Origin: a virus
Length of the DNA: 41,305 nucleotides
Strand: one strand, 5' to 3'
Virus record (IMG/VR): IMGVR_UViG_3300047408_000224
Coordinates: 1 to 41,305 of that record
Both the position numbers and the translations under genes were made by a program. The notes beneath the pieces were generated by a model, which saw only the letters and a list, made by a program, of their open reading frames with translations, was not told the DNA's origin and made no database searches. This document shows, in pieces, positions 1-41,305 of this stretch (within the stretch, counting starts at the first letter, position 1; the number at the start of each line of letters is the position of its first letter).

Positions 1-90
1 TACACCTTCACCACGAGCAGGTGGGGAAGCGACCAGGTGACCCATCGCGTCGGGACCGATCCGATGAACCCGAAGGGGGTTACGTCGTGA
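1..90 (+). CDS. C-terminal fragment of zinc-ribbon miniprotein (left copy)
   Basis: This is the last 29 codons of the protein that is complete at 40200-40565; the bases are identical in both copies. The fragment lacks the two CxxC knuckles, which lie upstream. It is 5' truncated only because the window starts here. The stop overlaps a GTG start at 87, as it does in the right-hand copy. Confidence 0.9.
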   Translation, partial: YTFTTSRWGSDQVTHRVGTDPMNPKGVTS

Positions 91-102
91 GCCCATCGGA
101 CG
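1..102. repeat. Terminal overlap repeat, left copy (exact)
   Basis: These 102 bases are identical to 40476-40577. They cover the end of one small gene and the first five codons of the next. After base 102 the two copies diverge completely and become similar again at 416/41175. The simplest reading is that the window runs more than once round a circular or circularly permuted phage genome. A real segmental duplication is the alternative. Confidence 0.95.
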
Positions 103-122
103 TTTGTGGGAGGACGATATGA
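87..122 (+). pseudogene. Remnant of the 80-aa gene found complete at 40562-40804
   Basis: The GTG start at 87 overlaps the previous stop exactly as at 40562, and the first five codons (MSPSD) are the same. After base 102 the sequence changes and the frame closes at 120-122, leaving an 11-residue peptide. This copy of the locus has therefore lost the gene body. It may have no role beyond translational coupling into the gene at 119. Confidence 0.7.
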
Positions 123-418
123 GTCAGCGTGACCCGTTCCCGCTCGGCGTTCGCGTCGATGAGGGAGGCAACGTCCACGACCTGCGCGACGCGCCCCGCA
201 CGGACGCAAGTAGGACAAGCATCCGCTGCCTGCTCGGCCGTCACACAGGCCAGAAGGAAGGCGGGACGATGATGTTCACCTGCCCACGCTGCGGCGGATC
301 GTTCTGGCAGAAGCACGACCTCCGCGCGGTGACCGCTCACGCGGATCGCCTGATCGACGCCGGTCGTTCCGACGAGGCGCTGGACTACGCACGCCGCGAG
401 ATCAAGAGGCGAGCATGA
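119..418 (+). CDS. Hypothetical zinc-ribbon protein, left-allele specific
   Basis: The protein has 99 residues. A TTG at 104 would extend the frame, but GGGAGG at 108-113 lies five bases before the ATG at 119, which decides the start. Around residues 40-60 it carries a RCLLGRH motif followed by CPRCGGSFW. This resembles the small C-x-LFGH...CxxCG proteins common in prophages; function unknown. Its stop overlaps the next ATG by four bases. Nothing homologous lies at the equivalent place in the right-hand copy, so it is one of two alternative cassette contents. Codons for the peptide TDASR share a 14-base word with 35659-35672. Confidence 0.75.
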   Translation: MSQRDPFPLGVRVDEGGNVHDLRDAPRTDASRTSIRCLLGRHTGQKEGGTMMFTCPRCGGSFWQKHDLRAVTAHADRLIDAGRSDEALDYARREIKRRA

Positions 419-714
419 CCCCGCTCCCGGGCATATCGGCTGCTGACGTCATCCGCGATGTCGCGTACGGCGACCTGAAGTACTACCCCGGCAGGAGCGA
501 GGCCGGGGCACGGGCTGTGATCGACGCCCTCAGGGCCGCTGGCTTCGTGATCGTCCAAGCCGCCGACGTCCTCGAGCTCAACGACACCATCGACGACGGC
601 ATGTGCGCCGCGAAGGCAGACCACCCCTCATGGGGACCATGGGGCCGACTCCGCGAAGCCGTCGGCCTTCACGCAGATCCGCATAACGCACCACCGCGTA
701 CCGAGGAGACCTGA
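415..714 (+). CDS. Hypothetical small early protein
   Basis: The protein has 99 residues and starts at an ATG overlapping the preceding TGA by four bases. It is acidic, with no membrane segment and no recognised motif; the N-terminal half looks helical. The first 44 codons are almost identical to the partial gene at the right edge of the window (41174-41305), where the start is GTG and codons 4-5 differ. The stop overlaps the excisionase start by one base. I do not recognise the family. Confidence 0.8.
   Translation: MTPLPGISAADVIRDVAYGDLKYYPGRSEAGARAVIDALRAAGFVIVQAADVLELNDTIDDGMCAAKADHPSWGPWGRLREAVGLHADPHNAPPRTEET
416..546. repeat. Terminal overlap repeat, left copy (near exact)
   Basis: 131 bases matching 41175-41305 with only three adjacent mismatches (424-426, tcc versus aat), continuing to the last base of the window. 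With the 1-102 repeat it brackets a 313-base segment here against 597 bases at the right end. Confidence 0.95.
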
Positions 715-905
715 TGCCCGCGCCGATCCTCCTGAAGAAGAAGGACGCGGCCGCCGCGCTCGGCATGAGCCTGGACCACTTCAACCGCCACGTGCACCCC
801 TACGTCAAGGTCGTGTACTCCGGGCAGCTGCACCTCTACCCGGTACGAGACCTCGAGCGGTGGGCGAACGAGCAGGCGAGCATCGGTGGCCGTGCCGCAG
901 CCTGA
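714..905 (+). CDS. xis: Excisionase-like helix-turn-helix protein
   Basis: The protein has 63 residues. After a basic start (LLKKKDAAAALGMS) comes an AlpA/MerR-type winged helix-turn-helix, then the wing-like LYPVRDLERWANEQ that is typical of phage excisionases and helix-turn-helix 17 proteins. It overlaps the integrase start by about 20 bases, the usual xis-int arrangement. It probably binds the attP arms to direct excision. Family and position support this; the specific role is inferred. It lies near the end of the early operon, so it would be made on induction. Confidence 0.75.
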   Translation: MPAPILLKKKDAAAALGMSLDHFNRHVHPYVKVVYSGQLHLYPVRDLERWANEQASIGGRAAA

Positions 906-2175
906 GGAGTACCTTCGGCGCGTGGCCGGCCGCGACACGAAGACGAAGACCCAGGGCGTGTACGCCCGCCACAAGACCGGATGCCCGGTGCAGCTCGACG
1001 GCAAGGGCTGCGCCTGCAAGCCGACGTACTACGGCAAGGTCTACGACCGGGCGACGAAGCGGCACCGGCCGACGAAGCGGTACGCCACCGTGAGCGCCGC
1101 GGCGTCCGCCCGCCGGACGCTCGCCGGTGAGGTCGAGCGCGGCGAGACCCCGGCCGGTGAGGTTCTGCGCGTCAAAGATGCGTGCGAACGATTCTCGGAC
1201 GCAATCCGCGACGGCCGCGCACTGAACAAGCACGGCAGGCGCTACAAACCGACCGCGGTCAAAGACGTGACCGAGTGCCTGAAGGTCCACGTCGTCCCCG
1301 TCCTCGGCACGCGCCGCCTGGCAGACGTGCGCCGCGGCGACGTCCAACGGCTCATCGACGACCTCACCCCGCGGCTCTCCGGGTCGCGCGTCCGATCGGT
1401 CGTGAACGCGATCCGGTCGCTCTACCGGTGGGCGGTCATGCGCGACCTCGTCACCGCTGACCCAGCGGCCCGCGTCCTGCTCCCCGCGATGGACGCCACT
1501 CCGCGCGACCGCGTGGCCACACCGCTTGAGATGGAGACGCTGCTCCGCACGCTCGTCGACAACGACCAGGTCGCCGACGCCCTCCCGTACGCGCTCGCGG
1601 TCTACGCGATGGGGCGCCGCGCCGACATCCAGCGTCTGACGTGGGGTCAGGTCGACCGCGACCTTGGCCTTGTCGCGTGGGCCGACGGCAAGACGAAAGC
1701 CGCGACGCGGGTCGTGCCCGCCCCCAAGCCGCTGCGAGCGCTGCTGCTCCGTGCGTGGGGCGCCGCGGGCAAGCCCGGCCCGGAGGCGAAGGTGTGCCCG
1801 CCAATCCGTGACGTCGGGACCCGCCTGCTCGAGACGGGGTCGCTGGCGAAGCGCGCTCGCATCGGGTGGGGGTGGGAGCTCGGCGAGGACCGCGTCACGT
1901 GGACGAAGGCACGCCCGGACGCGCTCGAGCCGATCGGCTTGCACGAGTGCCGGCACACCGCCGCGACGTGGCTCGACCACGCGGGAGTGTCCCCGAAGAT
2001 CGCCTCCGTTCTGATGGGGCACGAGACGCCGGAGCGGCAGCCAGGCGCGGCGCACCTGACGCTCAGCACCTATACCCACGCGCTGCCCGACGAGTTCGAA
2101 CGCGCTCGTCGTACGCTGGACGCGTACATCGCAGATCGGATACGGGAGGCTCGTCGCAGTGCCAATGACGCGTGA
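886..2175 (+). CDS. int: Tyrosine integrase
   Basis: A 429-residue phage integrase that joins attP with a tRNA-Ser attB. Residues 1-85 carry a Cys-containing arm-binding type domain (GCPVQLDGKGCACKP). About 95-200 is the SAM-like core-binding domain, and 210-415 the catalytic domain. Visible catalytic residues are Arg244 or Arg245 (GRRADIQRLTW), Lys269 or Lys271, His353 and Arg356 (HECRH), His379 (MGHE) and the nucleophile Tyr396 (LSTYTHA). The GTG at 886 or the one at 892 could start it; both overlap xis. attP lies 430 bases downstream, beyond an HNH gene. Length and motifs are complete. Confidence 0.95.
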   Translation: MAVPQPEEYLRRVAGRDTKTKTQGVYARHKTGCPVQLDGKGCACKPTYYGKVYDRATKRHRPTKRYATVSAAASARRTLAGEVERGETPAGEVLRVKDACERFSDAIRDGRALNKHGRRYKPTAVKDVTECLKVHVVPVLGTRRLADVRRGDVQRLIDDLTPRLSGSRVRSVVNAIRSLYRWAVMRDLVTADPAARVLLPAMDATPRDRVATPLEMETLLRTLVDNDQVADALPYALAVYAMGRRADIQRLTWGQVDRDLGLVAWADGKTKAATRVVPAPKPLRALLLRAWGAAGKPGPEAKVCPPIRDVGTRLLETGSLAKRARIGWGWELGEDRVTWTKARPDALEPIGLHECRHTAATWLDHAGVSPKIASVLMGHETPERQPGAAHLTLSTYTHALPDEFERARRTLDAYIADRIREARRSANDA

Positions 2176-2608
2176 GGCAGCGGTCACACGGTGGGGAGCG
2201 TGGCCGCAACGATTCTGGAATCGGGTCGAAAAGTCGGCCGGCGGCTGTTGGATCTGGAAGGGCACGGTCAGCCGCGGGTACGGCGTCATCACCGTGCCGA
2301 TGAGCGCGATGCGCGTGGCACATCGCGTGGCCTACGAGATGGAGGTCGGCCCAATCCCCGAGGGGATGCAGCTCGACCACCTGTGCCGTAACACGCTCTG
2401 CGTCAATCCCGCGCATCTGGAGCCGGTGACGCATCACGAGAACCAGCGTCGCGGTCTGAAGGGCGACCTGACGACTCACTGCCCGAAGGGGCACGAGTAC
2501 ACGCCCGAGAACACGCGGCGCTACCGGAACCACCGGTACTGCCGCGCGTGTCACCGTGACCGCGAGCAGGCACGTCGTGACCGCCGGGCGAAGGGCCTCG
2601 GCGGGTAG
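2159..2608 (+). CDS. HNH endonuclease (HNH_3 type) with C-terminal zinc ribbon
   Basis: 149 residues. The N-terminal half has the layout of phage HNH_3 homing-type nucleases: FWNRV, CWIWKG, a GYG turn, AHRVAYE, then the beta-beta-alpha metal core with Asp73-His74, Asn83 and His86 (CVNPAHLEPV) and HHENQ. The tail carries Cys108, His112, Cys128 and Cys131, a likely zinc site, and ends basic. GTG at 2159 is preferred over ATG at 2165 because GGGAGG at 2144-2149 is nine bases upstream. It overlaps the integrase end. A free-standing nuclease beside attP may be a selfish insertion; no role in recombination can be claimed. Confidence 0.9.
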   Translation: MPMTREAAVTRWGAWPQRFWNRVEKSAGGCWIWKGTVSRGYGVITVPMSAMRVAHRVAYEMEVGPIPEGMQLDHLCRNTLCVNPAHLEPVTHHENQRRGLKGDLTTHCPKGHEYTPENTRRYRNHRYCRACHRDREQARRDRRAKGLGG

Positions 2609-2609
2609 C

Positions 2610-2634
2610 GTTCGTTCCCTCTGCCGTTCCCCCG
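2610..2634 (+). repeat. Arm-type repeat, left of att core
   Basis: 25 bases matching 2851-2875 in the same orientation with two mismatches. Each copy holds two CGTTCCC words. The copies stand either side of the tRNA-like core, where an integrase arm domain would bind, so they are read as P and P' arm sites. Confidence 0.65.
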
Positions 2635-2673
2635 AGATAGTCAGCCCAGTGTTCATGGGCTAGGATCAGGCAA

Positions 2674-2739
2674 GCGGGCGGTCTCGAAAACCGTTGTGCG
2701 GTGTAAGCCGTACCCAGGGTTCGAATCCCTGTCTCTCCG
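2674..2739 (+). other. attP: attP core: 3' part of tRNA-Ser(CGA)
   Basis: This is the last two thirds of a tRNA-Ser. The anticodon arm has loop CTCGAAA (anticodon CGA). It is followed by a long variable arm (GTGCGG pairing with CCGTAC), a perfect T arm (CAGGG TTCGAAT CCCTG), and the 3' acceptor strand TCTCTCC plus discriminator G. The matching 5' acceptor strand and D arm are absent upstream, so this is not a working tRNA gene. It is the identity block that restores the host gene on integration. Only one copy exists in the window, so the genome shown is the unintegrated form. The exact crossover point cannot be seen. Confidence 0.88.
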
Positions 2740-2785
2740 CTGTTTGCAGGGATCGCCAGTCACAGTGGGCGATCTCGACCGTGAG

Positions 2786-2830
2786 CGAACCGTCCAGTCG
2801 CGTACGGACTGTGCAGCAACGGACTGCAAC
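2786..2830. promoter_or_regulatory. Cluster of operator-like / Xis-like half sites in attP
   Basis: ACGGACTG occurs at 2804-2811 and again at 2819-2826, 15 bases apart in the same orientation. A related inverted word, CGAACCGTCCAG, lies at 2786-2797. The 9-mer AACGGACTG reappears inverted in the repressor switch at 29226-29234. The spacing suits phased binding by Xis or IHF, or by the repressor. Which protein binds is not knowable from the sequence. Confidence 0.45.
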
Positions 2831-2850
2831 GAAACGCAACCGTCAGGCCG

Positions 2851-2875
2851 GTTCGTTCCCCCAGCCGTTCCCCCG
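2851..2875 (+). repeat. Arm-type repeat, right of att core
   Basis: Second copy of the 25-base direct repeat at 2610-2634 (23 of 25 identical), again with two CGTTCCC words. It ends eight bases before a putative promoter for the conversion genes, so integrase bound here could interfere with that promoter. Confidence 0.65.
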
Positions 2876-2882
2876 GGCCACG

Positions 2883-2910
2883 TTGTGCACGCACCGTAGG
2901 CGCCTAGATT
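2883..2910 (+). promoter_or_regulatory. Putative sigma-70 type promoter for 2950-3696
   Basis: TTGTGC at 2883-2888 and TAGATT at 2905-2910 are separated by 16 bases, about 40 bases ahead of the ATG at 2950. It is the only plausible promoter between attP and the two conversion genes, and would let them be expressed from the prophage. Confidence 0.45.
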
Positions 2911-2949
2911 TCCTACACGTCACCCCGCGATCGGAGTACGGTCGCCGCC

Positions 2950-3324
2950 ATGAAACCGCGTCTGCTCGTCGCATCCGGGGTGCTCGTGGCCGTCGCCCTC
3001 GCCGGACAGCCAGCCACAGCATCCCCATCCCTGAACGGCCCAACGGCCTCCACCGCAACGGTGAAGATCATCAAGGCCCAGCGCTTCCACGGAAACGGAT
3101 CGCGCACCTACCTGAGGATTCACGTCCTGCGCGACTCGTACCTCCGCTGGACAAACTCCGACAGCGCTCCGCGCCTGTTCATGCTCTTCGACGAGGGCTT
3201 CAACATCAGCGTCTCGTCGAAGTCGTCCAAAGGCACGACCGAGATCGCGGCCGGCACCTACCGGAAGGTGTACGTGGCGGGAGGCTCGTGGACGTTCACG
3301 ATCGTCCCGATGAAGCGCTACTAG
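2950..3324 (+). CDS. Small secreted protein, candidate lysogenic conversion gene
   Basis: 124 residues. A clear signal peptide (basic start, hydrophobic core LLVASGVLVAVALAG, AxA-like PATA near residue 24) precedes a mature domain of about 100 residues. That domain is rich in beta-type hydrophobic alternation and basic residues, without cysteine pairs or a known motif. It should be exported to the envelope or medium. It sits immediately inside what becomes a prophage end, next to the reconstituted tRNA-Ser, has its own putative promoter, and runs opposite to the lysis genes. These are classic features of a moron gene. Function unknown. Confidence 0.75.
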   Translation: MKPRLLVASGVLVAVALAGQPATASPSLNGPTASTATVKIIKAQRFHGNGSRTYLRIHVLRDSYLRWTNSDSAPRLFMLFDEGFNISVSSKSSKGTTEIAAGTYRKVYVAGGSWTFTIVPMKRY

Positions 3325-3330
3325 CTCGCG

Positions 3331-3696
3331 ATGAACGAGAACATCCAGATGAGTCGAGCAGGGCTCTGGGGATGGCTTTCCGCCGCCGCGCTCGCGATCG
3401 GAAGCCTCGGACCCTGGGCAACCATCGGGCCCTTCAGCAAGTCAGGCACCTCCGGCGACGGCATCCTCACGCTGATCGCTGCAGCGATCATCGCCTTCGC
3501 CATCGCGAAGGCACGGCTCACCCTGGTTGTGGTCTTCGCCGCGCTCTCGCTGGCCGTGGCCATATATGACATCGCGGACGTCTCCAGCAGCGGGAACGAC
3601 CTGTTCACCGCATCAGTTGGGTGGGGCCTGATCATGGTCACGGCGGCCGCCGTCAGCCTGCTGGCTTGGTGGTGGCGAATGCGGACCGCACAGTAG
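3331..3696 (+). CDS. Polytopic membrane protein, candidate lysogenic conversion gene
   Basis: 121 residues with four hydrophobic stretches, roughly 11-30, 44-60, 63-82 and 94-114, and a Trp-rich C-terminal end (LLAWWWRMR) that is positively charged and so probably cytoplasmic. It starts six bases after the stop of the secreted protein and is surely co-transcribed with it. No catalytic motif is visible. Small membrane proteins in this position often act in superinfection exclusion or envelope change, but that is only an analogy. Confidence 0.75.
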   Translation: MNENIQMSRAGLWGWLSAAALAIGSLGPWATIGPFSKSGTSGDGILTLIAAAIIAFAIAKARLTLVVVFAALSLAVAIYDIADVSSSGNDLFTASVGWGLIMVTAAAVSLLAWWWRMRTAQ

Positions 3697-3702
3697 AACG
3701 AC

Positions 3703-3737
3703 GAAGCGCCCCCAGCCGCGAGGGCCGAGGGCGCTTC
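3703..3737. terminator. Bidirectional terminator between convergent operons
   Basis: A perfect 9-bp stem, GAAGCGCCC at 3703-3711 with GGGCGCTTC at 3729-3737, encloses a GC-rich 17-base loop. It lies directly after the plus-strand stop at 3696 and 48 bases beyond the end of the minus-strand late operon. Both reading directions end here. There is no long T run, as is usual in high-GC actinobacteria. Confidence 0.8.
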
Positions 3738-3746
3738 ATCAGGGGT

Positions 3747-3761
3747 GGACCCATAGGGTCC
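3747..3761. terminator. Second short hairpin in the convergent gap
   Basis: GGACCC, three-base loop ATA, GGGTCC. It stands between the strong terminator and the operator-like site at 3770 and probably adds to termination of late transcripts. Confidence 0.45.
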
Positions 3762-3769
3762 TGAATGGA

Positions 3770-3781
3770 ACGGACAGTTCG
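3770..3781 (+). promoter_or_regulatory. Operator-like site ACGGACAGTTCG (late operon end)
   Basis: Identical over all 12 bases to the site inside the repressor switch at 29210-29221. It lies in the short gap just past the last late gene. No promoter is evident here, so if the repressor binds it would act as a roadblock, in the manner of L5-type stoperators. Confidence 0.55.
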
Positions 3782-3784
3782 TCG

Positions 3785-4081
3785 TCAGCGCCTCACGCCG
3801 AGCACGATCACGAGGATCAGGACGATGAGCAGGATCGCCTCAACGGATACCTGCCCACCGTCCCGGGGCGCCCCGTTCAGCAGGCGCCGCCACGCGCCCT
3901 TCAGCCCGCCGTTGGCCACGAGGAGCGTGACGGCGGACGGGAGAAGCCCGGCGAGGATGCCGAGTGCGGCGACCAGGCCAGTCGATGCGCCAAGCGCGAG
4001 GGCGAGCGCGGTGATGCTCGCTCCGACGCCGCCGGTCGCCTCGGCGGGGCGTGCCTTCGCGCGGGTGTGGATGGCGGGCAT
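3785..4081 (-). CDS. Holin-like two-span membrane protein
   Basis: 98 residues, last gene of the late operon. A long hydrophobic region at about 21-56 (ITALALALGASTGLVA onward) could form one or two spans. A short charged loop with RRLLNGAPRDGG follows, then a strongly hydrophobic segment (ILLIVLILVIVLGV) and a basic tail (RR). Size, topology and position four bases after the lysozyme-type gene fit a holin that opens the membrane to endolysin. Holins share little sequence, so the call rests on context. Confidence 0.7.
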   Translation of the reverse strand: MPAIHTRAKARPAEATGGVGASITALALALGASTGLVAALGILAGLLPSAVTLLVANGGLKGAWRRLLNGAPRDGGQVSVEAILLIVLILVIVLGVRR

Positions 4082-4084
4082 GGG

Positions 4085-4600
4085 TCAGGCTCCCTTCAGG
4101 ATCTCGTGCCACTTCGGCATGAGGACGTCGTTGACGTGGTGGGTGTAGGCGTCGGCGTACCGGCCGCCGCCGTTGTAGTGGCGCACGCCGTCGCGGCGGC
4201 CGTGGACCCGGATCAGATCCGCGAGGTCCGTGAAGCCAGCGCGGATGTTGTACTTCGGGGTGTGGCAGCCGCCGAGCGCGTCCGCCTGGTCCTGGAACTC
4301 CCACCATGTGAGCTGTAGCGGGCCGACGCCTTGCATCCCGCCCGTGCCCTTCCCGCGGACCCGCTTGTAGGCCATATACCGCGCCTTGGTGACGGGCTGG
4401 TTGTTCAGGCCGGCGGTGCCGCCGTTCGGGGCGGGGTCGCCGCCCCAGATGTTGGAGCCGTTGCTCGTCTCCTGCTCGACGATGGCGAACGCAAGGCTGA
4501 TGGGGAGCCCTGCGCGCCGTGCCTCGATGATGATCCGGAGGCTGTTCTTCATGCCGTGGCGCTTGGCGCGGACGGCGAGCGCCACGTCGCGGGGGCTCAT
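4085..4600 (-). CDS. Lysozyme/transglycosylase-fold endolysin
   Basis: 171 residues. The pattern is that of phage glycosidases of the lysozyme-like superfamily. A helix carries Glu42/Glu44 (AFAIVEQETSNGSNIWG), followed by a GVGPLQLTWWEF segment equivalent to the GLMQI/GPLQ motif of lytic transglycosylases, and a C-terminal RHYNGGGRYADAY. It should cut the glycan strands of peptidoglycan. There is no signal peptide, so release depends on a holin. It overlaps the M15 peptidase gene upstream by four bases; together they form a two-gene lysin. Confidence 0.85.
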   Translation of the reverse strand: MSPRDVALAVRAKRHGMKNSLRIIIEARRAGLPISLAFAIVEQETSNGSNIWGGDPAPNGGTAGLNNQPVTKARYMAYKRVRGKGTGGMQGVGPLQLTWWEFQDQADALGGCHTPKYNIRAGFTDLADLIRVHGRRDGVRHYNGGGRYADAYTHHVNDVLMPKWHEILKGA

Positions 4601-5109
4601 CGTGCCGCCACCCAGGTGACGAACCGGGCCTTGTAGCCGCGGGCGTCGACGTGGAGGGTGCCGGAGTTCTCATTCCCGAGACCGCCGTCTCCGAACACGC
4701 GGTTGGCGACGGCGAGCGCACGCGAGCGACCGCCCGGCCAGCCGTCGACCTGGCCGGCGAAGAAGTCCGCACCGTCGGCGTGGGTGTGTCGGGAGTCGGG
4801 TGCGCCGCCGACCTGCCGGTTGTGCGCGATGGTCCTGTAGGGGCCGTCGACGTTCATCGGCACGTCACCGAGGATGTGGCGCATCTCCTCGAGCTTCCAG
4901 TGGAGCTTGATGGCGTTCGGGCGCAGCGACGGGGGGACGGGGGTGCCGTCCTGGCAGGCGTACGATGCCCACGAGAAGTGCGGGGTGATGTACCCGTGCT
5001 TCTGGCACCACTGCCGGACCGCCGGTGAGCGGCGGGCCCGGGCGGTCCAGGGGTGGAGGATCATGCCGCGGAGCAGCGGCCTGCTCTTGGGCGGGGTCGG
5101 TACGGGCAT
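4597..5109 (-). CDS. M15-family peptidoglycan peptidase endolysin
   Basis: 170 residues. An in-frame start lies 13 codons upstream, but a CCTCCC complement at 5117-5122 (GGGAGG on the coding strand) is seven bases from the ATG at 5109, which is chosen. A short WxxH/Pro-rich start is followed by FSWASYACQDG (substrate-groove motif of phage M15_3-like D,D-peptidases), SRHTHADGADF with zinc ligands His108 or His110 and Asp115, and a distal His153-Val-Asp155. It probably cleaves the peptide stem. A separate lysozyme gene follows, so both bond types are attacked by separate proteins. Confidence 0.85.
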   Translation of the reverse strand: MPVPTPPKSRPLLRGMILHPWTARARRSPAVRQWCQKHGYITPHFSWASYACQDGTPVPPSLRPNAIKLHWKLEEMRHILGDVPMNVDGPYRTIAHNRQVGGAPDSRHTHADGADFFAGQVDGWPGGRSRALAVANRVFGDGGLGNENSGTLHVDARGYKARFVTWVAAR

Positions 5110-5138
5110 CGGGCGACCTCCCAGGGTCGATCGAGTGG

Positions 5139-5161
5139 CTACTCGCAACGGTTGCGAGTAG
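5139..5161. terminator. Long palindrome before the lysin genes
   Basis: CTACTCGCAAC and its exact reverse complement GTTGCGAGTAG flank a single base. As RNA it folds to a 9-bp stem with a five-base loop. It fills part of the 148-base gap (5110-5257) between the collagen-like gene and the lysins. It may attenuate read-through into lysis genes or bind a dimeric regulator. The inner arms CGCAAC/GTTGCG recur at 17118-17134. Nothing else is seen in the gap. Confidence 0.55.
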
Positions 5162-5257
5162 ATGAGTGCTGCCGGGCCGCGCCCGTGCCTGGGGCGGCCA
5201 TGGGGGAGGGCCCACGAGCGGGCCCGGCAGATCAGATAGAGCCGGAACGTGGCGCCA

Positions 5258-5833
5258 TCAGCAGGCCTTCGCGCCGTTGCCGTGGCAGGTGTCGGCCTTG
5301 CCGGGCCCGGTGACGGGGCTCATCGATGGCCCGACCTGAATCGCGGCCGGGGCCGCGGGGTCGCCCTTCGGGCCTTGGGGTCCTGGCGGTCCCTGCGGCC
5401 CCTGCGGTCCGCGGGCACCGACGCTGCCGATCTGGCCGGCGTGCCCGGGCTGACCCGACGCGCCGGGGGAGCCTGCCGTACCGGCCGGACCGGCAGGTCC
5501 GCGAAGGCCGGTGTCGCCGGTACGTCCTCGCGGTCCACGCGCGCCGGTGTAGCCGCGCGGCCCACGGAGCGACGCCATGTCAGACGAGGTCGCGGACGCC
5601 ATGAGCTTGCGCAGGCAGACGCGGGCAGTGAGGTTCGCGCACGGCGAGTGCGAGACGACCTTCGTGACCTGCGACACCTGCCTGGTGACCTGCGTCACGT
5701 TGCGGGTGATGCGCTGCTGACCAAGCCTGACGCCCTGGATCGCGAACGCGAACCCACCGAGCGTCACGACAAGCGCGACGAGCAGCGTCGCGTTCAAGGT
5801 GCGCCGGCCCATCTGCCAACTACCGATCCTCAT
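5258..5833 (-). CDS. Membrane-anchored collagen-like protein
   Basis: 191 residues. After a short basic start there is one membrane span (about 12-33, [20 protein letters not shown]). A heptad-like region with repeated QVT follows (about 38-60), then two cysteines (65 and 73), then 23 uninterrupted Gly-X-Y triplets (residues 91-159) rich in GPx, a 30-residue tail and a final cysteine. The coiled coil would trimerise a collagen rod. GGAGG lies six bases before the ATG at 5833, which also overlaps the upstream stop. Phage collagen-like proteins are usually tail fibres without a membrane anchor, so an anchored one within the lysis block is odd. It could be a spanin-like or surface protein, or a fibre with a hydrophobic base. 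Confidence 0.85.
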
Positions 5834-6132
5834 CCGTGGCCTCCCAGTGCGAGCGCCAGCCCGATCGCCGAGCCGGCGACGGTGAACGCGAACCCAACGA
5901 GCACCATCGTGTTCGTGCGGAGCTGCTCGCTGACACGCTCGAGCTCCTTCGTGAGACGGGCGATGTCGTCGTCATGCCCGGCGAGTTCGGTGCGCTGCTC
6001 GGCCTGTGTTTCGGCGACCTTCCCGAGCCCTGCCTGTACTGCAGAGAGGTCGTCTGCGAGTTGGTCAACGCGCTGCGCACGGTTCGCGGCCAGTTCGGCC
6101 CATGGGTCTTCAGGGGACACAAGGCACCTCAC
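5830..6132 (-). CDS. Coiled-coil protein with C-terminal membrane span (XhlA-like)
   Basis: 100 residues. A charged coiled coil runs from about 15 to 73 ([20 protein letters not shown] and [15 protein letters not shown]), followed by one span at about 75-97 ([21 protein letters not shown]) and a short tail. This is the layout of XhlA/haemolysin-type lysis accessory proteins and of many second holins. It follows the tail genes after 15 bases and is translationally coupled to the collagen-like gene. Role inferred from layout. Confidence 0.7.
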
Positions 6133-6147
6133 CTCCCGGTCGAGCGG

Positions 6148-6744
6148 TCACGAGAGCTGCAGGCTGAGGCTGAGGTCCACGACGCACCCGGACGGGAGCC
6201 CGGCAGAGAGTTCGACGCCGAGCGCATACACCTCATTGCCGCCGGCTACGAAGTCGCTGCTTCGGTCCGGGTTCGGGGTCGCGGTCAGCGAGCTCGCGGG
6301 GAGTCCGGTGGCGTACGACTCGACGATCGCCCCCGTGGTGGAGAGCGTGTAGGCGATCACGCCGGAGCCACCGCCGACGGTCATCGGGTAGAAGCCGAGA
6401 CTGAGCGTTGTCCCGGAGGAGACGGCGGTGCCGTTGACGGTGAGGACAACGCCGACGATCCACTTCTGGCCGTCGGGGATCACGCTCCCGGCGACCGGGA
6501 ACGTCAGGACGGGCTCGGTGGCGTTCGCGCCGGACGCGGCCTTGTAGGCGGTGCCGATGCCGTACACCCCTGCCGCGTCCGCATCGGTGAGACGGGCGGA
6601 GCCGATGATGTGGTTCGACAGGTACACACCCGCGGCACCAAGAGCCTTGATGACATCGGCGCCGTCGCCCCACCGCTGACGGCCGCGCGGGGCGCCGACG
6701 ATGAGTTGGCCGGTGCGATCGACTGGTGAGGCGTTGGCGGTCAT
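6148..6744 (-). CDS. Putative minor tail / receptor-binding protein
   Basis: 198 residues, beta-rich and Gly/Ser/Thr-rich with almost no charged helices, as in tail-fibre jelly-roll domains. The early segment (TGQLIVGAPRGRQRWG) may attach it to the tail tip; the last 120 residues could be the host-binding domain. No motif identifies it further. The start overlaps the preceding tail gene by four bases. It is the last gene before the lysis cassette, where actinophage receptor-binding proteins commonly lie. Confidence 0.6.
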   Translation of the reverse strand: MTANASPVDRTGQLIVGAPRGRQRWGDGADVIKALGAAGVYLSNHIIGSARLTDADAAGVYGIGTAYKAASGANATEPVLTFPVAGSVIPDGQKWIVGVVLTVNGTAVSSGTTLSLGFYPMTVGGGSGVIAYTLSTTGAIVESYATGLPASSLTATPNPDRSSDFVAGGNEVYALGVELSAGLPSGCVVDLSLSLQLS

Positions 6745-7355
6745 ACCGACACCTGCCAGGAGATCCCGTCAAGGCAGACGACCGTGCCCTGCAGGAGCGG
6801 GTCGCCAGGCGGGTTGGTGTGCGTGTCCCCGGCGAACGTCATGTCCAGCAGCGTCCCGAACCCGCGCGGGTCCGAGATCCCCTGAGTGCCGGCGAGCAAC
6901 TCGGAGCCGAGCCAGCCGGTCTCGCTGAGGTCGAGATCCTCACCGAGCTGCAGATGCTGCTCGCGCGCCGGCGCGAAAGTCGCGGGAAGCCAGATGAACA
7001 TGACGTACTGCGAGGTGCCGCTCTCGGCGTGCGTGTCCCCTGGGGCGCCGTACGTGTTCGCGTCAGCGAGGCGGTCGATGTCGAACTCCATGCAGCCGCC
7101 GAGCTGCACCTCGTCGCGGTCGAGTCGGAACCGTGGTGTGTAGTCGCTCGCGGTGAGGTCGTTGTACGTGTCGTCGTCACCGAACCGCAGGCCTGGGATG
7201 TTCTTGGTGCCTTTCCAGAACGGGGCGAGGTAGTAGCCGAGCGGCTGCCACGGCATGACCGAGGTGTCGGTCTCTCGGATCTCGAGCCGACGGAGACGCT
7301 CCTCGTGGTCGTTGACCACCTGGCCGCCGTCCATCGGTACGCCGTCGACCCTCAC
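6741..7355 (-). CDS. Putative minor tail protein
   Basis: 204 residues. The first 30 contain a short charged helix (NDHEERLRRLEIRET), a common attachment or trimerisation element in tail-tip proteins. The rest is beta-rich with many aromatics, suggesting a compact jelly-roll or carbohydrate-binding fold. Starts and stops overlap both neighbours by four bases. No family recognised. Confidence 0.6.
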   Translation of the reverse strand: MRVDGVPMDGGQVVNDHEERLRRLEIRETDTSVMPWQPLGYYLAPFWKGTKNIPGLRFGDDDTYNDLTASDYTPRFRLDRDEVQLGGCMEFDIDRLADANTYGAPGDTHAESGTSQYVMFIWLPATFAPAREQHLQLGEDLDLSETGWLGSELLAGTQGISDPRGFGTLLDMTFAGDTHTNPPGDPLLQGTVVCLDGISWQVSV

Positions 7356-9058
7356 TGCTCATCACCGCCGATGTCTTCGTCGTCGACGAGGGATGGCACG
7401 ACGGTGAGCGATGTGATCGTGTCGCGGACCTTCCCGGTTTCCTTCACCGAGGCGGCCATGATCCGGGCGGCGATCTCCCGGTTGAGGTAGCCCTCCTTCA
7501 CGCCGGCGGTGATGGTGTCGCCGATGCCGAAGTCGCGGAGTAGCCGTCTGCCCTGGAGGCTGTCGGGCTTCATCTTGATGTCGTAGGCGTGCAGGGGCAC
7601 CCCGTACGCCTTGATGATCGCCGCGGCGATCTCCTCCAGTGCCGTGGTGTCGGACGGGTCGACCTTCAGCTGCGTCGCGACCCATCGCACGTAGACGCCC
7701 CGCTGACGGCTGGACAGCGCATGGAAGCGCGTCACGCGCGGGTGGCCGCCGTCGCCGAGGACGTGCGCGTGCGTGACGAAGGCCGACGGGGTGAGCTTGA
7801 ACCCGGTGAGGTTCTCCAGGCCGTAGCCACACTGCAGCACCACGGCGTCCGCGCCCGTGGTGCGGTCGGTGCCCTGGCGGTCGTAGCTGTTCAGGACCAT
7901 GTAGTCGGGGTACGCGTCGGGGTCCTCGACGTCGAGCACGTCGACCGAGATGTCGGGGGCTGCGACGCCTTGGGCGAGCTGCTTCATGTCGCCAAACACC
8001 TCATCGCCGCGGCCGACCTTCACGCGGGCGTCGTGCTCGGTTGAGGCCTCGCCGTCACGAATGCCAAGCGGGGCTACGAAGCGGGCGTCCTGCTCCGGTG
8101 TGTTGTTCGCCGCGTCGCGTAGGAGGCGCATGCCGCGGTAGTCGACGGGGAGCTTGCCGTCGAAGCTGCTCGTCGGGTCTATCGCCTCGTCACCGTCGCG
8201 GACGTAGTGGGCCTGCATCCGGTCGACATCGACCGCGCTCATCGTCACCGTCTTCGTCTCGGCGTCCCACGAGGTCTCGATCGGAGCCCACAGCGCGGGG
8301 ACGCCGTTGAGGCGGATGAACAGCCGGTACAGGTAGTCGTTCGCGCCCGAGTCAAACAGGGCGGCGGCCCCGTCGCACACGCTGATCGTGACCTTGCCCG
8401 AACGCTGGTCACTCTTCGCGAGGTCGAGCTGGACAGCGGTGCGACTGCGGACCCACTGCACGACATGGGCCGGGGTTTCGGTCTCGAGGTCGTGGTGCGT
8501 GGTGATCGCGACCTCGAACCCGCTGCGGGCCGGGTCACCGCCGCCGCCACCGCCGGCACCGGCCCCTTCGGTGTCGCCGTAGAAGCCGACGGACGGGAAG
8601 TCGCTGGTCGCGCTGCCGGAGCCGAACGGGTCTGCCGGGGCACTCAGCCCCGTGGCGTCCTGGTAGTACTGCGGCGCCGTGACCGAGTGGTCGGGCGAGA
8701 AGAAGTAGTACTGCAGGCCGGCGCCGCCGCCCTCGTCGGGCGGGAGGATCGCGAGGTGGTACCAGTCGCCCGCGACGATCGGCACCGATAGGCCAGGTGC
8801 TGCCGCCCATGAGTTGACAGCGAGTCCGCTGGTGACCGGTGCCGAGCCGAGAAGCGCGTCCGGCAGTCCGGCGTTGTCCGAGTAGATCTCGAGGTTCAGC
8901 ATCGTCGAGTCGAGGGACTCGCCGATTCTGAAGAACAGGGTGCCGATGGTGTCTGTCGCGAGCGCCTGGAACTTGAACGCGGTCTGCTTGCCGTCGGGGC
9001 ATCCGCTTCCGTAGCCGGGGTCTGAGTAGACGGTGGTGTCGCCGATGATGACGGTCAT
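7352..9058 (-). CDS. Tail-tip (Tal/baseplate-hub-like) protein with N-terminal beta domain
   Basis: 568 residues. ATG 9058 overlaps the Dit stop. Residues 1-165 read as a galactose-binding-like beta sandwich (FKFQALATDTIGTLFFRI, WYHLAILPPDEGGG). A Gly-rich linker (AGAGGGGGG, about 170-180) leads into a long region resembling siphovirus tail-hub proteins with beta-alpha modules (VQLDLAKSDQRSGKVTISVC, YDIKMKPDSLQGRRLLRDFG) and an acidic end. It should sit below Dit at the tail tip and act in adsorption or DNA channel opening. The apparent fusion of a carbohydrate-binding-like head to the hub is the notable point; domain identities are my reading. Confidence 0.65.
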   Translation of the reverse strand: MTVIIGDTTVYSDPGYGSGCPDGKQTAFKFQALATDTIGTLFFRIGESLDSTMLNLEIYSDNAGLPDALLGSAPVTSGLAVNSWAAAPGLSVPIVAGDWYHLAILPPDEGGGAGLQYYFFSPDHSVTAPQYYQDATGLSAPADPFGSGSATSDFPSVGFYGDTEGAGAGGGGGGDPARSGFEVAITTHHDLETETPAHVVQWVRSRTAVQLDLAKSDQRSGKVTISVCDGAAALFDSGANDYLYRLFIRLNGVPALWAPIETSWDAETKTVTMSAVDVDRMQAHYVRDGDEAIDPTSSFDGKLPVDYRGMRLLRDAANNTPEQDARFVAPLGIRDGEASTEHDARVKVGRGDEVFGDMKQLAQGVAAPDISVDVLDVEDPDAYPDYMVLNSYDRQGTDRTTGADAVVLQCGYGLENLTGFKLTPSAFVTHAHVLGDGGHPRVTRFHALSSRQRGVYVRWVATQLKVDPSDTTALEEIAAAIIKAYGVPLHAYDIKMKPDSLQGRRLLRDFGIGDTITAGVKEGYLNREIAARIMAASVKETGKVRDTITSLTVVPSLVDDEDIGGDEQ

Positions 9059-9930
9059 CGGGACGCGTGCCTCCACGTCATCGTCCACGAGCCGCCCGTG
9101 ACCTTGATGCCGTTGTCGCCGGGCTTCAGGCCGGGGATGAGCTCGTCCCACCAGTCCGTGTTGGCCGAGTCGAAGTAGCCCTCCGCGCTGTCGGTGCCGA
9201 TGAGCAGGCCGCGGGGGCGGAAGCTGATCGTGACCGTGCCAGCCGGGACGTCGCGAAGCCAAAGGTCCGCGTGCCCCGCGGAGGTCATCACCGCGAGGTT
9301 CTCCAGGTGGATGTCGCCGCCGCTGGTGACGATCTGGAACGTCGGGTCGGTGTTCGCGAGGCCTTCGTTTGTGGCGGTCACGGTGTCGCCGTCGTCGCCG
9401 GTGATCGACTCGGGATCACCGGCGACGTAGAAGCGGGCATCCATCAGTCGGAGGGAGAGGCGATGCGGCTGCTGGAAAGGCAGGCGGAACCCCTCGACAC
9501 GATTGAACCGGCCGGTCGGCTCCATGCCGATCACACGCGCCTGGTACTGCCAAACGATGTCGCTGTACGCCGTGTGCGGCGTGAGCAGCATCGTGCCGAG
9601 ACGGTCGCGGTCCTGGAACGCATGCCGAAGCTGCCCCGCGGTCGTGCGAAGCAGCTGCGGGCTCTTCGCCTGCACCAAGAGCGGGTAGACAATCGTCTTG
9701 CCGCCTTCCTCCGACGGCAGCGGCGCGTCGCCCGGCTGACCGATCAGCGCCTGGACGTTGTTGTCGGCGTCCGGCAGCGAGTAGAACCCCGCCGGGTCAC
9801 CCATCGTCACGATGACGTCCTCCGAGTGCGTCCACCCAGGGTTGATCGGTGGAGCGGTCGAGCCGTCCGCAGCCGTCCAGCCGTGGGAGGCCTCCTCGCA
9901 CGGGGGGCCGTCACTGATCGCGTAGGTCAT
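9055..9930 (-). CDS. Distal tail protein (Dit-like)
   Basis: 291 residues, directly after the tape-measure gene as Dit always is. The N-terminal part has YPLLVQAKSPQLLRTTAGQL followed by FRLPFQQPHRLSLRL, like the first beta domain of Dit/gp-type actinophage minor tail proteins. The C-terminal half is a second beta sandwich (NTDPTFQIVTSGGDIHLENL). It would form the hexameric ring joining tail tube to tip. Single-base overlap with the tape measure. Confidence 0.75.
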   Translation of the reverse strand: MTYAISDGPPCEEASHGWTAADGSTAPPINPGWTHSEDVIVTMGDPAGFYSLPDADNNVQALIGQPGDAPLPSEEGGKTIVYPLLVQAKSPQLLRTTAGQLRHAFQDRDRLGTMLLTPHTAYSDIVWQYQARVIGMEPTGRFNRVEGFRLPFQQPHRLSLRLMDARFYVAGDPESITGDDGDTVTATNEGLANTDPTFQIVTSGGDIHLENLAVMTSAGHADLWLRDVPAGTVTISFRPRGLLIGTDSAEGYFDSANTDWWDELIPGLKPGDNGIKVTGGSWTMTWRHASR

Positions 9931-12467
9931 CAGAACTTCCCGTAGCTGCGGATGAGCTCGCCGAACTGGACCGCCGCGTCACGCGGATCGGCGGTGCCAC
10001 CGTCGGCGCCCTTGATGTGCACGTCGATGTCCTGCGAGACGTGCGTGACAGCGCCGTCCTGACGGATCGACTGGTTCGACGTCTGCGCGATAGCCGGGCC
10101 CGCCGCGAGGACCGGGGTCGCAAGCGCCGCGACCGCAGCGGTACCGAGGCCCTTCGCGCCGGCGTCCAGGCCGAGCTGCAGGCCCTTGGTGATGTTCCGG
10201 CCGAACCCCTCGAACACCGTTGACGGGGACTTGATCCCGAGGACGTGCTTGAACGCGCCGATCGGTGAGGTCGCGACGTCCTTGATCGTGTTCAGGAGGT
10301 CGCCGGCCTTGTTCTTGATGCCCTTGATCAGGCCGCTGATGAGGTCTTCGCCGGCCTTCAGCATCTTCGGCACCAGCCCGGCGAGGAACGTGAGGACGTC
10401 CCCGAACGTCGAGGTGAAGATCTCTAGGACGCCGCCGATCGCCCTGGTGAGCTTCGCGAGCCACCCGCTCAGCGTGGTGCTGATCGTGATCATCCTGGCG
10501 AGCAGGTTGAGGATCGGGGTGAGGATCGGGGCGGCGATCTCGCCGAGGCGGATGAAGTAGCCGAGGACCGCGAACAGGAACTTCCCGAACGCCAGGGCGA
10601 ACGGAACGGCGACCGCGAGGAACTCGCGGATCTCCTTCCGACCGTTGGCGCTGTTCGCCCACGCCGCGAGATGGTTGGCGGCGGTGGCGATCGACTGCGC
10701 GAACGACCGCCCGGCGGGGTCGGCGGCGACGAAGAACGCGAGCATCACGCGGGCGATGGCGCCGAACACGCTGAGCCACACGCGGAGATCACCGACGAGG
10801 GAGGAGATGATCCCGCCGACACCGCCCGAGCGGGCGGCGACGTCGGCGAGGTATCCGGCCAACGCCTGAATGCCCTGCACCACGAAGGGGAGGGCGGCCA
10901 CGGCGATGTTCAGGAGGATCGTGAAGAGCGACAGCAGCGCGCTCGTGACCGGGCCCGCCAACTGCGTGGCAGCAGCGGTCAGCGCGATGATCGCCGCGAT
11001 CGTCGTCGGCTTCGCGAGCTCGGCGGCTAGCTGCTTGAACGCGCCGCCCATCACTGCGCCGAGACGCGTGAAGATCGCGCGCAGCGGCGAGATCGCGGGG
11101 GCGTAACGCTCGAGGGCGTCGGCGATCCCGCCGATCAGCGCCTGGACGCCGGGCCCGAACGTGTCGGACAGGATCGTGCGGACCTGACGGATGACGTCGA
11201 GGAGCTTCTTCTCAGCTCCGTTCAGCTGGGTCGTGAGCGCGGTGACCTTCGCCACCCCCGTGGCGACTGCCGGGTCACGCATCGCCGTGGCGAGCTGCTG
11301 CTGCGCGTCACGAACACCGCGGAGCGCGGCCGCATACTGCGTCGACGCGGCAATGCCCTGCTCCTGGAACGCGAGGTTCGTCGCCCGTGCACGGTGGAGG
11401 TTCGTCTCCGCCGACGACACACCATCCGTTGCCTCGCGCTCACGGAGGCGGGCATCACGGACGTTGAGGATGAGGTGCTCGAGCTGCAGCTCATCCGCCT
11501 GGCCGAGGTTCGCCCCGGCGCCCTTCAGGCCCTGCGTGAGCGCCGCCGCGTTGAAGTTGATGTCGACGTTCGTGAACTTCGCGAACAGGTCGCTGATCGA
11601 GCCGCCCGTGAGGCCGGCCTGTGCCCGGAACTCCTTCAGGGCGAGAATCGCGTCCTTGATCCCGAGCGCCGCCTCCTCACGGGAGAGCGTCGCGCGCTCG
11701 AGCGTCAGCTCCGCAGTGGTCGCCGCGGCCGCGGCGTCGGCCATCTCCCGGTACGCCTGCACGGCGGCCTGCTGCAGCCGCACGTGTGCATCGGCGAGGC
11801 CCTGGGTCGCGGCTGCCCGCTGATCTGCGGCGGCAGCGGCCGCCTGGTCGCCCTGGGCGGACTGCTGTGCCTGCTCGGTCTTCGCGGCGTCCTCGGCCTT
11901 CAGGACCCCGAACACCTTGGCGAGCGACAGTGCAGCCCCCACTGCGAGCAGCACCGCAGGGCCGAGCGCGCCGGCGAACCCGATGGCGAGCGCCCCGACA
12001 GCGGCCACGGCCCCCGCAGCCGACGCCGCGAGAGCACCGAGCGCGCCGACGAGCGTGACACCGACCGCGACAGCAAGCGCTGCAGCCCCGGCCGTGGCCG
12101 GGTTCAAAGCACCGCTCAGCCCACCGAGACTCGTCCGCAGGCCACCGATCCCGCCGCCCGCGCCACCCGCGGACACGGCGAGTTCCTCAAGGGAACCGGC
12201 GGCACGAGCGACGTCACCAGCGATGTTGGCCAGCGACGACTTGTCGACGTCGACCTTGATGTTGACGTCCTTCGCGCTCAACGCAGTGACCGCCGCCGCG
12301 ATCTCCGAGAGCTTCGCGAGCGCCGCACCGTCGTTGATATCGACGGTCGGGTTCGCCTCCTCCTGATCCAGAGCGGCGAGCTCCGCCGCGAACTCGGCGA
12401 GGGACCGCTCCCCATCCCCTGCGTCTCCTTCGATCCTGAGCAGCAGGCTTGCGACGCTGTCCGCCAT
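9930..12467 (-). CDS. Tape measure protein
   Basis: 845 residues, by far the longest gene. It has coiled-coil stretches (about 1-110 and 200-420, Ala/Gln-rich), several long hydrophobic segments (about 125-190 and 480-560) and the usual C-terminal region with VKHVLGIKSPS-like wording (GAFKHVLGIKSPSTVFEGFG), a hallmark of phage tape measures. At roughly 0.15 nm per residue the tail would be near 125 nm, a siphovirus with a moderate tail. No lysozyme or peptidase motif was noticed inside it. Confidence 0.95.
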   Translation of the reverse strand: MADSVASLLLRIEGDAGDGERSLAEFAAELAALDQEEANPTVDINDGAALAKLSEIAAAVTALSAKDVNIKVDVDKSSLANIAGDVARAAGSLEELAVSAGGAGGGIGGLRTSLGGLSGALNPATAGAAALAVAVGVTLVGALGALAASAAGAVAAVGALAIGFAGALGPAVLLAVGAALSLAKVFGVLKAEDAAKTEQAQQSAQGDQAAAAAADQRAAATQGLADAHVRLQQAAVQAYREMADAAAAATTAELTLERATLSREEAALGIKDAILALKEFRAQAGLTGGSISDLFAKFTNVDINFNAAALTQGLKGAGANLGQADELQLEHLILNVRDARLREREATDGVSSAETNLHRARATNLAFQEQGIAASTQYAAALRGVRDAQQQLATAMRDPAVATGVAKVTALTTQLNGAEKKLLDVIRQVRTILSDTFGPGVQALIGGIADALERYAPAISPLRAIFTRLGAVMGGAFKQLAAELAKPTTIAAIIALTAAATQLAGPVTSALLSLFTILLNIAVAALPFVVQGIQALAGYLADVAARSGGVGGIISSLVGDLRVWLSVFGAIARVMLAFFVAADPAGRSFAQSIATAANHLAAWANSANGRKEIREFLAVAVPFALAFGKFLFAVLGYFIRLGEIAAPILTPILNLLARMITISTTLSGWLAKLTRAIGGVLEIFTSTFGDVLTFLAGLVPKMLKAGEDLISGLIKGIKNKAGDLLNTIKDVATSPIGAFKHVLGIKSPSTVFEGFGRNITKGLQLGLDAGAKGLGTAAVAALATPVLAAGPAIAQTSNQSIRQDGAVTHVSQDIDVHIKGADGGTADPRDAAVQFGELIRSYGKF

Positions 12468-12487
12468 GAGCGATCCCCTCCCTTCGT

Positions 12488-13137
12488 CTACTCGGTCAGC
12501 TGCGACTCGTGCACCGGGAACGGGGCCTTGACCTCGCGTTCCACGAACGGATTCAGCGCCCGAACGGTGTCCGTGTCCCGGGCGTTGTGCATCAGCACCA
12601 TCCGCTCGTACTGGTCCTCCTCCGCAACGCGGACGAGCTCCTCAAGGCGCGGCAGAGTCGCGCCCTCCTCGATCTCTACGTTGGGTCGCTCGTCGTCGAG
12701 GCAGTCACGGGACCATCCCCATTGCTGCCAGGCGAGACGGGCAAGGCGGGCGTCGTTGAGGCGGGGATCGTCGTCTGTTGCGCGTTGGCCATCGCCCCCA
12801 CGAGCCCGGCGATCTTTCCCAGGCGACGCAGCCCACCGACGAGGATGGCCTTCTCGAACGCGGCGGCGATCTGGTCGGTGTCCGGCGACTGGTCGTGCGA
12901 GTCGACGTACTCCTCCGCGTCGGCCGCTTCCTTGGACCCGTACCCCTCCCACTTCCACAGGGGGACCTTCTCCTCCAGGGCCGGGATCAGGACGCTGAGG
13001 ATGCGGTAGGACTCCTCGTCGAACTGGTTCGACAGGATCTTCCCGATGTCCCCGGGCTTCAGGCGGTGCTTCAGCCGGCCGATCTTCTGCGGCACGACGG
13101 GGAGCAGCTCGCCGCACAGGCGAATCGTGTCGGTCAT
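12488..13137 (-). CDS. Tail assembly chaperone, -1 frameshift product (G-T)
   Basis: This is the longer product of a programmed -1 frameshift. Translation starts at 13137, reads 108 codons to Lys108 at the slippery heptamer 12820-12814, slips back one base and continues to the stop at 12488, giving 216 residues. The second frame has no start of its own in a sensible place. It encodes the usual T-domain wording (RLARLAWQQWGWSRD), absent from the short product. As in lambda gpG/gpGT, the long form should bind the tape measure and recruit tail tube protein. It lies exactly between the major tail protein and the tape measure. Confidence 0.88.
12676..13137 (-). CDS. Tail assembly chaperone, unshifted product (G)
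   Basis: 153 residues when no frameshift occurs. The N-terminal domain (about 1-110, KIGRLKHRLKPGDIGKIL, LPVLIPALEEKVPLW-like region) is shared with the long product. The C-terminal 45 residues are low-complexity Thr/Ser/Pro/Gly, typical of an out-of-frame extension. Start overlaps the major tail protein stop by one base. Confidence 0.85.
   Translation of the reverse strand: MTDTIRLCGELLPVVPQKIGRLKHRLKPGDIGKILSNQFDEESYRILSVLIPALEEKVPLWKWEGYGSKEAADAEEYVDSHDQSPDTDQIAAAFEKAILVGGLRRLGKIAGLVGAMANAQQTTIPASTTPALPVSPGSNGDGPVTASTTSDPT
12814..12820 (-). promoter_or_regulatory. Slippery heptamer GGGAAAG for -1 frameshifting
   Basis: On the coding strand the heptamer is G GGA AAG with GGA and AAG exactly in the zero frame (codons 107-108 from 13137), the X XXY YYZ form. 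It is the same heptamer that lambda uses for gpG-gpGT. The downstream -1 frame is open for 108 codons. Confidence 0.9.
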
Positions 13138-13844
13138 CAGGTGATCGCGATCACGGAGCCGGGGGTCTCCCAGACGTGGAAGCCATGCTCGAGGCCGGCC
13201 GCGAGCGTCGGCTCCGCGACCGAGGAGAGCTTCACCGCACCCGACACCGGGGAGCCCTTCTTGAACTGCAGCTTCGTGCTGTCCGTGGAGAGACGGACGA
13301 GGGGGAACACGATCGCGTACATCGCCGGCCGGAACGGGCCCGCGACGCCCTCACGGATGAGGCCGACGGTCGAGGAGTCCGGCCGGTAGCCGACGAGCGC
13401 GAGCCGGTACTCGCGAAGGGAGTCGTAGAGGCCGAACCCGACCTTCGTCTGCGGCGCCTTGTTCGTCGCGCCGGCAATCGCGGTCTCGTCGGTCGTGTTC
13501 TCCATGATCTGCACGGTGAACTTGCCGAGCGACCCGAAGTTCACGGTCGTGTCGCGGGTGATCTTCGACACCTGCTCGAAGAGTTCCCCGTTGACGTTGT
13601 CGTACTCGATGCCCGCGGTCTCGCGGCCATGGTCGTACTCGTGGGCGTCGGCGGCGAGCCCGCCGTACTTCCAGCCGTCGACGGGCTGGTAGATGCCCGA
13701 GCCGTCGCGGATGCCGGACACGACCGAGTACAGGTCGTCGACGTCGGCGATGTCGACGTCCGCGGGGTCGGCCAGCAGGACGTTGAACGGCCCGATGAGG
13801 GCCTCTGCGGGATCGTAGGGGTGGCGGCCTCCGGTGAGAGCCAT
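13137..13844 (-). CDS. Major tail protein
   Basis: 235 residues. Acidic, beta-rich protein with NVLLADPADVDIADVDDLYS near the start and a repeated pattern of beta strands (VNFGSLGKFTVQIME, AMYAIVFPLVRLS). It fits the tail-tube fold by size and by sitting directly before the tail chaperones. It should polymerise around the tape measure. GAGTAG stop of the upstream small gene is three bases away. Confidence 0.8.
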   Translation of the reverse strand: MALTGGRHPYDPAEALIGPFNVLLADPADVDIADVDDLYSVVSGIRDGSGIYQPVDGWKYGGLAADAHEYDHGRETAGIEYDNVNGELFEQVSKITRDTTVNFGSLGKFTVQIMENTTDETAIAGATNKAPQTKVGFGLYDSLREYRLALVGYRPDSSTVGLIREGVAGPFRPAMYAIVFPLVRLSTDSTKLQFKKGSPVSGAVKLSSVAEPTLAAGLEHGFHVWETPGSVIAIT

Positions 13845-13847
13845 GGT

Positions 13848-14027
13848 CTACTCCTTCTCGGTGAGAGTGCGAAGCCGCACGCCCGTCTCGGCGAGACGCT
13901 CGTGCTGGCTCTTGGTCAGGGACTGGGCGGAGCCGCCACGCGTGAGCGTGACGCCGTCGACCTTGGCTCTTGCCGGGTTCACCGGCGAGTCGACCAGGGC
14001 GACCTTGATCGTCTTCGGGGAAGTCAT
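13848..14027 (-). CDS. Small tail-module protein
   Basis: 59 residues, basic at the start (MTSPKTIKVALVDSPVNPAR) and helical at the end (SQHERLAETGVRLRTL). It overlaps the tail terminator gene by four bases and precedes the major tail protein by three. The KVALVD...LT.SQ..RL form suggests a small bihelical adaptor. Function unknown. Confidence 0.7.
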   Translation of the reverse strand: MTSPKTIKVALVDSPVNPARAKVDGVTLTRGGSAQSLTKSQHERLAETGVRLRTLTEKE

Positions 14028-14464
14028 CGGGCCTCCAAGGCCTCGGCGATGGTCAGGGTCATCTCGACCTGGCGGGCGATGCCGCCGTCCTCGTACTGGA
14101 CCTCCCCTTGGTAGGGGGCGTCGTAGAAGCGCGAGGCGCGGTCGACGCGCTGGCCGAGGGTGCGATCGAGGCCGAGAGCGGTGGAGAGTTCGTCGACCAT
14201 CTCGTTCAGCTGGGTCTCCGCCGTGTCGGCGGGCTCCGGGCTGACGAGGAGCCACAGCTTTACCGTCCACACGCGGCAGATCTGCTGCTCGAAGATCGGG
14301 CCGAGGTCGTCGGGTGCGTCGTTGCGGACCTGGTCGCGGTCGACGAATCCGACGACGACCGGGAGGGTCTCGGTGATTGACGCGGGCTTCGTGTCGTAGG
14401 TGCTGGCGCCGGTGATCTCGGCTGCCCATGCTTCGACCGCGTTGCGGACTTCAGTGGTGGTCAT
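14024..14464 (-). CDS. Tail terminator-like protein
   Basis: 146 residues. EVRNAVEAWAAEITGAS at the start, a beta segment with WTVKLWLLVSPEPADTAE, and a C-terminal two-strand ending (RQVEMTLTIAEAL) match the alpha-beta layout of lambda gpU/tail terminator proteins in the same map position. It would stop tail polymerisation at tape-measure length and bind the neck. Confidence 0.65.
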   Translation of the reverse strand: MTTTEVRNAVEAWAAEITGASTYDTKPASITETLPVVVGFVDRDQVRNDAPDDLGPIFEQQICRVWTVKLWLLVSPEPADTAETQLNEMVDELSTALGLDRTLGQRVDRASRFYDAPYQGEVQYEDGGIARQVEMTLTIAEALEAR

Positions 14465-14667
14465 GCGCGCTGCCTCTCCGCCGCTCGCTGGACCTCGGCC
14501 ATGAACTCGTCGCCGATGCCGAGGGTGTCGAAGAGCTCGACCAGTGCGTCCACGTCGTCAGCAAGAACGACGCCGATCTCGGCCCGGTCGGTGCGGTGCT
14601 CGTAGACGATCCGAACAGCGCGCTGCAGTGCAGCGTGCCGTTCCCGGTACGTGTCGGGGTAGGGCAT
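14461..14667 (-). CDS. Small head-tail module protein
   Basis: 68 residues, almost wholly helical and charged (YRERHAALQRAVRIVYEHRTD, VLADDVDALVELFDTLGIGD). Overlaps the next gene by four bases and is 14 bases from the HK97 gp10-like gene. No recognised family. Confidence 0.65.
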   Translation of the reverse strand: MPYPDTYRERHAALQRAVRIVYEHRTDRAEIGVVLADDVDALVELFDTLGIGDEFMAEVQRAAERQRA

Positions 14668-14681
14668 GTGACCTCCGTGGG

Positions 14682-15146
14682 TCAGGCGATGCGGATGCTG
14701 ATGCTGCGACCGATCCGGGCCACGACCTCATGCGCGTCCCGCTCGATCTCCGGCAACGCCCCCGCGGCCCAGTCGCGCGCCGGATGGAACCCACGGACGG
14801 ACTTGCGGAAGATCGGTCGGCCACCAGGTCCAGGGAACCGCAGGGCCTTCGCGTTCACCGCGACGATCCGGCCGCGGTGCCCGACCCGGGTCACGCGGGC
14901 GTAGTCGTACCCGGACTTCGGGTCCACCGCCGACACGGTCACGACAGCGGTCGTGCCCGCAGCCTTCGCGGACACGCCGCGCGACAGGCGGCCGGTCTTG
15001 CGGAGCGCGTGCGCGGCGAAGATCAGCTCCGAGTCCGCGGCGGTCTCCCGGACGGCGTCCTCGATGTCACCGCGGAGTTGGGCTGCGGCGCGTTCGAACG
15101 CACCTGCAGCCTGTCGTCCGCCGACGAGCCGTGCCCGAGGGCTCAT
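14682..15146 (-). CDS. Neck / head-tail joining protein (HK97 gp10-like)
   Basis: 154 residues. A helical start (AAGAFERAAAQLRGDIEDAV, ALRKTGRLSRGV) leads to YARVTRVGHRG and a C-terminal GGRPIFRKSVRGFHPARDWA with amphipathic helix, the usual sequence layout of HK97 gp10 tail-completion proteins. It should join the connector to the tail terminator. Four-base overlap with the gene before it. Confidence 0.75.
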   Translation of the reverse strand: MSPRARLVGGRQAAGAFERAAAQLRGDIEDAVRETAADSELIFAAHALRKTGRLSRGVSAKAAGTTAVVTVSAVDPKSGYDYARVTRVGHRGRIVAVNAKALRFPGPGGRPIFRKSVRGFHPARDWAAGALPEIERDAHEVVARIGRSISIRIA

Positions 15147-15745
15147 CCGGCCCTCGTCAGCTTCAGATCGACCCGAGGCGCTGTCAGATCCACCGTCGCC
15201 GTAACGACCCGGTACCTCGTCGTCCCGACGGTCAGCAGACGGTTGCGGCCAGTGAGGTCGGCGGCGAACTCCACCGGGGCGTCGCCCTGCAGATCCTCGT
15301 AGGAGCCGGTGATCGCGTGGCGTTCGATCGGCTGCCAGATCGCCACGGGGATCTCCGGTCCCGACGGGGCCGAGCCCTGGTCGTGCGCCTGGCCGCTCGC
15401 CGGGAACAGGAAGCTCACCGGCATGACCGGGGTCTCGTGGCCGACGATGCCGATCCCGAACGACAAGGCCCGCCCGAAGGACAGCGCCTCGTACTCCACG
15501 CCGCCGGCGGTGAACCGGTCAGCGGGCTGAAGGTCGGTCGCGAACGCGCCGGGCCGAGCGCGCAGCAGATGCGGAGACGAGAGCCGCGGCGCGACTCCGA
15601 GCGTCGGGGACACCCGCGGCGGGGCGACCTGCACGGAGGCGGCCTGCTCCACCGGGGCGTCGTTCACGACCGCCGCACCCGAGGCGACCGACACCCGACG
15701 GGTGACGACCGCCGCGACCTGTGCACCCGTCACACCGGGGAGCAT
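15143..15745 (-). CDS. Putative head-tail connector protein
   Basis: 200 residues. The first 80 are Val/Ala/Pro-rich and likely flexible. The C-terminal 120 form a beta domain (GIGIVGHETPVMPVSFLFPA, RYRVVTATVDLTAPRVDLKL) that could be a head-closure beta barrel like SPP1 gp16. Position between the MuF protein and gp10-like protein supports a neck role; the sequence alone does not. Confidence 0.55.
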   Translation of the reverse strand: MLPGVTGAQVAAVVTRRVSVASGAAVVNDAPVEQAASVQVAPPRVSPTLGVAPRLSSPHLLRARPGAFATDLQPADRFTAGGVEYEALSFGRALSFGIGIVGHETPVMPVSFLFPASGQAHDQGSAPSGPEIPVAIWQPIERHAITGSYEDLQGDAPVEFAADLTGRNRLLTVGTTRYRVVTATVDLTAPRVDLKLTRAG

Positions 15746-16551
15746 CAGGCAGCCACCTTCGCGAGCCGGTCACGCCGCTCCGCCGCAGCCCCGACAGCGG
15801 GCACGAGGAAGTGCCGGCACCGCGGATGGAACGGGGGAAGATCAGGAAGCACCGCGTACCCCTCGGCCGCTCCGGTGAGCGAGTAGACGTTGCCGTCGAA
15901 CGGCTTGCAGATCGGGCACGGCGCCTCCACGCTGTTCACCTGCGCAAGGTCCATCCCGCGGGCGACGATCGCGTTGTACGCCCCCTGGTTGATCGCCTCG
16001 GCAGTGGTGGTGCGGATGGCCATCTCGGCGTACCGCTCCAGGCCCCACGTGCGGCCGGTCTTGTCGACAAACGCGGTCACGCCGCCTTCGCGGAGCGTGC
16101 GTGTGGTCTGGGCGACCGCGGCCTCGAGCGTTTTCTCGTCGGTGATCTGCTGTGCGGCGATCCTGAGCCCGACCTTCCGGAACACATCATCGACGCGGCG
16201 GCCCACGGTGTCGGTGGCTTCGACGAGGCGCTCCTCAAGCGCATCGCCGATCGTCTGGACCGCCTCACGGTTGATCTTCGACGGCGGCTGGTTCAGCGCC
16301 TCGCTTCCGGTCTGCAGGCCGCGGCGGTAGGCGCGCGAGACGAGTTGGCGTGCGCGGGGGATGCCGCCGGCCTTCAGCTTGTCGACGAGCTCGCCGATCA
16401 GCGCCCGAGACTTGCGGCGGAACCGCGGCGACGTGATCTCGTTCGACATCAGCGCGTCGACGACGACCCGGGTGATGTCGGCCTCCGCCCGGACGAACTC
16501 GACGACGAGGAGTTGCGTCTCGGGCTCGAGGTCGTCGAACGGGGATGCCAT
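15745..16551 (-). CDS. MuF-like minor capsid / head morphogenesis protein
   Basis: 268 residues. ATG 16551 overlaps the stop of the connector gene before it. The N-terminal half is helical and charged. About 175-255 has the MuF signature: AEMAIRTTTAEAINQGAYNA, then CPICKPFDG, and PPFHPRCRHFLVPA with conserved His/Arg/Cys. MuF proteins lie inside the capsid with the portal and may be ejected. Here the gene is displaced from its usual site beside the portal to the connector region. No extra toxin domain is appended; it ends soon after the motif. Confidence 0.85.
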   Translation of the reverse strand: MASPFDDLEPETQLLVVEFVRAEADITRVVVDALMSNEITSPRFRRKSRALIGELVDKLKAGGIPRARQLVSRAYRRGLQTGSEALNQPPSKINREAVQTIGDALEERLVEATDTVGRRVDDVFRKVGLRIAAQQITDEKTLEAAVAQTTRTLREGGVTAFVDKTGRTWGLERYAEMAIRTTTAEAINQGAYNAIVARGMDLAQVNSVEAPCPICKPFDGNVYSLTGAAEGYAVLPDLPPFHPRCRHFLVPAVGAAAERRDRLAKVAA

Positions 16552-17048
16552 CAGCCGCGGTACGTGTCGGTCGAGATCGTGCGATCGGATTGGTAGTCGC
16601 TGTCGGGGTCGCGGTTGATCGCGAAGTCGTCCCACGGGGGACGGCCACCGCGGCCGCAGCCGATGCTCGTCGTCAACCGGGCGAGGCCGGAGAGGGTGAG
16701 GGCGTTCTCGACGACGCTGCCCCAGGTGGTGCTGATGCGACCGGAGAACGAGAAGTCCGGGCCCGACACCGAGGTGTACTGGGCAGTGAGGATCGTCGGG
16801 TCCTCGCTGAGGCGGGCGGCGACTTTGACGGTGGCGCGGGTGAGCTTGACGAATCGCCACGACTCGACGTCGGCCTGGACGACCTTGCGGCCTGTGGTGT
16901 CGTCGACGGGGCGAGCGCCGAGCATGCTGTCGATGACGTCTTCAGCGTCCTCGATGAGCTTGATGGCGGCCGCGTCGGAGAGGACGGTGTCGTCGACGTC
17001 GAGCTCGGCGCGGAGGTCATCAGCGGTCGCGTAGTAGGGCTCGGGCAT
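16551..17048 (-). CDS. Head-tail adaptor protein (gp6/gp15-like)
   Basis: 165 residues. YYATADDLRAELDVDDTVLS plus a helical bundle (AAIKLIEDAEDVIDSML, FVKLTRATVKVAARLSEDP) is the familiar start of phage connector proteins that bind beneath the portal. The end is Gly/Arg/Asp-rich and probably disordered. First gene of the connector group, after the gap that holds the antisense small gene. Confidence 0.75.
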   Translation of the reverse strand: MPEPYYATADDLRAELDVDDTVLSDAAAIKLIEDAEDVIDSMLGARPVDDTTGRKVVQADVESWRFVKLTRATVKVAARLSEDPTILTAQYTSVSGPDFSFSGRISTTWGSVVENALTLSGLARLTTSIGCGRGGRPPWDDFAINRDPDSDYQSDRTISTDTYRG

Positions 17049-17117
17049 GGGGTCACCTCCGTTCGTGGGGTCGTGGTCCTGCTCGTCCGGGCTGTCAGAT
17101 GTCAGCCCTAGAAGTCA

Positions 17118-17154
17118 CGCAACCTGGGGTTGCGAACCGGCGACGGTTGCCGGT
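17118..17154. promoter_or_regulatory. Two adjacent hairpins upstream of the 37-aa plus-strand gene
   Basis: CGCAACC-TGG-GGTTGCG (17118-17134, 7-bp stem) is followed at once by ACCGGC...GCCGGT (17136-17154). They lie in the gap between the connector gene (17048) and the plus-strand mini gene (17173). They may be a terminator or attenuator on the late transcript, or an operator of the mini gene. I see no convincing -35/-10 pair here. Confidence 0.45.
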
Positions 17155-17172
17155 GGGACTACGCTGCTGTAC

Positions 17173-17286
17173 ATGATCCGCTCGCTTGTGATTCGCATCC
17201 GTGCCAGGTACAGCAGGTTCAAGCGCGGAATGGACTTGGGAGACCGTTACGAAACCCGCGAAGAATGGGCGGATCGCCAGTGGTAA
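17173..17286 (+). CDS. 37-aa basic protein antisense to the late operon
   Basis: ATG at 17173, TAA at 17284-17286. The peptide begins MIRSLVIRIRARYSRFKRGM, strongly basic and amphipathic, and ends acidic (GDRYETREEWADRQW). It fills almost exactly the only long gap in the head genes and is the only plus-strand frame between 3.7 and 28 kb that does not lie inside a better minus-strand gene. Codon use is less GC-biased than its neighbours (ATT, AGA, CGT, GAA). It looks like a moron inserted between head genes and expressed independently of them, but no clear promoter or ribosome site is seen. Confidence 0.45.
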   Translation: MIRSLVIRIRARYSRFKRGMDLGDRYETREEWADRQW

Positions 17287-17290
17287 CGCC

Positions 17291-18568
17291 TTAGAGGAGC
17301 GCGAGTAGGGCAGCGACGGAGGCCGCCCAGAAGTTGTGCCCGGCAGCGTTCATGTGGATGGTGTCGCTGTAGAGGCTCAATGGGGCAGCGCTCCCGATCG
17401 CGTACGAGCCGAGAAGCCTGTCAAGGTGATGCACGGGTACCCCGGTCGCGTCCGATGCCGCATCAAGCGTGTCGTAATACGACTGCTGCGGAATCGTGTA
17501 GAACGTGCCCTGCGGAGGCGCCGCGAGCCACAGGCAGTCCGCCTTCTTCCCCGCGGTCGCGAACGTCGTACCCGGCTGCTGCATCATGTTCTGCACCCGC
17601 GCCTGGAACGTCGCAAGGGCGACCTGTGCCCCGTAATCGTTGGTGTTCCACTCGTACATCATCAGGTCCGGCTGGTACGCCAGGTACGGGACGATCGGGC
17701 TGATTGCCCCAACCGAGAGCGTCTGACTACCGGCCGCCCCACCAGCAAGCCAGCGAATGCCGCGCACCGAACTGTTGACCGCTTCGGCTCCGAGGACGAT
17801 CGTTGCCGACCCCGACGCCGCGGCCTTCAGGTGAAGGGTATGCGTGCCGAGGGAGCCGGCGGACACGACATACCGCTGCATCCCGCTGAAGAAGGGGCTG
17901 ATAACCCCTGCACTGGTCAGTGCGGTGTAGGCGCCCCCGTCAATCGACCATTGCGGCGGCGTCGCGCCGCTGCCGCCCCACGCGTAGATGATGAAGCTGT
18001 CGGCCTGGATCGAGGCGCCCGTGTCGTCGGTCGGCGCGAAGTCCAGTGTGGTGGACGTGCCGGCCGCCGCAGTGTTGCCGCCGCCGGTCCCGTCGAGCGC
18101 CGCGAGGGCGGTGCCCGTCCAGTCCGAACCCACGGTCCATTGGGGCGAAGCGATCCCGAAGTAGCGAAGCGGGATCATGCCCTGACGGACCGACAGTCCG
18201 GTGTTCGCGGCGAGGAGGTACGCCATCCGCCGGCCCATGTTCTCCGTGGCGGGGGAGGTCAGCGTGCCGCCGTCGACGATGCTGTCGCCCTGGATCGCAA
18301 AGCGGAAGTCGCCGAGCCCCGCCCGGGCACGCGCTATCGCGGCTCGGGTCTGCCGGAACGCGGCCGGGTTGAGCCCGTGCGCGGAGTAGACAGGGTCGTC
18401 GAGCGTCGTCTTTACCGCGGGGGACCATGTACCCGCCGCGGAGTCGACGAAGAGCGTGCCGCCCGCCACATCGGTCGCGTAGTACAGGGCTTTGGAGCCG
18501 GTGGCCGTTGGCCGGGCGGAGATGAGCCCGGCCGAGGGGAGATTGCTCGGAAGCGGCTTGACGGCCAT
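17291..18568 (-). CDS. SGNH/GDSL-family hydrolase in the head gene block
   Basis: 425 residues. Catalytic pattern of SGNH esterases: Gly94-Asp95-Ser96 (FAIQGDSIVDGG), a block with Asn308/Asn310 (EWNTNDYG), and Asp402-x-x-His405 (YSDTIHMNAAGH). An inserted beta domain lies at about 140-280 (IIYAWGGSG, VVSAGSLGTHTLHLKA), and residues 1-60 look like a virion-attachment segment (KALYYATDVAGGTLFVD). Such enzymes remove acetyl or acyl groups from carbohydrates. It lies two bases from the gene at 18570 and among capsid genes, which suggests a head-attached fibre enzyme rather than a tail enzyme. Confidence 0.85.
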   Translation of the reverse strand: MAVKPLPSNLPSAGLISARPTATGSKALYYATDVAGGTLFVDSAAGTWSPAVKTTLDDPVYSAHGLNPAAFRQTRAAIARARAGLGDFRFAIQGDSIVDGGTLTSPATENMGRRMAYLLAANTGLSVRQGMIPLRYFGIASPQWTVGSDWTGTALAALDGTGGGNTAAAGTSTTLDFAPTDDTGASIQADSFIIYAWGGSGATPPQWSIDGGAYTALTSAGVISPFFSGMQRYVVSAGSLGTHTLHLKAAASGSATIVLGAEAVNSSVRGIRWLAGGAAGSQTLSVGAISPIVPYLAYQPDLMMYEWNTNDYGAQVALATFQARVQNMMQQPGTTFATAGKKADCLWLAAPPQGTFYTIPQQSYYDTLDAASDATGVPVHHLDRLLGSYAIGSAAPLSLYSDTIHMNAAGHNFWAASVAALLALL

Positions 18569-18569
18569 G

Positions 18570-19073
18570 TCAGGCCCCCTTTACGTAGAGGTCGGTGCCG
18601 TCGTAAGTGCCGGTGACGACGGTGGAGGCGGATGCGGCGGCGTTGACCGGGATCGCGACGGTGGAGCCACCGACGGTGATGGAGAGCGTCCGTCCGCCCG
18701 TGGCGTCCTGCGTGAGCAACAGGACGACGATCTGCCCGGCCGCGAGGTTCGTGATCGTGAACGTCGCGTTCGCGTTCAGGGTCCCGACCTGGATGACCTT
18801 CGAATCCGTGGCGAGCATCGCCAGGGATGGGGTCGCACCGAGGTTGCCACCGGCCACGACGCGCGGAATTGCGGCGGCGCCGGCGGGCTGAAGCACCCAG
18901 TGCGCCGCAAGGTCGCCGACGAACGTCGCCCCGGAAGTGTGGTTGTCCACCGCCGTATAGGTCCGGCCACCGTTCGTCACAGGCTGGCCAGCGAGGTACG
19001 CCGTCGCCGTGACCCACGGCAGGATCACACCGCTACTCCCCCCCGTGCCTCCGCCTAGGATCGTGAGACCCAT
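18570..19073 (-). CDS. Putative head fibre / decoration protein
   Basis: 167 residues. The start is Gly-rich, followed by a short chitin-binding-like motif (YLAGQPVTNGGRTYTAVDNH). The rest is a beta-rich region of hydroxyl residues and valines (ATFTITNLAAGQIVVLLL, LSITVGGSTVAIPV) as in phage fibre stems. It lies between a small beta protein and the SGNH hydrolase, with one-base and two-base junctions, so the three are probably one surface assembly. ATG 19073 overlaps the upstream stop. Confidence 0.6.
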   Translation of the reverse strand: MGLTILGGGTGGSSGVILPWVTATAYLAGQPVTNGGRTYTAVDNHTSGATFVGDLAAHWVLQPAGAAAIPRVVAGGNLGATPSLAMLATDSKVIQVGTLNANATFTITNLAAGQIVVLLLTQDATGGRTLSITVGGSTVAIPVNAAASASTVVTGTYDGTDLYVKGA

Positions 19074-19378
19074 CAGGCAGCCCTCGCGACCCAGTACGTC
19101 GGGGCACCGCTCGAGATGACCTTCACGACCGCCCCGCCGTTGCCGACCTGCGCGCGCAGCACCCGCACGCTCGGCGACCCAGCGGGCAGCACCCACGTGT
19201 TCGCGCCGGCGACCGTCGGCGTCGAGCCGTCCGTCGTGATGTACAGGGCCGCAGCCCCGTCAGAGCCGACCTCGACCTCCTGCACGTCCTCCGCGAACGT
19301 GACCGTGTCGACCGTCGAGGCGACCGCGAGCTTCGCGTATGCGCCGATCTTCCCTGCCGCGACCGTGTACGAAGCCAT
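19073..19378 (-). CDS. Putative capsid decoration protein
   Basis: 101 residues, beta-rich, with a typical virion-protein start (MASYTVAAGKIGAYAKLAV) and TDGSTPTVAGANTWVLPAG, like small beta-sandwich decoration proteins found after major capsid genes. No catalytic residues. Preceded by a strong hairpin that may set its level relative to capsid. Confidence 0.6.
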   Translation of the reverse strand: MASYTVAAGKIGAYAKLAVASTVDTVTFAEDVQEVEVGSDGAAALYITTDGSTPTVAGANTWVLPAGSPSVRVLRAQVGNGGAVVKVISSGAPTYWVARAA

Positions 19379-19419
19379 CGACCGTCACCTCCCCTTCGAA
19401 AGAGCTCGTGTGGACCCGC

Positions 19420-19451
19420 TCCCCGACCAGGCATCTCAGCCCGGTCGGGGA
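19420..19451 (-). terminator. Hairpin after the capsid unit
   Basis: TCCCCGACC pairs with GGTCGGGGA (9 bp) around a 14-base loop. It lies between the 53-aa gene after capsid (ends 19463) and the decoration gene (starts 19378). There is no T run on the minus strand, so it may be a partial terminator or an mRNA-stabilising 3' end for the capsid transcript. Confidence 0.5.
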
Positions 19452-19462
19452 ACCGCGGGGTG

Positions 19463-19624
19463 CTACTTGACGACCTCGACCTGCGCGACCGTCGAGGGGT
19501 CGGGCTTCTCGTCGGGGTGCTTGGCGTCCCGGACCGAGGTCTCCTGATTGGCGACCTGGTCCTGGTAGTTCGTCGGGGCCGCCTTGCGGTCCGGCGTGCC
19601 GTCGTCCGTCTTCTTCTCGGCCAT
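19463..19624 (-). CDS. Small hydrophilic protein after major capsid
   Basis: 53 residues, highly charged and Pro/Asp/Lys-rich (KKTDDGTPDRKAAP, DAKHPDEKPDPSTV), certainly disordered, with a hydrophobic last stretch (VAQVEVVK). It starts 22 bases after the capsid stop. Many actinophages have a similar short gene there; function unknown. Confidence 0.7.
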   Translation of the reverse strand: MAEKKTDDGTPDRKAAPTNYQDQVANQETSVRDAKHPDEKPDPSTVAQVEVVK

Positions 19625-19645
19625 GCTGGATCAGCTCCCTTTCGC

Positions 19646-20566
19646 CTACGAGGCGTTCGTGATGTTCGCGAAGGCCTTGTTGCCGTCGTGGACGTTGAAC
19701 CCGATCCGCATTTCCCAGAGGAACGCGGTCTTGTTCTGCTGCCACAGGTTGTGGAGCGTGCCCGAGACGTCGACCGTCGCCTGGCTGGACTGCCGCACCG
19801 TCATGTCGCGACGCATCGCGAACACGGCGTGGTTGAAGTCGCCGACGACCGCGGCGATCTTGCCCGCCCCGGCGGGGAACCCGTCGAGGTTCGACGTGTA
19901 CCGGATCGGGATGCCGTAGAGGCTGTCCGGCTCGCGGCCGAAGCCCTCGGTGTACACCGGGACCGCGACCTGATCGCCCGCACGCCGCTGATCGCGGAGG
20001 TGCGCACGGACGTCCGAGGCGGCGACGATGCCGGTGGGCATGTAGCCGTCGTCCTCGCACTGCTCGATCGCGGCCGAGACCGCGGTCGCGAACGCGTCGC
20101 CGGCGGTGCCGAGCTCCGTCGTCTGCGTGGTGTTCGTGATCTCCGCGTCGAACGAGCCGACGATCGCCGCACCCGCCTGGTAACCCAGGGCGTGCGCGTC
20201 GATGAGATCCTGGAACGCCGCCTCGACGTCGGCGGACACGAGAACCGTCGGGTCCTCGCGGGCGTCCTCGATGATCTCCTCGGTGTACATCACGATCGTC
20301 GCGATCTTCTTCACGTTGATCGTGAGCTCGGAGAGCTCGGCGCCGGTGACCGGCTTCGCCGCGCCTTCCGCGACGAACGCCGCGGTCGGACGACCGGCGT
20401 AGATCGCGTACTTCTGCCGGCGGCCGACGACGCGCTCGACGCGGGACAGGGACATGACCGCCGACTCGCGCCGGATGCCGTTCTGCAGGGTCTGGCCGTA
20501 CTGCTCGGAGACGAGGTATCCGCCGGAGGCGTCCGTCCCCTCGAGCAGCGGGATCGCGTTGCTCAT
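19646..20566 (-). CDS. Major capsid protein (HK97 fold)
   Basis: 306 residues. IPLLEGTDASGGYLVSEQY at the start, then a spine-helix and P-domain region (TINVKKIATIVMYTEEIIED), an A-domain with Ala-rich helices and IPIRYTSNLDG, and a typical ending RQSSQATVDVSG...WEMRIGFNVHDGNKAF, all familiar in HK97-like capsid proteins of actinophages. There is no long delta domain, matching the separate scaffold gene upstream. AAAGGAG precedes the ATG. The 127-base leader (20567-20693) has no other gene. Confidence 0.93.
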   Translation of the reverse strand: MSNAIPLLEGTDASGGYLVSEQYGQTLQNGIRRESAVMSLSRVERVVGRRQKYAIYAGRPTAAFVAEGAAKPVTGAELSELTINVKKIATIVMYTEEIIEDAREDPTVLVSADVEAAFQDLIDAHALGYQAGAAIVGSFDAEITNTTQTTELGTAGDAFATAVSAAIEQCEDDGYMPTGIVAASDVRAHLRDQRRAGDQVAVPVYTEGFGREPDSLYGIPIRYTSNLDGFPAGAGKIAAVVGDFNHAVFAMRRDMTVRQSSQATVDVSGTLHNLWQQNKTAFLWEMRIGFNVHDGNKAFANITNAS

Positions 20567-20693
20567 GGCAATCGCTCCTTTGTGCTGGGGTTGGGTGAGC
20601 CGGACGGCGGTGCAGCCTTTTTACGCCGGCGAGGGCGAGTGCGTCCGTGGTGCTGGTTTCACGCCTCGGCAGGGCGCACAGCGGGTGAAGTGG

Positions 20694-21032
20694 TCAGATC
20701 TGGTCGATCGTGCGGGCCAGGCGTGATGCCTCGGCCACGGCACGGCGAGCGACGATCTCGGCGAGCTGGCCCTGTGGGTTGGCCTTGCACTCACCGGCAG
20801 CTTCGACGGTCAGGGGGACCATGCCGAGGATGCGTTCGCGGCCGATGTACTTCAGGGCGCGGCGGGCCTTCTCGCTCATCGGCAGCAGCTCGGCGTAGAC
20901 AGCTTCGCGGCCCGGCTGCGGTTGACCGGGTGGGTAGGGGCCGATTCCGACGGTGACGGTGAACCCGTGGAGCTCGGCGGGGATGACAGGCGTGAGCGTG
21001 GCCTTGACGACCTCGCTACCAGTCGACCTCAT
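20694..21032 (-). CDS. Unknown protein between scaffold and capsid
   Basis: 112 residues: a beta-like first half (VVKATLTPVIPAELHGFTVTV) and helical second half (MSEKARRALKYIGRERILGM, LAEIVARRAVAEASRLARTI). AGGAGG lies nine bases before the ATG, inside the end of the previous gene. Position suggests a capsid accessory or assembly protein. No family recognised. Confidence 0.65.
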   Translation of the reverse strand: MRSTGSEVVKATLTPVIPAELHGFTVTVGIGPYPPGQPQPGREAVYAELLPMSEKARRALKYIGRERILGMVPLTVEAAGECKANPQGQLAEIVARRAVAEASRLARTIDQI

Positions 21033-21208
21033 CGCTCATCACCTCCTACCCACGGCACCCGATGCAGCGGCGCCTTCCTCCCGGCTGATGCAGGCAACGG
21101 ACGCGGGCTGCCGGATCGTCGCTGCGGAACCTTCGGTGGCGGAGCCGGTGCCGCAGCGGCAAGCTGAGCAAGCGCAGCTTGCCGCTGCTCCCTGTTCCAC
21201 AGGCTCAC
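21029..21208 (-). CDS. 59-aa basic Pro-rich protein coupled to scaffold
   Basis: GTG at 21208 overlaps the scaffold stop (GTGA), and the frame stays open to a TGA overlapping the next ATG, so it exactly bridges a 170-base interval that would otherwise be empty. It has a helical Ala/Gln-rich start (WNREQRQAALAQLAAA), then a basic Pro/Arg-rich tail. It may bind nucleic acid or simply couple translation. Both boundaries overlap neighbours, which supports a real gene, though no homology is recognised. Confidence 0.6.
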   Translation of the reverse strand: MSLWNREQRQAALAQLAAAAPAPPPKVPQRRSGSPRPLPASAGRKAPLHRVPWVGGDER

Positions 21209-21774
21209 CCGAGCAGCCCCTTCATCAGCTCGCGGCCGAGCCCGACCTTCACGTCGGGGTTGCCGTCCTTGTCGAGCGGCACCTCGTCGCGGCGGCCACG
21301 GTCACCGATCGTTCCGAACCCGGCGGGCTTGGCCTGAGAGACCCAGTGCGGCTTGTCCTTCGCGAGCTTCTCGACCGCCTTCTTCGCAGCGGCCTGATCC
21401 TCGATGCCGGAGAGGTCAACGGCGAGCGCCGCATCCCCGGGATCGGTGAACTGCGCCTCGCGTGCGGCAGCGGTCACCCAGGCGGTGCGCTCCATGCTCA
21501 TCGCACGCTGCTCCGCTGCGTTCGCACGCTGCTCGGCATCCTCCCGGGCCTTCGTGGCCTTCTCGATCTCGGAGAGCTTCGCCGTCTCCTGCTCCTCGCG
21601 CCACGCGCGGAGGTCGGCGGCTTCCTTCTCGGCCTTCTCGGCCTTGCGCTTCCACTCGCCGATCTGGTTCTCGACGGGGACATCCTCACGCACCGGCGTG
21701 ACAGCGGGCTCAGCGGCGGCGGGTGCGGGGGTGGTCGGCTCGGCCGCGGGGGCCGGAGCGGGTGCATCAGACAT
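21205..21774 (-). CDS. Capsid scaffolding protein
   Basis: 189 residues. Ala/Pro-rich start, a long charged coiled coil at about 38-105 (WKRKAEKAEKEAADLRAWRE onward), then a conserved end (FTDPGDAALAVDLSGIEDQ, DKPHWV, GNPDVKVGLGRELMKGL). This is the usual form of actinophage/GP20-type scaffolds, placed between portal and major capsid. It should be lost from mature heads. Confidence 0.88.
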   Translation of the reverse strand: MSDAPAPAPAAEPTTPAPAAAEPAVTPVREDVPVENQIGEWKRKAEKAEKEAADLRAWREEQETAKLSEIEKATKAREDAEQRANAAEQRAMSMERTAWVTAAAREAQFTDPGDAALAVDLSGIEDQAAAKKAVEKLAKDKPHWVSQAKPAGFGTIGDRGRRDEVPLDKDGNPDVKVGLGRELMKGLLG

Positions 21775-21792
21775 GAGGTCTCCTGCGCCCTG

Positions 21793-23214
21793 TTACGCCG
21801 GGCGTCGCGTGTTGGGAACCTGTGGGACCTGCACCGGCGGGATACCGGTCTCGCTGTTGATCGCCTTCACCTCGTCGGAGACCTGGGTCTCCGACCAGTC
21901 GGGGTGAAGGAACCGGACACGCTGCTCGAGGCTGATGGCCTCGGCGGCGACGAGGTTGTTGAGCATGAGGGCCGCCTCGACATCGTCCTGCGGCAGACCG
22001 TTGTGCCGCTCGATGACGGGGGCGCTGTCGCGGCTCGCGTAGGTGCGGCCGAAGCCGTTCTCCGAGGTCGGGCGTCCGTCGATGACCTGGGCGCCGCGCA
22101 GCAGGCGACGCACCCCGCGGTCGAAGTAGCGGCCCTTCCCGGCTGCCTCCAGCAGGGAGTGGTTCATCTTCAGCTTCATCGCCGTGCCGGAGATCGCGCC
22201 ACCGTCGACCGACCTGCCGACTGCCTGCGGGGAGACGCCCGCGAAGGTGAGCGTGGTGTCGATCAGGTGGTCGATCCACATGACGGTCTGGTCGGCCTGG
22301 AACTGGTAGTCGATGATCTGGATCGGGGCGGTCTTCGCGTCGTCGCCGACGTTTCGGTCCTGCCGGATGTACACGTCGTCGCCTTCGGGCAGGCGTCCGT
22401 TGTGGAGGTACTTCTCGTCGACCATCGCGCGCTTCCGGCCGGCGAGGCGCATGTTCTTCTGGCCGATCGTCCCGGCGTCGTTCAGAGCGAGGAACCGGTC
22501 CTGCAGCCCGACGTAGTCCGAGTAGCCGCGGGTGGGGTCGGCGTCGATCGTGTTCGGGATGAACGTCGCCAGCGGCCAGTCAATCCCGGTGAGCACCTGC
22601 TCCTGGCGACCCTTCGTCGGGTCGAAGCTGTTGAGATCCTGCTCGCCGCCGAGCGTCGTCGTCGTGCCGCGGAACAGGCGGGAGGTAACCGCACCTGCCT
22701 CGTAGGTCTCCATCAGGCGGTACCGCTCGATGCTGCCAGTCGCCCACTCGGTGACGAACGTCGCACCGACGCAAAACCGGCCGGCGAAGTGGGGAATGAC
22801 CCTGTTGCGGGAGACGAACTCGATGATCGGCACGTCCAGCAGCGACGGGTCCACGACGATGCGGCCCCAGACCTCGCCCTCGGAGGAGGCGATCACAGCG
22901 CCGCGGTGGAGCTCGGCGGACAGGTCGTTGTCGTCGACGATCCGGGCGAGGTTGACGCTGTCGGCGTCGTTCTCCGGGCGGATGTCTGCGGGCTCGCCGA
23001 AGAGGAGGTGCGCGGAGGCGCGGGAGATCATCCGTGGCAGCGGGGAAACCATGTACTCGTGCTGCCACGCGATCGACCGCTGCTGCTTCAGCCGGTCCGT
23101 GTCCGAGGCGCGGAGGGCGGAGAAGAGCTCGATCTCCTCCCAGACCTTCGCGAGCCCGGGGGGCGGCCAGTTCCCGCGGCCGAGCATCGTGTTCAACGTC
23201 ATGAAGAGCCCCAT
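21793..23214 (-). CDS. Portal protein (SPP1 gp6-like)
   Basis: 473 residues. A longer frame exists upstream, but ATG 23214 (MGLFMTLNTMLGRG) gives the normal portal start. It is coupled to an 11-codon leader (MTSSLRTQGPS) with its own GGAGG, whose stop overlaps this ATG as TGATG. Portal wording is clear: WQHEYMVSPLPRMISRASAH, FGEPADIRPEND, a wing with WGRIVVDPSLLDVPIIEFVS, and the stem-crown helices with IDTTLTFAGVSPQAVGR. The protein forms the dodecameric DNA gate and terminase dock. Confidence 0.92.
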   Translation of the reverse strand: MGLFMTLNTMLGRGNWPPPGLAKVWEEIELFSALRASDTDRLKQQRSIAWQHEYMVSPLPRMISRASAHLLFGEPADIRPENDADSVNLARIVDDNDLSAELHRGAVIASSEGEVWGRIVVDPSLLDVPIIEFVSRNRVIPHFAGRFCVGATFVTEWATGSIERYRLMETYEAGAVTSRLFRGTTTTLGGEQDLNSFDPTKGRQEQVLTGIDWPLATFIPNTIDADPTRGYSDYVGLQDRFLALNDAGTIGQKNMRLAGRKRAMVDEKYLHNGRLPEGDDVYIRQDRNVGDDAKTAPIQIIDYQFQADQTVMWIDHLIDTTLTFAGVSPQAVGRSVDGGAISGTAMKLKMNHSLLEAAGKGRYFDRGVRRLLRGAQVIDGRPTSENGFGRTYASRDSAPVIERHNGLPQDDVEAALMLNNLVAAEAISLEQRVRFLHPDWSETQVSDEVKAINSETGIPPVQVPQVPNTRRPA

Positions 23215-23251
23215 CAGGAAGGGCCCTGGGTGCGGAGGCTGCTGGTCATCG

Positions 23252-24691
23252 TCAGTCCTCCGGTGAGGTCGAGGGGAACGCCAGGGCGACAGGGGCCGCA
23301 CCGGCGATGAGTGCGTCAGGGCCGTGGTCGTCGCGCTTGACGATCTCGCCGCGGTCGTCGAGCTGCAGGCCACGGAGCTGCTCGAGCAGCCTGGTGTTCT
23401 CCGGGCTGATCGCGATGATCCGGTGGTCGAGGCCCTGCGCGGTGCGGTTGAACAGCTCGCGGAGGAACCCGACGGTGCGCTTCTTCCGCTTGCCGAAGTT
23501 CACGGCGTAGATCGTCACCTCATCAGGGGCGATCGAGGCGAACGTCTTCATCTGCTGGCCGCCGGCCTGGTCGTACCGAGCCTGCACGAGCGGATGGTCG
23601 TAGCGGGCTGCGGCGTCGAGAGCTTGGCGGGTGAGCGCCGACGGCTCACCGCGTGAAGACTCGATCTCGCCGGGGGGGATGTAGATGCCGCCACCGGCAA
23701 GCTGCCACACGATGAGCATGTGAGTGGAACCGAGCCCCCAGTCGATGCCGAGCTGGATCCCCTCGCCAAGCGGCGGTGGGATGGTGCCGGCGCGGCGCTG
23801 CTGGTCGAGCTGACGGCCGAGGCGTTCGGCTGCGTCGATCCCGGCGTGGTCGTAGACGAACTCGGTGTCCGGTGCGACGAACGCGTCATCGGGGACTTCG
23901 GGGTACTCCATCCGGAAGCGGTCGAGGTCGCCGAGCGCGGCGATCGTGCGACGCTTCCACTCCTGGTCGCGGTCGGGGCGGACCATCCACGGGAAGAACA
24001 GTGGCTTCAGGCCGGAGGCGCCGGAGCAGGCCTGTGACCAGAGGGCGGCGAACTGTGCGCCGATCCCTCCGGACTTCTCGCCGCCGTTGCCGGTGGAGAC
24101 GAGCGCGACGCCGCCGCCACCTTCGATGGTGGGGAGGATCGCCTGCCAGATGTCGGCTGCCTGCCGCTGGAAGGCGAACTCGTCGAGGATGACGAAGCCC
24201 GCGGTCTCCGAGCGGGCGGCGGCCGGTGTGCCCATGAGCGCCCGGATCGTCGAGCCGCCGATGTCCAGGGTCGTGACGGCGTCACGGGTCTTCGCTGGTG
24301 CGTGCAGGTTCGCGAGGACGTGCGCGGACAGCGGGTCGGCGGCGATCCTGTCGCGCATCCGGCGGATGCGGTCGAGAAGCTCGCCGGCGTCGTCACCGGT
24401 CTTGCAGAGGATGAGGATGCGGATGCCCTGCCGGTGGATCGCGAGCCACAGGGCGAACGCGAGCACGACCCATGAGAGTCCGAGCCGCCTGGCCTTCAGG
24501 ACGATGATCTGCTCGCCGGCCTGCAGGTCGCGGAGCGTGTCGGCCTGGAAGTCCCAGAGGGCGAACGGGCGAACGGTGCCGTCGGGGTCCTCGATCGTGC
24601 AGTGCCGTTCGGTGAACGTCGCGGCGTTCGCGGCGCACTCGCGGCGGTCGAGCTCTTGCTTTGCGGCTACCCGCTCAGCGAGCGCGGGCAC
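23252..24691 (-). CDS. terL: Terminase large subunit
   Basis: 479 residues. ATPase domain: adenine/Walker A-like LKARRLGLSW at 65-74 (deviant Arg-rich form), Walker B VILDEF with Asp170-Glu171, coupling motif LVSTGN at about 197-202. Nuclease domain (RNase H fold): GIDWGLG with Asp317, and the closing DDHGPDALIAG. It packages DNA into the procapsid. The GTG at 24691 lies within the end of a 27-codon frame, so translation is probably coupled. The packaging type (cos or headful) is not evident; the overlapping ends of the window would suit headful packaging. Confidence 0.95.
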   Translation of the reverse strand: MPALAERVAAKQELDRRECAANAATFTERHCTIEDPDGTVRPFALWDFQADTLRDLQAGEQIIVLKARRLGLSWVVLAFALWLAIHRQGIRILILCKTGDDAGELLDRIRRMRDRIAADPLSAHVLANLHAPAKTRDAVTTLDIGGSTIRALMGTPAAARSETAGFVILDEFAFQRQAADIWQAILPTIEGGGGVALVSTGNGGEKSGGIGAQFAALWSQACSGASGLKPLFFPWMVRPDRDQEWKRRTIAALGDLDRFRMEYPEVPDDAFVAPDTEFVYDHAGIDAAERLGRQLDQQRRAGTIPPPLGEGIQLGIDWGLGSTHMLIVWQLAGGGIYIPPGEIESSRGEPSALTRQALDAAARYDHPLVQARYDQAGGQQMKTFASIAPDEVTIYAVNFGKRKKRTVGFLRELFNRTAQGLDHRIIAISPENTRLLEQLRGLQLDDRGEIVKRDDHGPDALIAGAAPVALAFPSTSPED

Positions 24692-24758
24692 GGCCCGCTT
24701 CGAGGTAGGCGATCACGCGGCGTGCGTTGCGGGACGGGCGACGGCGGAAGAAGCGCAT
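24675..24758 (-). CDS. 27-aa basic leader peptide before terL
   Basis: ATG 24758 has GGAGG five bases upstream, the best ribosome site in this interval, whereas terL has none of its own. The peptide is very basic (MRFFRRRPSRNARRV). Its last codons overlap the terL GTG in another frame. It most likely serves translational coupling, or is a small DNA-binding peptide. Confidence 0.45.
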   Translation of the reverse strand: MRFFRRRPSRNARRVIAYLEAGRARAR

Positions 24759-24814
24759 GAGGCCTCCGATGGGGTGGGTGAGCATCCATGCATCGTGCGA
24801 CACGCTGTCGCCGA

Positions 24815-24826
24815 CGAACGGTCCGT
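24815..24826 (-). promoter_or_regulatory. Operator-like site ACGGACCGTTCG (before terL)
   Basis: On the minus strand it differs from the switch site at 29210 only in the central base. It lies in the 75-base gap between the gene ending at 24834 and the leader peptide of terL, the widest gap in the terminase region. A candidate roadblock site for the repressor. Confidence 0.5.
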
Positions 24827-24833
24827 ACGACGG

Positions 24834-25040
24834 CTACCAGCGTTCTTCGGGGCAGACGCCCCACGCCGCCGCGGTCCGCGGACGGTCGTCTGCGCGCTCC
24901 TGACGCTTCTCGAAGCCGAGCGTGCGTGACGGACGCCGAAGGTCGACAGCACCGAGATCACGGAGCGTGTCGATCAGGTGCCGGCGAGCAGCGAACGCGT
25001 CGTGCTCGCGCTGCTGCTCGGCGTTGTCGTTGAGGCTCAC
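24834..25040 (-). CDS. Small protein between terminase genes
   Basis: 68 residues, helical and charged (LNDNAEQQREHDAFAARRHL, IDTLRDLGAVDLRRPSRTLG). The ATG overlaps the small terminase stop. It could be an accessory of terminase, but no family is recognised. Confidence 0.65.
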   Translation of the reverse strand: MSLNDNAEQQREHDAFAARRHLIDTLRDLGAVDLRRPSRTLGFEKRQERADDRPRTAAAWGVCPEERW

Positions 25041-25483
25041 GCCGTGCGCTTCGCGTCGAGGCCATCGGCGAGCGCCCGAAGCTGCTCATCGCTCATCGCT
25101 GCGAGGTCGTGCGAGATCGACCCCGAGTGCTCGACCTTCACGTTCTCCCGGTACTTCGTCGGATCGCGCGCCTTGAGCAGGAAGATCAGCAGCGTGTCCG
25201 AGTACGTCGTCTCCGTCGCGATCTGCTGGTCGCGGTAGAACACCGCCTTGTCGACGCCTTCGACCGCGCGGCGCATCGCCTCGCGTTCGAGCTTCTCCGT
25301 CACGCGCTGCTCGGCGTCGTGCCACTCCAGGGCGAAGTCCTCGTCCCGCTGGCGAAGCGCGTACGCCGACGACCTCGCGACCCCGGCCTCACGGCACGCG
25401 TACAGGACAGCGCCGGTCCGCTCGAGCGCTTCGAGGAACGCGGCGCGCCTTTTAGGTGTCCATGCCGTCCGCTGCGCTGCCAT
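25037..25483 (-). CDS. terS: Terminase small subunit
   Basis: 148 residues. A helix-turn-helix start (WTPKRRAAFLEALERTGAVL, CREAGVARSSAYALRQRD) is followed by the oligomerisation segment common in phage small terminases (AVFYRDQQIATETTYSDTLL then FLLKARDPTKYRENV). It would recognise the packaging site and dock TerL. GAGGAG lies six bases before the ATG. Confidence 0.88.
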   Translation of the reverse strand: MAAQRTAWTPKRRAAFLEALERTGAVLYACREAGVARSSAYALRQRDEDFALEWHDAEQRVTEKLEREAMRRAVEGVDKAVFYRDQQIATETTYSDTLLIFLLKARDPTKYRENVKVEHSGSISHDLAAMSDEQLRALADGLDAKRTA

Positions 25484-25495
25484 CGAGGTCTCCTC

Positions 25496-25675
25496 TCACC
25501 AGCCGTAGCGGGTGGTGTCGTCGGGGTGGAGCATCTCGCCCATCCAGTGCGTGTCGCGGGCGACGTGCTCGGCCGTGGGTGGCTGCTGGCTTGCCTGTGC
25601 ACGTGCTGCGCGCACAGCTTCGGCGAGGTCGTGCATGAGTTCGCGCTTCCACTCGTCGACCTGCTCGGCGGTCAT
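25496..25675 (-). CDS. 59-aa hypothetical protein upstream of terS
   Basis: Helical first half (EQVDEWKRELMHDLAEAVRA) and a Trp/His-containing tail (HVARDTHWMGEMLHPDD). ATG overlaps the previous stop by four bases; it ends 12 bases before terS. Function unknown. Confidence 0.65.
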   Translation of the reverse strand: MTAEQVDEWKRELMHDLAEAVRAARAQASQQPPTAEHVARDTHWMGEMLHPDDTTRYGW

Positions 25676-25797
25676 GGCTCATCGGTCTCGCGAGGGAGGT
25701 TCCCGATGACGGTGACGACGGTGGAGTAGCTGCCGATGATGTAGCCGGCGGTGAAGATCACCGAGCCGATCGCGAACATGAACAGGGCGGTGATCAT
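25672..25797 (-). CDS. 41-aa single-span membrane protein
   Basis: The first 28 residues are a hydrophobic span (ITALFMFAIGSVIFTAGYII), followed by a short polar tail (NLPRETDEP). Starts and stops overlap both neighbours by four bases, which supports translation. No role known. Confidence 0.6.
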   Translation of the reverse strand: MITALFMFAIGSVIFTAGYIIGSYSTVVTVIGNLPRETDEP

Positions 25798-25985
25798 GCT
25801 GCGGCCTTCGCGACGGTGGGTGGATCGCAGACGAGGAGCACGTTTTCAGCGGCCCGCCATGCTGCTGCCTCGGTGGGCTTCTCGCCCTTCACCCCGAACG
25901 TGCTGCTGGTGACGGTCCACGTCCACATGTCGGGCTCGGTGAGCGACGGGTAGACGCTGATCCTGGGGTCGCGCGGCCCGGTCAT
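25794..25985 (-). CDS. 63-aa hypothetical protein
   Basis: ATG 25985 overlaps the previous stop (TGATG). A beta-like stretch (MWTWTVTSSTFGVKGEKPT) and an Ala-rich helix (EAAAWRAAENVLLV) suggest a small compact fold. It lies between two tiny membrane proteins. Unknown function. Confidence 0.6.
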   Translation of the reverse strand: MTGPRDPRISVYPSLTEPDMWTWTVTSSTFGVKGEKPTEAAAWRAAENVLLVCDPPTVAKAAA

Positions 25986-26110
25986 CACTGTTCCTCGTCG
26001 GGATGCAGGAGGGCGTCCAGGCGCATCCAGCACCAGAGGCCCGCGATGTACGCGACGGTGGCGGCGAGGATTCCGATACGGACGAGATCGGGGGTGATCC
26101 GTTGGCGCAT
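25985..26110 (-). CDS. 41-aa single-span membrane protein
   Basis: A basic start (MRQRITPDLVR) precedes one hydrophobic span (IGILAATVAYIAGLWCWM), and the tail is acidic (HPDEEQ). First protein gene after the tRNA. Two such mini membrane proteins in one cluster suggest an envelope or assembly accessory role, which I cannot define. Confidence 0.6.
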   Translation of the reverse strand: MRQRITPDLVRIGILAATVAYIAGLWCWMRLDALLHPDEEQ

Positions 26111-26155
26111 GACCTGGCCTCACCTGTGCGAGAGGGGGGACGGTGTGCTTCGAGG

Positions 26156-26227
26156 TGGCGCAGCCCGGAAACGAACCGGGGTCTCAGCGACATGAACGCT
26201 GCGTGGGAGCCTCTCCACCACTGCGCG
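26156..26227 (-). tRNA. tRNA-Met-like (anticodon CAT)
   Basis: A 72-base cloverleaf: acceptor CGCGCAG with CTGCGCC (six of seven pairs; C1-C72 mismatch), D stem GTGG/CCAC, anticodon stem CAGCG/CGCTG with loop TTCATGT, four-base variable loop, T stem CCCGG/CCGGG. No CCA is encoded in full (CCT follows the discriminator A). The anticodon stem lacks the three G-C pairs of initiators, so elongator Met or, if modified, tRNA-Ile(CAU). Oddities are T at the usual A58 in the T loop and the unpaired first pair. It lies between the sigma gene and the late genes. Confidence 0.7.
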
Positions 26228-26437
26228 ACGTGGGACCGGCGACGACCTCGGCTGAGGTTGCAGGGCAGGTCGGGGTCGTCCTTACCGGTGGGGTGACCGG
26301 TCCTGGGCGGCTGTCCTTCCTGGACGCCACCCGTAGGGGCTACACCGAATCAGGGCGTAGCTCTCCCAGCGCGGAAAGTAGCACGAAGTGTCGGACGGAT
26401 GTCGTTTTTGGTCGACACACGGGCAGATCTCCCTGCT
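26228..26437 (-). promoter_or_regulatory. Non-coding interval between sigma gene and tRNA
   Basis: 210 bases without a credible gene. An 8-bp hairpin with a seven-base loop lies at 26339-26361. ACCGGT twice (about 26285-26302) can form a 6-bp stem. TACTTT (minus strand, near 26380) with ACGACA 19 bases before it is a weak promoter candidate. It is the natural place for a promoter of the tRNA and late genes, perhaps one read by the phage sigma factor, but no consensus can be fixed from a single site. Confidence 0.35.
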
Positions 26438-27022
26438 CTACGCGGCGTCCATGAGGACCCTGAGTTTCCGGCGTGCGCGCATGATCGCGTTGTCGACGGT
26501 CTTCCGTCTACCGATCGCCTCATAGGCCTCCCCGGCGAACGCGTAGCGCTCCATGCACTCTCGCTCGAGGTCGCTCAGGGTGGCGATGCCGAGCAGCACC
26601 GTGCGGAAGCGCTCACGGCCGATGAGGATGTCGCACGGGTCGCGGGCCTCGTCGGTCAGCCATCCGCCGTCGAAGTCCTCGGCGTCGGGTTCTGCGGGGG
26701 CGTCGAAGCTGAGGGCGGTGTTCAGGGTCTCGTGCTTGCGACGGCGTGAGGCGTTCACGGCGTCGATCGCACGGCGACGCCCACAGAGGTCTGCGAACGT
26801 CCAGAACGATGCGCCGTGCCCGGGCTGGTAGTCGCGGGCGGCCTGGGCGATACCGAGACGAACCTCCTGCAGCAGGTCGTCCGGTTCGCCGCCGGCGATC
26901 CAGTACGAGCGTGCGATGTGGCGGGCGAGATGGTCGCAGGCAATCACGACCCCGTTCGTGTCCCCCGTCGCGAGCATGCGGCGGATGCGGGCGTCCCGAA
27001 GGTCGCGAACCTCGGTGGTCAT
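26438..27022 (-). CDS. Phage RNA polymerase sigma factor, SigH-like
   Basis: 194 residues. Region 2 spans about 25-95: ARSYWIAGGEPDDLLQEVRL, then ASFWTFADLCGRRRAIDAV with basic SRRRKH. Region 4 is at about 146-190: LSDLERECMERYAFAGEAYE, then AIGRRKTVDNAIMRARRKL. The wording follows Bacillus SigH (sigma-30) closely, including the SF..FA.LC helix, the RKH..LN..LSFD linker and SDLER...VDNA..R.KRKL. It is not an ECF of the RpoE type. It should direct host polymerase to specific phage promoters. It overlaps the gene before it by four bases, with the tRNA and all late genes downstream. Likely a late-gene activator. Confidence 0.85.
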   Translation of the reverse strand: MTTEVRDLRDARIRRMLATGDTNGVVIACDHLARHIARSYWIAGGEPDDLLQEVRLGIAQAARDYQPGHGASFWTFADLCGRRRAIDAVNASRRRKHETLNTALSFDAPAEPDAEDFDGGWLTDEARDPCDILIGRERFRTVLLGIATLSDLERECMERYAFAGEAYEAIGRRKTVDNAIMRARRKLRVLMDAA

Positions 27023-27336
27023 GACGTCGGCCGTTCGATGAGCGCGAGGAGTCGATCTCGCACACCAATGGCATCGGCGAGATGGGCGGCCTGGGTCCGG
27101 TCGGGCGGCAGGACGTCGGCGCCGGCGGCGATGATCGCCTCGAAGACGTCGACGGGGATCTCGAGCAACGGCCGGATATCACTGGTCCGGGTTCCGGGCT
27201 CGAGCACCTCCTCGACGAGCCACCCGACGCCATCCGGGGGAATCGTGAGGTTCCGGAGGTCGCCGGCGGCACCGGAGCGAGCGACGTAGACGCGAACGCG
27301 GTCCGCTGACCAGTCGCGTTCGATGTGGACCCTCAT
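27019..27336 (-). CDS. Hypothetical protein upstream of sigma
   Basis: 105 residues. A beta-type start (RVHIERDWSADRVRVYVARS) and a helical end (FEAIIAAGADVLPPDRTQAA, RDRLLALIER). It overlaps genes on both sides by four bases, so it is made together with the sigma factor; an anti-sigma or partner role is possible but unsupported. No family recognised. Confidence 0.65.
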   Translation of the reverse strand: MRVHIERDWSADRVRVYVARSGAAGDLRNLTIPPDGVGWLVEEVLEPGTRTSDIRPLLEIPVDVFEAIIAAGADVLPPDRTQAAHLADAIGVRDRLLALIERPTS

Positions 27337-27914
27337 GCTGCGCGTGGTTCATCGGCGGCGACGATGGTGCCGTCGACCAGGCGGACCTTCACGCCGAGCT
27401 CGGCCGCCATCCGAGCCCGGGCCCTCTCGATCGTCCGGGCAGATCCGAGATGCGGGGCGAAGTGCGCGACCTCAGCGGCCCGATACCCCTTCCAGTCGTC
27501 CCAGATCTCCCGGTCCTTCTCCGCCGTCGATCCGAGCCGTGACGGCTGCGGTTCGATGAGGCCCGCCTCGACGTCGACCTTCGTCTCGATCAGGTCGAGC
27601 TGCCGGGTGATGATCTCCAGCTCCTGGGCGATCACCTGGGTCGGGTTGTCGACCGGCTGGGGGAGGGTGTCGTGGTCGGAGCCGCGGGACTGCCGTGCGA
27701 TGCGGCCGGCGGCGATGACGCTCATCGCGCTCAGGCGATGGATCGCGGTGTCGATGCGTGTGCCGATCGACTGGACGGCGCGTTCCTGCTGTCGAGCGTT
27801 CGCACGCTCGTGCTGCGCTTTCTGCCAGGCGAGGGCGAGCTCGTCGGCGTTCTGCTGTTCCCACTGGGGGTCGACGCGCTCGGCGAGCGGGTCGATGAGT
27901 CGTACTGCTGCCAC
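27333..27914 (-). CDS. Hypothetical protein, first gene of the sigma operon
   Basis: 193 residues. GTG 27914 with GAGAGGA five bases upstream. A Gln/Ala-rich helical first part (PQWEQQNADELALAWQKAQH) and a C-terminal segment (WDDWKGYRAAEVAHFAPHLG, RTIERARARMAAELG, VKVRLVDGTIV) that looks like a helix-turn-helix followed by a strand. It could be a DNA-binding regulator. It follows a leader with three hairpins and five short repeats. Family not recognised. Confidence 0.65.
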   Translation of the reverse strand: MAAVRLIDPLAERVDPQWEQQNADELALAWQKAQHERANARQQERAVQSIGTRIDTAIHRLSAMSVIAAGRIARQSRGSDHDTLPQPVDNPTQVIAQELEIITRQLDLIETKVDVEAGLIEPQPSRLGSTAEKDREIWDDWKGYRAAEVAHFAPHLGSARTIERARARMAAELGVKVRLVDGTIVAADEPRAA

Positions 27915-27952
27915 GGTGGTCCTCTCTCGGTGAGGGCCGCGGTTTCCTTCTC

Positions 27953-28017
27953 CACCGGGGAAGGTAGCCGGTGATCCCGACGGAAGTCGGGTTCGGTGGT
28001 CGCCCCCCTTGGGGGGC
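27953..28017. promoter_or_regulatory. Three tandem hairpins in the leader of the sigma operon
   Basis: CACCGG/CCGGTG (27953-27973), CCCGAC-GGAA-GTCGGG (27976-27991, GNRA-type tetraloop on the plus strand) and GCCCCCC-TT-GGGGGGC (28002-28017, followed by CTTT on the plus strand). They lie just ahead of the gene starting at 27914. They may form a structured 5' leader on the minus strand and, for the last, a terminator for plus-strand read-through. Confidence 0.5.
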
Positions 28018-28057
28018 CTTTAGGGGGGTTCTTACCTTCCCTTCTCTTCACTTCATG

Positions 28058-28111
28058 CGCGTGACCGCGTGACGTCACGACGCGTGACATACCGCGTGAC
28101 CGGCGCGTGAC
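28058..28111. repeat. Five CGCGTGAC repeats (iteron-like cluster)
   Basis: CGCGTGAC occurs at 28058, 28066, 28081, 28093 and 28104, all in the same orientation, with one inverted GTCACG at 28074-28079. A pyrimidine-rich, less GC-rich stretch (about 28029-28055) adjoins it. It could be an iteron origin or a multi-operator upstream of the sigma operon. The rest of this 347-base gap (28112-28261) shows nothing I can name. Confidence 0.7.
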
Positions 28112-28261
28112 TGTATGCGAACGTACGATCGCCTACGGGTCCGTCCGGGAGGGTCGGCAGCATCGTCGGTCCTGGCGTGTGGTCGGCGGTGCCAGGGTCT
28201 CGCTCAGGCGAGGGGACGGAACGGCCGCAGGACCAGGAGGCCCGCAGCTATGCGGACAGAT

Positions 28262-28474
28262 CTACCGCCCGAGAAAGCGGGCAATGACGGCGGGATCGCG
28301 GAGGTCTTCGACCGCGACACCGGACTCGACTGCGTCAAGGGCCTGGTGCCAGGCGAGGTGGGCGACGAGCGCGGCGCGGACGAACTCGGCCTGGGTGATT
28401 CCGAGGCGGGCGGCTTCGTCGTCGACGGCGCGTTTGAGGTCGTCGTGCATGCGGGTGGCAATGCGGGCCGCCAT
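28262..28474 (-). CDS. Ribbon-helix-helix DNA-binding protein
   Basis: 70 residues. ARIATRMHDDLKRAVDDEAA, RLGITQAEFVRAALVAHL is the beta-strand, helix, turn, helix pattern of CopG/Arc-type repressors; the tail (AVEDLRDPAVIARFLGR) is a short cap. No toxin gene partner is adjacent. A 7-bp inverted repeat 43 bases before its start could be its operator. It lies between the repressor and the sigma operon and probably regulates one of them. Confidence 0.8.
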   Translation of the reverse strand: MAARIATRMHDDLKRAVDDEAARLGITQAEFVRAALVAHLAWHQALDAVESGVAVEDLRDPAVIARFLGR

Positions 28475-28516
28475 GACGGCAGGACACTAGGCGCGGCCCG
28501 GTGGCGCGAGTTTGGC

Positions 28517-28537
28517 GTGTGCCTTCTGACGGCACAC
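28517..28537. promoter_or_regulatory. Perfect inverted repeat upstream of the RHH gene
   Basis: GTGTGCC, loop TTCTGAC, GGCACAC. It is the strongest symmetry in the 200-base gap 28475-28674, which is otherwise without a gene. Either the operator of the RHH protein or a terminator for the repressor transcript arriving from 28796. Confidence 0.5.
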
Positions 28538-28674
28538 GGTAGGCGTTCGTTCGGGTTCGGTGTGAGTGCTTGCGTGCCAGGGGAGAGTCCGGGCAGCGGT
28601 TGTCGTGCGGGCTCATGCGGGCGATGTCCAACGGGAGCCACGGATCCGGTCTGCGAGGGAAAGGGCTCGACGCG

Positions 28675-28926
28675 ATGGGCGATGTGAGGCAGTTGCCGCT
28701 GATGCGGGTGTTGGACGGTGACGGCGATCCTCACGCGGTCGCCCGTGGCCGGCTCGAAGCGGCGAAGGCCGTGGCGGCTGGCTACCGCGCGGCGCTCACG
28801 GCGCTTGACGCTTCAGACGTCGCGGAGCTGGAGTGGCATCGGGAGCGTCTTCAGGACGCTGAGCTTGGCGTGCGGAATGCTTCCGCAGAGCATCTGCTTC
28901 GCGCTTCTTCCGGGCCTCCTCAGTAG
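28675..28926 (+). CDS. Possible 83-aa plus-strand protein overlapping the repressor end
   Basis: MGDVRQLPLMRVLDGDGDPH start, then a helical Ala/Glu-rich body (AKAVAAGYRAALTALDASDV, AELEWHRERLQDAELGVRN). It overlaps the last 131 bases of the minus-strand repressor tail to tail. It has plausible composition but no strong ribosome site (GGGAAAGGG is rather far) and no promoter seen. Real gene or chance frame: undecided. Confidence 0.35.
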   Translation: MGDVRQLPLMRVLDGDGDPHAVARGRLEAAKAVAAGYRAALTALDASDVAELEWHRERLQDAELGVRNASAEHLLRASSGPPQ

Positions 28927-29170
28927 ACCCGGCGTCGCGGCGGGCGACGGCGATGGGGTACTCGTAGAACTCGCCGGGGTCGACGTCTAGGGCTGCGGCG
29001 AGCGCTTCGAGGATGTAGGCCTCGGGGACGCGGCCGGGCTTGGACTCGAGGAGTTGGATGGTGCGTTCGCCGATGCCGGTGTCGCCGAGGCGGACGGTGG
29101 CGTGCGAGAGGTCTCGGACGCTCATGTCGCCGCGCAGCGCACGGAGTTTCTGTGCGAGCAGTTCCGGCAC
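28796..29170 (-). CDS. Immunity repressor (Cro/CI-type helix-turn-helix)
   Basis: 124 residues from GTG 29170; frames open further upstream run into the switch and beyond and are rejected. Residues 4-70 form a five-helix XRE domain (LLAQKLRALRGDMSVRDLSH, GIGERTIQLLES, YILEALAAALDVDPGEFYEY). The tail is basic then Pro-rich, with no peptidase (LexA-like) domain, so induction would not be by RecA cleavage. It is divergent from the Cro-like gene at 29237, with operator words between. It should hold the early operon silent in the lysogen. Confidence 0.82.
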   Translation of the reverse strand: MPELLAQKLRALRGDMSVRDLSHATVRLGDTGIGERTIQLLESKPGRVPEAYILEALAAALDVDPGEFYEYPIAVARRDAGSTEEARKKREADALRKHSARQAQRPEDAPDATPAPRRLKRQAP

Positions 29171-29185
29171 CCCCGGGATGCAATC

Positions 29186-29208
29186 CGTTGTCCAACGTCT
29201 TGACAACG
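29186..29208. promoter_or_regulatory. Switch inverted repeat CGTTGTC / GACAACG
   Basis: 7-bp arms nine bases apart, overlapping the -35 element of the early promoter and lying just upstream of the repressor start. It differs in sequence from the ACGGAC sites, so the switch may be read by two proteins, perhaps the repressor and the Cro-like protein. Confidence 0.6.
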
Positions 29209-29229
29209 TACGGACAGTTCGCGTACAGT
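29200..29229 (+). promoter_or_regulatory. Early promoter
   Basis: A perfect -35 TTGACA (29200-29205), 18-base spacer and TACAGT (29224-29229), eight bases before the Cro-like ATG, so the transcript is leaderless or has a very short leader. It drives the whole rightward operon, which continues past the window ends to the integrase. Operator words cover the spacer and the -10. Confidence 0.75.
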
Positions 29230-29233
29230 CCGT
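29210..29233. promoter_or_regulatory. Paired operators in the switch
   Basis: ACGGACAGTTCG at 29210-29221 on the plus strand abuts ACGGACTGTACG at 29222-29233 on the minus strand. Each is a quasi-palindrome of form CGRACnGTYCG, and the pair is itself inverted (ACGGAC...GTCCGT). They sit on the early promoter spacer and -10, where a bound repressor would exclude polymerase. Confidence 0.65.
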
Positions 29234-29236
29234 TCC

Positions 29237-29440
29237 ATGAGGAAGCCAACCCCCCTGAAGATGGCCATCGTCGCCTCCGGGCAGCGGCAGAAGGACATCG
29301 CCGCCGCCATCGGAACGGACGAGGCCACGCTCTCGCGGATCGTGAACGGCCTGCACGCCGACGAGCGTATGCGCGAGGCCCTTGCCGCCGAGCTGCATAC
29401 GACGCCCGACGTTCTGTGGCCCGAAGCGCAGGCCGCGTGA
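29237..29440 (+). CDS. Cro-like helix-turn-helix protein
   Basis: 67 residues, first early gene. Compact XRE domain: KMAIVASGQRQKDIAAAIGT, DEATLSRIVNGLHADERMRE, AALAAELHTTPDVLW. It is divergent from the larger repressor and has no tail, the Cro arrangement. It may repress the immunity repressor or tune the early promoter. Stop overlaps the next ATG by one base (TGATG). Confidence 0.82.
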   Translation: MRKPTPLKMAIVASGQRQKDIAAAIGTDEATLSRIVNGLHADERMREALAAELHTTPDVLWPEAQAA

Positions 29441-29655
29441 TGCAGACCCTGAGCATCGAGGCGCCCGCCGACCAGGCGTGCCTGTGGCTCGCCGGCATGA
29501 GCCACATGATCGACGGGCTGTACGTCGACATGCGCAACGCGAAGGCCGACACCGACTACGCGCTCCGGCTCGCCGAGCGCATCCAGGTGGCCGAAGCGGC
29601 GCGTGACGCGCTTCGCGAGCAGACACACGGCAACCGTCGGCGGGTTGCGGCGTGA
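29440..29655 (+). CDS. Hypothetical early protein
   Basis: 71 residues, helical throughout (DQACLWLAGMSHMIDGLYVD, DYALRLAERIQVAEAARDAL) with a basic end (GNRRRVAA). Starts in a TGATG overlap. Unknown. Confidence 0.7.
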   Translation: MQTLSIEAPADQACLWLAGMSHMIDGLYVDMRNAKADTDYALRLAERIQVAEAARDALREQTHGNRRRVAA

Positions 29656-29822
29656 GGGCCCTGCTCCACTCGACCGCCCCGTTCTGGGTCGGGATGTTCT
29701 TCCTGATCTGCGGCGTCGTGTTCATCGCGCTGATCCTCGCCGACGAGTACGTCCTCCGGTACGAGTCCCGTGAGGACTACCGCCGCCAGACCGAGGCGTA
29801 CGAGTCCGAGGGGATGGCCTGA
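29652..29822 (+). CDS. 56-aa single-span membrane protein
   Basis: GTG 29652 overlaps the previous stop by four bases and the TGA overlaps the next ATG by one. One clear span (FWVGMFFLICGVVFIALILA) is followed by a charged, Tyr/Glu-rich cytoplasmic tail (YESREDYRRQTEAYESEG). Phage early membrane proteins of this size can act on host envelope or exclusion; nothing specific is visible. Confidence 0.7.
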   Translation: MRALLHSTAPFWVGMFFLICGVVFIALILADEYVLRYESREDYRRQTEAYESEGMA

Positions 29823-30133
29823 TGCGCCCGTACCTCCGCCTGGTCCCCGACCCGACCGAACTCGGCGACGAGGCCCGGCTCGCGTTGTGCGCCGAGGCGA
29901 TCTGTAACGAGGGCGGCCCCGTGTACCGCGTCCTTCGCTCCGAGGCCGAAGCGGCCCGCGAAGACGGACTCCACCAGACCATCAAGCGTCTGTCCGATCG
30001 CGACCTGGGGGCGGCCGGCATGTACGCCGCTAGCGAGCGCGACTCCTTCATCGGCTCGCTCATCACCTTCGAGGAGGGCCGCCGCCTTGGCGTCCTTCAG
30101 TCCACCACCACGACCGGAGGCAGCGCCGCATGA
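29822..30133 (+). CDS. Hypothetical early protein
   Basis: 103 residues, mixed helical and acidic (LCAEAICNEGGPVYRVLRSE, GLHQTIKRLSDRDLGA), Thr/Gly-rich end. Four-base overlap with the next gene. No family recognised. Confidence 0.7.
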   Translation: MRPYLRLVPDPTELGDEARLALCAEAICNEGGPVYRVLRSEAEAAREDGLHQTIKRLSDRDLGAAGMYAASERDSFIGSLITFEEGRRLGVLQSTTTTGGSAA

Positions 30134-30687
30134 CCATCATCGAAACCACCCCGGTCGCGACGCACTCCGTGCTCGCCGCGAGCCGAGATCTCGCGCTCGA
30201 CTGCATCGGGGCGAACGACGCTCAGCGTCACCTGTTCGCGAACCAGACGCCGGAGCGCGACTGCTTCCTCGACGACTTCCACGTCATCCACCGCACGCTC
30301 CGTGAGCGCGGCGTCGACGCAGACGCGCTGCTCGCCGGGTTCGTCACCCGTCTGCGTCAGGTGATCCAGCTGAACGACGTCGAGCTCCGCGGGGAGCAGA
30401 CGATCGCCGGCACCCTCGACGAGCTCGCCACGACCGAGCACGCCGCTCAGCGCTCACCGGACATGCAGTCAGCGCTGAGCGTGCGGGCGTTGTCGCAGGC
30501 GCTCCGCGGGCCGCTGCGCGCCTGGATGGCCGCGAGCACGCCGCAGGAGATGTGGGCGGCGTTCAAGGCGCTCGACGACGTGATCCGGGGCGTGCCGATG
30601 GACCGCCTCACCCAGGGGTCGCTGCGCGCCCAGCTTGGCGATGGCCCCCACGACCTGCTGCTCATGCTGATCGGGGTGACGTCGTGA
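30130..30687 (+). CDS. Hypothetical early protein
   Basis: 185 residues, helical (HSVLAASRDLALDCIGANDA, DDFHVIHRTLRERGVDADAL, MWAAFKALDDVIRGVPMDRL), no cysteine cluster or catalytic motif. Overlaps both neighbours by four bases. I do not recognise the family; size and position suggest a host-interaction protein. Confidence 0.7.
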   Translation: MTIIETTPVATHSVLAASRDLALDCIGANDAQRHLFANQTPERDCFLDDFHVIHRTLRERGVDADALLAGFVTRLRQVIQLNDVELRGEQTIAGTLDELATTEHAAQRSPDMQSALSVRALSQALRGPLRAWMAASTPQEMWAAFKALDDVIRGVPMDRLTQGSLRAQLGDGPHDLLLMLIGVTS

Positions 30688-30890
30688 ACGGCCAGGACGT
30701 CGTGGACGACCTCCGGATGTTCCTGTTCGTCGAGGCGCAGGCCCGCCTCGACCATGCCGTCAAGGCGAAGGACGCGGCGGACGCCGAACGGATCGCCGCC
30801 GAGAACGCGATGCAGGATGCGTTCGCGCGCCTCACCCTCGCCGAGCAGGACCGCGTGAACGACGCATACCGAGCGGTGGTGGCGTCGTGA
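30684..30890 (+). CDS. 68-aa coiled-coil protein
   Basis: GTG 30684 overlaps the previous stop. One long amphipathic helix (FVEAQARLDHAVKAKDAADA, RIAAENAMQDAFARLTLAEQ) suggests dimerisation. The wording AAENAMQDA resembles AAENAMREA in the protein at 33705, so the two may share a helical module. Function unknown. Confidence 0.65.
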   Translation: MNGQDVVDDLRMFLFVEAQARLDHAVKAKDAADAERIAAENAMQDAFARLTLAEQDRVNDAYRAVVAS

Positions 30891-31216
30891 TCGCCAGGAC
30901 TCCCGCGGCCATCGCCGGCCTGGAGACCGTCAGCTTCGTGCTCGACACATTCCCGGAGCGGTGGACGAAGAACGTCACATTCCGCGACCGGGACGAGACC
31001 CCGATCAAGACTCCCGACGACGCGTGCTTTGCGTGCGTGCTCGGCCTAGTCCGGATCGCGATCCCGGACACCGCCACCCGGATGATCGCCCGCCACGCGC
31101 TTGAGCGCGAGACCGGCGGGATCGTCCCCGAGTACAACGACGCGCACCGCCGCACCGTCGCCGAGATGCGCCTCCTCGTTGAGCACACGATCGCTCGTCT
31201 GCGGGCCGGCAAGTGA
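30887..31216 (+). CDS. Hypothetical early protein
   Basis: 109 residues from GTG 30887 (GTGA overlap). PTPIKTPDDACFACVLGLV-like core with two cysteines (CFAC), helical end (HRRTVAEMRLLVEHTIARLR). No recognised family. Confidence 0.65.
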   Translation: MIARTPAAIAGLETVSFVLDTFPERWTKNVTFRDRDETPIKTPDDACFACVLGLVRIAIPDTATRMIARHALERETGGIVPEYNDAHRRTVAEMRLLVEHTIARLRAGK

Positions 31217-31452
31217 TTTTCCTGCAGCTCAAGCCGCCGACCGGCGGACCGCGGTACTTCTCCCCGGCACCCCAGGCCCGGACAGGGTCTGGGGACCGTC
31301 GGAGCGATCCTCGCGGCCCGGTCCATGAGTTCGACGCGCGCATGAACGCGCGTCCTCACACCACCCGCCTGCTCGTGCAGGCGATGAAGCGCCCCGACGG
31401 CACTCCACATGCCGCCGGGGCTGACCACCACCACCCAGTCAGGAGCCTGTGA
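31213..31452 (+). CDS. Hypothetical early protein
   Basis: 79 residues from GTG 31213 (GTGA overlap). Pro/Arg/Gly/His-rich, likely disordered except for ARPHTTRLLVQAMKRP. Low-complexity composition makes it less certain than its neighbours, but it bridges them with overlaps at both ends. Confidence 0.5.
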   Translation: MIFLQLKPPTGGPRYFSPAPQARTGSGDRRSDPRGPVHEFDARMNARPHTTRLLVQAMKRPDGTPHAAGADHHHPVRSL

Positions 31453-32003
31453 TGGCCGTCGTCGAAACGCTACTCCCCGCTGCCCCAGAGACACCGGCAA
31501 GATCACGCGAGCAGCGCCTTTCCGCGCTCGAGCACGCCAACCGCATCCGCCTGTACCGGGCGTCGGTCAAGCGCGCGCTCATCAGCCGCGAGCTGGACAT
31601 CGTGACGATCCTCTCCGGGTCCGCGTACGAGGACGCGTTGCTCACGACCATGAAGGTCCGCGACCTCCTCGGCTCCGTGCCGCGGCTCGGCGACGTGCGC
31701 GTGGAGGCGGTCATGAGGAAGGTGAAGATCGCCCGCGGCAAGACCATCGGCGGCCTGTCGGTCAGGCAGCGCGAAGAGCTGTGGCTCGAGATGAACCGCG
31801 TCATGACCGGCGGGAAGATCCCGACAGGGCCGCGGCCGGGGAGCCTGCCGAATGCGAACGGCACCATCACGGTCGAGAAGATCAACGACGACATCGTGTT
31901 CACGATGCGGTGGCGGTCCGGGGCGATGGCGAGCTCGTCGCTCACCCGGCGCGCGGCTCTCAAGTTCGCGGACTCGATCGCGCAGCTCGGTGAGGAGGCG
32001 TGA
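31452..32003 (+). CDS. Phage-encoded actinobacterial integration host factor (mIHF-like)
   Basis: 183 residues. About 22-118 follows mIHF/sIHF residue by residue: a long basic helix (LSALEHANRIRLYRASVKRA), the conserved MKVRDLLGSVPRLGDVRVEA helix-turn-helix, and IARGKTIGGLSVRQREEL equivalent to the IA..RRLRGLG.RQR end of mIHF. After the DNA-binding part comes a 60-residue extra domain (TITVEKINDDIVFTMRWRSG) not found in host mIHF. Mycobacterial mIHF is a cofactor of L5 integration; a phage copy could assist its own integrase, replication or packaging. ATG 31452 is chosen over the GTG one codon upstream. Confidence 0.85.
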   Translation: MAVVETLLPAAPETPARSREQRLSALEHANRIRLYRASVKRALISRELDIVTILSGSAYEDALLTTMKVRDLLGSVPRLGDVRVEAVMRKVKIARGKTIGGLSVRQREELWLEMNRVMTGGKIPTGPRPGSLPNANGTITVEKINDDIVFTMRWRSGAMASSSLTRRAALKFADSIAQLGEEA

Positions 32004-32851
32004 TGCCCGCCACCGCCGCGAAGGTCAACGGCTCCCCGGCGGTCGAGGACCGCTTCCCCGTCGACTCCTTCAGGGACGCGGCCACGCACCTCCGTCGCCC
32101 GTTCGCCGCCAACGCCGTGAAGTTCAAGGTCCAGTCGTCGTTCCCGAAGGAGGACCCGAAGACCGGCCTGATCGTCGCGTACATGGACGCGCGCCTGGTC
32201 GTCGACCGGCTGAACCTCGTGTGCCCGCACCTGTGGTTCGACGAGTACCAGCAGATCGACGGCAAGCTCATGATGTGCAAGCTCACCGTGGACGGCATCA
32301 GCCGCCGCGACGTGGGGGAGGGCACCGGGAAGGGCCTGTACTCCGACGCGCTCAAGCGGGCCGCCGTGAAGTTCGGGATCGGCGTGTCGCTCTACGCAAT
32401 CCCGCAGGTGTTCCTGAAGATCCAGGACGGCCACCTCAAGCCCGTCAGGACGAGCAAGGGGCCGAGCGTCGTCATGAAGGACGCCGGCGAGCGTCGCTGC
32501 CGCGAGCTCTACGCCCAGTGGCTCGCGCAGCACGGCATCGAGAAGTTCGGCCGGCCGCTCGACCACGGTGACGCTGAGGGCGCGCAGGGCGACTACGAGG
32601 CCGAGGCGACACAGCACCCGGACCCCGCTGAGGACGTCGCCGGCCCGGTTGTGACCGACAGGCCGCTGACTGAGGACGAGCAGGCCCGGATCGTGCAGGC
32701 GTTTCAGTACGCCGGGCTCGGCCCGGCTCAGATGGCGATGTTCCTCGCCGCCTGCGGTCTATCGGACATCACGGAGTTGACCGTCGCGACCGCGTACGAC
32801 CTTCGGTCCCGGCTGGATGCGCACATCGCGAAGCAGGGGGGCGCGTCATGA
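32003..32851 (+). CDS. Rad52-family single-strand annealing protein
   Basis: 282 residues. The N-terminal 170 have the Rad52/Sak pattern: RRPFAANAVKFKVQSSF, DARLVVDRLNLVCPHLWFD, RRDVGEGTGKGLYSDALKRA followed by AVKFGIGVSLY, the signature helix-turn of Rad52_Rad22 annealing proteins. The rest is an acidic linker and a small helical domain (DEQARIVQAFQYAGLGPAQM). It anneals ssDNA in phage recombination. Adjacent exonuclease completes a Red-like pair. A GTG one codon upstream is an alternative start. Confidence 0.88.
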   Translation: MPATAAKVNGSPAVEDRFPVDSFRDAATHLRRPFAANAVKFKVQSSFPKEDPKTGLIVAYMDARLVVDRLNLVCPHLWFDEYQQIDGKLMMCKLTVDGISRRDVGEGTGKGLYSDALKRAAVKFGIGVSLYAIPQVFLKIQDGHLKPVRTSKGPSVVMKDAGERRCRELYAQWLAQHGIEKFGRPLDHGDAEGAQGDYEAEATQHPDPAEDVAGPVVTDRPLTEDEQARIVQAFQYAGLGPAQMAMFLAACGLSDITELTVATAYDLRSRLDAHIAKQGGAS

Positions 32852-33708
32852 CGACCACGACGACCACCGACCTCGGCGGCACCGTAGTCGAGCGCGACAT
32901 CCCCGGTGTCGGACTGCTCCGGTTCGAGGACTTCGCCCCGGGCCAGTGGCTCACGCAGAAGGGCACCTTGGCGAAGAAGTCCAAGCGCCGGTACGCGATC
33001 GGCGATACGGAGTACGACTCGGTCTCGTCGATCGTCGGCACCCTCGACAAGCCCGCGCTCGTGAACTGGGCCGAGGACCACGGGGCCCGCGGCGGCGCCG
33101 CCGCACAGCGCATGGGCGAGCTCGACGGGGTCCCCGAAGAGGAGATCATTGAGCGGGTCCGCCTGCTCGGGCTCGGCGCGTCGGCGAAACGCGACGGGGG
33201 CGCAGACCGCGGCCACGCGATCCACGCGGCGTTTGAGTCGCTCGCCCGCTTCGACATGCTCCCCAAGCGCGAGGCACTGCCGCAGGCTTGGTGGCCGTGG
33301 CTTCAGGGGTGCGCCGGCGCGTGGCTCGAGCTCGCCCCGTCCCCGGTGGAGATCGAGGACATGGTCGCGCACCCGTTGCTCGGGTACGCGGGCCGCCCTG
33401 ACCTCGTCGCGCGGGTCGACAACGCGCTGACGCTCATCGACTACAAGACGGGCAAGGGCAAGGTCTATGACCAGGCGCACTACCAGACGCGCCTGTACGA
33501 GATGGCGCGTGTCGCGTGCGGCCTGACCCCGGTCGACCGGATCGTGATCGTCGGGATCGACGACCAGGGCGGATACCAGCTCGTCGAGTGCGAGGCCTCC
33601 GAGCAGGACGCGCTCTGCCTGCTGCACACCTTCCGCTCTCGAAAGCGGATCAACGCCGGGATGGCCGCGCAGCGCAAGGCGCTGAAGGCCGGAAAGGGGG
33701 CCCGATGA
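32848..33708 (+). CDS. PD-(D/E)XK exonuclease (Cas4/RecB-like)
   Basis: 286 residues. Motifs of the phage exonuclease branch: RGHAIHAAFE with His123, GRPDLVARVD with Asp185, LIDYKTGKG with Asp198 and Lys200, and QTRLYEMA with Gln213 for the QhxxY element. No iron-sulfur cysteine cluster is evident, unlike Cas4. It should resect DNA ends 5' to 3' to feed the annealing protein encoded just upstream with a four-base overlap. Confidence 0.88.
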   Translation: MTTTTTTDLGGTVVERDIPGVGLLRFEDFAPGQWLTQKGTLAKKSKRRYAIGDTEYDSVSSIVGTLDKPALVNWAEDHGARGGAAAQRMGELDGVPEEEIIERVRLLGLGASAKRDGGADRGHAIHAAFESLARFDMLPKREALPQAWWPWLQGCAGAWLELAPSPVEIEDMVAHPLLGYAGRPDLVARVDNALTLIDYKTGKGKVYDQAHYQTRLYEMARVACGLTPVDRIVIVGIDDQGGYQLVECEASEQDALCLLHTFRSRKRINAGMAAQRKALKAGKGAR

Positions 33709-34100
33709 ACTGTCCGTGGACGTTCGGGGAGGCAATGAACGCCTGCCGTCAGGCGTCGCAGCAGCAGCGCGCCGCCGAGAACGCGATGCGAGAGGCGTCG
33801 GTCGATTTCGCGAAGGCGGAGGAGGCGTACCGGCTTGCGCTCGCGAAGGAGATCGTCCGTCAGCACGCCGAGGACGGGGTTGCTTGGACGGTGGCGCCGG
33901 ACCTTGCTCGCGGGAACGAGAAGGTCGCGCGGCTGCGTCGTGAGCGGGACATCGCGGAGGGCGTGCGCGAGGCGTCGCAGCAGGGCGCGTGGCGCCGTGC
34001 TGCTGACCGTAAGGACGCGCAGCGGTTCGCGGACTGGTCGCAGCGCCGCGAGATGGCGGAGAACGGCGGCCCCGACACGCGGCTGGAGTTGGCAGCATGA
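33705..34100 (+). CDS. Helical early protein beside the exonuclease
   Basis: 131 residues, nearly all charged helix and probably coiled coil (QASQQQRAAENAMREASVDF, VARLRRERDIAEGVREASQQ). ATG 33705 overlaps the exonuclease stop. An ACGGACAGTTCA operator-like word spans its first codons on the opposite strand (33706-33717). Could be a recombination accessory; not recognised. Confidence 0.7.
   Translation: MNCPWTFGEAMNACRQASQQQRAAENAMREASVDFAKAEEAYRLALAKEIVRQHAEDGVAWTVAPDLARGNEKVARLRRERDIAEGVREASQQGAWRRAADRKDAQRFADWSQRREMAENGGPDTRLELAA
33706..33717 (-). promoter_or_regulatory. Operator-like site ACGGACAGTTCA at an early gene start
   Basis: Matches the switch site in 11 of 12 bases, on the minus strand, within the first four codons of the gene at 33705. 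A bound repressor here would block early read-through as a second safeguard. Confidence 0.5.
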
Positions 34101-34669
34101 GCACGACATCGTGCGGCCGCGCGTGGGCATGTGACGGCATCGGCTGTAACGAGCACGGCGTTCAGACGACCGGCGGCAGGCTCAGGCGATGGTGCTCCGA
34201 TGACTGCCGGAAACGGACGCTGTACGGCGTCGTCTGTCCCGAGTGTGGGCACCGATCGAACGGCTCCCAAGGGTTCCAAGAGTCCGCGGCGTGCGCCATC
34301 TGCCTTACGTGGACCCCAGAGGCAGCGATTCTTGCGTGCGACGAGTTCTTCGCGAAGCACGGATATGCGCCCGCGCTGACGTCATCGTGCGGCAAGCTCG
34401 GCGGCAGACACCAAGACCCAGAGGCTCGCGTTCCCACGGGCGCCACTGCCCGCCGACTGTTCGGCGGGTGGAACGAGATGCTCCTCGCCGCCGGCCTGCC
34501 GCTGAACATGGATCGGCAGGAGGAGACGAAGACCGAAGTCGTTCGCCTGTACGAGGTGGAGGGCTGGACGATGCAGGAGATCGCCGATCACTACGGCTGG
34601 ACTGTGTCCAACGTCTCGCAGCGCCTTCGACGCTCTGGTGTGCATGCCCGGGCCAGGTGGGCGGCATGA
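34097..34669 (+). CDS. Zinc-finger protein with homing-nuclease repeat and sigma-like HTH
   Basis: 190 residues in three parts. About 1-75 has Cys-rich fingers (ACDGIGCNEHG, WCSDDCRKR, CPECGHRS, CAIC). About 75-135 carries the helical repeat found in homing endonuclease-associated modules (FFAKHGYAPALTSS to RRLFGGWNEMLLAAGL). Residues 145-185 are a helix-turn-helix (LYEVEGWTMQEIADHYGWTV, SNVSQRLRRSG). There is no nuclease catalytic core. It looks like a DNA-binding regulator, or a homing nuclease stripped of its catalytic domain. Confidence 0.72.
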   Translation: MSTTSCGRAWACDGIGCNEHGVQTTGGRLRRWCSDDCRKRTLYGVVCPECGHRSNGSQGFQESAACAICLTWTPEAAILACDEFFAKHGYAPALTSSCGKLGGRHQDPEARVPTGATARRLFGGWNEMLLAAGLPLNMDRQEETKTEVVRLYEVEGWTMQEIADHYGWTVSNVSQRLRRSGVHARARWAA

Positions 34670-35010
34670 GCCGGGTGTGCGAGTGCGGGTGCGGCGAGTC
34701 GATGGAGGGTCGGCACGCGAAGGCACGATTCGTCGACTCCGCTCACCGGGCGGCTGCCTGGAAGGCCAGGAACAACTATGGGCGCCACGAGCCACAGCCG
34801 CAGCATGCGGCGCGTTCGAACGGACAACGGTCGCGGGTGAAGCCGTCGGGGTTGCAGGTCAGCTACCGGAAGGTGCTCGCGACCCTGACCGAAGAACTCA
34901 CGCGGCTCGGCGCGCGTGACCCGGCGGCCCGTGCGGCGCACGTGCTGCGTCCGGCGCTGTCAGACCGTCAGCAGGCGATGCTCGACGCACGGAACGCGGG
35001 ACGACGATGA
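34666..35010 (+). CDS. Small zinc-binding protein
   Basis: 114 residues from ATG 34666 (ATGA overlap). The start CECGCGESMEGRHAKARFVD has the CxCGC...F.D..HR form of short phage finger proteins that recognise a folded Cys/His site. The rest is basic and helical (YRKVLATLTEELTRLGARDP). Probably binds nucleic acid. Confidence 0.7.
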   Translation: MSRVCECGCGESMEGRHAKARFVDSAHRAAAWKARNNYGRHEPQPQHAARSNGQRSRVKPSGLQVSYRKVLATLTEELTRLGARDPAARAAHVLRPALSDRQQAMLDARNAGRR

Positions 35011-35474
35011 CCCGCCTGCTCCGTCACCGCGACTGCGCGCAGTGCGGTGAACTTTTCGCGACCCCGCACGCGGGGACGTGGCCCGCACGGTTCTGCTCCG
35101 AGGGCTGCCACCGCATCTCGAAGGGCGGCACCACCGGACGGCCGATGCGCCCCGCCGGCCGCGGGTTCGCGGTCGCCCCCGCGCAGCGCGCCGCGGTCGC
35201 AGGACGCCCCTGCATCGTCTGCGCCGCAGAGCCCGCCGAACCCGCGCACCTCGTCGACCGGTCGCTCGTCGCCGACCTCGACGACCCCCGTGCGGTCATC
35301 CCGCTCGGGCGGCACTGCCACCGCCTGTACGACGAGGGCGGCCTCGACCTTCTCCCGTTCCTCGAGCCGGCGTACCGCGAGCACCTCGCGTTCGCCGTTG
35401 AGCGGCACGGGCTGCTGCGCACGTTGCTGCGCGTCACGAATCGCCAATGGACCACGAGAGACGAGGTGTCGTGA
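35007..35474 (+). CDS. HNH-type nuclease with N-terminal zinc finger
   Basis: 155 residues. First 30: CAQCGELFATP...RFCSEGCH, a treble-clef-like finger. Then CIVCAAEPAEPAHLVDRSL, the first HNH strand-helix, and DPRAVIPLGRHCHRLYDEGG with its LDLLPFLEPAYREHLAFAVE extension. This is the HNH subgroup common in actinophage replication regions. It may cut or resolve branched DNA; exact substrate unknown. Confidence 0.82.
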   Translation: MTRLLRHRDCAQCGELFATPHAGTWPARFCSEGCHRISKGGTTGRPMRPAGRGFAVAPAQRAAVAGRPCIVCAAEPAEPAHLVDRSLVADLDDPRAVIPLGRHCHRLYDEGGLDLLPFLEPAYREHLAFAVERHGLLRTLLRVTNRQWTTRDEVS

Positions 35475-35641
35475 TGGAGGACTTCGACTGGGACGAGCTC
35501 GCGGAGCTTGCCGACCAGGAGCGCAAGGCGGAGCGGGAGTGCGCGCCGGCGGTGTGCGGCTGCACTCAGGATTCGTTCGGGGTCTGGACGGCGTGTGCGC
35601 CGTGCGAGCGCCGTTCCGAGGAGGGGGGCTCCGATGTCTGA
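35474..35641 (+). CDS. 55-aa acidic protein with Cys motifs
   Basis: ATG 35474 in a GTGATG overlap. Very acidic start (MEDFDWDELAELADQERKAE), then CAPAVCGCTQ and CAPCERR, giving five cysteines that may bind a metal. Unknown role. Confidence 0.65.
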   Translation: MEDFDWDELAELADQERKAERECAPAVCGCTQDSFGVWTACAPCERRSEEGGSDV

Positions 35642-35852
35642 TTCCGCTGGCCCGACGTCGGACGCAAGTAGGGACATGATCCACACGCCGTGGGTGGGCG
35701 ATCAGCCGCTCGTTGACGACGTGCAGACCCGCCCGACGTTCCTGCCTCAGTGGCCCACGATCGAGAAGTGGGCGCGCGGCAAGACCGTGTCGGCCCCGAA
35801 GCTCGTCGTCGAGCTTCGCGACGCCCTGGACTACTTCGGAGGGACGCCATGA
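35634..35852 (+). CDS. 72-aa hypothetical protein
   Basis: ATG 35634 overlaps the previous gene by eight bases. A Ser/Asp-rich start shares the codons for SDASR with the gene at 119 through a 14-base identical word. The body (LPQWPTIEKWARGKTVSAPK, LVVELRDALDYFG) is helical. Unknown. Confidence 0.65.
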   Translation: MSDSAGPTSDASRDMIHTPWVGDQPLVDDVQTRPTFLPQWPTIEKWARGKTVSAPKLVVELRDALDYFGGTP

Positions 35853-36070
35853 CCGACGGAAGTAGCAGCAGGGTCATCGACCCCGCGAGCATCCCGCAGC
35901 ACGCCGTGGACGCCTTCTGGAAGGCGTACCCCGGCGGGCAGTCGACGATCTACGACCAGGGGCGCGACGGTGCGGCAGCCGTCCTCGCCGCGCTTGGCTG
36001 TGAGTGGGACGACGACCAAGGCAAGAACACGATGCGTCGCCTCGTCGGCGCGTGGATCGAGAAGTCATGA
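35849..36070 (+). CDS. 73-aa hypothetical protein
   Basis: After a Ser-rich start, HAVDAFWKAYPGGQSTIYDQ and AAVLAALGCEWDDDQGKNTM suggest a compact helical fold of the sort seen in many small actinophage proteins. A short palindrome (GGGTC-ATC-GACCC) lies in its fifth to tenth codons. Function unknown. Confidence 0.65.
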   Translation: MTDGSSSRVIDPASIPQHAVDAFWKAYPGGQSTIYDQGRDGAAAVLAALGCEWDDDQGKNTMRRLVGAWIEKS

Positions 36071-36246
36071 GCAGCCGACCGGACGTTTCTGGGACAAGGA
36101 TTTTCGCCCCAGAGCCGCGGATCGTGGGCTGGCTGCACCACCTGAGCGGCGAGTGGTTCCCACTCGACCCTGGCCACAACCCGCCCGACTACACGGTCCA
36201 CGAGTCGTGGATCACCATCTACGAAGGAGACCCCCGTGCCCGATGA
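36067..36246 (+). CDS. 59-aa hypothetical protein
   Basis: ATG 36067 overlaps the previous stop. Beta-type with many aromatics (IVGWLHHLSGEWFPLDPGHN, VHESWITIYEG). No cysteines. Unknown. Confidence 0.6.
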   Translation: MSSRPDVSGTRIFAPEPRIVGWLHHLSGEWFPLDPGHNPPDYTVHESWITIYEGDPRAR

Positions 36247-36556
36247 GAACAGGTGTCCCGTCTGCGGAGGCGACGGCATCCATGAAGGCTGCCCGGAGTG
36301 CCCTCCCTGCCCGCCGTTGATGCCCTCTGCAACCTCCGGCGGGCAGGTGCTCAAGAGCGGGCTGCCGTCGCTGGGAGTCGTGTGCGGGCGATGTGGCGGC
36401 CCGGTGTACATGGTCACGTGCAACTCGTTCAGCGGCTCTGGCCACGAGTGGGTGATCGTGAGCGTTTGCCGGTCCTGCCGCCTGACGAACTGGATCGAGG
36501 AAGCGTGTCACGACTGCCGCGACGAGGGCGAGCGGATGGAGGTCGGGGATGCCTGA
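36236..36556 (+). CDS. Multi-zinc-ribbon protein
   Basis: 106 residues from GTG 36236. Twelve cysteines in pairs: CPVCGGDGIHEGCPECPPC, VCGRCGG, CRSCRL, CHDCRDEG. Three or more ribbons in so short a protein indicate zinc-stabilised binding of nucleic acid or a host factor. One of a run of Cys-rich early proteins in this region. Confidence 0.72.
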   Translation: MPDENRCPVCGGDGIHEGCPECPPCPPLMPSATSGGQVLKSGLPSLGVVCGRCGGPVYMVTCNSFSGSGHEWVIVSVCRSCRLTNWIEEACHDCRDEGERMEVGDA

Positions 36557-36746
36557 GCCGGGTTGGAGCATGGACGCGCTCGTGGCAGAAAACTGCGCGC
36601 TCCGCGCTGCGATTCAGCAGTTCGTGAGCGAGACGGACGGATACGAGGAGATGTTCGAGTCGACGTTGCGGGACATCGTCCGCGACTTCCACGCCGTCGC
36701 CCTGACGGGCTACGCGATCAAGCCGAGGAGAGGCGACCATGTGTGA
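36549..36746 (+). CDS. 65-aa coiled-coil protein
   Basis: One amphipathic helix (MDALVAENCALRAAIQQFVS, YEEMFESTLRDIVRDFHAVA), likely a dimeric coiled coil. Overlaps both neighbours by eight bases. Unknown. Confidence 0.62.
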   Translation: MPEPGWSMDALVAENCALRAAIQQFVSETDGYEEMFESTLRDIVRDFHAVALTGYAIKPRRGDHV

Positions 36747-37008
36747 CGAGAGCGGGACAACCCCGGTTCTCTCCGGGGAGCGCAACCTGAGCGGGTCGCC
36801 GCGCCTGAAGCCCGGCCCGAAGCCGATGGCGCGCGAGATCGCGTGCGCGACGTGCGGGCGCGCGAAGCCGGACGGCCGGCGCGAGTGCGGCACGTGCCGC
36901 TCGGCGCGCTACCGCGCGGCCCACCCCGACGAGGACCGCGCCGCCAAGCGCGCCTACAAGGAACGCCAGGCGGCGTTCGCCGACCAGATGAAGAGGACCG
37001 GACGATGA
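36739..37008 (+). CDS. Zinc-ribbon miniprotein, paralogue A
   Basis: 89 residues. Core CATCGRAKPDGRRECGTCRS followed by ARYRAAHPDEDRAAKRAYKE, a two-knuckle ribbon and a basic helix. The same form appears at 39940-40203 with a stretch of 20 identical bases (36871-36890 and 40045-40064). Probably binds DNA or RNA. Early codons contain a hairpin (CCCCGG-6-CCGGGG). The two copies flank the second recombinase as direct repeats. Confidence 0.75.
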   Translation: MCDESGTTPVLSGERNLSGSPRLKPGPKPMAREIACATCGRAKPDGRRECGTCRSARYRAAHPDEDRAAKRAYKERQAAFADQMKRTGR

Positions 37009-37466
37009 ACCCGAACCCGGAACCGTGGAACGACGACGGCCACGTCCTTGAGCTCGAGCCGGGCAACACTCCGGACCGGCAGGCTGCCCTCGACGCCGCC
37101 GCGAAGAAGGCCGCAGCGTGTGACTCCGTGCCTCCCGGTCCCCTGTTCGGGCTGCGCGGCTGGCACGTCATGCGTGGCGAGGGCGACGGGGCCACGCTGT
37201 ACTTCGGGCGGCACCGTGGTGCAGGCTACGTGTCGCTTCATCTGCGCGGCTTCAACGGCTGGCGGTCCTACCCGACCTGGATGCCGGGCGGCTGGGAGTA
37301 CTTCAGCCCGACGCTCTACTACGGGCGACTGTTCACGGAAGGAGCTAGCCGCTCCCGTTCGCTCGGAACGGTCCTGATCCCAGCGCATGTCGCCCGCGCG
37401 TGGCGCTGGGCCACGTCACCGACCTACCGCCGCGTTATGCGCGACCGACCCATGGAGGAGCGATGA
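37005..37466 (+). CDS. Hypothetical early protein
   Basis: 153 residues. Helical Ala/Lys part (RQAALDAAAKKAAACDSV), then a Gly/Trp/Tyr-rich beta region (FGLRGWHVMRGEGDGATLYF, YPTWMPGGWEYFSPTLYYG) and a basic end (WATSPTYRRVMRDRP). The aromatic-rich middle suggests a small binding domain. No family recognised. Confidence 0.65.
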   Translation: MNPNPEPWNDDGHVLELEPGNTPDRQAALDAAAKKAAACDSVPPGPLFGLRGWHVMRGEGDGATLYFGRHRGAGYVSLHLRGFNGWRSYPTWMPGGWEYFSPTLYYGRLFTEGASRSRSLGTVLIPAHVARAWRWATSPTYRRVMRDRPMEER

Positions 37467-38035
37467 CCGAAGCCCCGAGATCGGGCAGCACGCGCGAAGT
37501 GCAGAAGCTTCGGCAGGCGCTACGCGAGGTCGTGAAGTTGGCCGACGCGCCCTGGTCACCAGAAGGCGAGCATCTGCGCCTACGGGCGATCCGGAGCGTG
37601 GCGACGAACGTGCTACCCGCCCGCCGCACTGAAGAGGACTGGCCGCTCGGCCGGTGCATGGAGTGCGACGCCCACCACAACCGCGTCCGCGAGGCCATCG
37701 GCAACGAGAGCGGTGGCGGCTTCCCGATGTGCGAGGAGCACCTATGGACCGAACACACACCTTCGGGCAGCACGACGCTCGCGCCCGAGCTCAGCGCCGA
37801 AGACGTTCGCGTCCTCCGGATCTTCCCCCCGCATTCCGCGGCCGGCCTCCGCCACCACACCCTTCGCGAACGCATCGCCACCGCGAACACCCCGCTCCCC
37901 TGGCTCACCGTCATGGGCCTACGCCACCTCGGCTACGTCGCTCGATACAACGGGTGGTGGAAGCGCACCGCCGCCGGCGACACCTACCTCCACCATCTCG
38001 ACGCGCCACCGGCGCCACAGGAGACCCTCGCATGA
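37463..38035 (+). CDS. Putative DNA-binding protein with zinc knuckle and winged helix
   Basis: 190 residues. Helical start (VQKLRQALREVVKLADAPWS), a Cys/His knuckle (CMECDAHHNRV to MCEEHLW) and a C-terminal segment (LSAEDVRVLRIFPPHSAAGL to MGLRHLGYVARYNGWWKRT) with the form of a winged helix. Probably binds DNA; it directly precedes the second recombinase (four-base overlap) and might be its accessory factor. Confidence 0.6.
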   Translation: MTEAPRSGSTREVQKLRQALREVVKLADAPWSPEGEHLRLRAIRSVATNVLPARRTEEDWPLGRCMECDAHHNRVREAIGNESGGGFPMCEEHLWTEHTPSGSTTLAPELSAEDVRVLRIFPPHSAAGLRHHTLRERIATANTPLPWLTVMGLRHLGYVARYNGWWKRTAAGDTYLHHLDAPPAPQETLA

Positions 38036-38943
38036 AGACCGCCGTCGTCATCCGCGACCAGCTCGCCCTGGACTGGTCGACCCCCGAGGAAGTGCTCGAC
38101 GCCGTCCCGGTGATCGAGAAGAAGCGCCCACCGTCCAAGCCCCGCCCCCGTCGACCCGTCACCGGGACGATCGTCGAAGAGCCGACGAAGCCGAACCTCA
38201 CGCTCGTCCGCGCCGAGCCCGTCACGGGGGAGATCCTTCTCGACCGTCGCGGCCTCCCGCGCACCAGGGCGACGATGCCCGGCGCCGGCCGCGGACGCCG
38301 CCCCGTCACGAAAGGACGCGAGTACCCGCCGGACCCGATGACGTCGAAGGAGATCGACGCGATGCTCCGCTACCTCGCGGAGCCCCGGAACAAGTACGAG
38401 ACCCGCCACGGCCACACGTCCCGCATCCGCCTCCGTGCGCTCATCGCGCTCCTGTGGCGGTCAGGTCTCCGTATCAGCGAGGCGCTCGACCTCGAGCCGC
38501 GCGACCTGCAGCGCGAGCACTTCTGCCTCACCGTCCGGCACGGCAAGGGCGACAAGCGCCGCATCAGTGCGATGGACGAGTGGGGATGGAAGATGCTCGA
38601 GCCGTGGCTCGAGGTCCGCGCCGACATCGAACGCGGCCCCGTGTTCTGCGTCGTGTCGGGTGTCTCCGCCGGGATGCGCTGGTCGAGCGCCGACGTCCGC
38701 CGCCAGCTGAAGAACACCGCGCTCGCCGCCGGCGTTCAGCGCCGCGTGGCCCCGCACCAGTTTCGGCACGCGCACGCAGCTGACCTGTACCGCGAGAAGG
38801 TCGACGTGTTCGTCGTGCAGCGGCAGCTGGGTCACGCCCGCCTGGACATCACGGCGCATTACCTCTCGTCGATCGCGCCGGTCGAACTGCTGGAGCCGAT
38901 AGGTCGCCGCAAGGCGCCGCAGATGCCGGTCACGACGCTCTGA
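38032..38943 (+). CDS. Second tyrosine recombinase
   Basis: 303 residues. Complete catalytic set: Arg147 (SGLRISEAL), Lys172 (HGKGDKRR), His242 and Arg245 (HQFRHAHA), His268 (QLGHARLD) and Tyr277 (ITAHYLS). The catalytic domain begins at about 103. Residues 1-100 are Pro/Arg-rich and disordered, with a twice-repeated PVTG phrase, so the usual core-binding domain is missing. This matches a widespread actinobacterial group of recombinases. It is unlike the integrase at 886. Roles could be dimer resolution or exchange of the neighbouring gene cassettes. A longer upstream frame is rejected, since ATG 38032 overlaps the preceding stop. Confidence 0.9.
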   Translation: MKTAVVIRDQLALDWSTPEEVLDAVPVIEKKRPPSKPRPRRPVTGTIVEEPTKPNLTLVRAEPVTGEILLDRRGLPRTRATMPGAGRGRRPVTKGREYPPDPMTSKEIDAMLRYLAEPRNKYETRHGHTSRIRLRALIALLWRSGLRISEALDLEPRDLQREHFCLTVRHGKGDKRRISAMDEWGWKMLEPWLEVRADIERGPVFCVVSGVSAGMRWSSADVRRQLKNTALAAGVQRRVAPHQFRHAHAADLYREKVDVFVVQRQLGHARLDITAHYLSSIAPVELLEPIGRRKAPQMPVTTL

Positions 38944-39314
38944 TGGACGAGCCGCTCTACACCTCGTGGACGCTCGCCATCGCTGCCGACGCGGCGGACG
39001 GTGCGCTCCTGGCCGGGTGCGCTGGCCGCGGCGTCGCGAAGGCCGTGCTCGACACGGTCACCCGCGACGCCGCGGGGGATGGCCGGATGGCGCTCGCGAC
39101 GATCGCGCCGCCGCGTCGATCACAGCCCCAGTCCGCGACGAAGCGCGTGGACGATCTCGACCGGCTGTGCTCGGAGCAGCAGGAGTACATCCGCGTCCTC
39201 GCCGCGGACCGCGACGCGCTCCGCCGTGCCGCCTGCGACATCCTCAACCCCGACGGGCCGACCGACGCGCACGCGCGCCTCGCCGCGCTCGTCATCCCGA
39301 AGGACGGTGCGTGA
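38943..39314 (+). CDS. Hypothetical early protein
   Basis: 123 residues from ATG 38943 (TGATG). Two helical parts (WTLAIAADAADGALLAGCAG; VDDLDRLCSEQQEYIRVLAA) around a basic Pro/Ser stretch. It precedes the replisome-organiser-like gene by one-base overlap, so may be a partner. Not recognised. Confidence 0.65.
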   Translation: MDEPLYTSWTLAIAADAADGALLAGCAGRGVAKAVLDTVTRDAAGDGRMALATIAPPRRSQPQSATKRVDDLDRLCSEQQEYIRVLAADRDALRRAACDILNPDGPTDAHARLAALVIPKDGA

Positions 39315-39943
39315 TGGCCGGAGGTCTTCCGAGCTACATGGTCGTACGCGGCGCGGCCCGCGACGTGAAGCTGCGCCGCCTCACGAACGACGAGAAGTTC
39401 GTCTGGTTCATGGGGATCCTCTCGCTCGCCGCCGGGGAGCCGCGCGGCTACCTGAGGGTCGGCACCGAGGATCTCCCCGACGACCAGGCCGCCGCCGAGG
39501 CCGCCGCCTACGAGGCCGGTGCCGACGTGGAGAACGCGGTCCGGGCGATCCAGAAGCTGAAGACGGTCGGGTGCCTCATCGACACCGACCAGGGGTTGTA
39601 CGTGACGAAGTGGAGCGATCACCAGTACGCGCCCAAGCATCAGCGGCCGTCGGATGCGCCGGCGGAGACGCGGGCGCGGAAGCAGCGGTCGCGTGCGGAG
39701 AACCAGTTGCTCGAGGTGCCGGCGGGTGGGACGCGTCAGCGGGATCGGGAGAAGCGGGAGTTGTGGATCGCTGAGCTTGCGGCGGAGATGTATCCGGGGG
39801 TCGATGACCCGTTGCGAGAGGCGGGGTTCGTGAAGCAGGCGTTGGGTTCGGGGTGCCGGACGAAGAAGGACATCAGGGCCTACGTGGAGCCGTGGATCGC
39901 GGGGCCGAGAGCTGTTGAGACACCGAAGGAGGCGGTCGCGTGA
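39314..39943 (+). CDS. DnaD / replisome-organiser-like replication initiator
   Basis: 209 residues. The N-terminal 110 follow the phage replisome organiser layout: KLRRLTNDEKFVWFMGILSL with a G.P.G.L.... region, a winged helix (VENAVRAIQKLKTVGCLIDT) and LYVTKWSDHQYAPK, the W..HQ close of that domain. A basic linker leads to a small helical C-terminal domain (LWIAELAAEMYPGVDDPLRE). It should open an origin or load host helicase. It is the only replication protein recognised in the window. Confidence 0.7.
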   Translation: MAGGLPSYMVVRGAARDVKLRRLTNDEKFVWFMGILSLAAGEPRGYLRVGTEDLPDDQAAAEAAAYEAGADVENAVRAIQKLKTVGCLIDTDQGLYVTKWSDHQYAPKHQRPSDAPAETRARKQRSRAENQLLEVPAGGTRQRDREKRELWIAELAAEMYPGVDDPLREAGFVKQALGSGCRTKKDIRAYVEPWIAGPRAVETPKEAVA

Positions 39944-40203
39944 TCGACCGAATGCAGGACCCGTCACCGGACGTAACCGGGGTCTCGGTTACGTCGCGCA
40001 AAGCGGGGGTGCGCCCCTGCGAGACGTGCGGCGAGGCCAAGAACGACGGCCGGCGCGAGTGCGGGAAGTGCCGCATCGCTCGCTACCGGGCCGATCCGGA
40101 GAAAGCCGAGCGCAGCCGTGAGGCGTCCCGCAGGTGGAAGGGCCAGGAGTACGCGCGGCAGCTCGCCGCGTGGAACCAGCGACAGGAAGTGGCGACCCGA
40201 TGA
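39940..40203 (+). CDS. Zinc-ribbon miniprotein, paralogue B
   Basis: 87 residues from GTG 39940. CETCGEAKNDGRRECGKCRI with ARYRADPEKAERSREASRRW, clearly a duplicate of the protein at 36739. The early codons carry a 7-bp hairpin (CGTAACC-8-GGTTACG), a counterpart of the hairpin in paralogue A. Same likely role in nucleic-acid binding. Confidence 0.75.
   Translation: MIDRMQDPSPDVTGVSVTSRKAGVRPCETCGEAKNDGRRECGKCRIARYRADPEKAERSREASRRWKGQEYARQLAAWNQRQEVATR
40045..40064 (+). repeat. 20-bp exact direct repeat of 36871-36890
   Basis: The DGRRECG coding segment is identical in both zinc-ribbon paralogues over 20 bases, in direct orientation 3174 bases apart. It frames the second recombinase and the replication initiator. 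Confidence 0.9.
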
Positions 40204-40565
40204 ATCTCAACCCCTCAAGGCGCGTCATCAGGTCAGAGGTGGAAGGCCGACGTGACGTTGCGCGCGAGCGTCGGTACCAGGAACGCTACGCCAGGCGGCA
40301 CGGGTACTTCTGGATGCCCTGCCCGCTCTGCTCGGAGATGTTCGGTGGGCACGAGTGGCGCGGCAGCGGCCTGCCCGACTCCCACCGCGAAGGTACGGAG
40401 CATGGCATCTGTCCTCGCTGCACAGGAGAGCGGCAGCGGGCCGCTGAGCGGCACCTGCGCGAGCTCGGCCGGTCGTACACCTTCACCACGAGCAGGTGGG
40501 GAAGCGACCAGGTGACCCATCGCGTCGGGACCGATCCGATGAACCCGAAGGGGGTTACGTCGTGA
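40200..40565 (+). CDS. Zinc-ribbon miniprotein (complete copy)
   Basis: 121 residues from ATG 40200 (ATGA overlap). A basic start (RRVIRSEVEGRRDVARERRY), then HGYFWMPCPLCSEMFGGHEW and GICPRCTGERQRAAERHLRE: two CxxC knuckles with an aromatic/His insert, a type common in actinophages. Its last 90 bases are repeated at 1-90. Function unknown. Confidence 0.75.
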   Translation: MNLNPSRRVIRSEVEGRRDVARERRYQERYARRHGYFWMPCPLCSEMFGGHEWRGSGLPDSHREGTEHGICPRCTGERQRAAERHLRELGRSYTFTTSRWGSDQVTHRVGTDPMNPKGVTS

Positions 40566-40577
40566 GCCCATCGGACG
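40476..40577. repeat. Terminal overlap repeat, right copy (exact)
   Basis: Identical to bases 1-102. The copies part at 40578, inside the fifth or sixth codon of the gene at 40562. Confidence 0.95.
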
Positions 40578-40804
40578 ATTCTGTGGCTTCGATTCCGCCC
40601 GCCCGCGACGCTCTCGCAGCGGCGGCGATCATCGTCGGGAGCCTGCTCGCAAGGCAGCCCGAGTGCCGTGAGTGGCTCGATGACCTGATCGAGAAGCAGC
40701 ACCTCACGTTCCGTGGGGCGGACGCGATCCAGGCGGCCTCGCGGGCGATCATGCGCGAGGTCGATCAACCCATGTCGGTGATCGGGAGGCTCGACCATGA
40801 GTGA
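40562..40804 (+). CDS. 80-aa hypothetical protein, right-allele specific
   Basis: GTG 40562 overlaps the previous stop. Helical (ARDALAAAAIIVGSLLARQP, IQAASRAIMREVDQPMSVIG). Codons 5-9 (DDSVA) share a 15-base word (40574-40588) with the start of the next gene (40803-40817). In the left copy of this locus only its first codons remain (87-122). Function unknown. Confidence 0.68.
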   Translation: MSPSDDSVASIPPARDALAAAAIIVGSLLARQPECREWLDDLIEKQHLTFRGADAIQAASRAIMREVDQPMSVIGRLDHE

Positions 40805-41177
40805 CGATTCTGTGGCTCCGCTCACGGACGCGGAGGCTGAGGCGATGCTGGATCGCCTGGCCCGGCATTACGGTGAGCCCGTGCGCCCGGTGAGCGTCTA
40901 TTGCGACGCCTTCCGGGCATGGGGCAAGGCGCTCCAAGACCGCGAGGAGGAGGGCACCCAGCGCGACCGGGGGCTCGACGACGCCCGCGCCGCCATGAGG
41001 GTCCTGATGAACGGCATCGCCATTGGCAAGTCTTCGATGCTCGGGCGACTCATCTACGACGGCGAGAAGCTGCGGACCGAGAAGTGCCCGGTGCACAAGG
41101 GCGTCTGGTCGGGGATCGGCCACTGTGAGTACGGCTGCGATCACACCGGATGGCTGCCTGCTGAGGTCGAATCGTGA
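40797..41177 (+). CDS. 126-aa hypothetical protein, right-allele specific
   Basis: ATG 40797 overlaps the previous gene by eight bases. Acidic start with DDSVAPLTDAEAEAMLDRLA, central helices, and a C-terminal CPVHKGVWSGIGHCEYGC finger ending in a Trp motif. Absent from the left copy. Function unknown; the finger suggests nucleic-acid or protein binding. Confidence 0.7.
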   Translation: MSDDSVAPLTDAEAEAMLDRLARHYGEPVRPVSVYCDAFRAWGKALQDREEEGTQRDRGLDDARAAMRVLMNGIAIGKSSMLGRLIYDGEKLRTEKCPVHKGVWSGIGHCEYGCDHTGWLPAEVES

Positions 41178-41305
41178 CCCCGCAATCGGGCATATCGGCT
41201 GCTGACGTCATCCGCGATGTCGCGTACGGCGACCTGAAGTACTACCCCGGCAGGAGCGAGGCCGGGGCACGGGCTGTGATCGACGCCCTCAGGGCCGCTG
41301 GCTTC
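41174..41305 (+). CDS. Partial gene, second copy of the 415-714 gene
   Basis: The first 44 codons, cut by the window end. GTG start with GTGA overlap where the left copy has ATGA; codons 4-5 read Q-S instead of L-P, all else identical. It shows that the window has returned to its own start. Confidence 0.85.
   Translation, partial: MTPQSGISAADVIRDVAYGDLKYYPGRSEAGARAVIDALRAAGF
41175..41305. repeat. Terminal overlap repeat, right copy (near exact)
   Basis: Matches 416-546 with three adjacent mismatches, up to the last base of the window. Confidence 0.95.

What the first reader, a model, noticed from the sequence alone, without database searches (positions are those of the whole stretch)
26438..27022. 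Phage-encoded SigH-like sigma factor upstream of the late genes
A full two-region sigma factor with SigH-type wording is encoded immediately upstream of the tRNA and the whole virion and lysis block. Phage sigma factors are well known in T4/SPO1-type phages, but a SigH-like one in a temperate actinobacterial siphovirus is unusual. It could replace the antiterminator or activator normally needed for late genes, or redirect host stress/stationary transcription in the lysogen.
Basis: partly seen in the sequence, partly recalled or inferred. Interest (0 to 1): 0.75.

Follow-up and report, generated by a model that had tools for sequence, protein, structure and literature searches.

The report
Phage SigH-type sigma with shortened helix
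A temperate virus, probably of soil Thermoleophilia bacteria, carries its own SigH-type RNA polymerase sigma factor just ahead of its particle-building genes, and this protein shares with a few other uncultured phages an unusually shortened DNA-binding motif that no examined host SigH has.

Summary
The ORF at 26438-27022 (-) is real and encodes a sigma-70-family protein whose nearest family is the Spo0H/SigH group (five SigH models at 79-84 bits, the general sigma model next at 43), though far below every SigH cut-off. It is the last gene of a translationally coupled three-gene operon, followed by a tRNA-Met, TerS, TerL and the virion block. "Full two-region" needs correcting: region 2 is intact, but the region-4 helix-turn-helix is 5 residues short. 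AlphaFold gives a first HTH helix of 4 residues, against 8 in a Conexibacter SigH control. Three other high-GC phage lineages recognised as SigH-type share a short HTH (a further, weaker case is unconfirmed); 0 of 89 cellular SigH proteins do. Two Thermoleophilia prophages share the head module (TerL 43-48% identity), so the host is probably Thermoleophilia, a class in which 275 of 299 genomes carry a SigH-type gene. The phage sigmas fall outside the cellular SigH clade. Best reading: a phage late-gene sigma, working like PBSX Xpf, with altered -35 recognition. Position supports this; no promoter motif was found, and head-module relatives lack the sigma. New variant of a known kind.

The parts
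26438..27022 (-). SigH (Spo0H)-type sigma factor ORF, 194 aa
26714..26956 (-). Region 2 (protein residues 23-103): keeps the DDLLQE core-binding motif; 25 of the 44 residues here that are at least 85% conserved in cellular SigH are retained
26453..26587 (-). Region 4 (residues 146-190) with the HTH contracted by 5 residues: YEAIG--RRKTVDNAIMRARRKL; AlphaFold H3 = 167-170, H4 = 173-193
27019..27336 (-). Upstream operon gene, 105 aa, no known family; overlaps the sigma start (ATGA)
27333..27914 (-). First gene of the sigma operon, 193 aa, no known family
28058..28111 (-). Five copies of GTCACGCG in 54 bp upstream of the sigma operon; candidate operator array (function inferred)
   Evidence: and reading of the sequence
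26228..26437 (-). 210-bp gap between the sigma stop and the tRNA: candidate site of a late promoter; no SigH-type or sigma-70-type consensus and no terminator found
26154..26227 (-). tRNA-Met (CAT)
25037..25483 (-). Terminase small subunit
   Evidence: phrog_4044 E=5e-35
23252..24691 (-). Terminase large subunit; 43-48% identical to two Thermoleophilia prophage proteins
21793..23214 (-). Portal protein
19646..20566 (-). Major capsid protein
28796..29170 (-). Putative repressor-like protein, divergent from the cro-like gene (by inspection)
29237..29440 (+). Cro-like HTH gene
29200..29229 (+). The only sigma-70-consensus promoter found in 4000-41305; it would drive the rightward early genes
922..2175 (+). 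Tyrosine-recombinase-type integrase (by inspection; not scanned)

Best explanation
The gene encodes a divergent phage sigma factor of the Spo0H/SigH type that redirects host core RNA polymerase to the phage's packaging, virion and lysis genes after induction, doing the job of an antiterminator or late activator. Its sigma-2 domain (shown) would bind core and the -10 element (inferred). Its sigma-4 domain keeps the helix that reads DNA but has a contracted helix-turn-helix (shown), so recognition of the -35 element is probably relaxed, altered or dependent on a partner (inferred). It is expressed from a three-gene operon that lies beyond the repressor/cro region (layout shown, timing inferred). 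That it starts late transcription is inferred from position and from analogy with PBSX Xpf, not shown.
For: SigH-type by five HMMs and by fold. Last gene of a coupled operon ending just before tRNA-Met, TerS and TerL. The same 'sigma upstream of TerL' layout in L144/L145, L157 and L050, and across the contig ends in L146 (the join is inferred, since no overlap of the ends was found). No sigma-70-type promoter in 4000-29199 on either strand, though only about 1 would be expected by chance. Confident AlphaFold sigma-2 and sigma-4. Precedent: Xpf of PBSX, a 20-kDa sigma2-sigma4 positive control factor (PMC10141391).
Against: No SigH consensus on the late strand and no dyad motif in the late gaps beyond what 2 of 10 shuffles reached. 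No terminator found between sigma and the late genes, so read-through is possible. Phages and prophages with related head modules lack the sigma. In L150 and L156 the sigma sits among DNA-metabolism genes, not next to TerL.
Confidence: 0.5

Rival explanations
1. A mimic of the host SigH: it drives or competes for the host SigH regulon (stationary-phase or stress genes) in the lysogen or during infection, as sporulation-like phage sigmas do in Bacillota.
For: 275 of 299 Thermoleophilia genomes carry a SigH-type gene and the Conexibacter copy passes a curated SigH cut-off (238.5 against 208 bits), so a host regulon probably exists. Phage sigF/sigG homologues alter host programmes (PMC9429907).
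Against: The phage sigma lies outside the cellular SigH clade (96/96). Joining it with the Thermoleophilia rows is rejected at p-AU 0.034, though that set included one outlying row, L183. The HTH is contracted, and several conserved region 2.3-2.4 residues are changed (RQIIT to RRAID, KTATR to NASRR).
Confidence: 0.2
2. The sigma directs another phage operon or an accessory function, and the late genes are simply read through from its operon.
For: No terminator found from the sigma operon into the late block. In L150, L156 and L146 the next genes are for DNA modification or recombination. Head-module relatives manage without it.
Against: The repeated position upstream of TerL in several otherwise dissimilar phages.
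Confidence: 0.15
3. A promoter-blind appropriator: with damaged -35 recognition it mainly occupies core polymerase and lowers host transcription.
For: The core-binding motif is kept while the HTH is contracted. A fused gp55-gp33 protein is described as an effective competitor of sigma-70 transcription (PMC2988020).
Against: The reading helix KTVDNAIMRARRKL is well kept in every short-HTH member, which suggests continued DNA contact.
Confidence: 0.08

Closest known systems
Spo0H/SigH (NF006148, TIGR02859)
   Same: Best HMM and fold match over both regions; keeps the K-x-V-D-N-A signature of region 4
   Different: 83.6 and 82.5 bits against cut-offs of 208 and 294.8; HTH 5 residues short; outside the cellular clade
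Xpf, positive control factor of PBSX (B. subtilis)
   Same: Small sigma2-sigma4 protein of a temperate phage-like element, linked to its induction (PMC10141391)
   Different: Listed there as Group IV (ECF-like); not compared directly here for want of its sequence
T4 gp55/gp33 late transcription pair
   Same: A phage-encoded sigma-2 that directs late genes, with an abnormal sigma-4 function (PMC2988020)
   Different: There sigma-2 and sigma-4 functions are two proteins plus a sliding clamp; here one protein, and no homology was tested
Sporulation-like phage sigmas (SigF/SigG type)
   Same: Phage copies of a sporulation-linked sigma
   Different: Reported only from phages of Bacillota (PMC9429907); a different sigma branch

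Membership tests
Sigma-70 family | Sigma70_r2 above the Pfam gathering score | tested here: met
   39.7 bits against 24
Sigma-70 family | Region 4 recognised above the gathering score | tested here: not met
   14.2 bits against 25.7, with the HTH contraction
Spo0H/SigH equivalog | Score above the curated cut-off of a SigH model | tested here: not met
   83.6 against 208; 82.5 against 294.8
Spo0H/SigH equivalog | SigH is the best-scoring sigma subfamily | tested here: met
   79-84 bits against 43 for the general sigma model and 30 for SigF
Spo0H/SigH equivalog | Groups within cellular SigH | tested here: not met
   22 cellular rows form a clade at 96/96 without the phage rows; long branches limit the test
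Spo0H/SigH equivalog | Full-length region-4 HTH | tested here: not met
   Y-to-K spacing 7, against 12 in typical cellular SigH; 0 of 89 cellular proteins are short
Phage late sigma (Xpf-like function) | Gene lies at the early/late junction upstream of the terminase | tested here: met
Phage late sigma (Xpf-like function) | Common promoter motif before late operons | tested here: inconclusive
   Best dyad in 5 of 7 gaps, reached by 2 of 10 shuffles
Phage late sigma (Xpf-like function) | Needed for late transcription | not testable with these tools
   needs an experiment

The most novel reading that the evidence does not exclude
High-GC phages have evolved a class of single-chain sigma factors whose sigma-4 HTH is contracted, perhaps more than once, so that promoters are chosen mainly by the -10 element with a phage partner replacing -35 reading: a natural one-protein counterpart of the T4 gp55/gp33 arrangement.
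Probability: 0.15. Interest if true: 0.75.

Novelty: new variant of a known kind. Interest (0 to 1): 0.5.

Why it matters
Phage sigma factors of temperate siphophages are known from few cases, and the sporulation-like ones were reported only from phages of Bacillota (PMC9429907). A SigH-type sigma in phages of a deep actinobacterial class, with a contracted sigma-4 HTH seen in several phage lineages and in no examined host SigH, gives a small natural test of how much of sigma-4 promoter selection needs, and of how late genes are switched on in phages of Thermoleophilia, for which no phage sigma paper was found in the library searched.

Tried and rejected
Direct viral-contig search with the protein alone: none. 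A recent capture of host SigH: not supported by the trees. One origin for all short-HTH sigmas: neither shown nor rejected (p-AU 0.134). SigH promoter consensus and shared dyad motifs: nothing beyond chance. Operon partners conserved with sigma: not found in related loci. The exact short-HTH DNA pattern in Actinomycetota genomes: 0 of 397 and 0 of 399, partly the same genomes. The same pattern in viral contigs gave 16, but only L150/L230 and L155/L238 are sigmas, the rest chance matches. L165 as a family member: weak, no SigH model hit, so not counted. Fecal and Listeria 'phage' hits with SigH-like genes are unannotated records and may be host DNA (inference).

Full report
What is there. The ORF at 26438-27022 on the minus strand is open for 194 codons, starts with ATG overlapping the stop of the gene before it (ATGA), and shows the codon-position GC pattern of a coding frame (0.70/0.50/0.87). 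Pfam finds sigma region 2 at E=4e-10 and region 4 only at E=0.035, below its cut-off. PHROGs finds sigma families. NCBIfam places it with the Spo0H-type SigH: five SigH models give 79-84 bits, the general sigma model 43 and SigF 30; no SigH cut-off is reached. The best solved relative by sequence is sigma-H 3mzy, and by fold the B. subtilis SigH chain in 9a4r.

Surroundings. The window is a whole IMG/VR virus record, 41,305 bp, 69% GC, without end repeats. Three overlapping genes, 27914 to 26438, end with the sigma; then come a 210-bp gap, a tRNA-Met, four small genes, TerS, TerL, portal and MCP. Upstream lie a gap with five GTCACGCG copies in 54 bp (28058-28111) and a divergent repressor/cro-like pair. 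No terminator-like site lies on the minus strand in 25600-29300. The one sigma-70-type promoter in 4000-41305 faces the early genes; in such GC-rich DNA few would be expected by chance either.

The shortened HTH. In cellular SigH the tyrosine of the first HTH helix and the lysine that opens the reading helix are usually 12 apart (YQEISEELNRHVKSIDN); here they are 7 apart (YEAIGRRKTVDN). AlphaFold with 40 sequences gives mean pLDDT 87.7, with region 4 at about 95-97: H3 is 4 residues, the turn 2, H4 residues 173-193. The same alignment with a Conexibacter SigH as target gives H3 of 8 residues and a turn of 3. Among related viral sigmas, L150 and L155/L156 have the same spacing of 7 and L157 has 4; L163, L144, L146 and L050 have a normal HTH. 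L165 has 8 but matches no SigH model, so I do not count it. Of 89 cellular SigH proteins none is short. The exact DNA pattern was absent from 397 Actinomycetota and 399 Thermoleophilia genomes, which overlap in part.

Relatives and host. The other high-GC phage lineages with such a sigma (L144/L145, L146, L150, L155/L156, L157, L050, L163, and weakly L165) were all found in uncultured viral contigs; no actinophage record among 50,697 phage records matched. A careful tree puts 22 cellular SigH rows in one clade (96/96), the phage rows outside, and the window beside L163 (89/88); branches are long, so the inner order of the phage rows is unsure. The host is best read from the head module: a Thermoleophilia prophage (G185) has TerL at 43% (1e-101), portal at 35%, MCP at 30% and two further matches in order, and a second prophage (G395) shows TerL at 46-48% and portal at 32-35%, against about 23-31% for TerL in the best named phages. 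Neither prophage shows a SigH-like gene by tblastn or signature search, and the nearest MCP relatives L032 and L033 have no sigma region 2. SigH-type genes are present in 275 of 299 Thermoleophilia genomes.

Position in other phages. The sigma lies 7 to 12 genes before TerL in L144/L145, L157 and L050. In L146 it heads towards a contig end, and the other end of that contig carries genes that look like TerS, TerL and portal by inspection, then MCP; joining the ends is my inference. In L150 and L156 the neighbours are DNA-metabolism genes. A tRNA-Met lies near the sigma in the window, L144/L145, L146 and L162.

How it most likely works. Shown: a SigH-type sigma with intact region 2 and a contracted HTH, at the early/late junction, repeated in other phages. 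Inferred: binding to host core and starting late transcription. The precedent is Xpf of PBSX, listed as a sigma2-sigma4 positive control factor (PMC10141391); T4 gp55/gp33 shows that phage late sigmas can do with an abnormal sigma-4 function (PMC2988020). A motif test across seven late gaps did not find a promoter signal beyond shuffles, and no SigH consensus occurs on that strand. Against a host-mimic role stand the HTH, the tree and changed region 2.3-2.4 residues.

Verdict. A real and uncommon gene, correctly spotted; 'full two-region' should be replaced by 'region 2 plus a contracted region 4'. Its late-gene role is likely but unproven. New variant of a known kind.

Noticed in passing
28058-28111: Five copies of GTCACGCG in 54 bp upstream of the sigma operon, possibly an operator array
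   Followed up: partly
Thermoleophilia genomes (L065 and others): A Spo0H-type SigH is present in 275 of 299 genomes of the class; the Conexibacter copy passes a curated SigH cut-off
   Followed up: partly
L146:7905-9005: The sigma ORF continues into a long C-terminal extension with a possible coiled coil: a fusion, or two genes called as one
   Followed up: no
L041, L043, L044, L046, L047, L167: A cluster of low-GC viral contigs (up to 378 kb) with SigH-like sigmas carrying a K-x-x-VDNALMRIRKK ending
   Followed up: no
5258-5833: Collagen-like GxY repeats in a late-block protein (by inspection)
   Followed up: no
922-2175 and 38032-38943: Two tyrosine-recombinase-like ORFs in one phage (by inspection, not scanned)
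   Followed up: no
window 26154-26227; L144; L146; L162: tRNA-Met (CAT) recurs near the sigma gene
   Followed up: partly

Follow-up and report, generated by a model that had tools for sequence, protein, structure and literature searches.

Integration host factors (IHFs) of actinobacteria have a long connection with phages, mIHF having been discovered as a host factor required by phage L5. The window analysed here, the whole 41,305-base stretch of a virus record carrying terminase, portal, head, tail and integrase genes, raises the question of why a temperate phage would also encode an IHF-like protein of its own, and one extended by a further domain. We examined the gene, its neighbourhood, its relatives and the attachment site of the phage. 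Features are collected in Table 1.

Table 1. Predicted features discussed in the text, with coordinates in the window.
Feature	Coordinates	Strand	Evidence
Tyrosine integrase near attP	886..2175	+	phrog_1 E 3.9e-40; PF00589, PF22022
attP-like region	2610..2875	.	tRNA-Ser 3' end core 2676-2741 between 25-nt direct repeats
Ribosome-binding site AGGAG, IHF gene	31441..31445	+	Read from sequence, 6 nt upstream of ATG
IHF-like gene with C-terminal extension, 183 aa	31452..32003	+	NF041260 71.4 bits; H2TH_5; AlphaFold model vs sIHF/mIHF
IHF domain, residues 15-118 (N-terminal helix and S13-like H2TH domain)	31494..31805	+	pLDDT; superposition on sIHF 6bek
C-terminal added domain, residues ~131-183 (antiparallel strands, then one helix)	31842..32000	+	Single-sequence model, pLDDT ~90
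Rad52/Erf-like single-strand annealing protein	32003..32851	+	PF04098 27.7 bits (cut-off 20.3); phrog_1097 E 1.8e-20
PD-(D/E)XK exonuclease	32848..33708	+	PF12705; phrog_298 E 1.9e-29
Second tyrosine recombinase	37654..38943	+	PF00589 E 1.5e-28; phrog_216; true start probably further in; same rightward early region

The predicted product contains an actinobacterial-type IHF domain

The open reading frame runs from an ATG at 31452 to a stop codon at 32001-32003. Both ends given in the first-pass annotation are correct. The frame is preceded by a ribosome-binding site, and its GC content per codon position (0.63/0.49/0.92) is like that of other genes of the same phage genome. A sigma-70 consensus scan found no promoter near the gene, which is the expected outcome in DNA of 69% GC.

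Residues 18-113 match the NCBIfam model NF041260 (actino_IHF) with an E value of 7e-20, above its curated cut-off of 60 bits, and residues 51-111 match Pfam H2TH_5 (43.1 bits, cut-off 27). Sequence matches to solved structures included mIHF (6tob, E 1e-8) and sIHF (4itq, E 3e-7). In a full-length AlphaFold model of the 183-residue protein, made with an alignment of 46 sequences, pLDDT across the IHF domain was mostly 92-98 with a single block at 84, and the predicted domain superposed on DNA-bound sIHF (6bek) with Z 14.4 and an rmsd of 1.7 Å over 92 residues (Foldseek E 4.8e-6). The likeness to the DNA-binding part of mIHF and sIHF, originally read from the letters, was thus borne out by both profile search and structure prediction, and the presence of a predicted actinobacterial-type IHF/H2TH domain is confirmed beyond chance.

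Over residues 24-116 the phage protein shares the IHF/S13-like H2TH fold of sIHF from Streptomyces coelicolor (SCO1480; 4itq, 6bek) and mIHF of Mycobacterium (6tob) at about 31% identity, with Z 14 against sIHF, but it differs in its length of 183 residues, its added C-terminal domain, its changes at three near-invariant basic positions and its being encoded by a phage. Because 69 residues follow the domain and NF041260 is an equivalog-domain model, we regard the protein as a two-domain variant that carries an IHF domain and not as an ordinary IHF.

Basic residues were compared with those of 111 chromosomal host IHFs. R22, R33, R36, K40, K68, R83 and K97 are kept in the phage protein, whereas three positions, each basic in 92% or more of the chromosomal set, are replaced (K/R28 by H, K44 by I, and K/R81 by D, the last adjoining the invariant G80). 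These changes suggest that the DNA contacts of the phage IHF may be weaker or different, and DNA affinity or preference may be altered as a result.

The C-terminal extension is unusual among IHFs

The first-pass annotation described an added domain of 60 residues, which is a fair description: the tail after the IHF domain is 69 residues long, compared with a maximum of 23 and a median of 3 in a set of 127 further IHF domains taken from genomes, plasmids and viruses. Residues 119-130 are linker-like. Residues ~131-183 gave a pLDDT near 90 when modelled alone from a single sequence, but were poorly predicted within the full-length model (pLDDT blocks of 46-77), so their fold is treated here as hypothetical.

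Relatives of the C-terminal part were sought in several ways. The family libraries searched gave no sequence-family match, and the part alone gave nothing credible against phages (best E 1) or against 232 genomes of the likely host order (best E 0.003, 37% identity over 43 residues). A plasmid match covering it (H34, E 0.08) was dropped as chance; the hypothetical protein concerned is encoded next to genes of type IV conjugation type. Foldseek returned no structural match at E 0.001. When a second aligner was applied to the chains that Foldseek proposed, the top of the list consisted mostly of PUR-alpha and PC4/Sub1 single-strand-binding chains (Z 4-5.8, 3.5-5 Å), which is the range of common structural arrangements and makes the likeness a lead only. 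An AP2-like arm-binding fold had also been suspected; the structure lists contained no AP2-like chain, a result that leaves such a fold possible. From the model, the C-terminal domain could be a PC4/PUR-like single-strand-binding module, in which case the fusion would be a dual double- and single-strand DNA protein organising phage recombination intermediates; we consider this improbable.

The gene is predicted to be coupled to an annealase/exonuclease cassette

As had been proposed from the letters, the IHF gene lies directly ahead of a Rad52/exonuclease pair in an operon-like arrangement, and the identity of the pair is given by Pfam and phrog matches. The annealase start overlaps the IHF stop (TGATG) and its ribosome-binding site, GAGGAGG, lies inside the IHF gene, while the exonuclease start overlaps the annealase stop. 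The IHF gene is thus, as judged from these overlaps, translationally coupled to the Rad52-like annealase, followed by the exonuclease. Host contamination was considered as a source of the gene and ruled out, as its flanks are phage recombination genes and not guanylate kinase; in the likely host order, a guanylate kinase gene was read from the sequence downstream of a canonical IHF gene (L108).

A related virus contig, L002, has an annealase with 53% identity and has the exonuclease and further early genes in common with the phage, and no IHF was found across its 53.6-kb record. Likewise, none was found within 8-14 kb around Rad52 at four loci of the host order. The IHF gene therefore looks as if it had been added to a cassette that already existed.

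Elsewhere in the window, a tRNA-Met gene (anticodon CAT, 26154-26227) and a gene resembling an RNA polymerase sigma factor (26438-27022; phrog_1740, E 1e-8) are both on the minus strand. The ends of the record are related to each other: positions 1-109 match 40476-40586 and positions 416-546 match 41175-41305 at 98% identity, and the DNA between differs. This arrangement (1-546 and 40476-41305) looks like the product of either a tandem duplication or the closing of a circular genome across a variable stretch.

The phage IHF groups with those of one actinomycete order

Alignment-seeded scans of the viral collection turned up four further IMG/VR contigs with an IHF (L089, L092, L093 and L094), whose identity to the phage IHF over the matched part is 43%, 40%, 32% and 37%, respectively. 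In a tree, the phage IHF, these four and the IHFs of a single actinomycete order formed one clade (support 100/100) set apart from the other sampled actinobacterial IHFs, and a second tree with other long branches left out recovered the same clade, again at 100/100. The closest cellular relatives are canonical chromosomal IHFs of that order (e.g., L106 and L109), which share 43-45% identity with the phage protein, its best values, but are without the added domain. Branching inside the clade is poorly settled and the phage IHF is on a long branch, so descent is claimed from the clade and not from a given gene. L094 groups with the second, divergent IHF paralogue of the order (98/92), which tentatively suggests more than one viral capture of host-order IHF, as long branches meet at this point of the tree.

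Two observations independent of IHF point to the same order. The attP core is identical at 66 of 66 bases to a tRNA-Ser in one of its genomes (G461), and relatives of the phage Rad52 with 45-48% identity occur in four. The likely host is therefore a member of this little-studied actinomycete order, in the phylum Actinomycetota (the phylum of Catenuloplanes).

IHF is encoded in each of the 61 genomes sampled from the order, in 59 with a score above the family cut-off and in 54 as two or three copies. The second paralogue is present in most and scores mostly below the cut-off (about 38-60 bits; e.g., L110-L112). G461 has a third, weak IHF-like frame (L129, 7755-8108, 33.5 bits) that was left out as evidence; a fragment resembling the second recombinase of the phage is found some 4 kb away from it, and it may belong to a mobile element. 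IHF genes are also common on large plasmids of actinobacteria, chiefly those of Rhodococcus and Streptomyces, with 74 plasmid records matching sIHF.

The predicted attachment site has recognisable arms and a core

An attP at 2610-2875 had been read from the sequence, and its layout was upheld. Two 25-nt direct repeats (2610-2634 and 2851-2875), 92% identical and 241 bases apart from start to start, stand at the ends of a 266-bp region with the tRNA-Ser core between them. Attachment sites of bivalent integrases, which depend on the DNA being bent between arm and core, are laid out in this way; the repeats are the presumed binding sites of the integrase here. The attP regions of lambda and L5 are listed as 240 bp long and use the host factors IHF/Fis and mIHF, respectively (PMC4111918). 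mIHF stimulates L5 integration without sequence preference for attP, and its bending of DNA likewise has no sequence preference (PMC3724605).

The phage has two different tyrosine recombinase genes, one beside attP and one in the early region (Table 1). A relative of the latter is found about 5.5 kb from a Rad52-like gene in L125 (genome G408 of the host order).

Other phage-encoded IHFs lack the extension

IHFs encoded by phages have been annotated already, in Saccharomonospora phage PIS 136 (PIS_028, "integration host factor MihF") and in the metagenomic siphoviruses ctqBc4 and ctjbm8 ("Integration host factor MIHF"). These proteins are short (95-137 residues, compared with 183 here), and PIS_028 falls outside the clade of the phage IHF and just under the family cut-off. 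The IHFs of L089 and L092, which are above the actino_IHF cut-off, and more distantly those of L093 and L094, resemble the phage IHF in being viral and in the same clade, but are 113-143 residues long, are without the added domain and have varied neighbourhoods. The L089 gene overlaps a tyrosine recombinase gene by four bases, and that of L093 is near resolvase-like and primase-like genes (read by eye). No match to tyrosine integrase (PF00589) was found in the IHF-bearing records L092, L093 and L094, which may be fragments.

Single-sequence peptide scans of the viral and genome collections returned no relative of the phage IHF; such scans are seeded with short peptides and may miss copies. An alignment of eight IHFs was dropped as a scan seed for being too divergent. 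Searches by tblastn of 50,697 phage records with the phage IHF or sIHF likewise returned none, and only the L089 protein reached PIS 136. Phage IHFs are thus easily overlooked, and little can be concluded from their absence in lists of this kind. We found no paper describing what a phage actinobacterial IHF does in the literature searched, which was without most subscription journals. Phage-encoded IHF is therefore known by annotation, while the extended two-domain form appears to be new within the searches made, as do the predicted ties to the host order and to the cassette.

Possible roles of the phage IHF

The first-pass annotation had suggested that the gene could free the phage from the host supply of IHF. 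This proposal was weakened by host gene content: with IHF in every sampled genome of the order, and at least two copies in 54, a need for the phage's own supply is unsupported. Among integration, replication, packaging and competition with the host protein, the annealase/exonuclease neighbourhood favours recombination. We give about an even chance to the reading that a host-derived actinobacterial IHF was taken into the phage's own recombination cassette, as a specialised extra IHF and not as a replacement for a factor that the host lacks. Like mIHF, the IHF domain would bind and bend double-stranded DNA of the phage with low sequence specificity, and the added domain would provide a second contact, whether to DNA, to a second subunit or to another phage product, for instance the annealase. 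The protein could shape the phage DNA during recombination-dependent replication or repair, and may also bend DNA within the attP intasome. Counted against this reading are the absence of the added domain and the varied neighbourhoods of the other viral IHFs, together with the changes at positions 28, 44 and 81.

A serious rival, if an unlikely one, is that the protein is a dedicated integration factor that bends attP between core and arm sites for the integrase intasome, as mIHF does for L5. The attP of the phage, with repeats on both sides of its core and a length near that of lambda and L5 (PMC4111918), would suit such a role, as would the overlap of the L089 gene with a recombinase gene. 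However, the gene sits in the annealase/exonuclease cassette and not in the int/attP module, host IHF would always be available, and three of the other viral records have IHF without an integrase match, although these may be fragments. Taken together, the neighbourhoods of these genes make a role limited to integration less likely than a wider involvement in phage DNA transactions.

The cassette position also argues against a rather improbable alternative drawn by analogy with phage Lsr2, in which the altered IHF would compete or mix with host IHF and so shift host or prophage transcription. Actinobacterial phages do carry host-derived Lsr2 and WhiB homologues (PMC8612146, PMC7074111), and changed conserved basic positions would fit an altered partner, but such a role for a phage IHF was absent from the literature searched. 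Finally, the gene may have been acquired from the host by chance and kept as an accessory of no important role, as the cassette without IHF in L002 and related loci and the long branch of the phage IHF would allow. This is the least probable of the readings considered, since the frame is intact with a normal codon pattern, a good ribosome-binding site and overlap coupling, the protein is a composite with a second domain, and IHFs of the same clade occur in four other viral contigs. On the sequence evidence, shaping DNA during phage recombination, and perhaps at attP too, is a likelier function than freeing the phage from the host supply.

Significance for phage biology

Actinobacteriophage Lsr2 and WhiB are likewise DNA-binding regulators captured by phages from their hosts, although their protein families are unrelated to IHF (PMC8612146). 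A phage lineage with a captured and extended host IHF would be a further case of a nucleoid protein, like Lsr2, drawn into phage biology. If the C-terminal domain were a PC4/PUR-like module, the phage would have an IHF fusion co-translated with an annealase and an exonuclease, of a sort not met in descriptions so far. The link to the annealase and exonuclease, along with an attP with recognisable arms, makes the phage IHF amenable to assays of both recombination and integration; the host order, with its two paralogues, offers a natural comparison for it.
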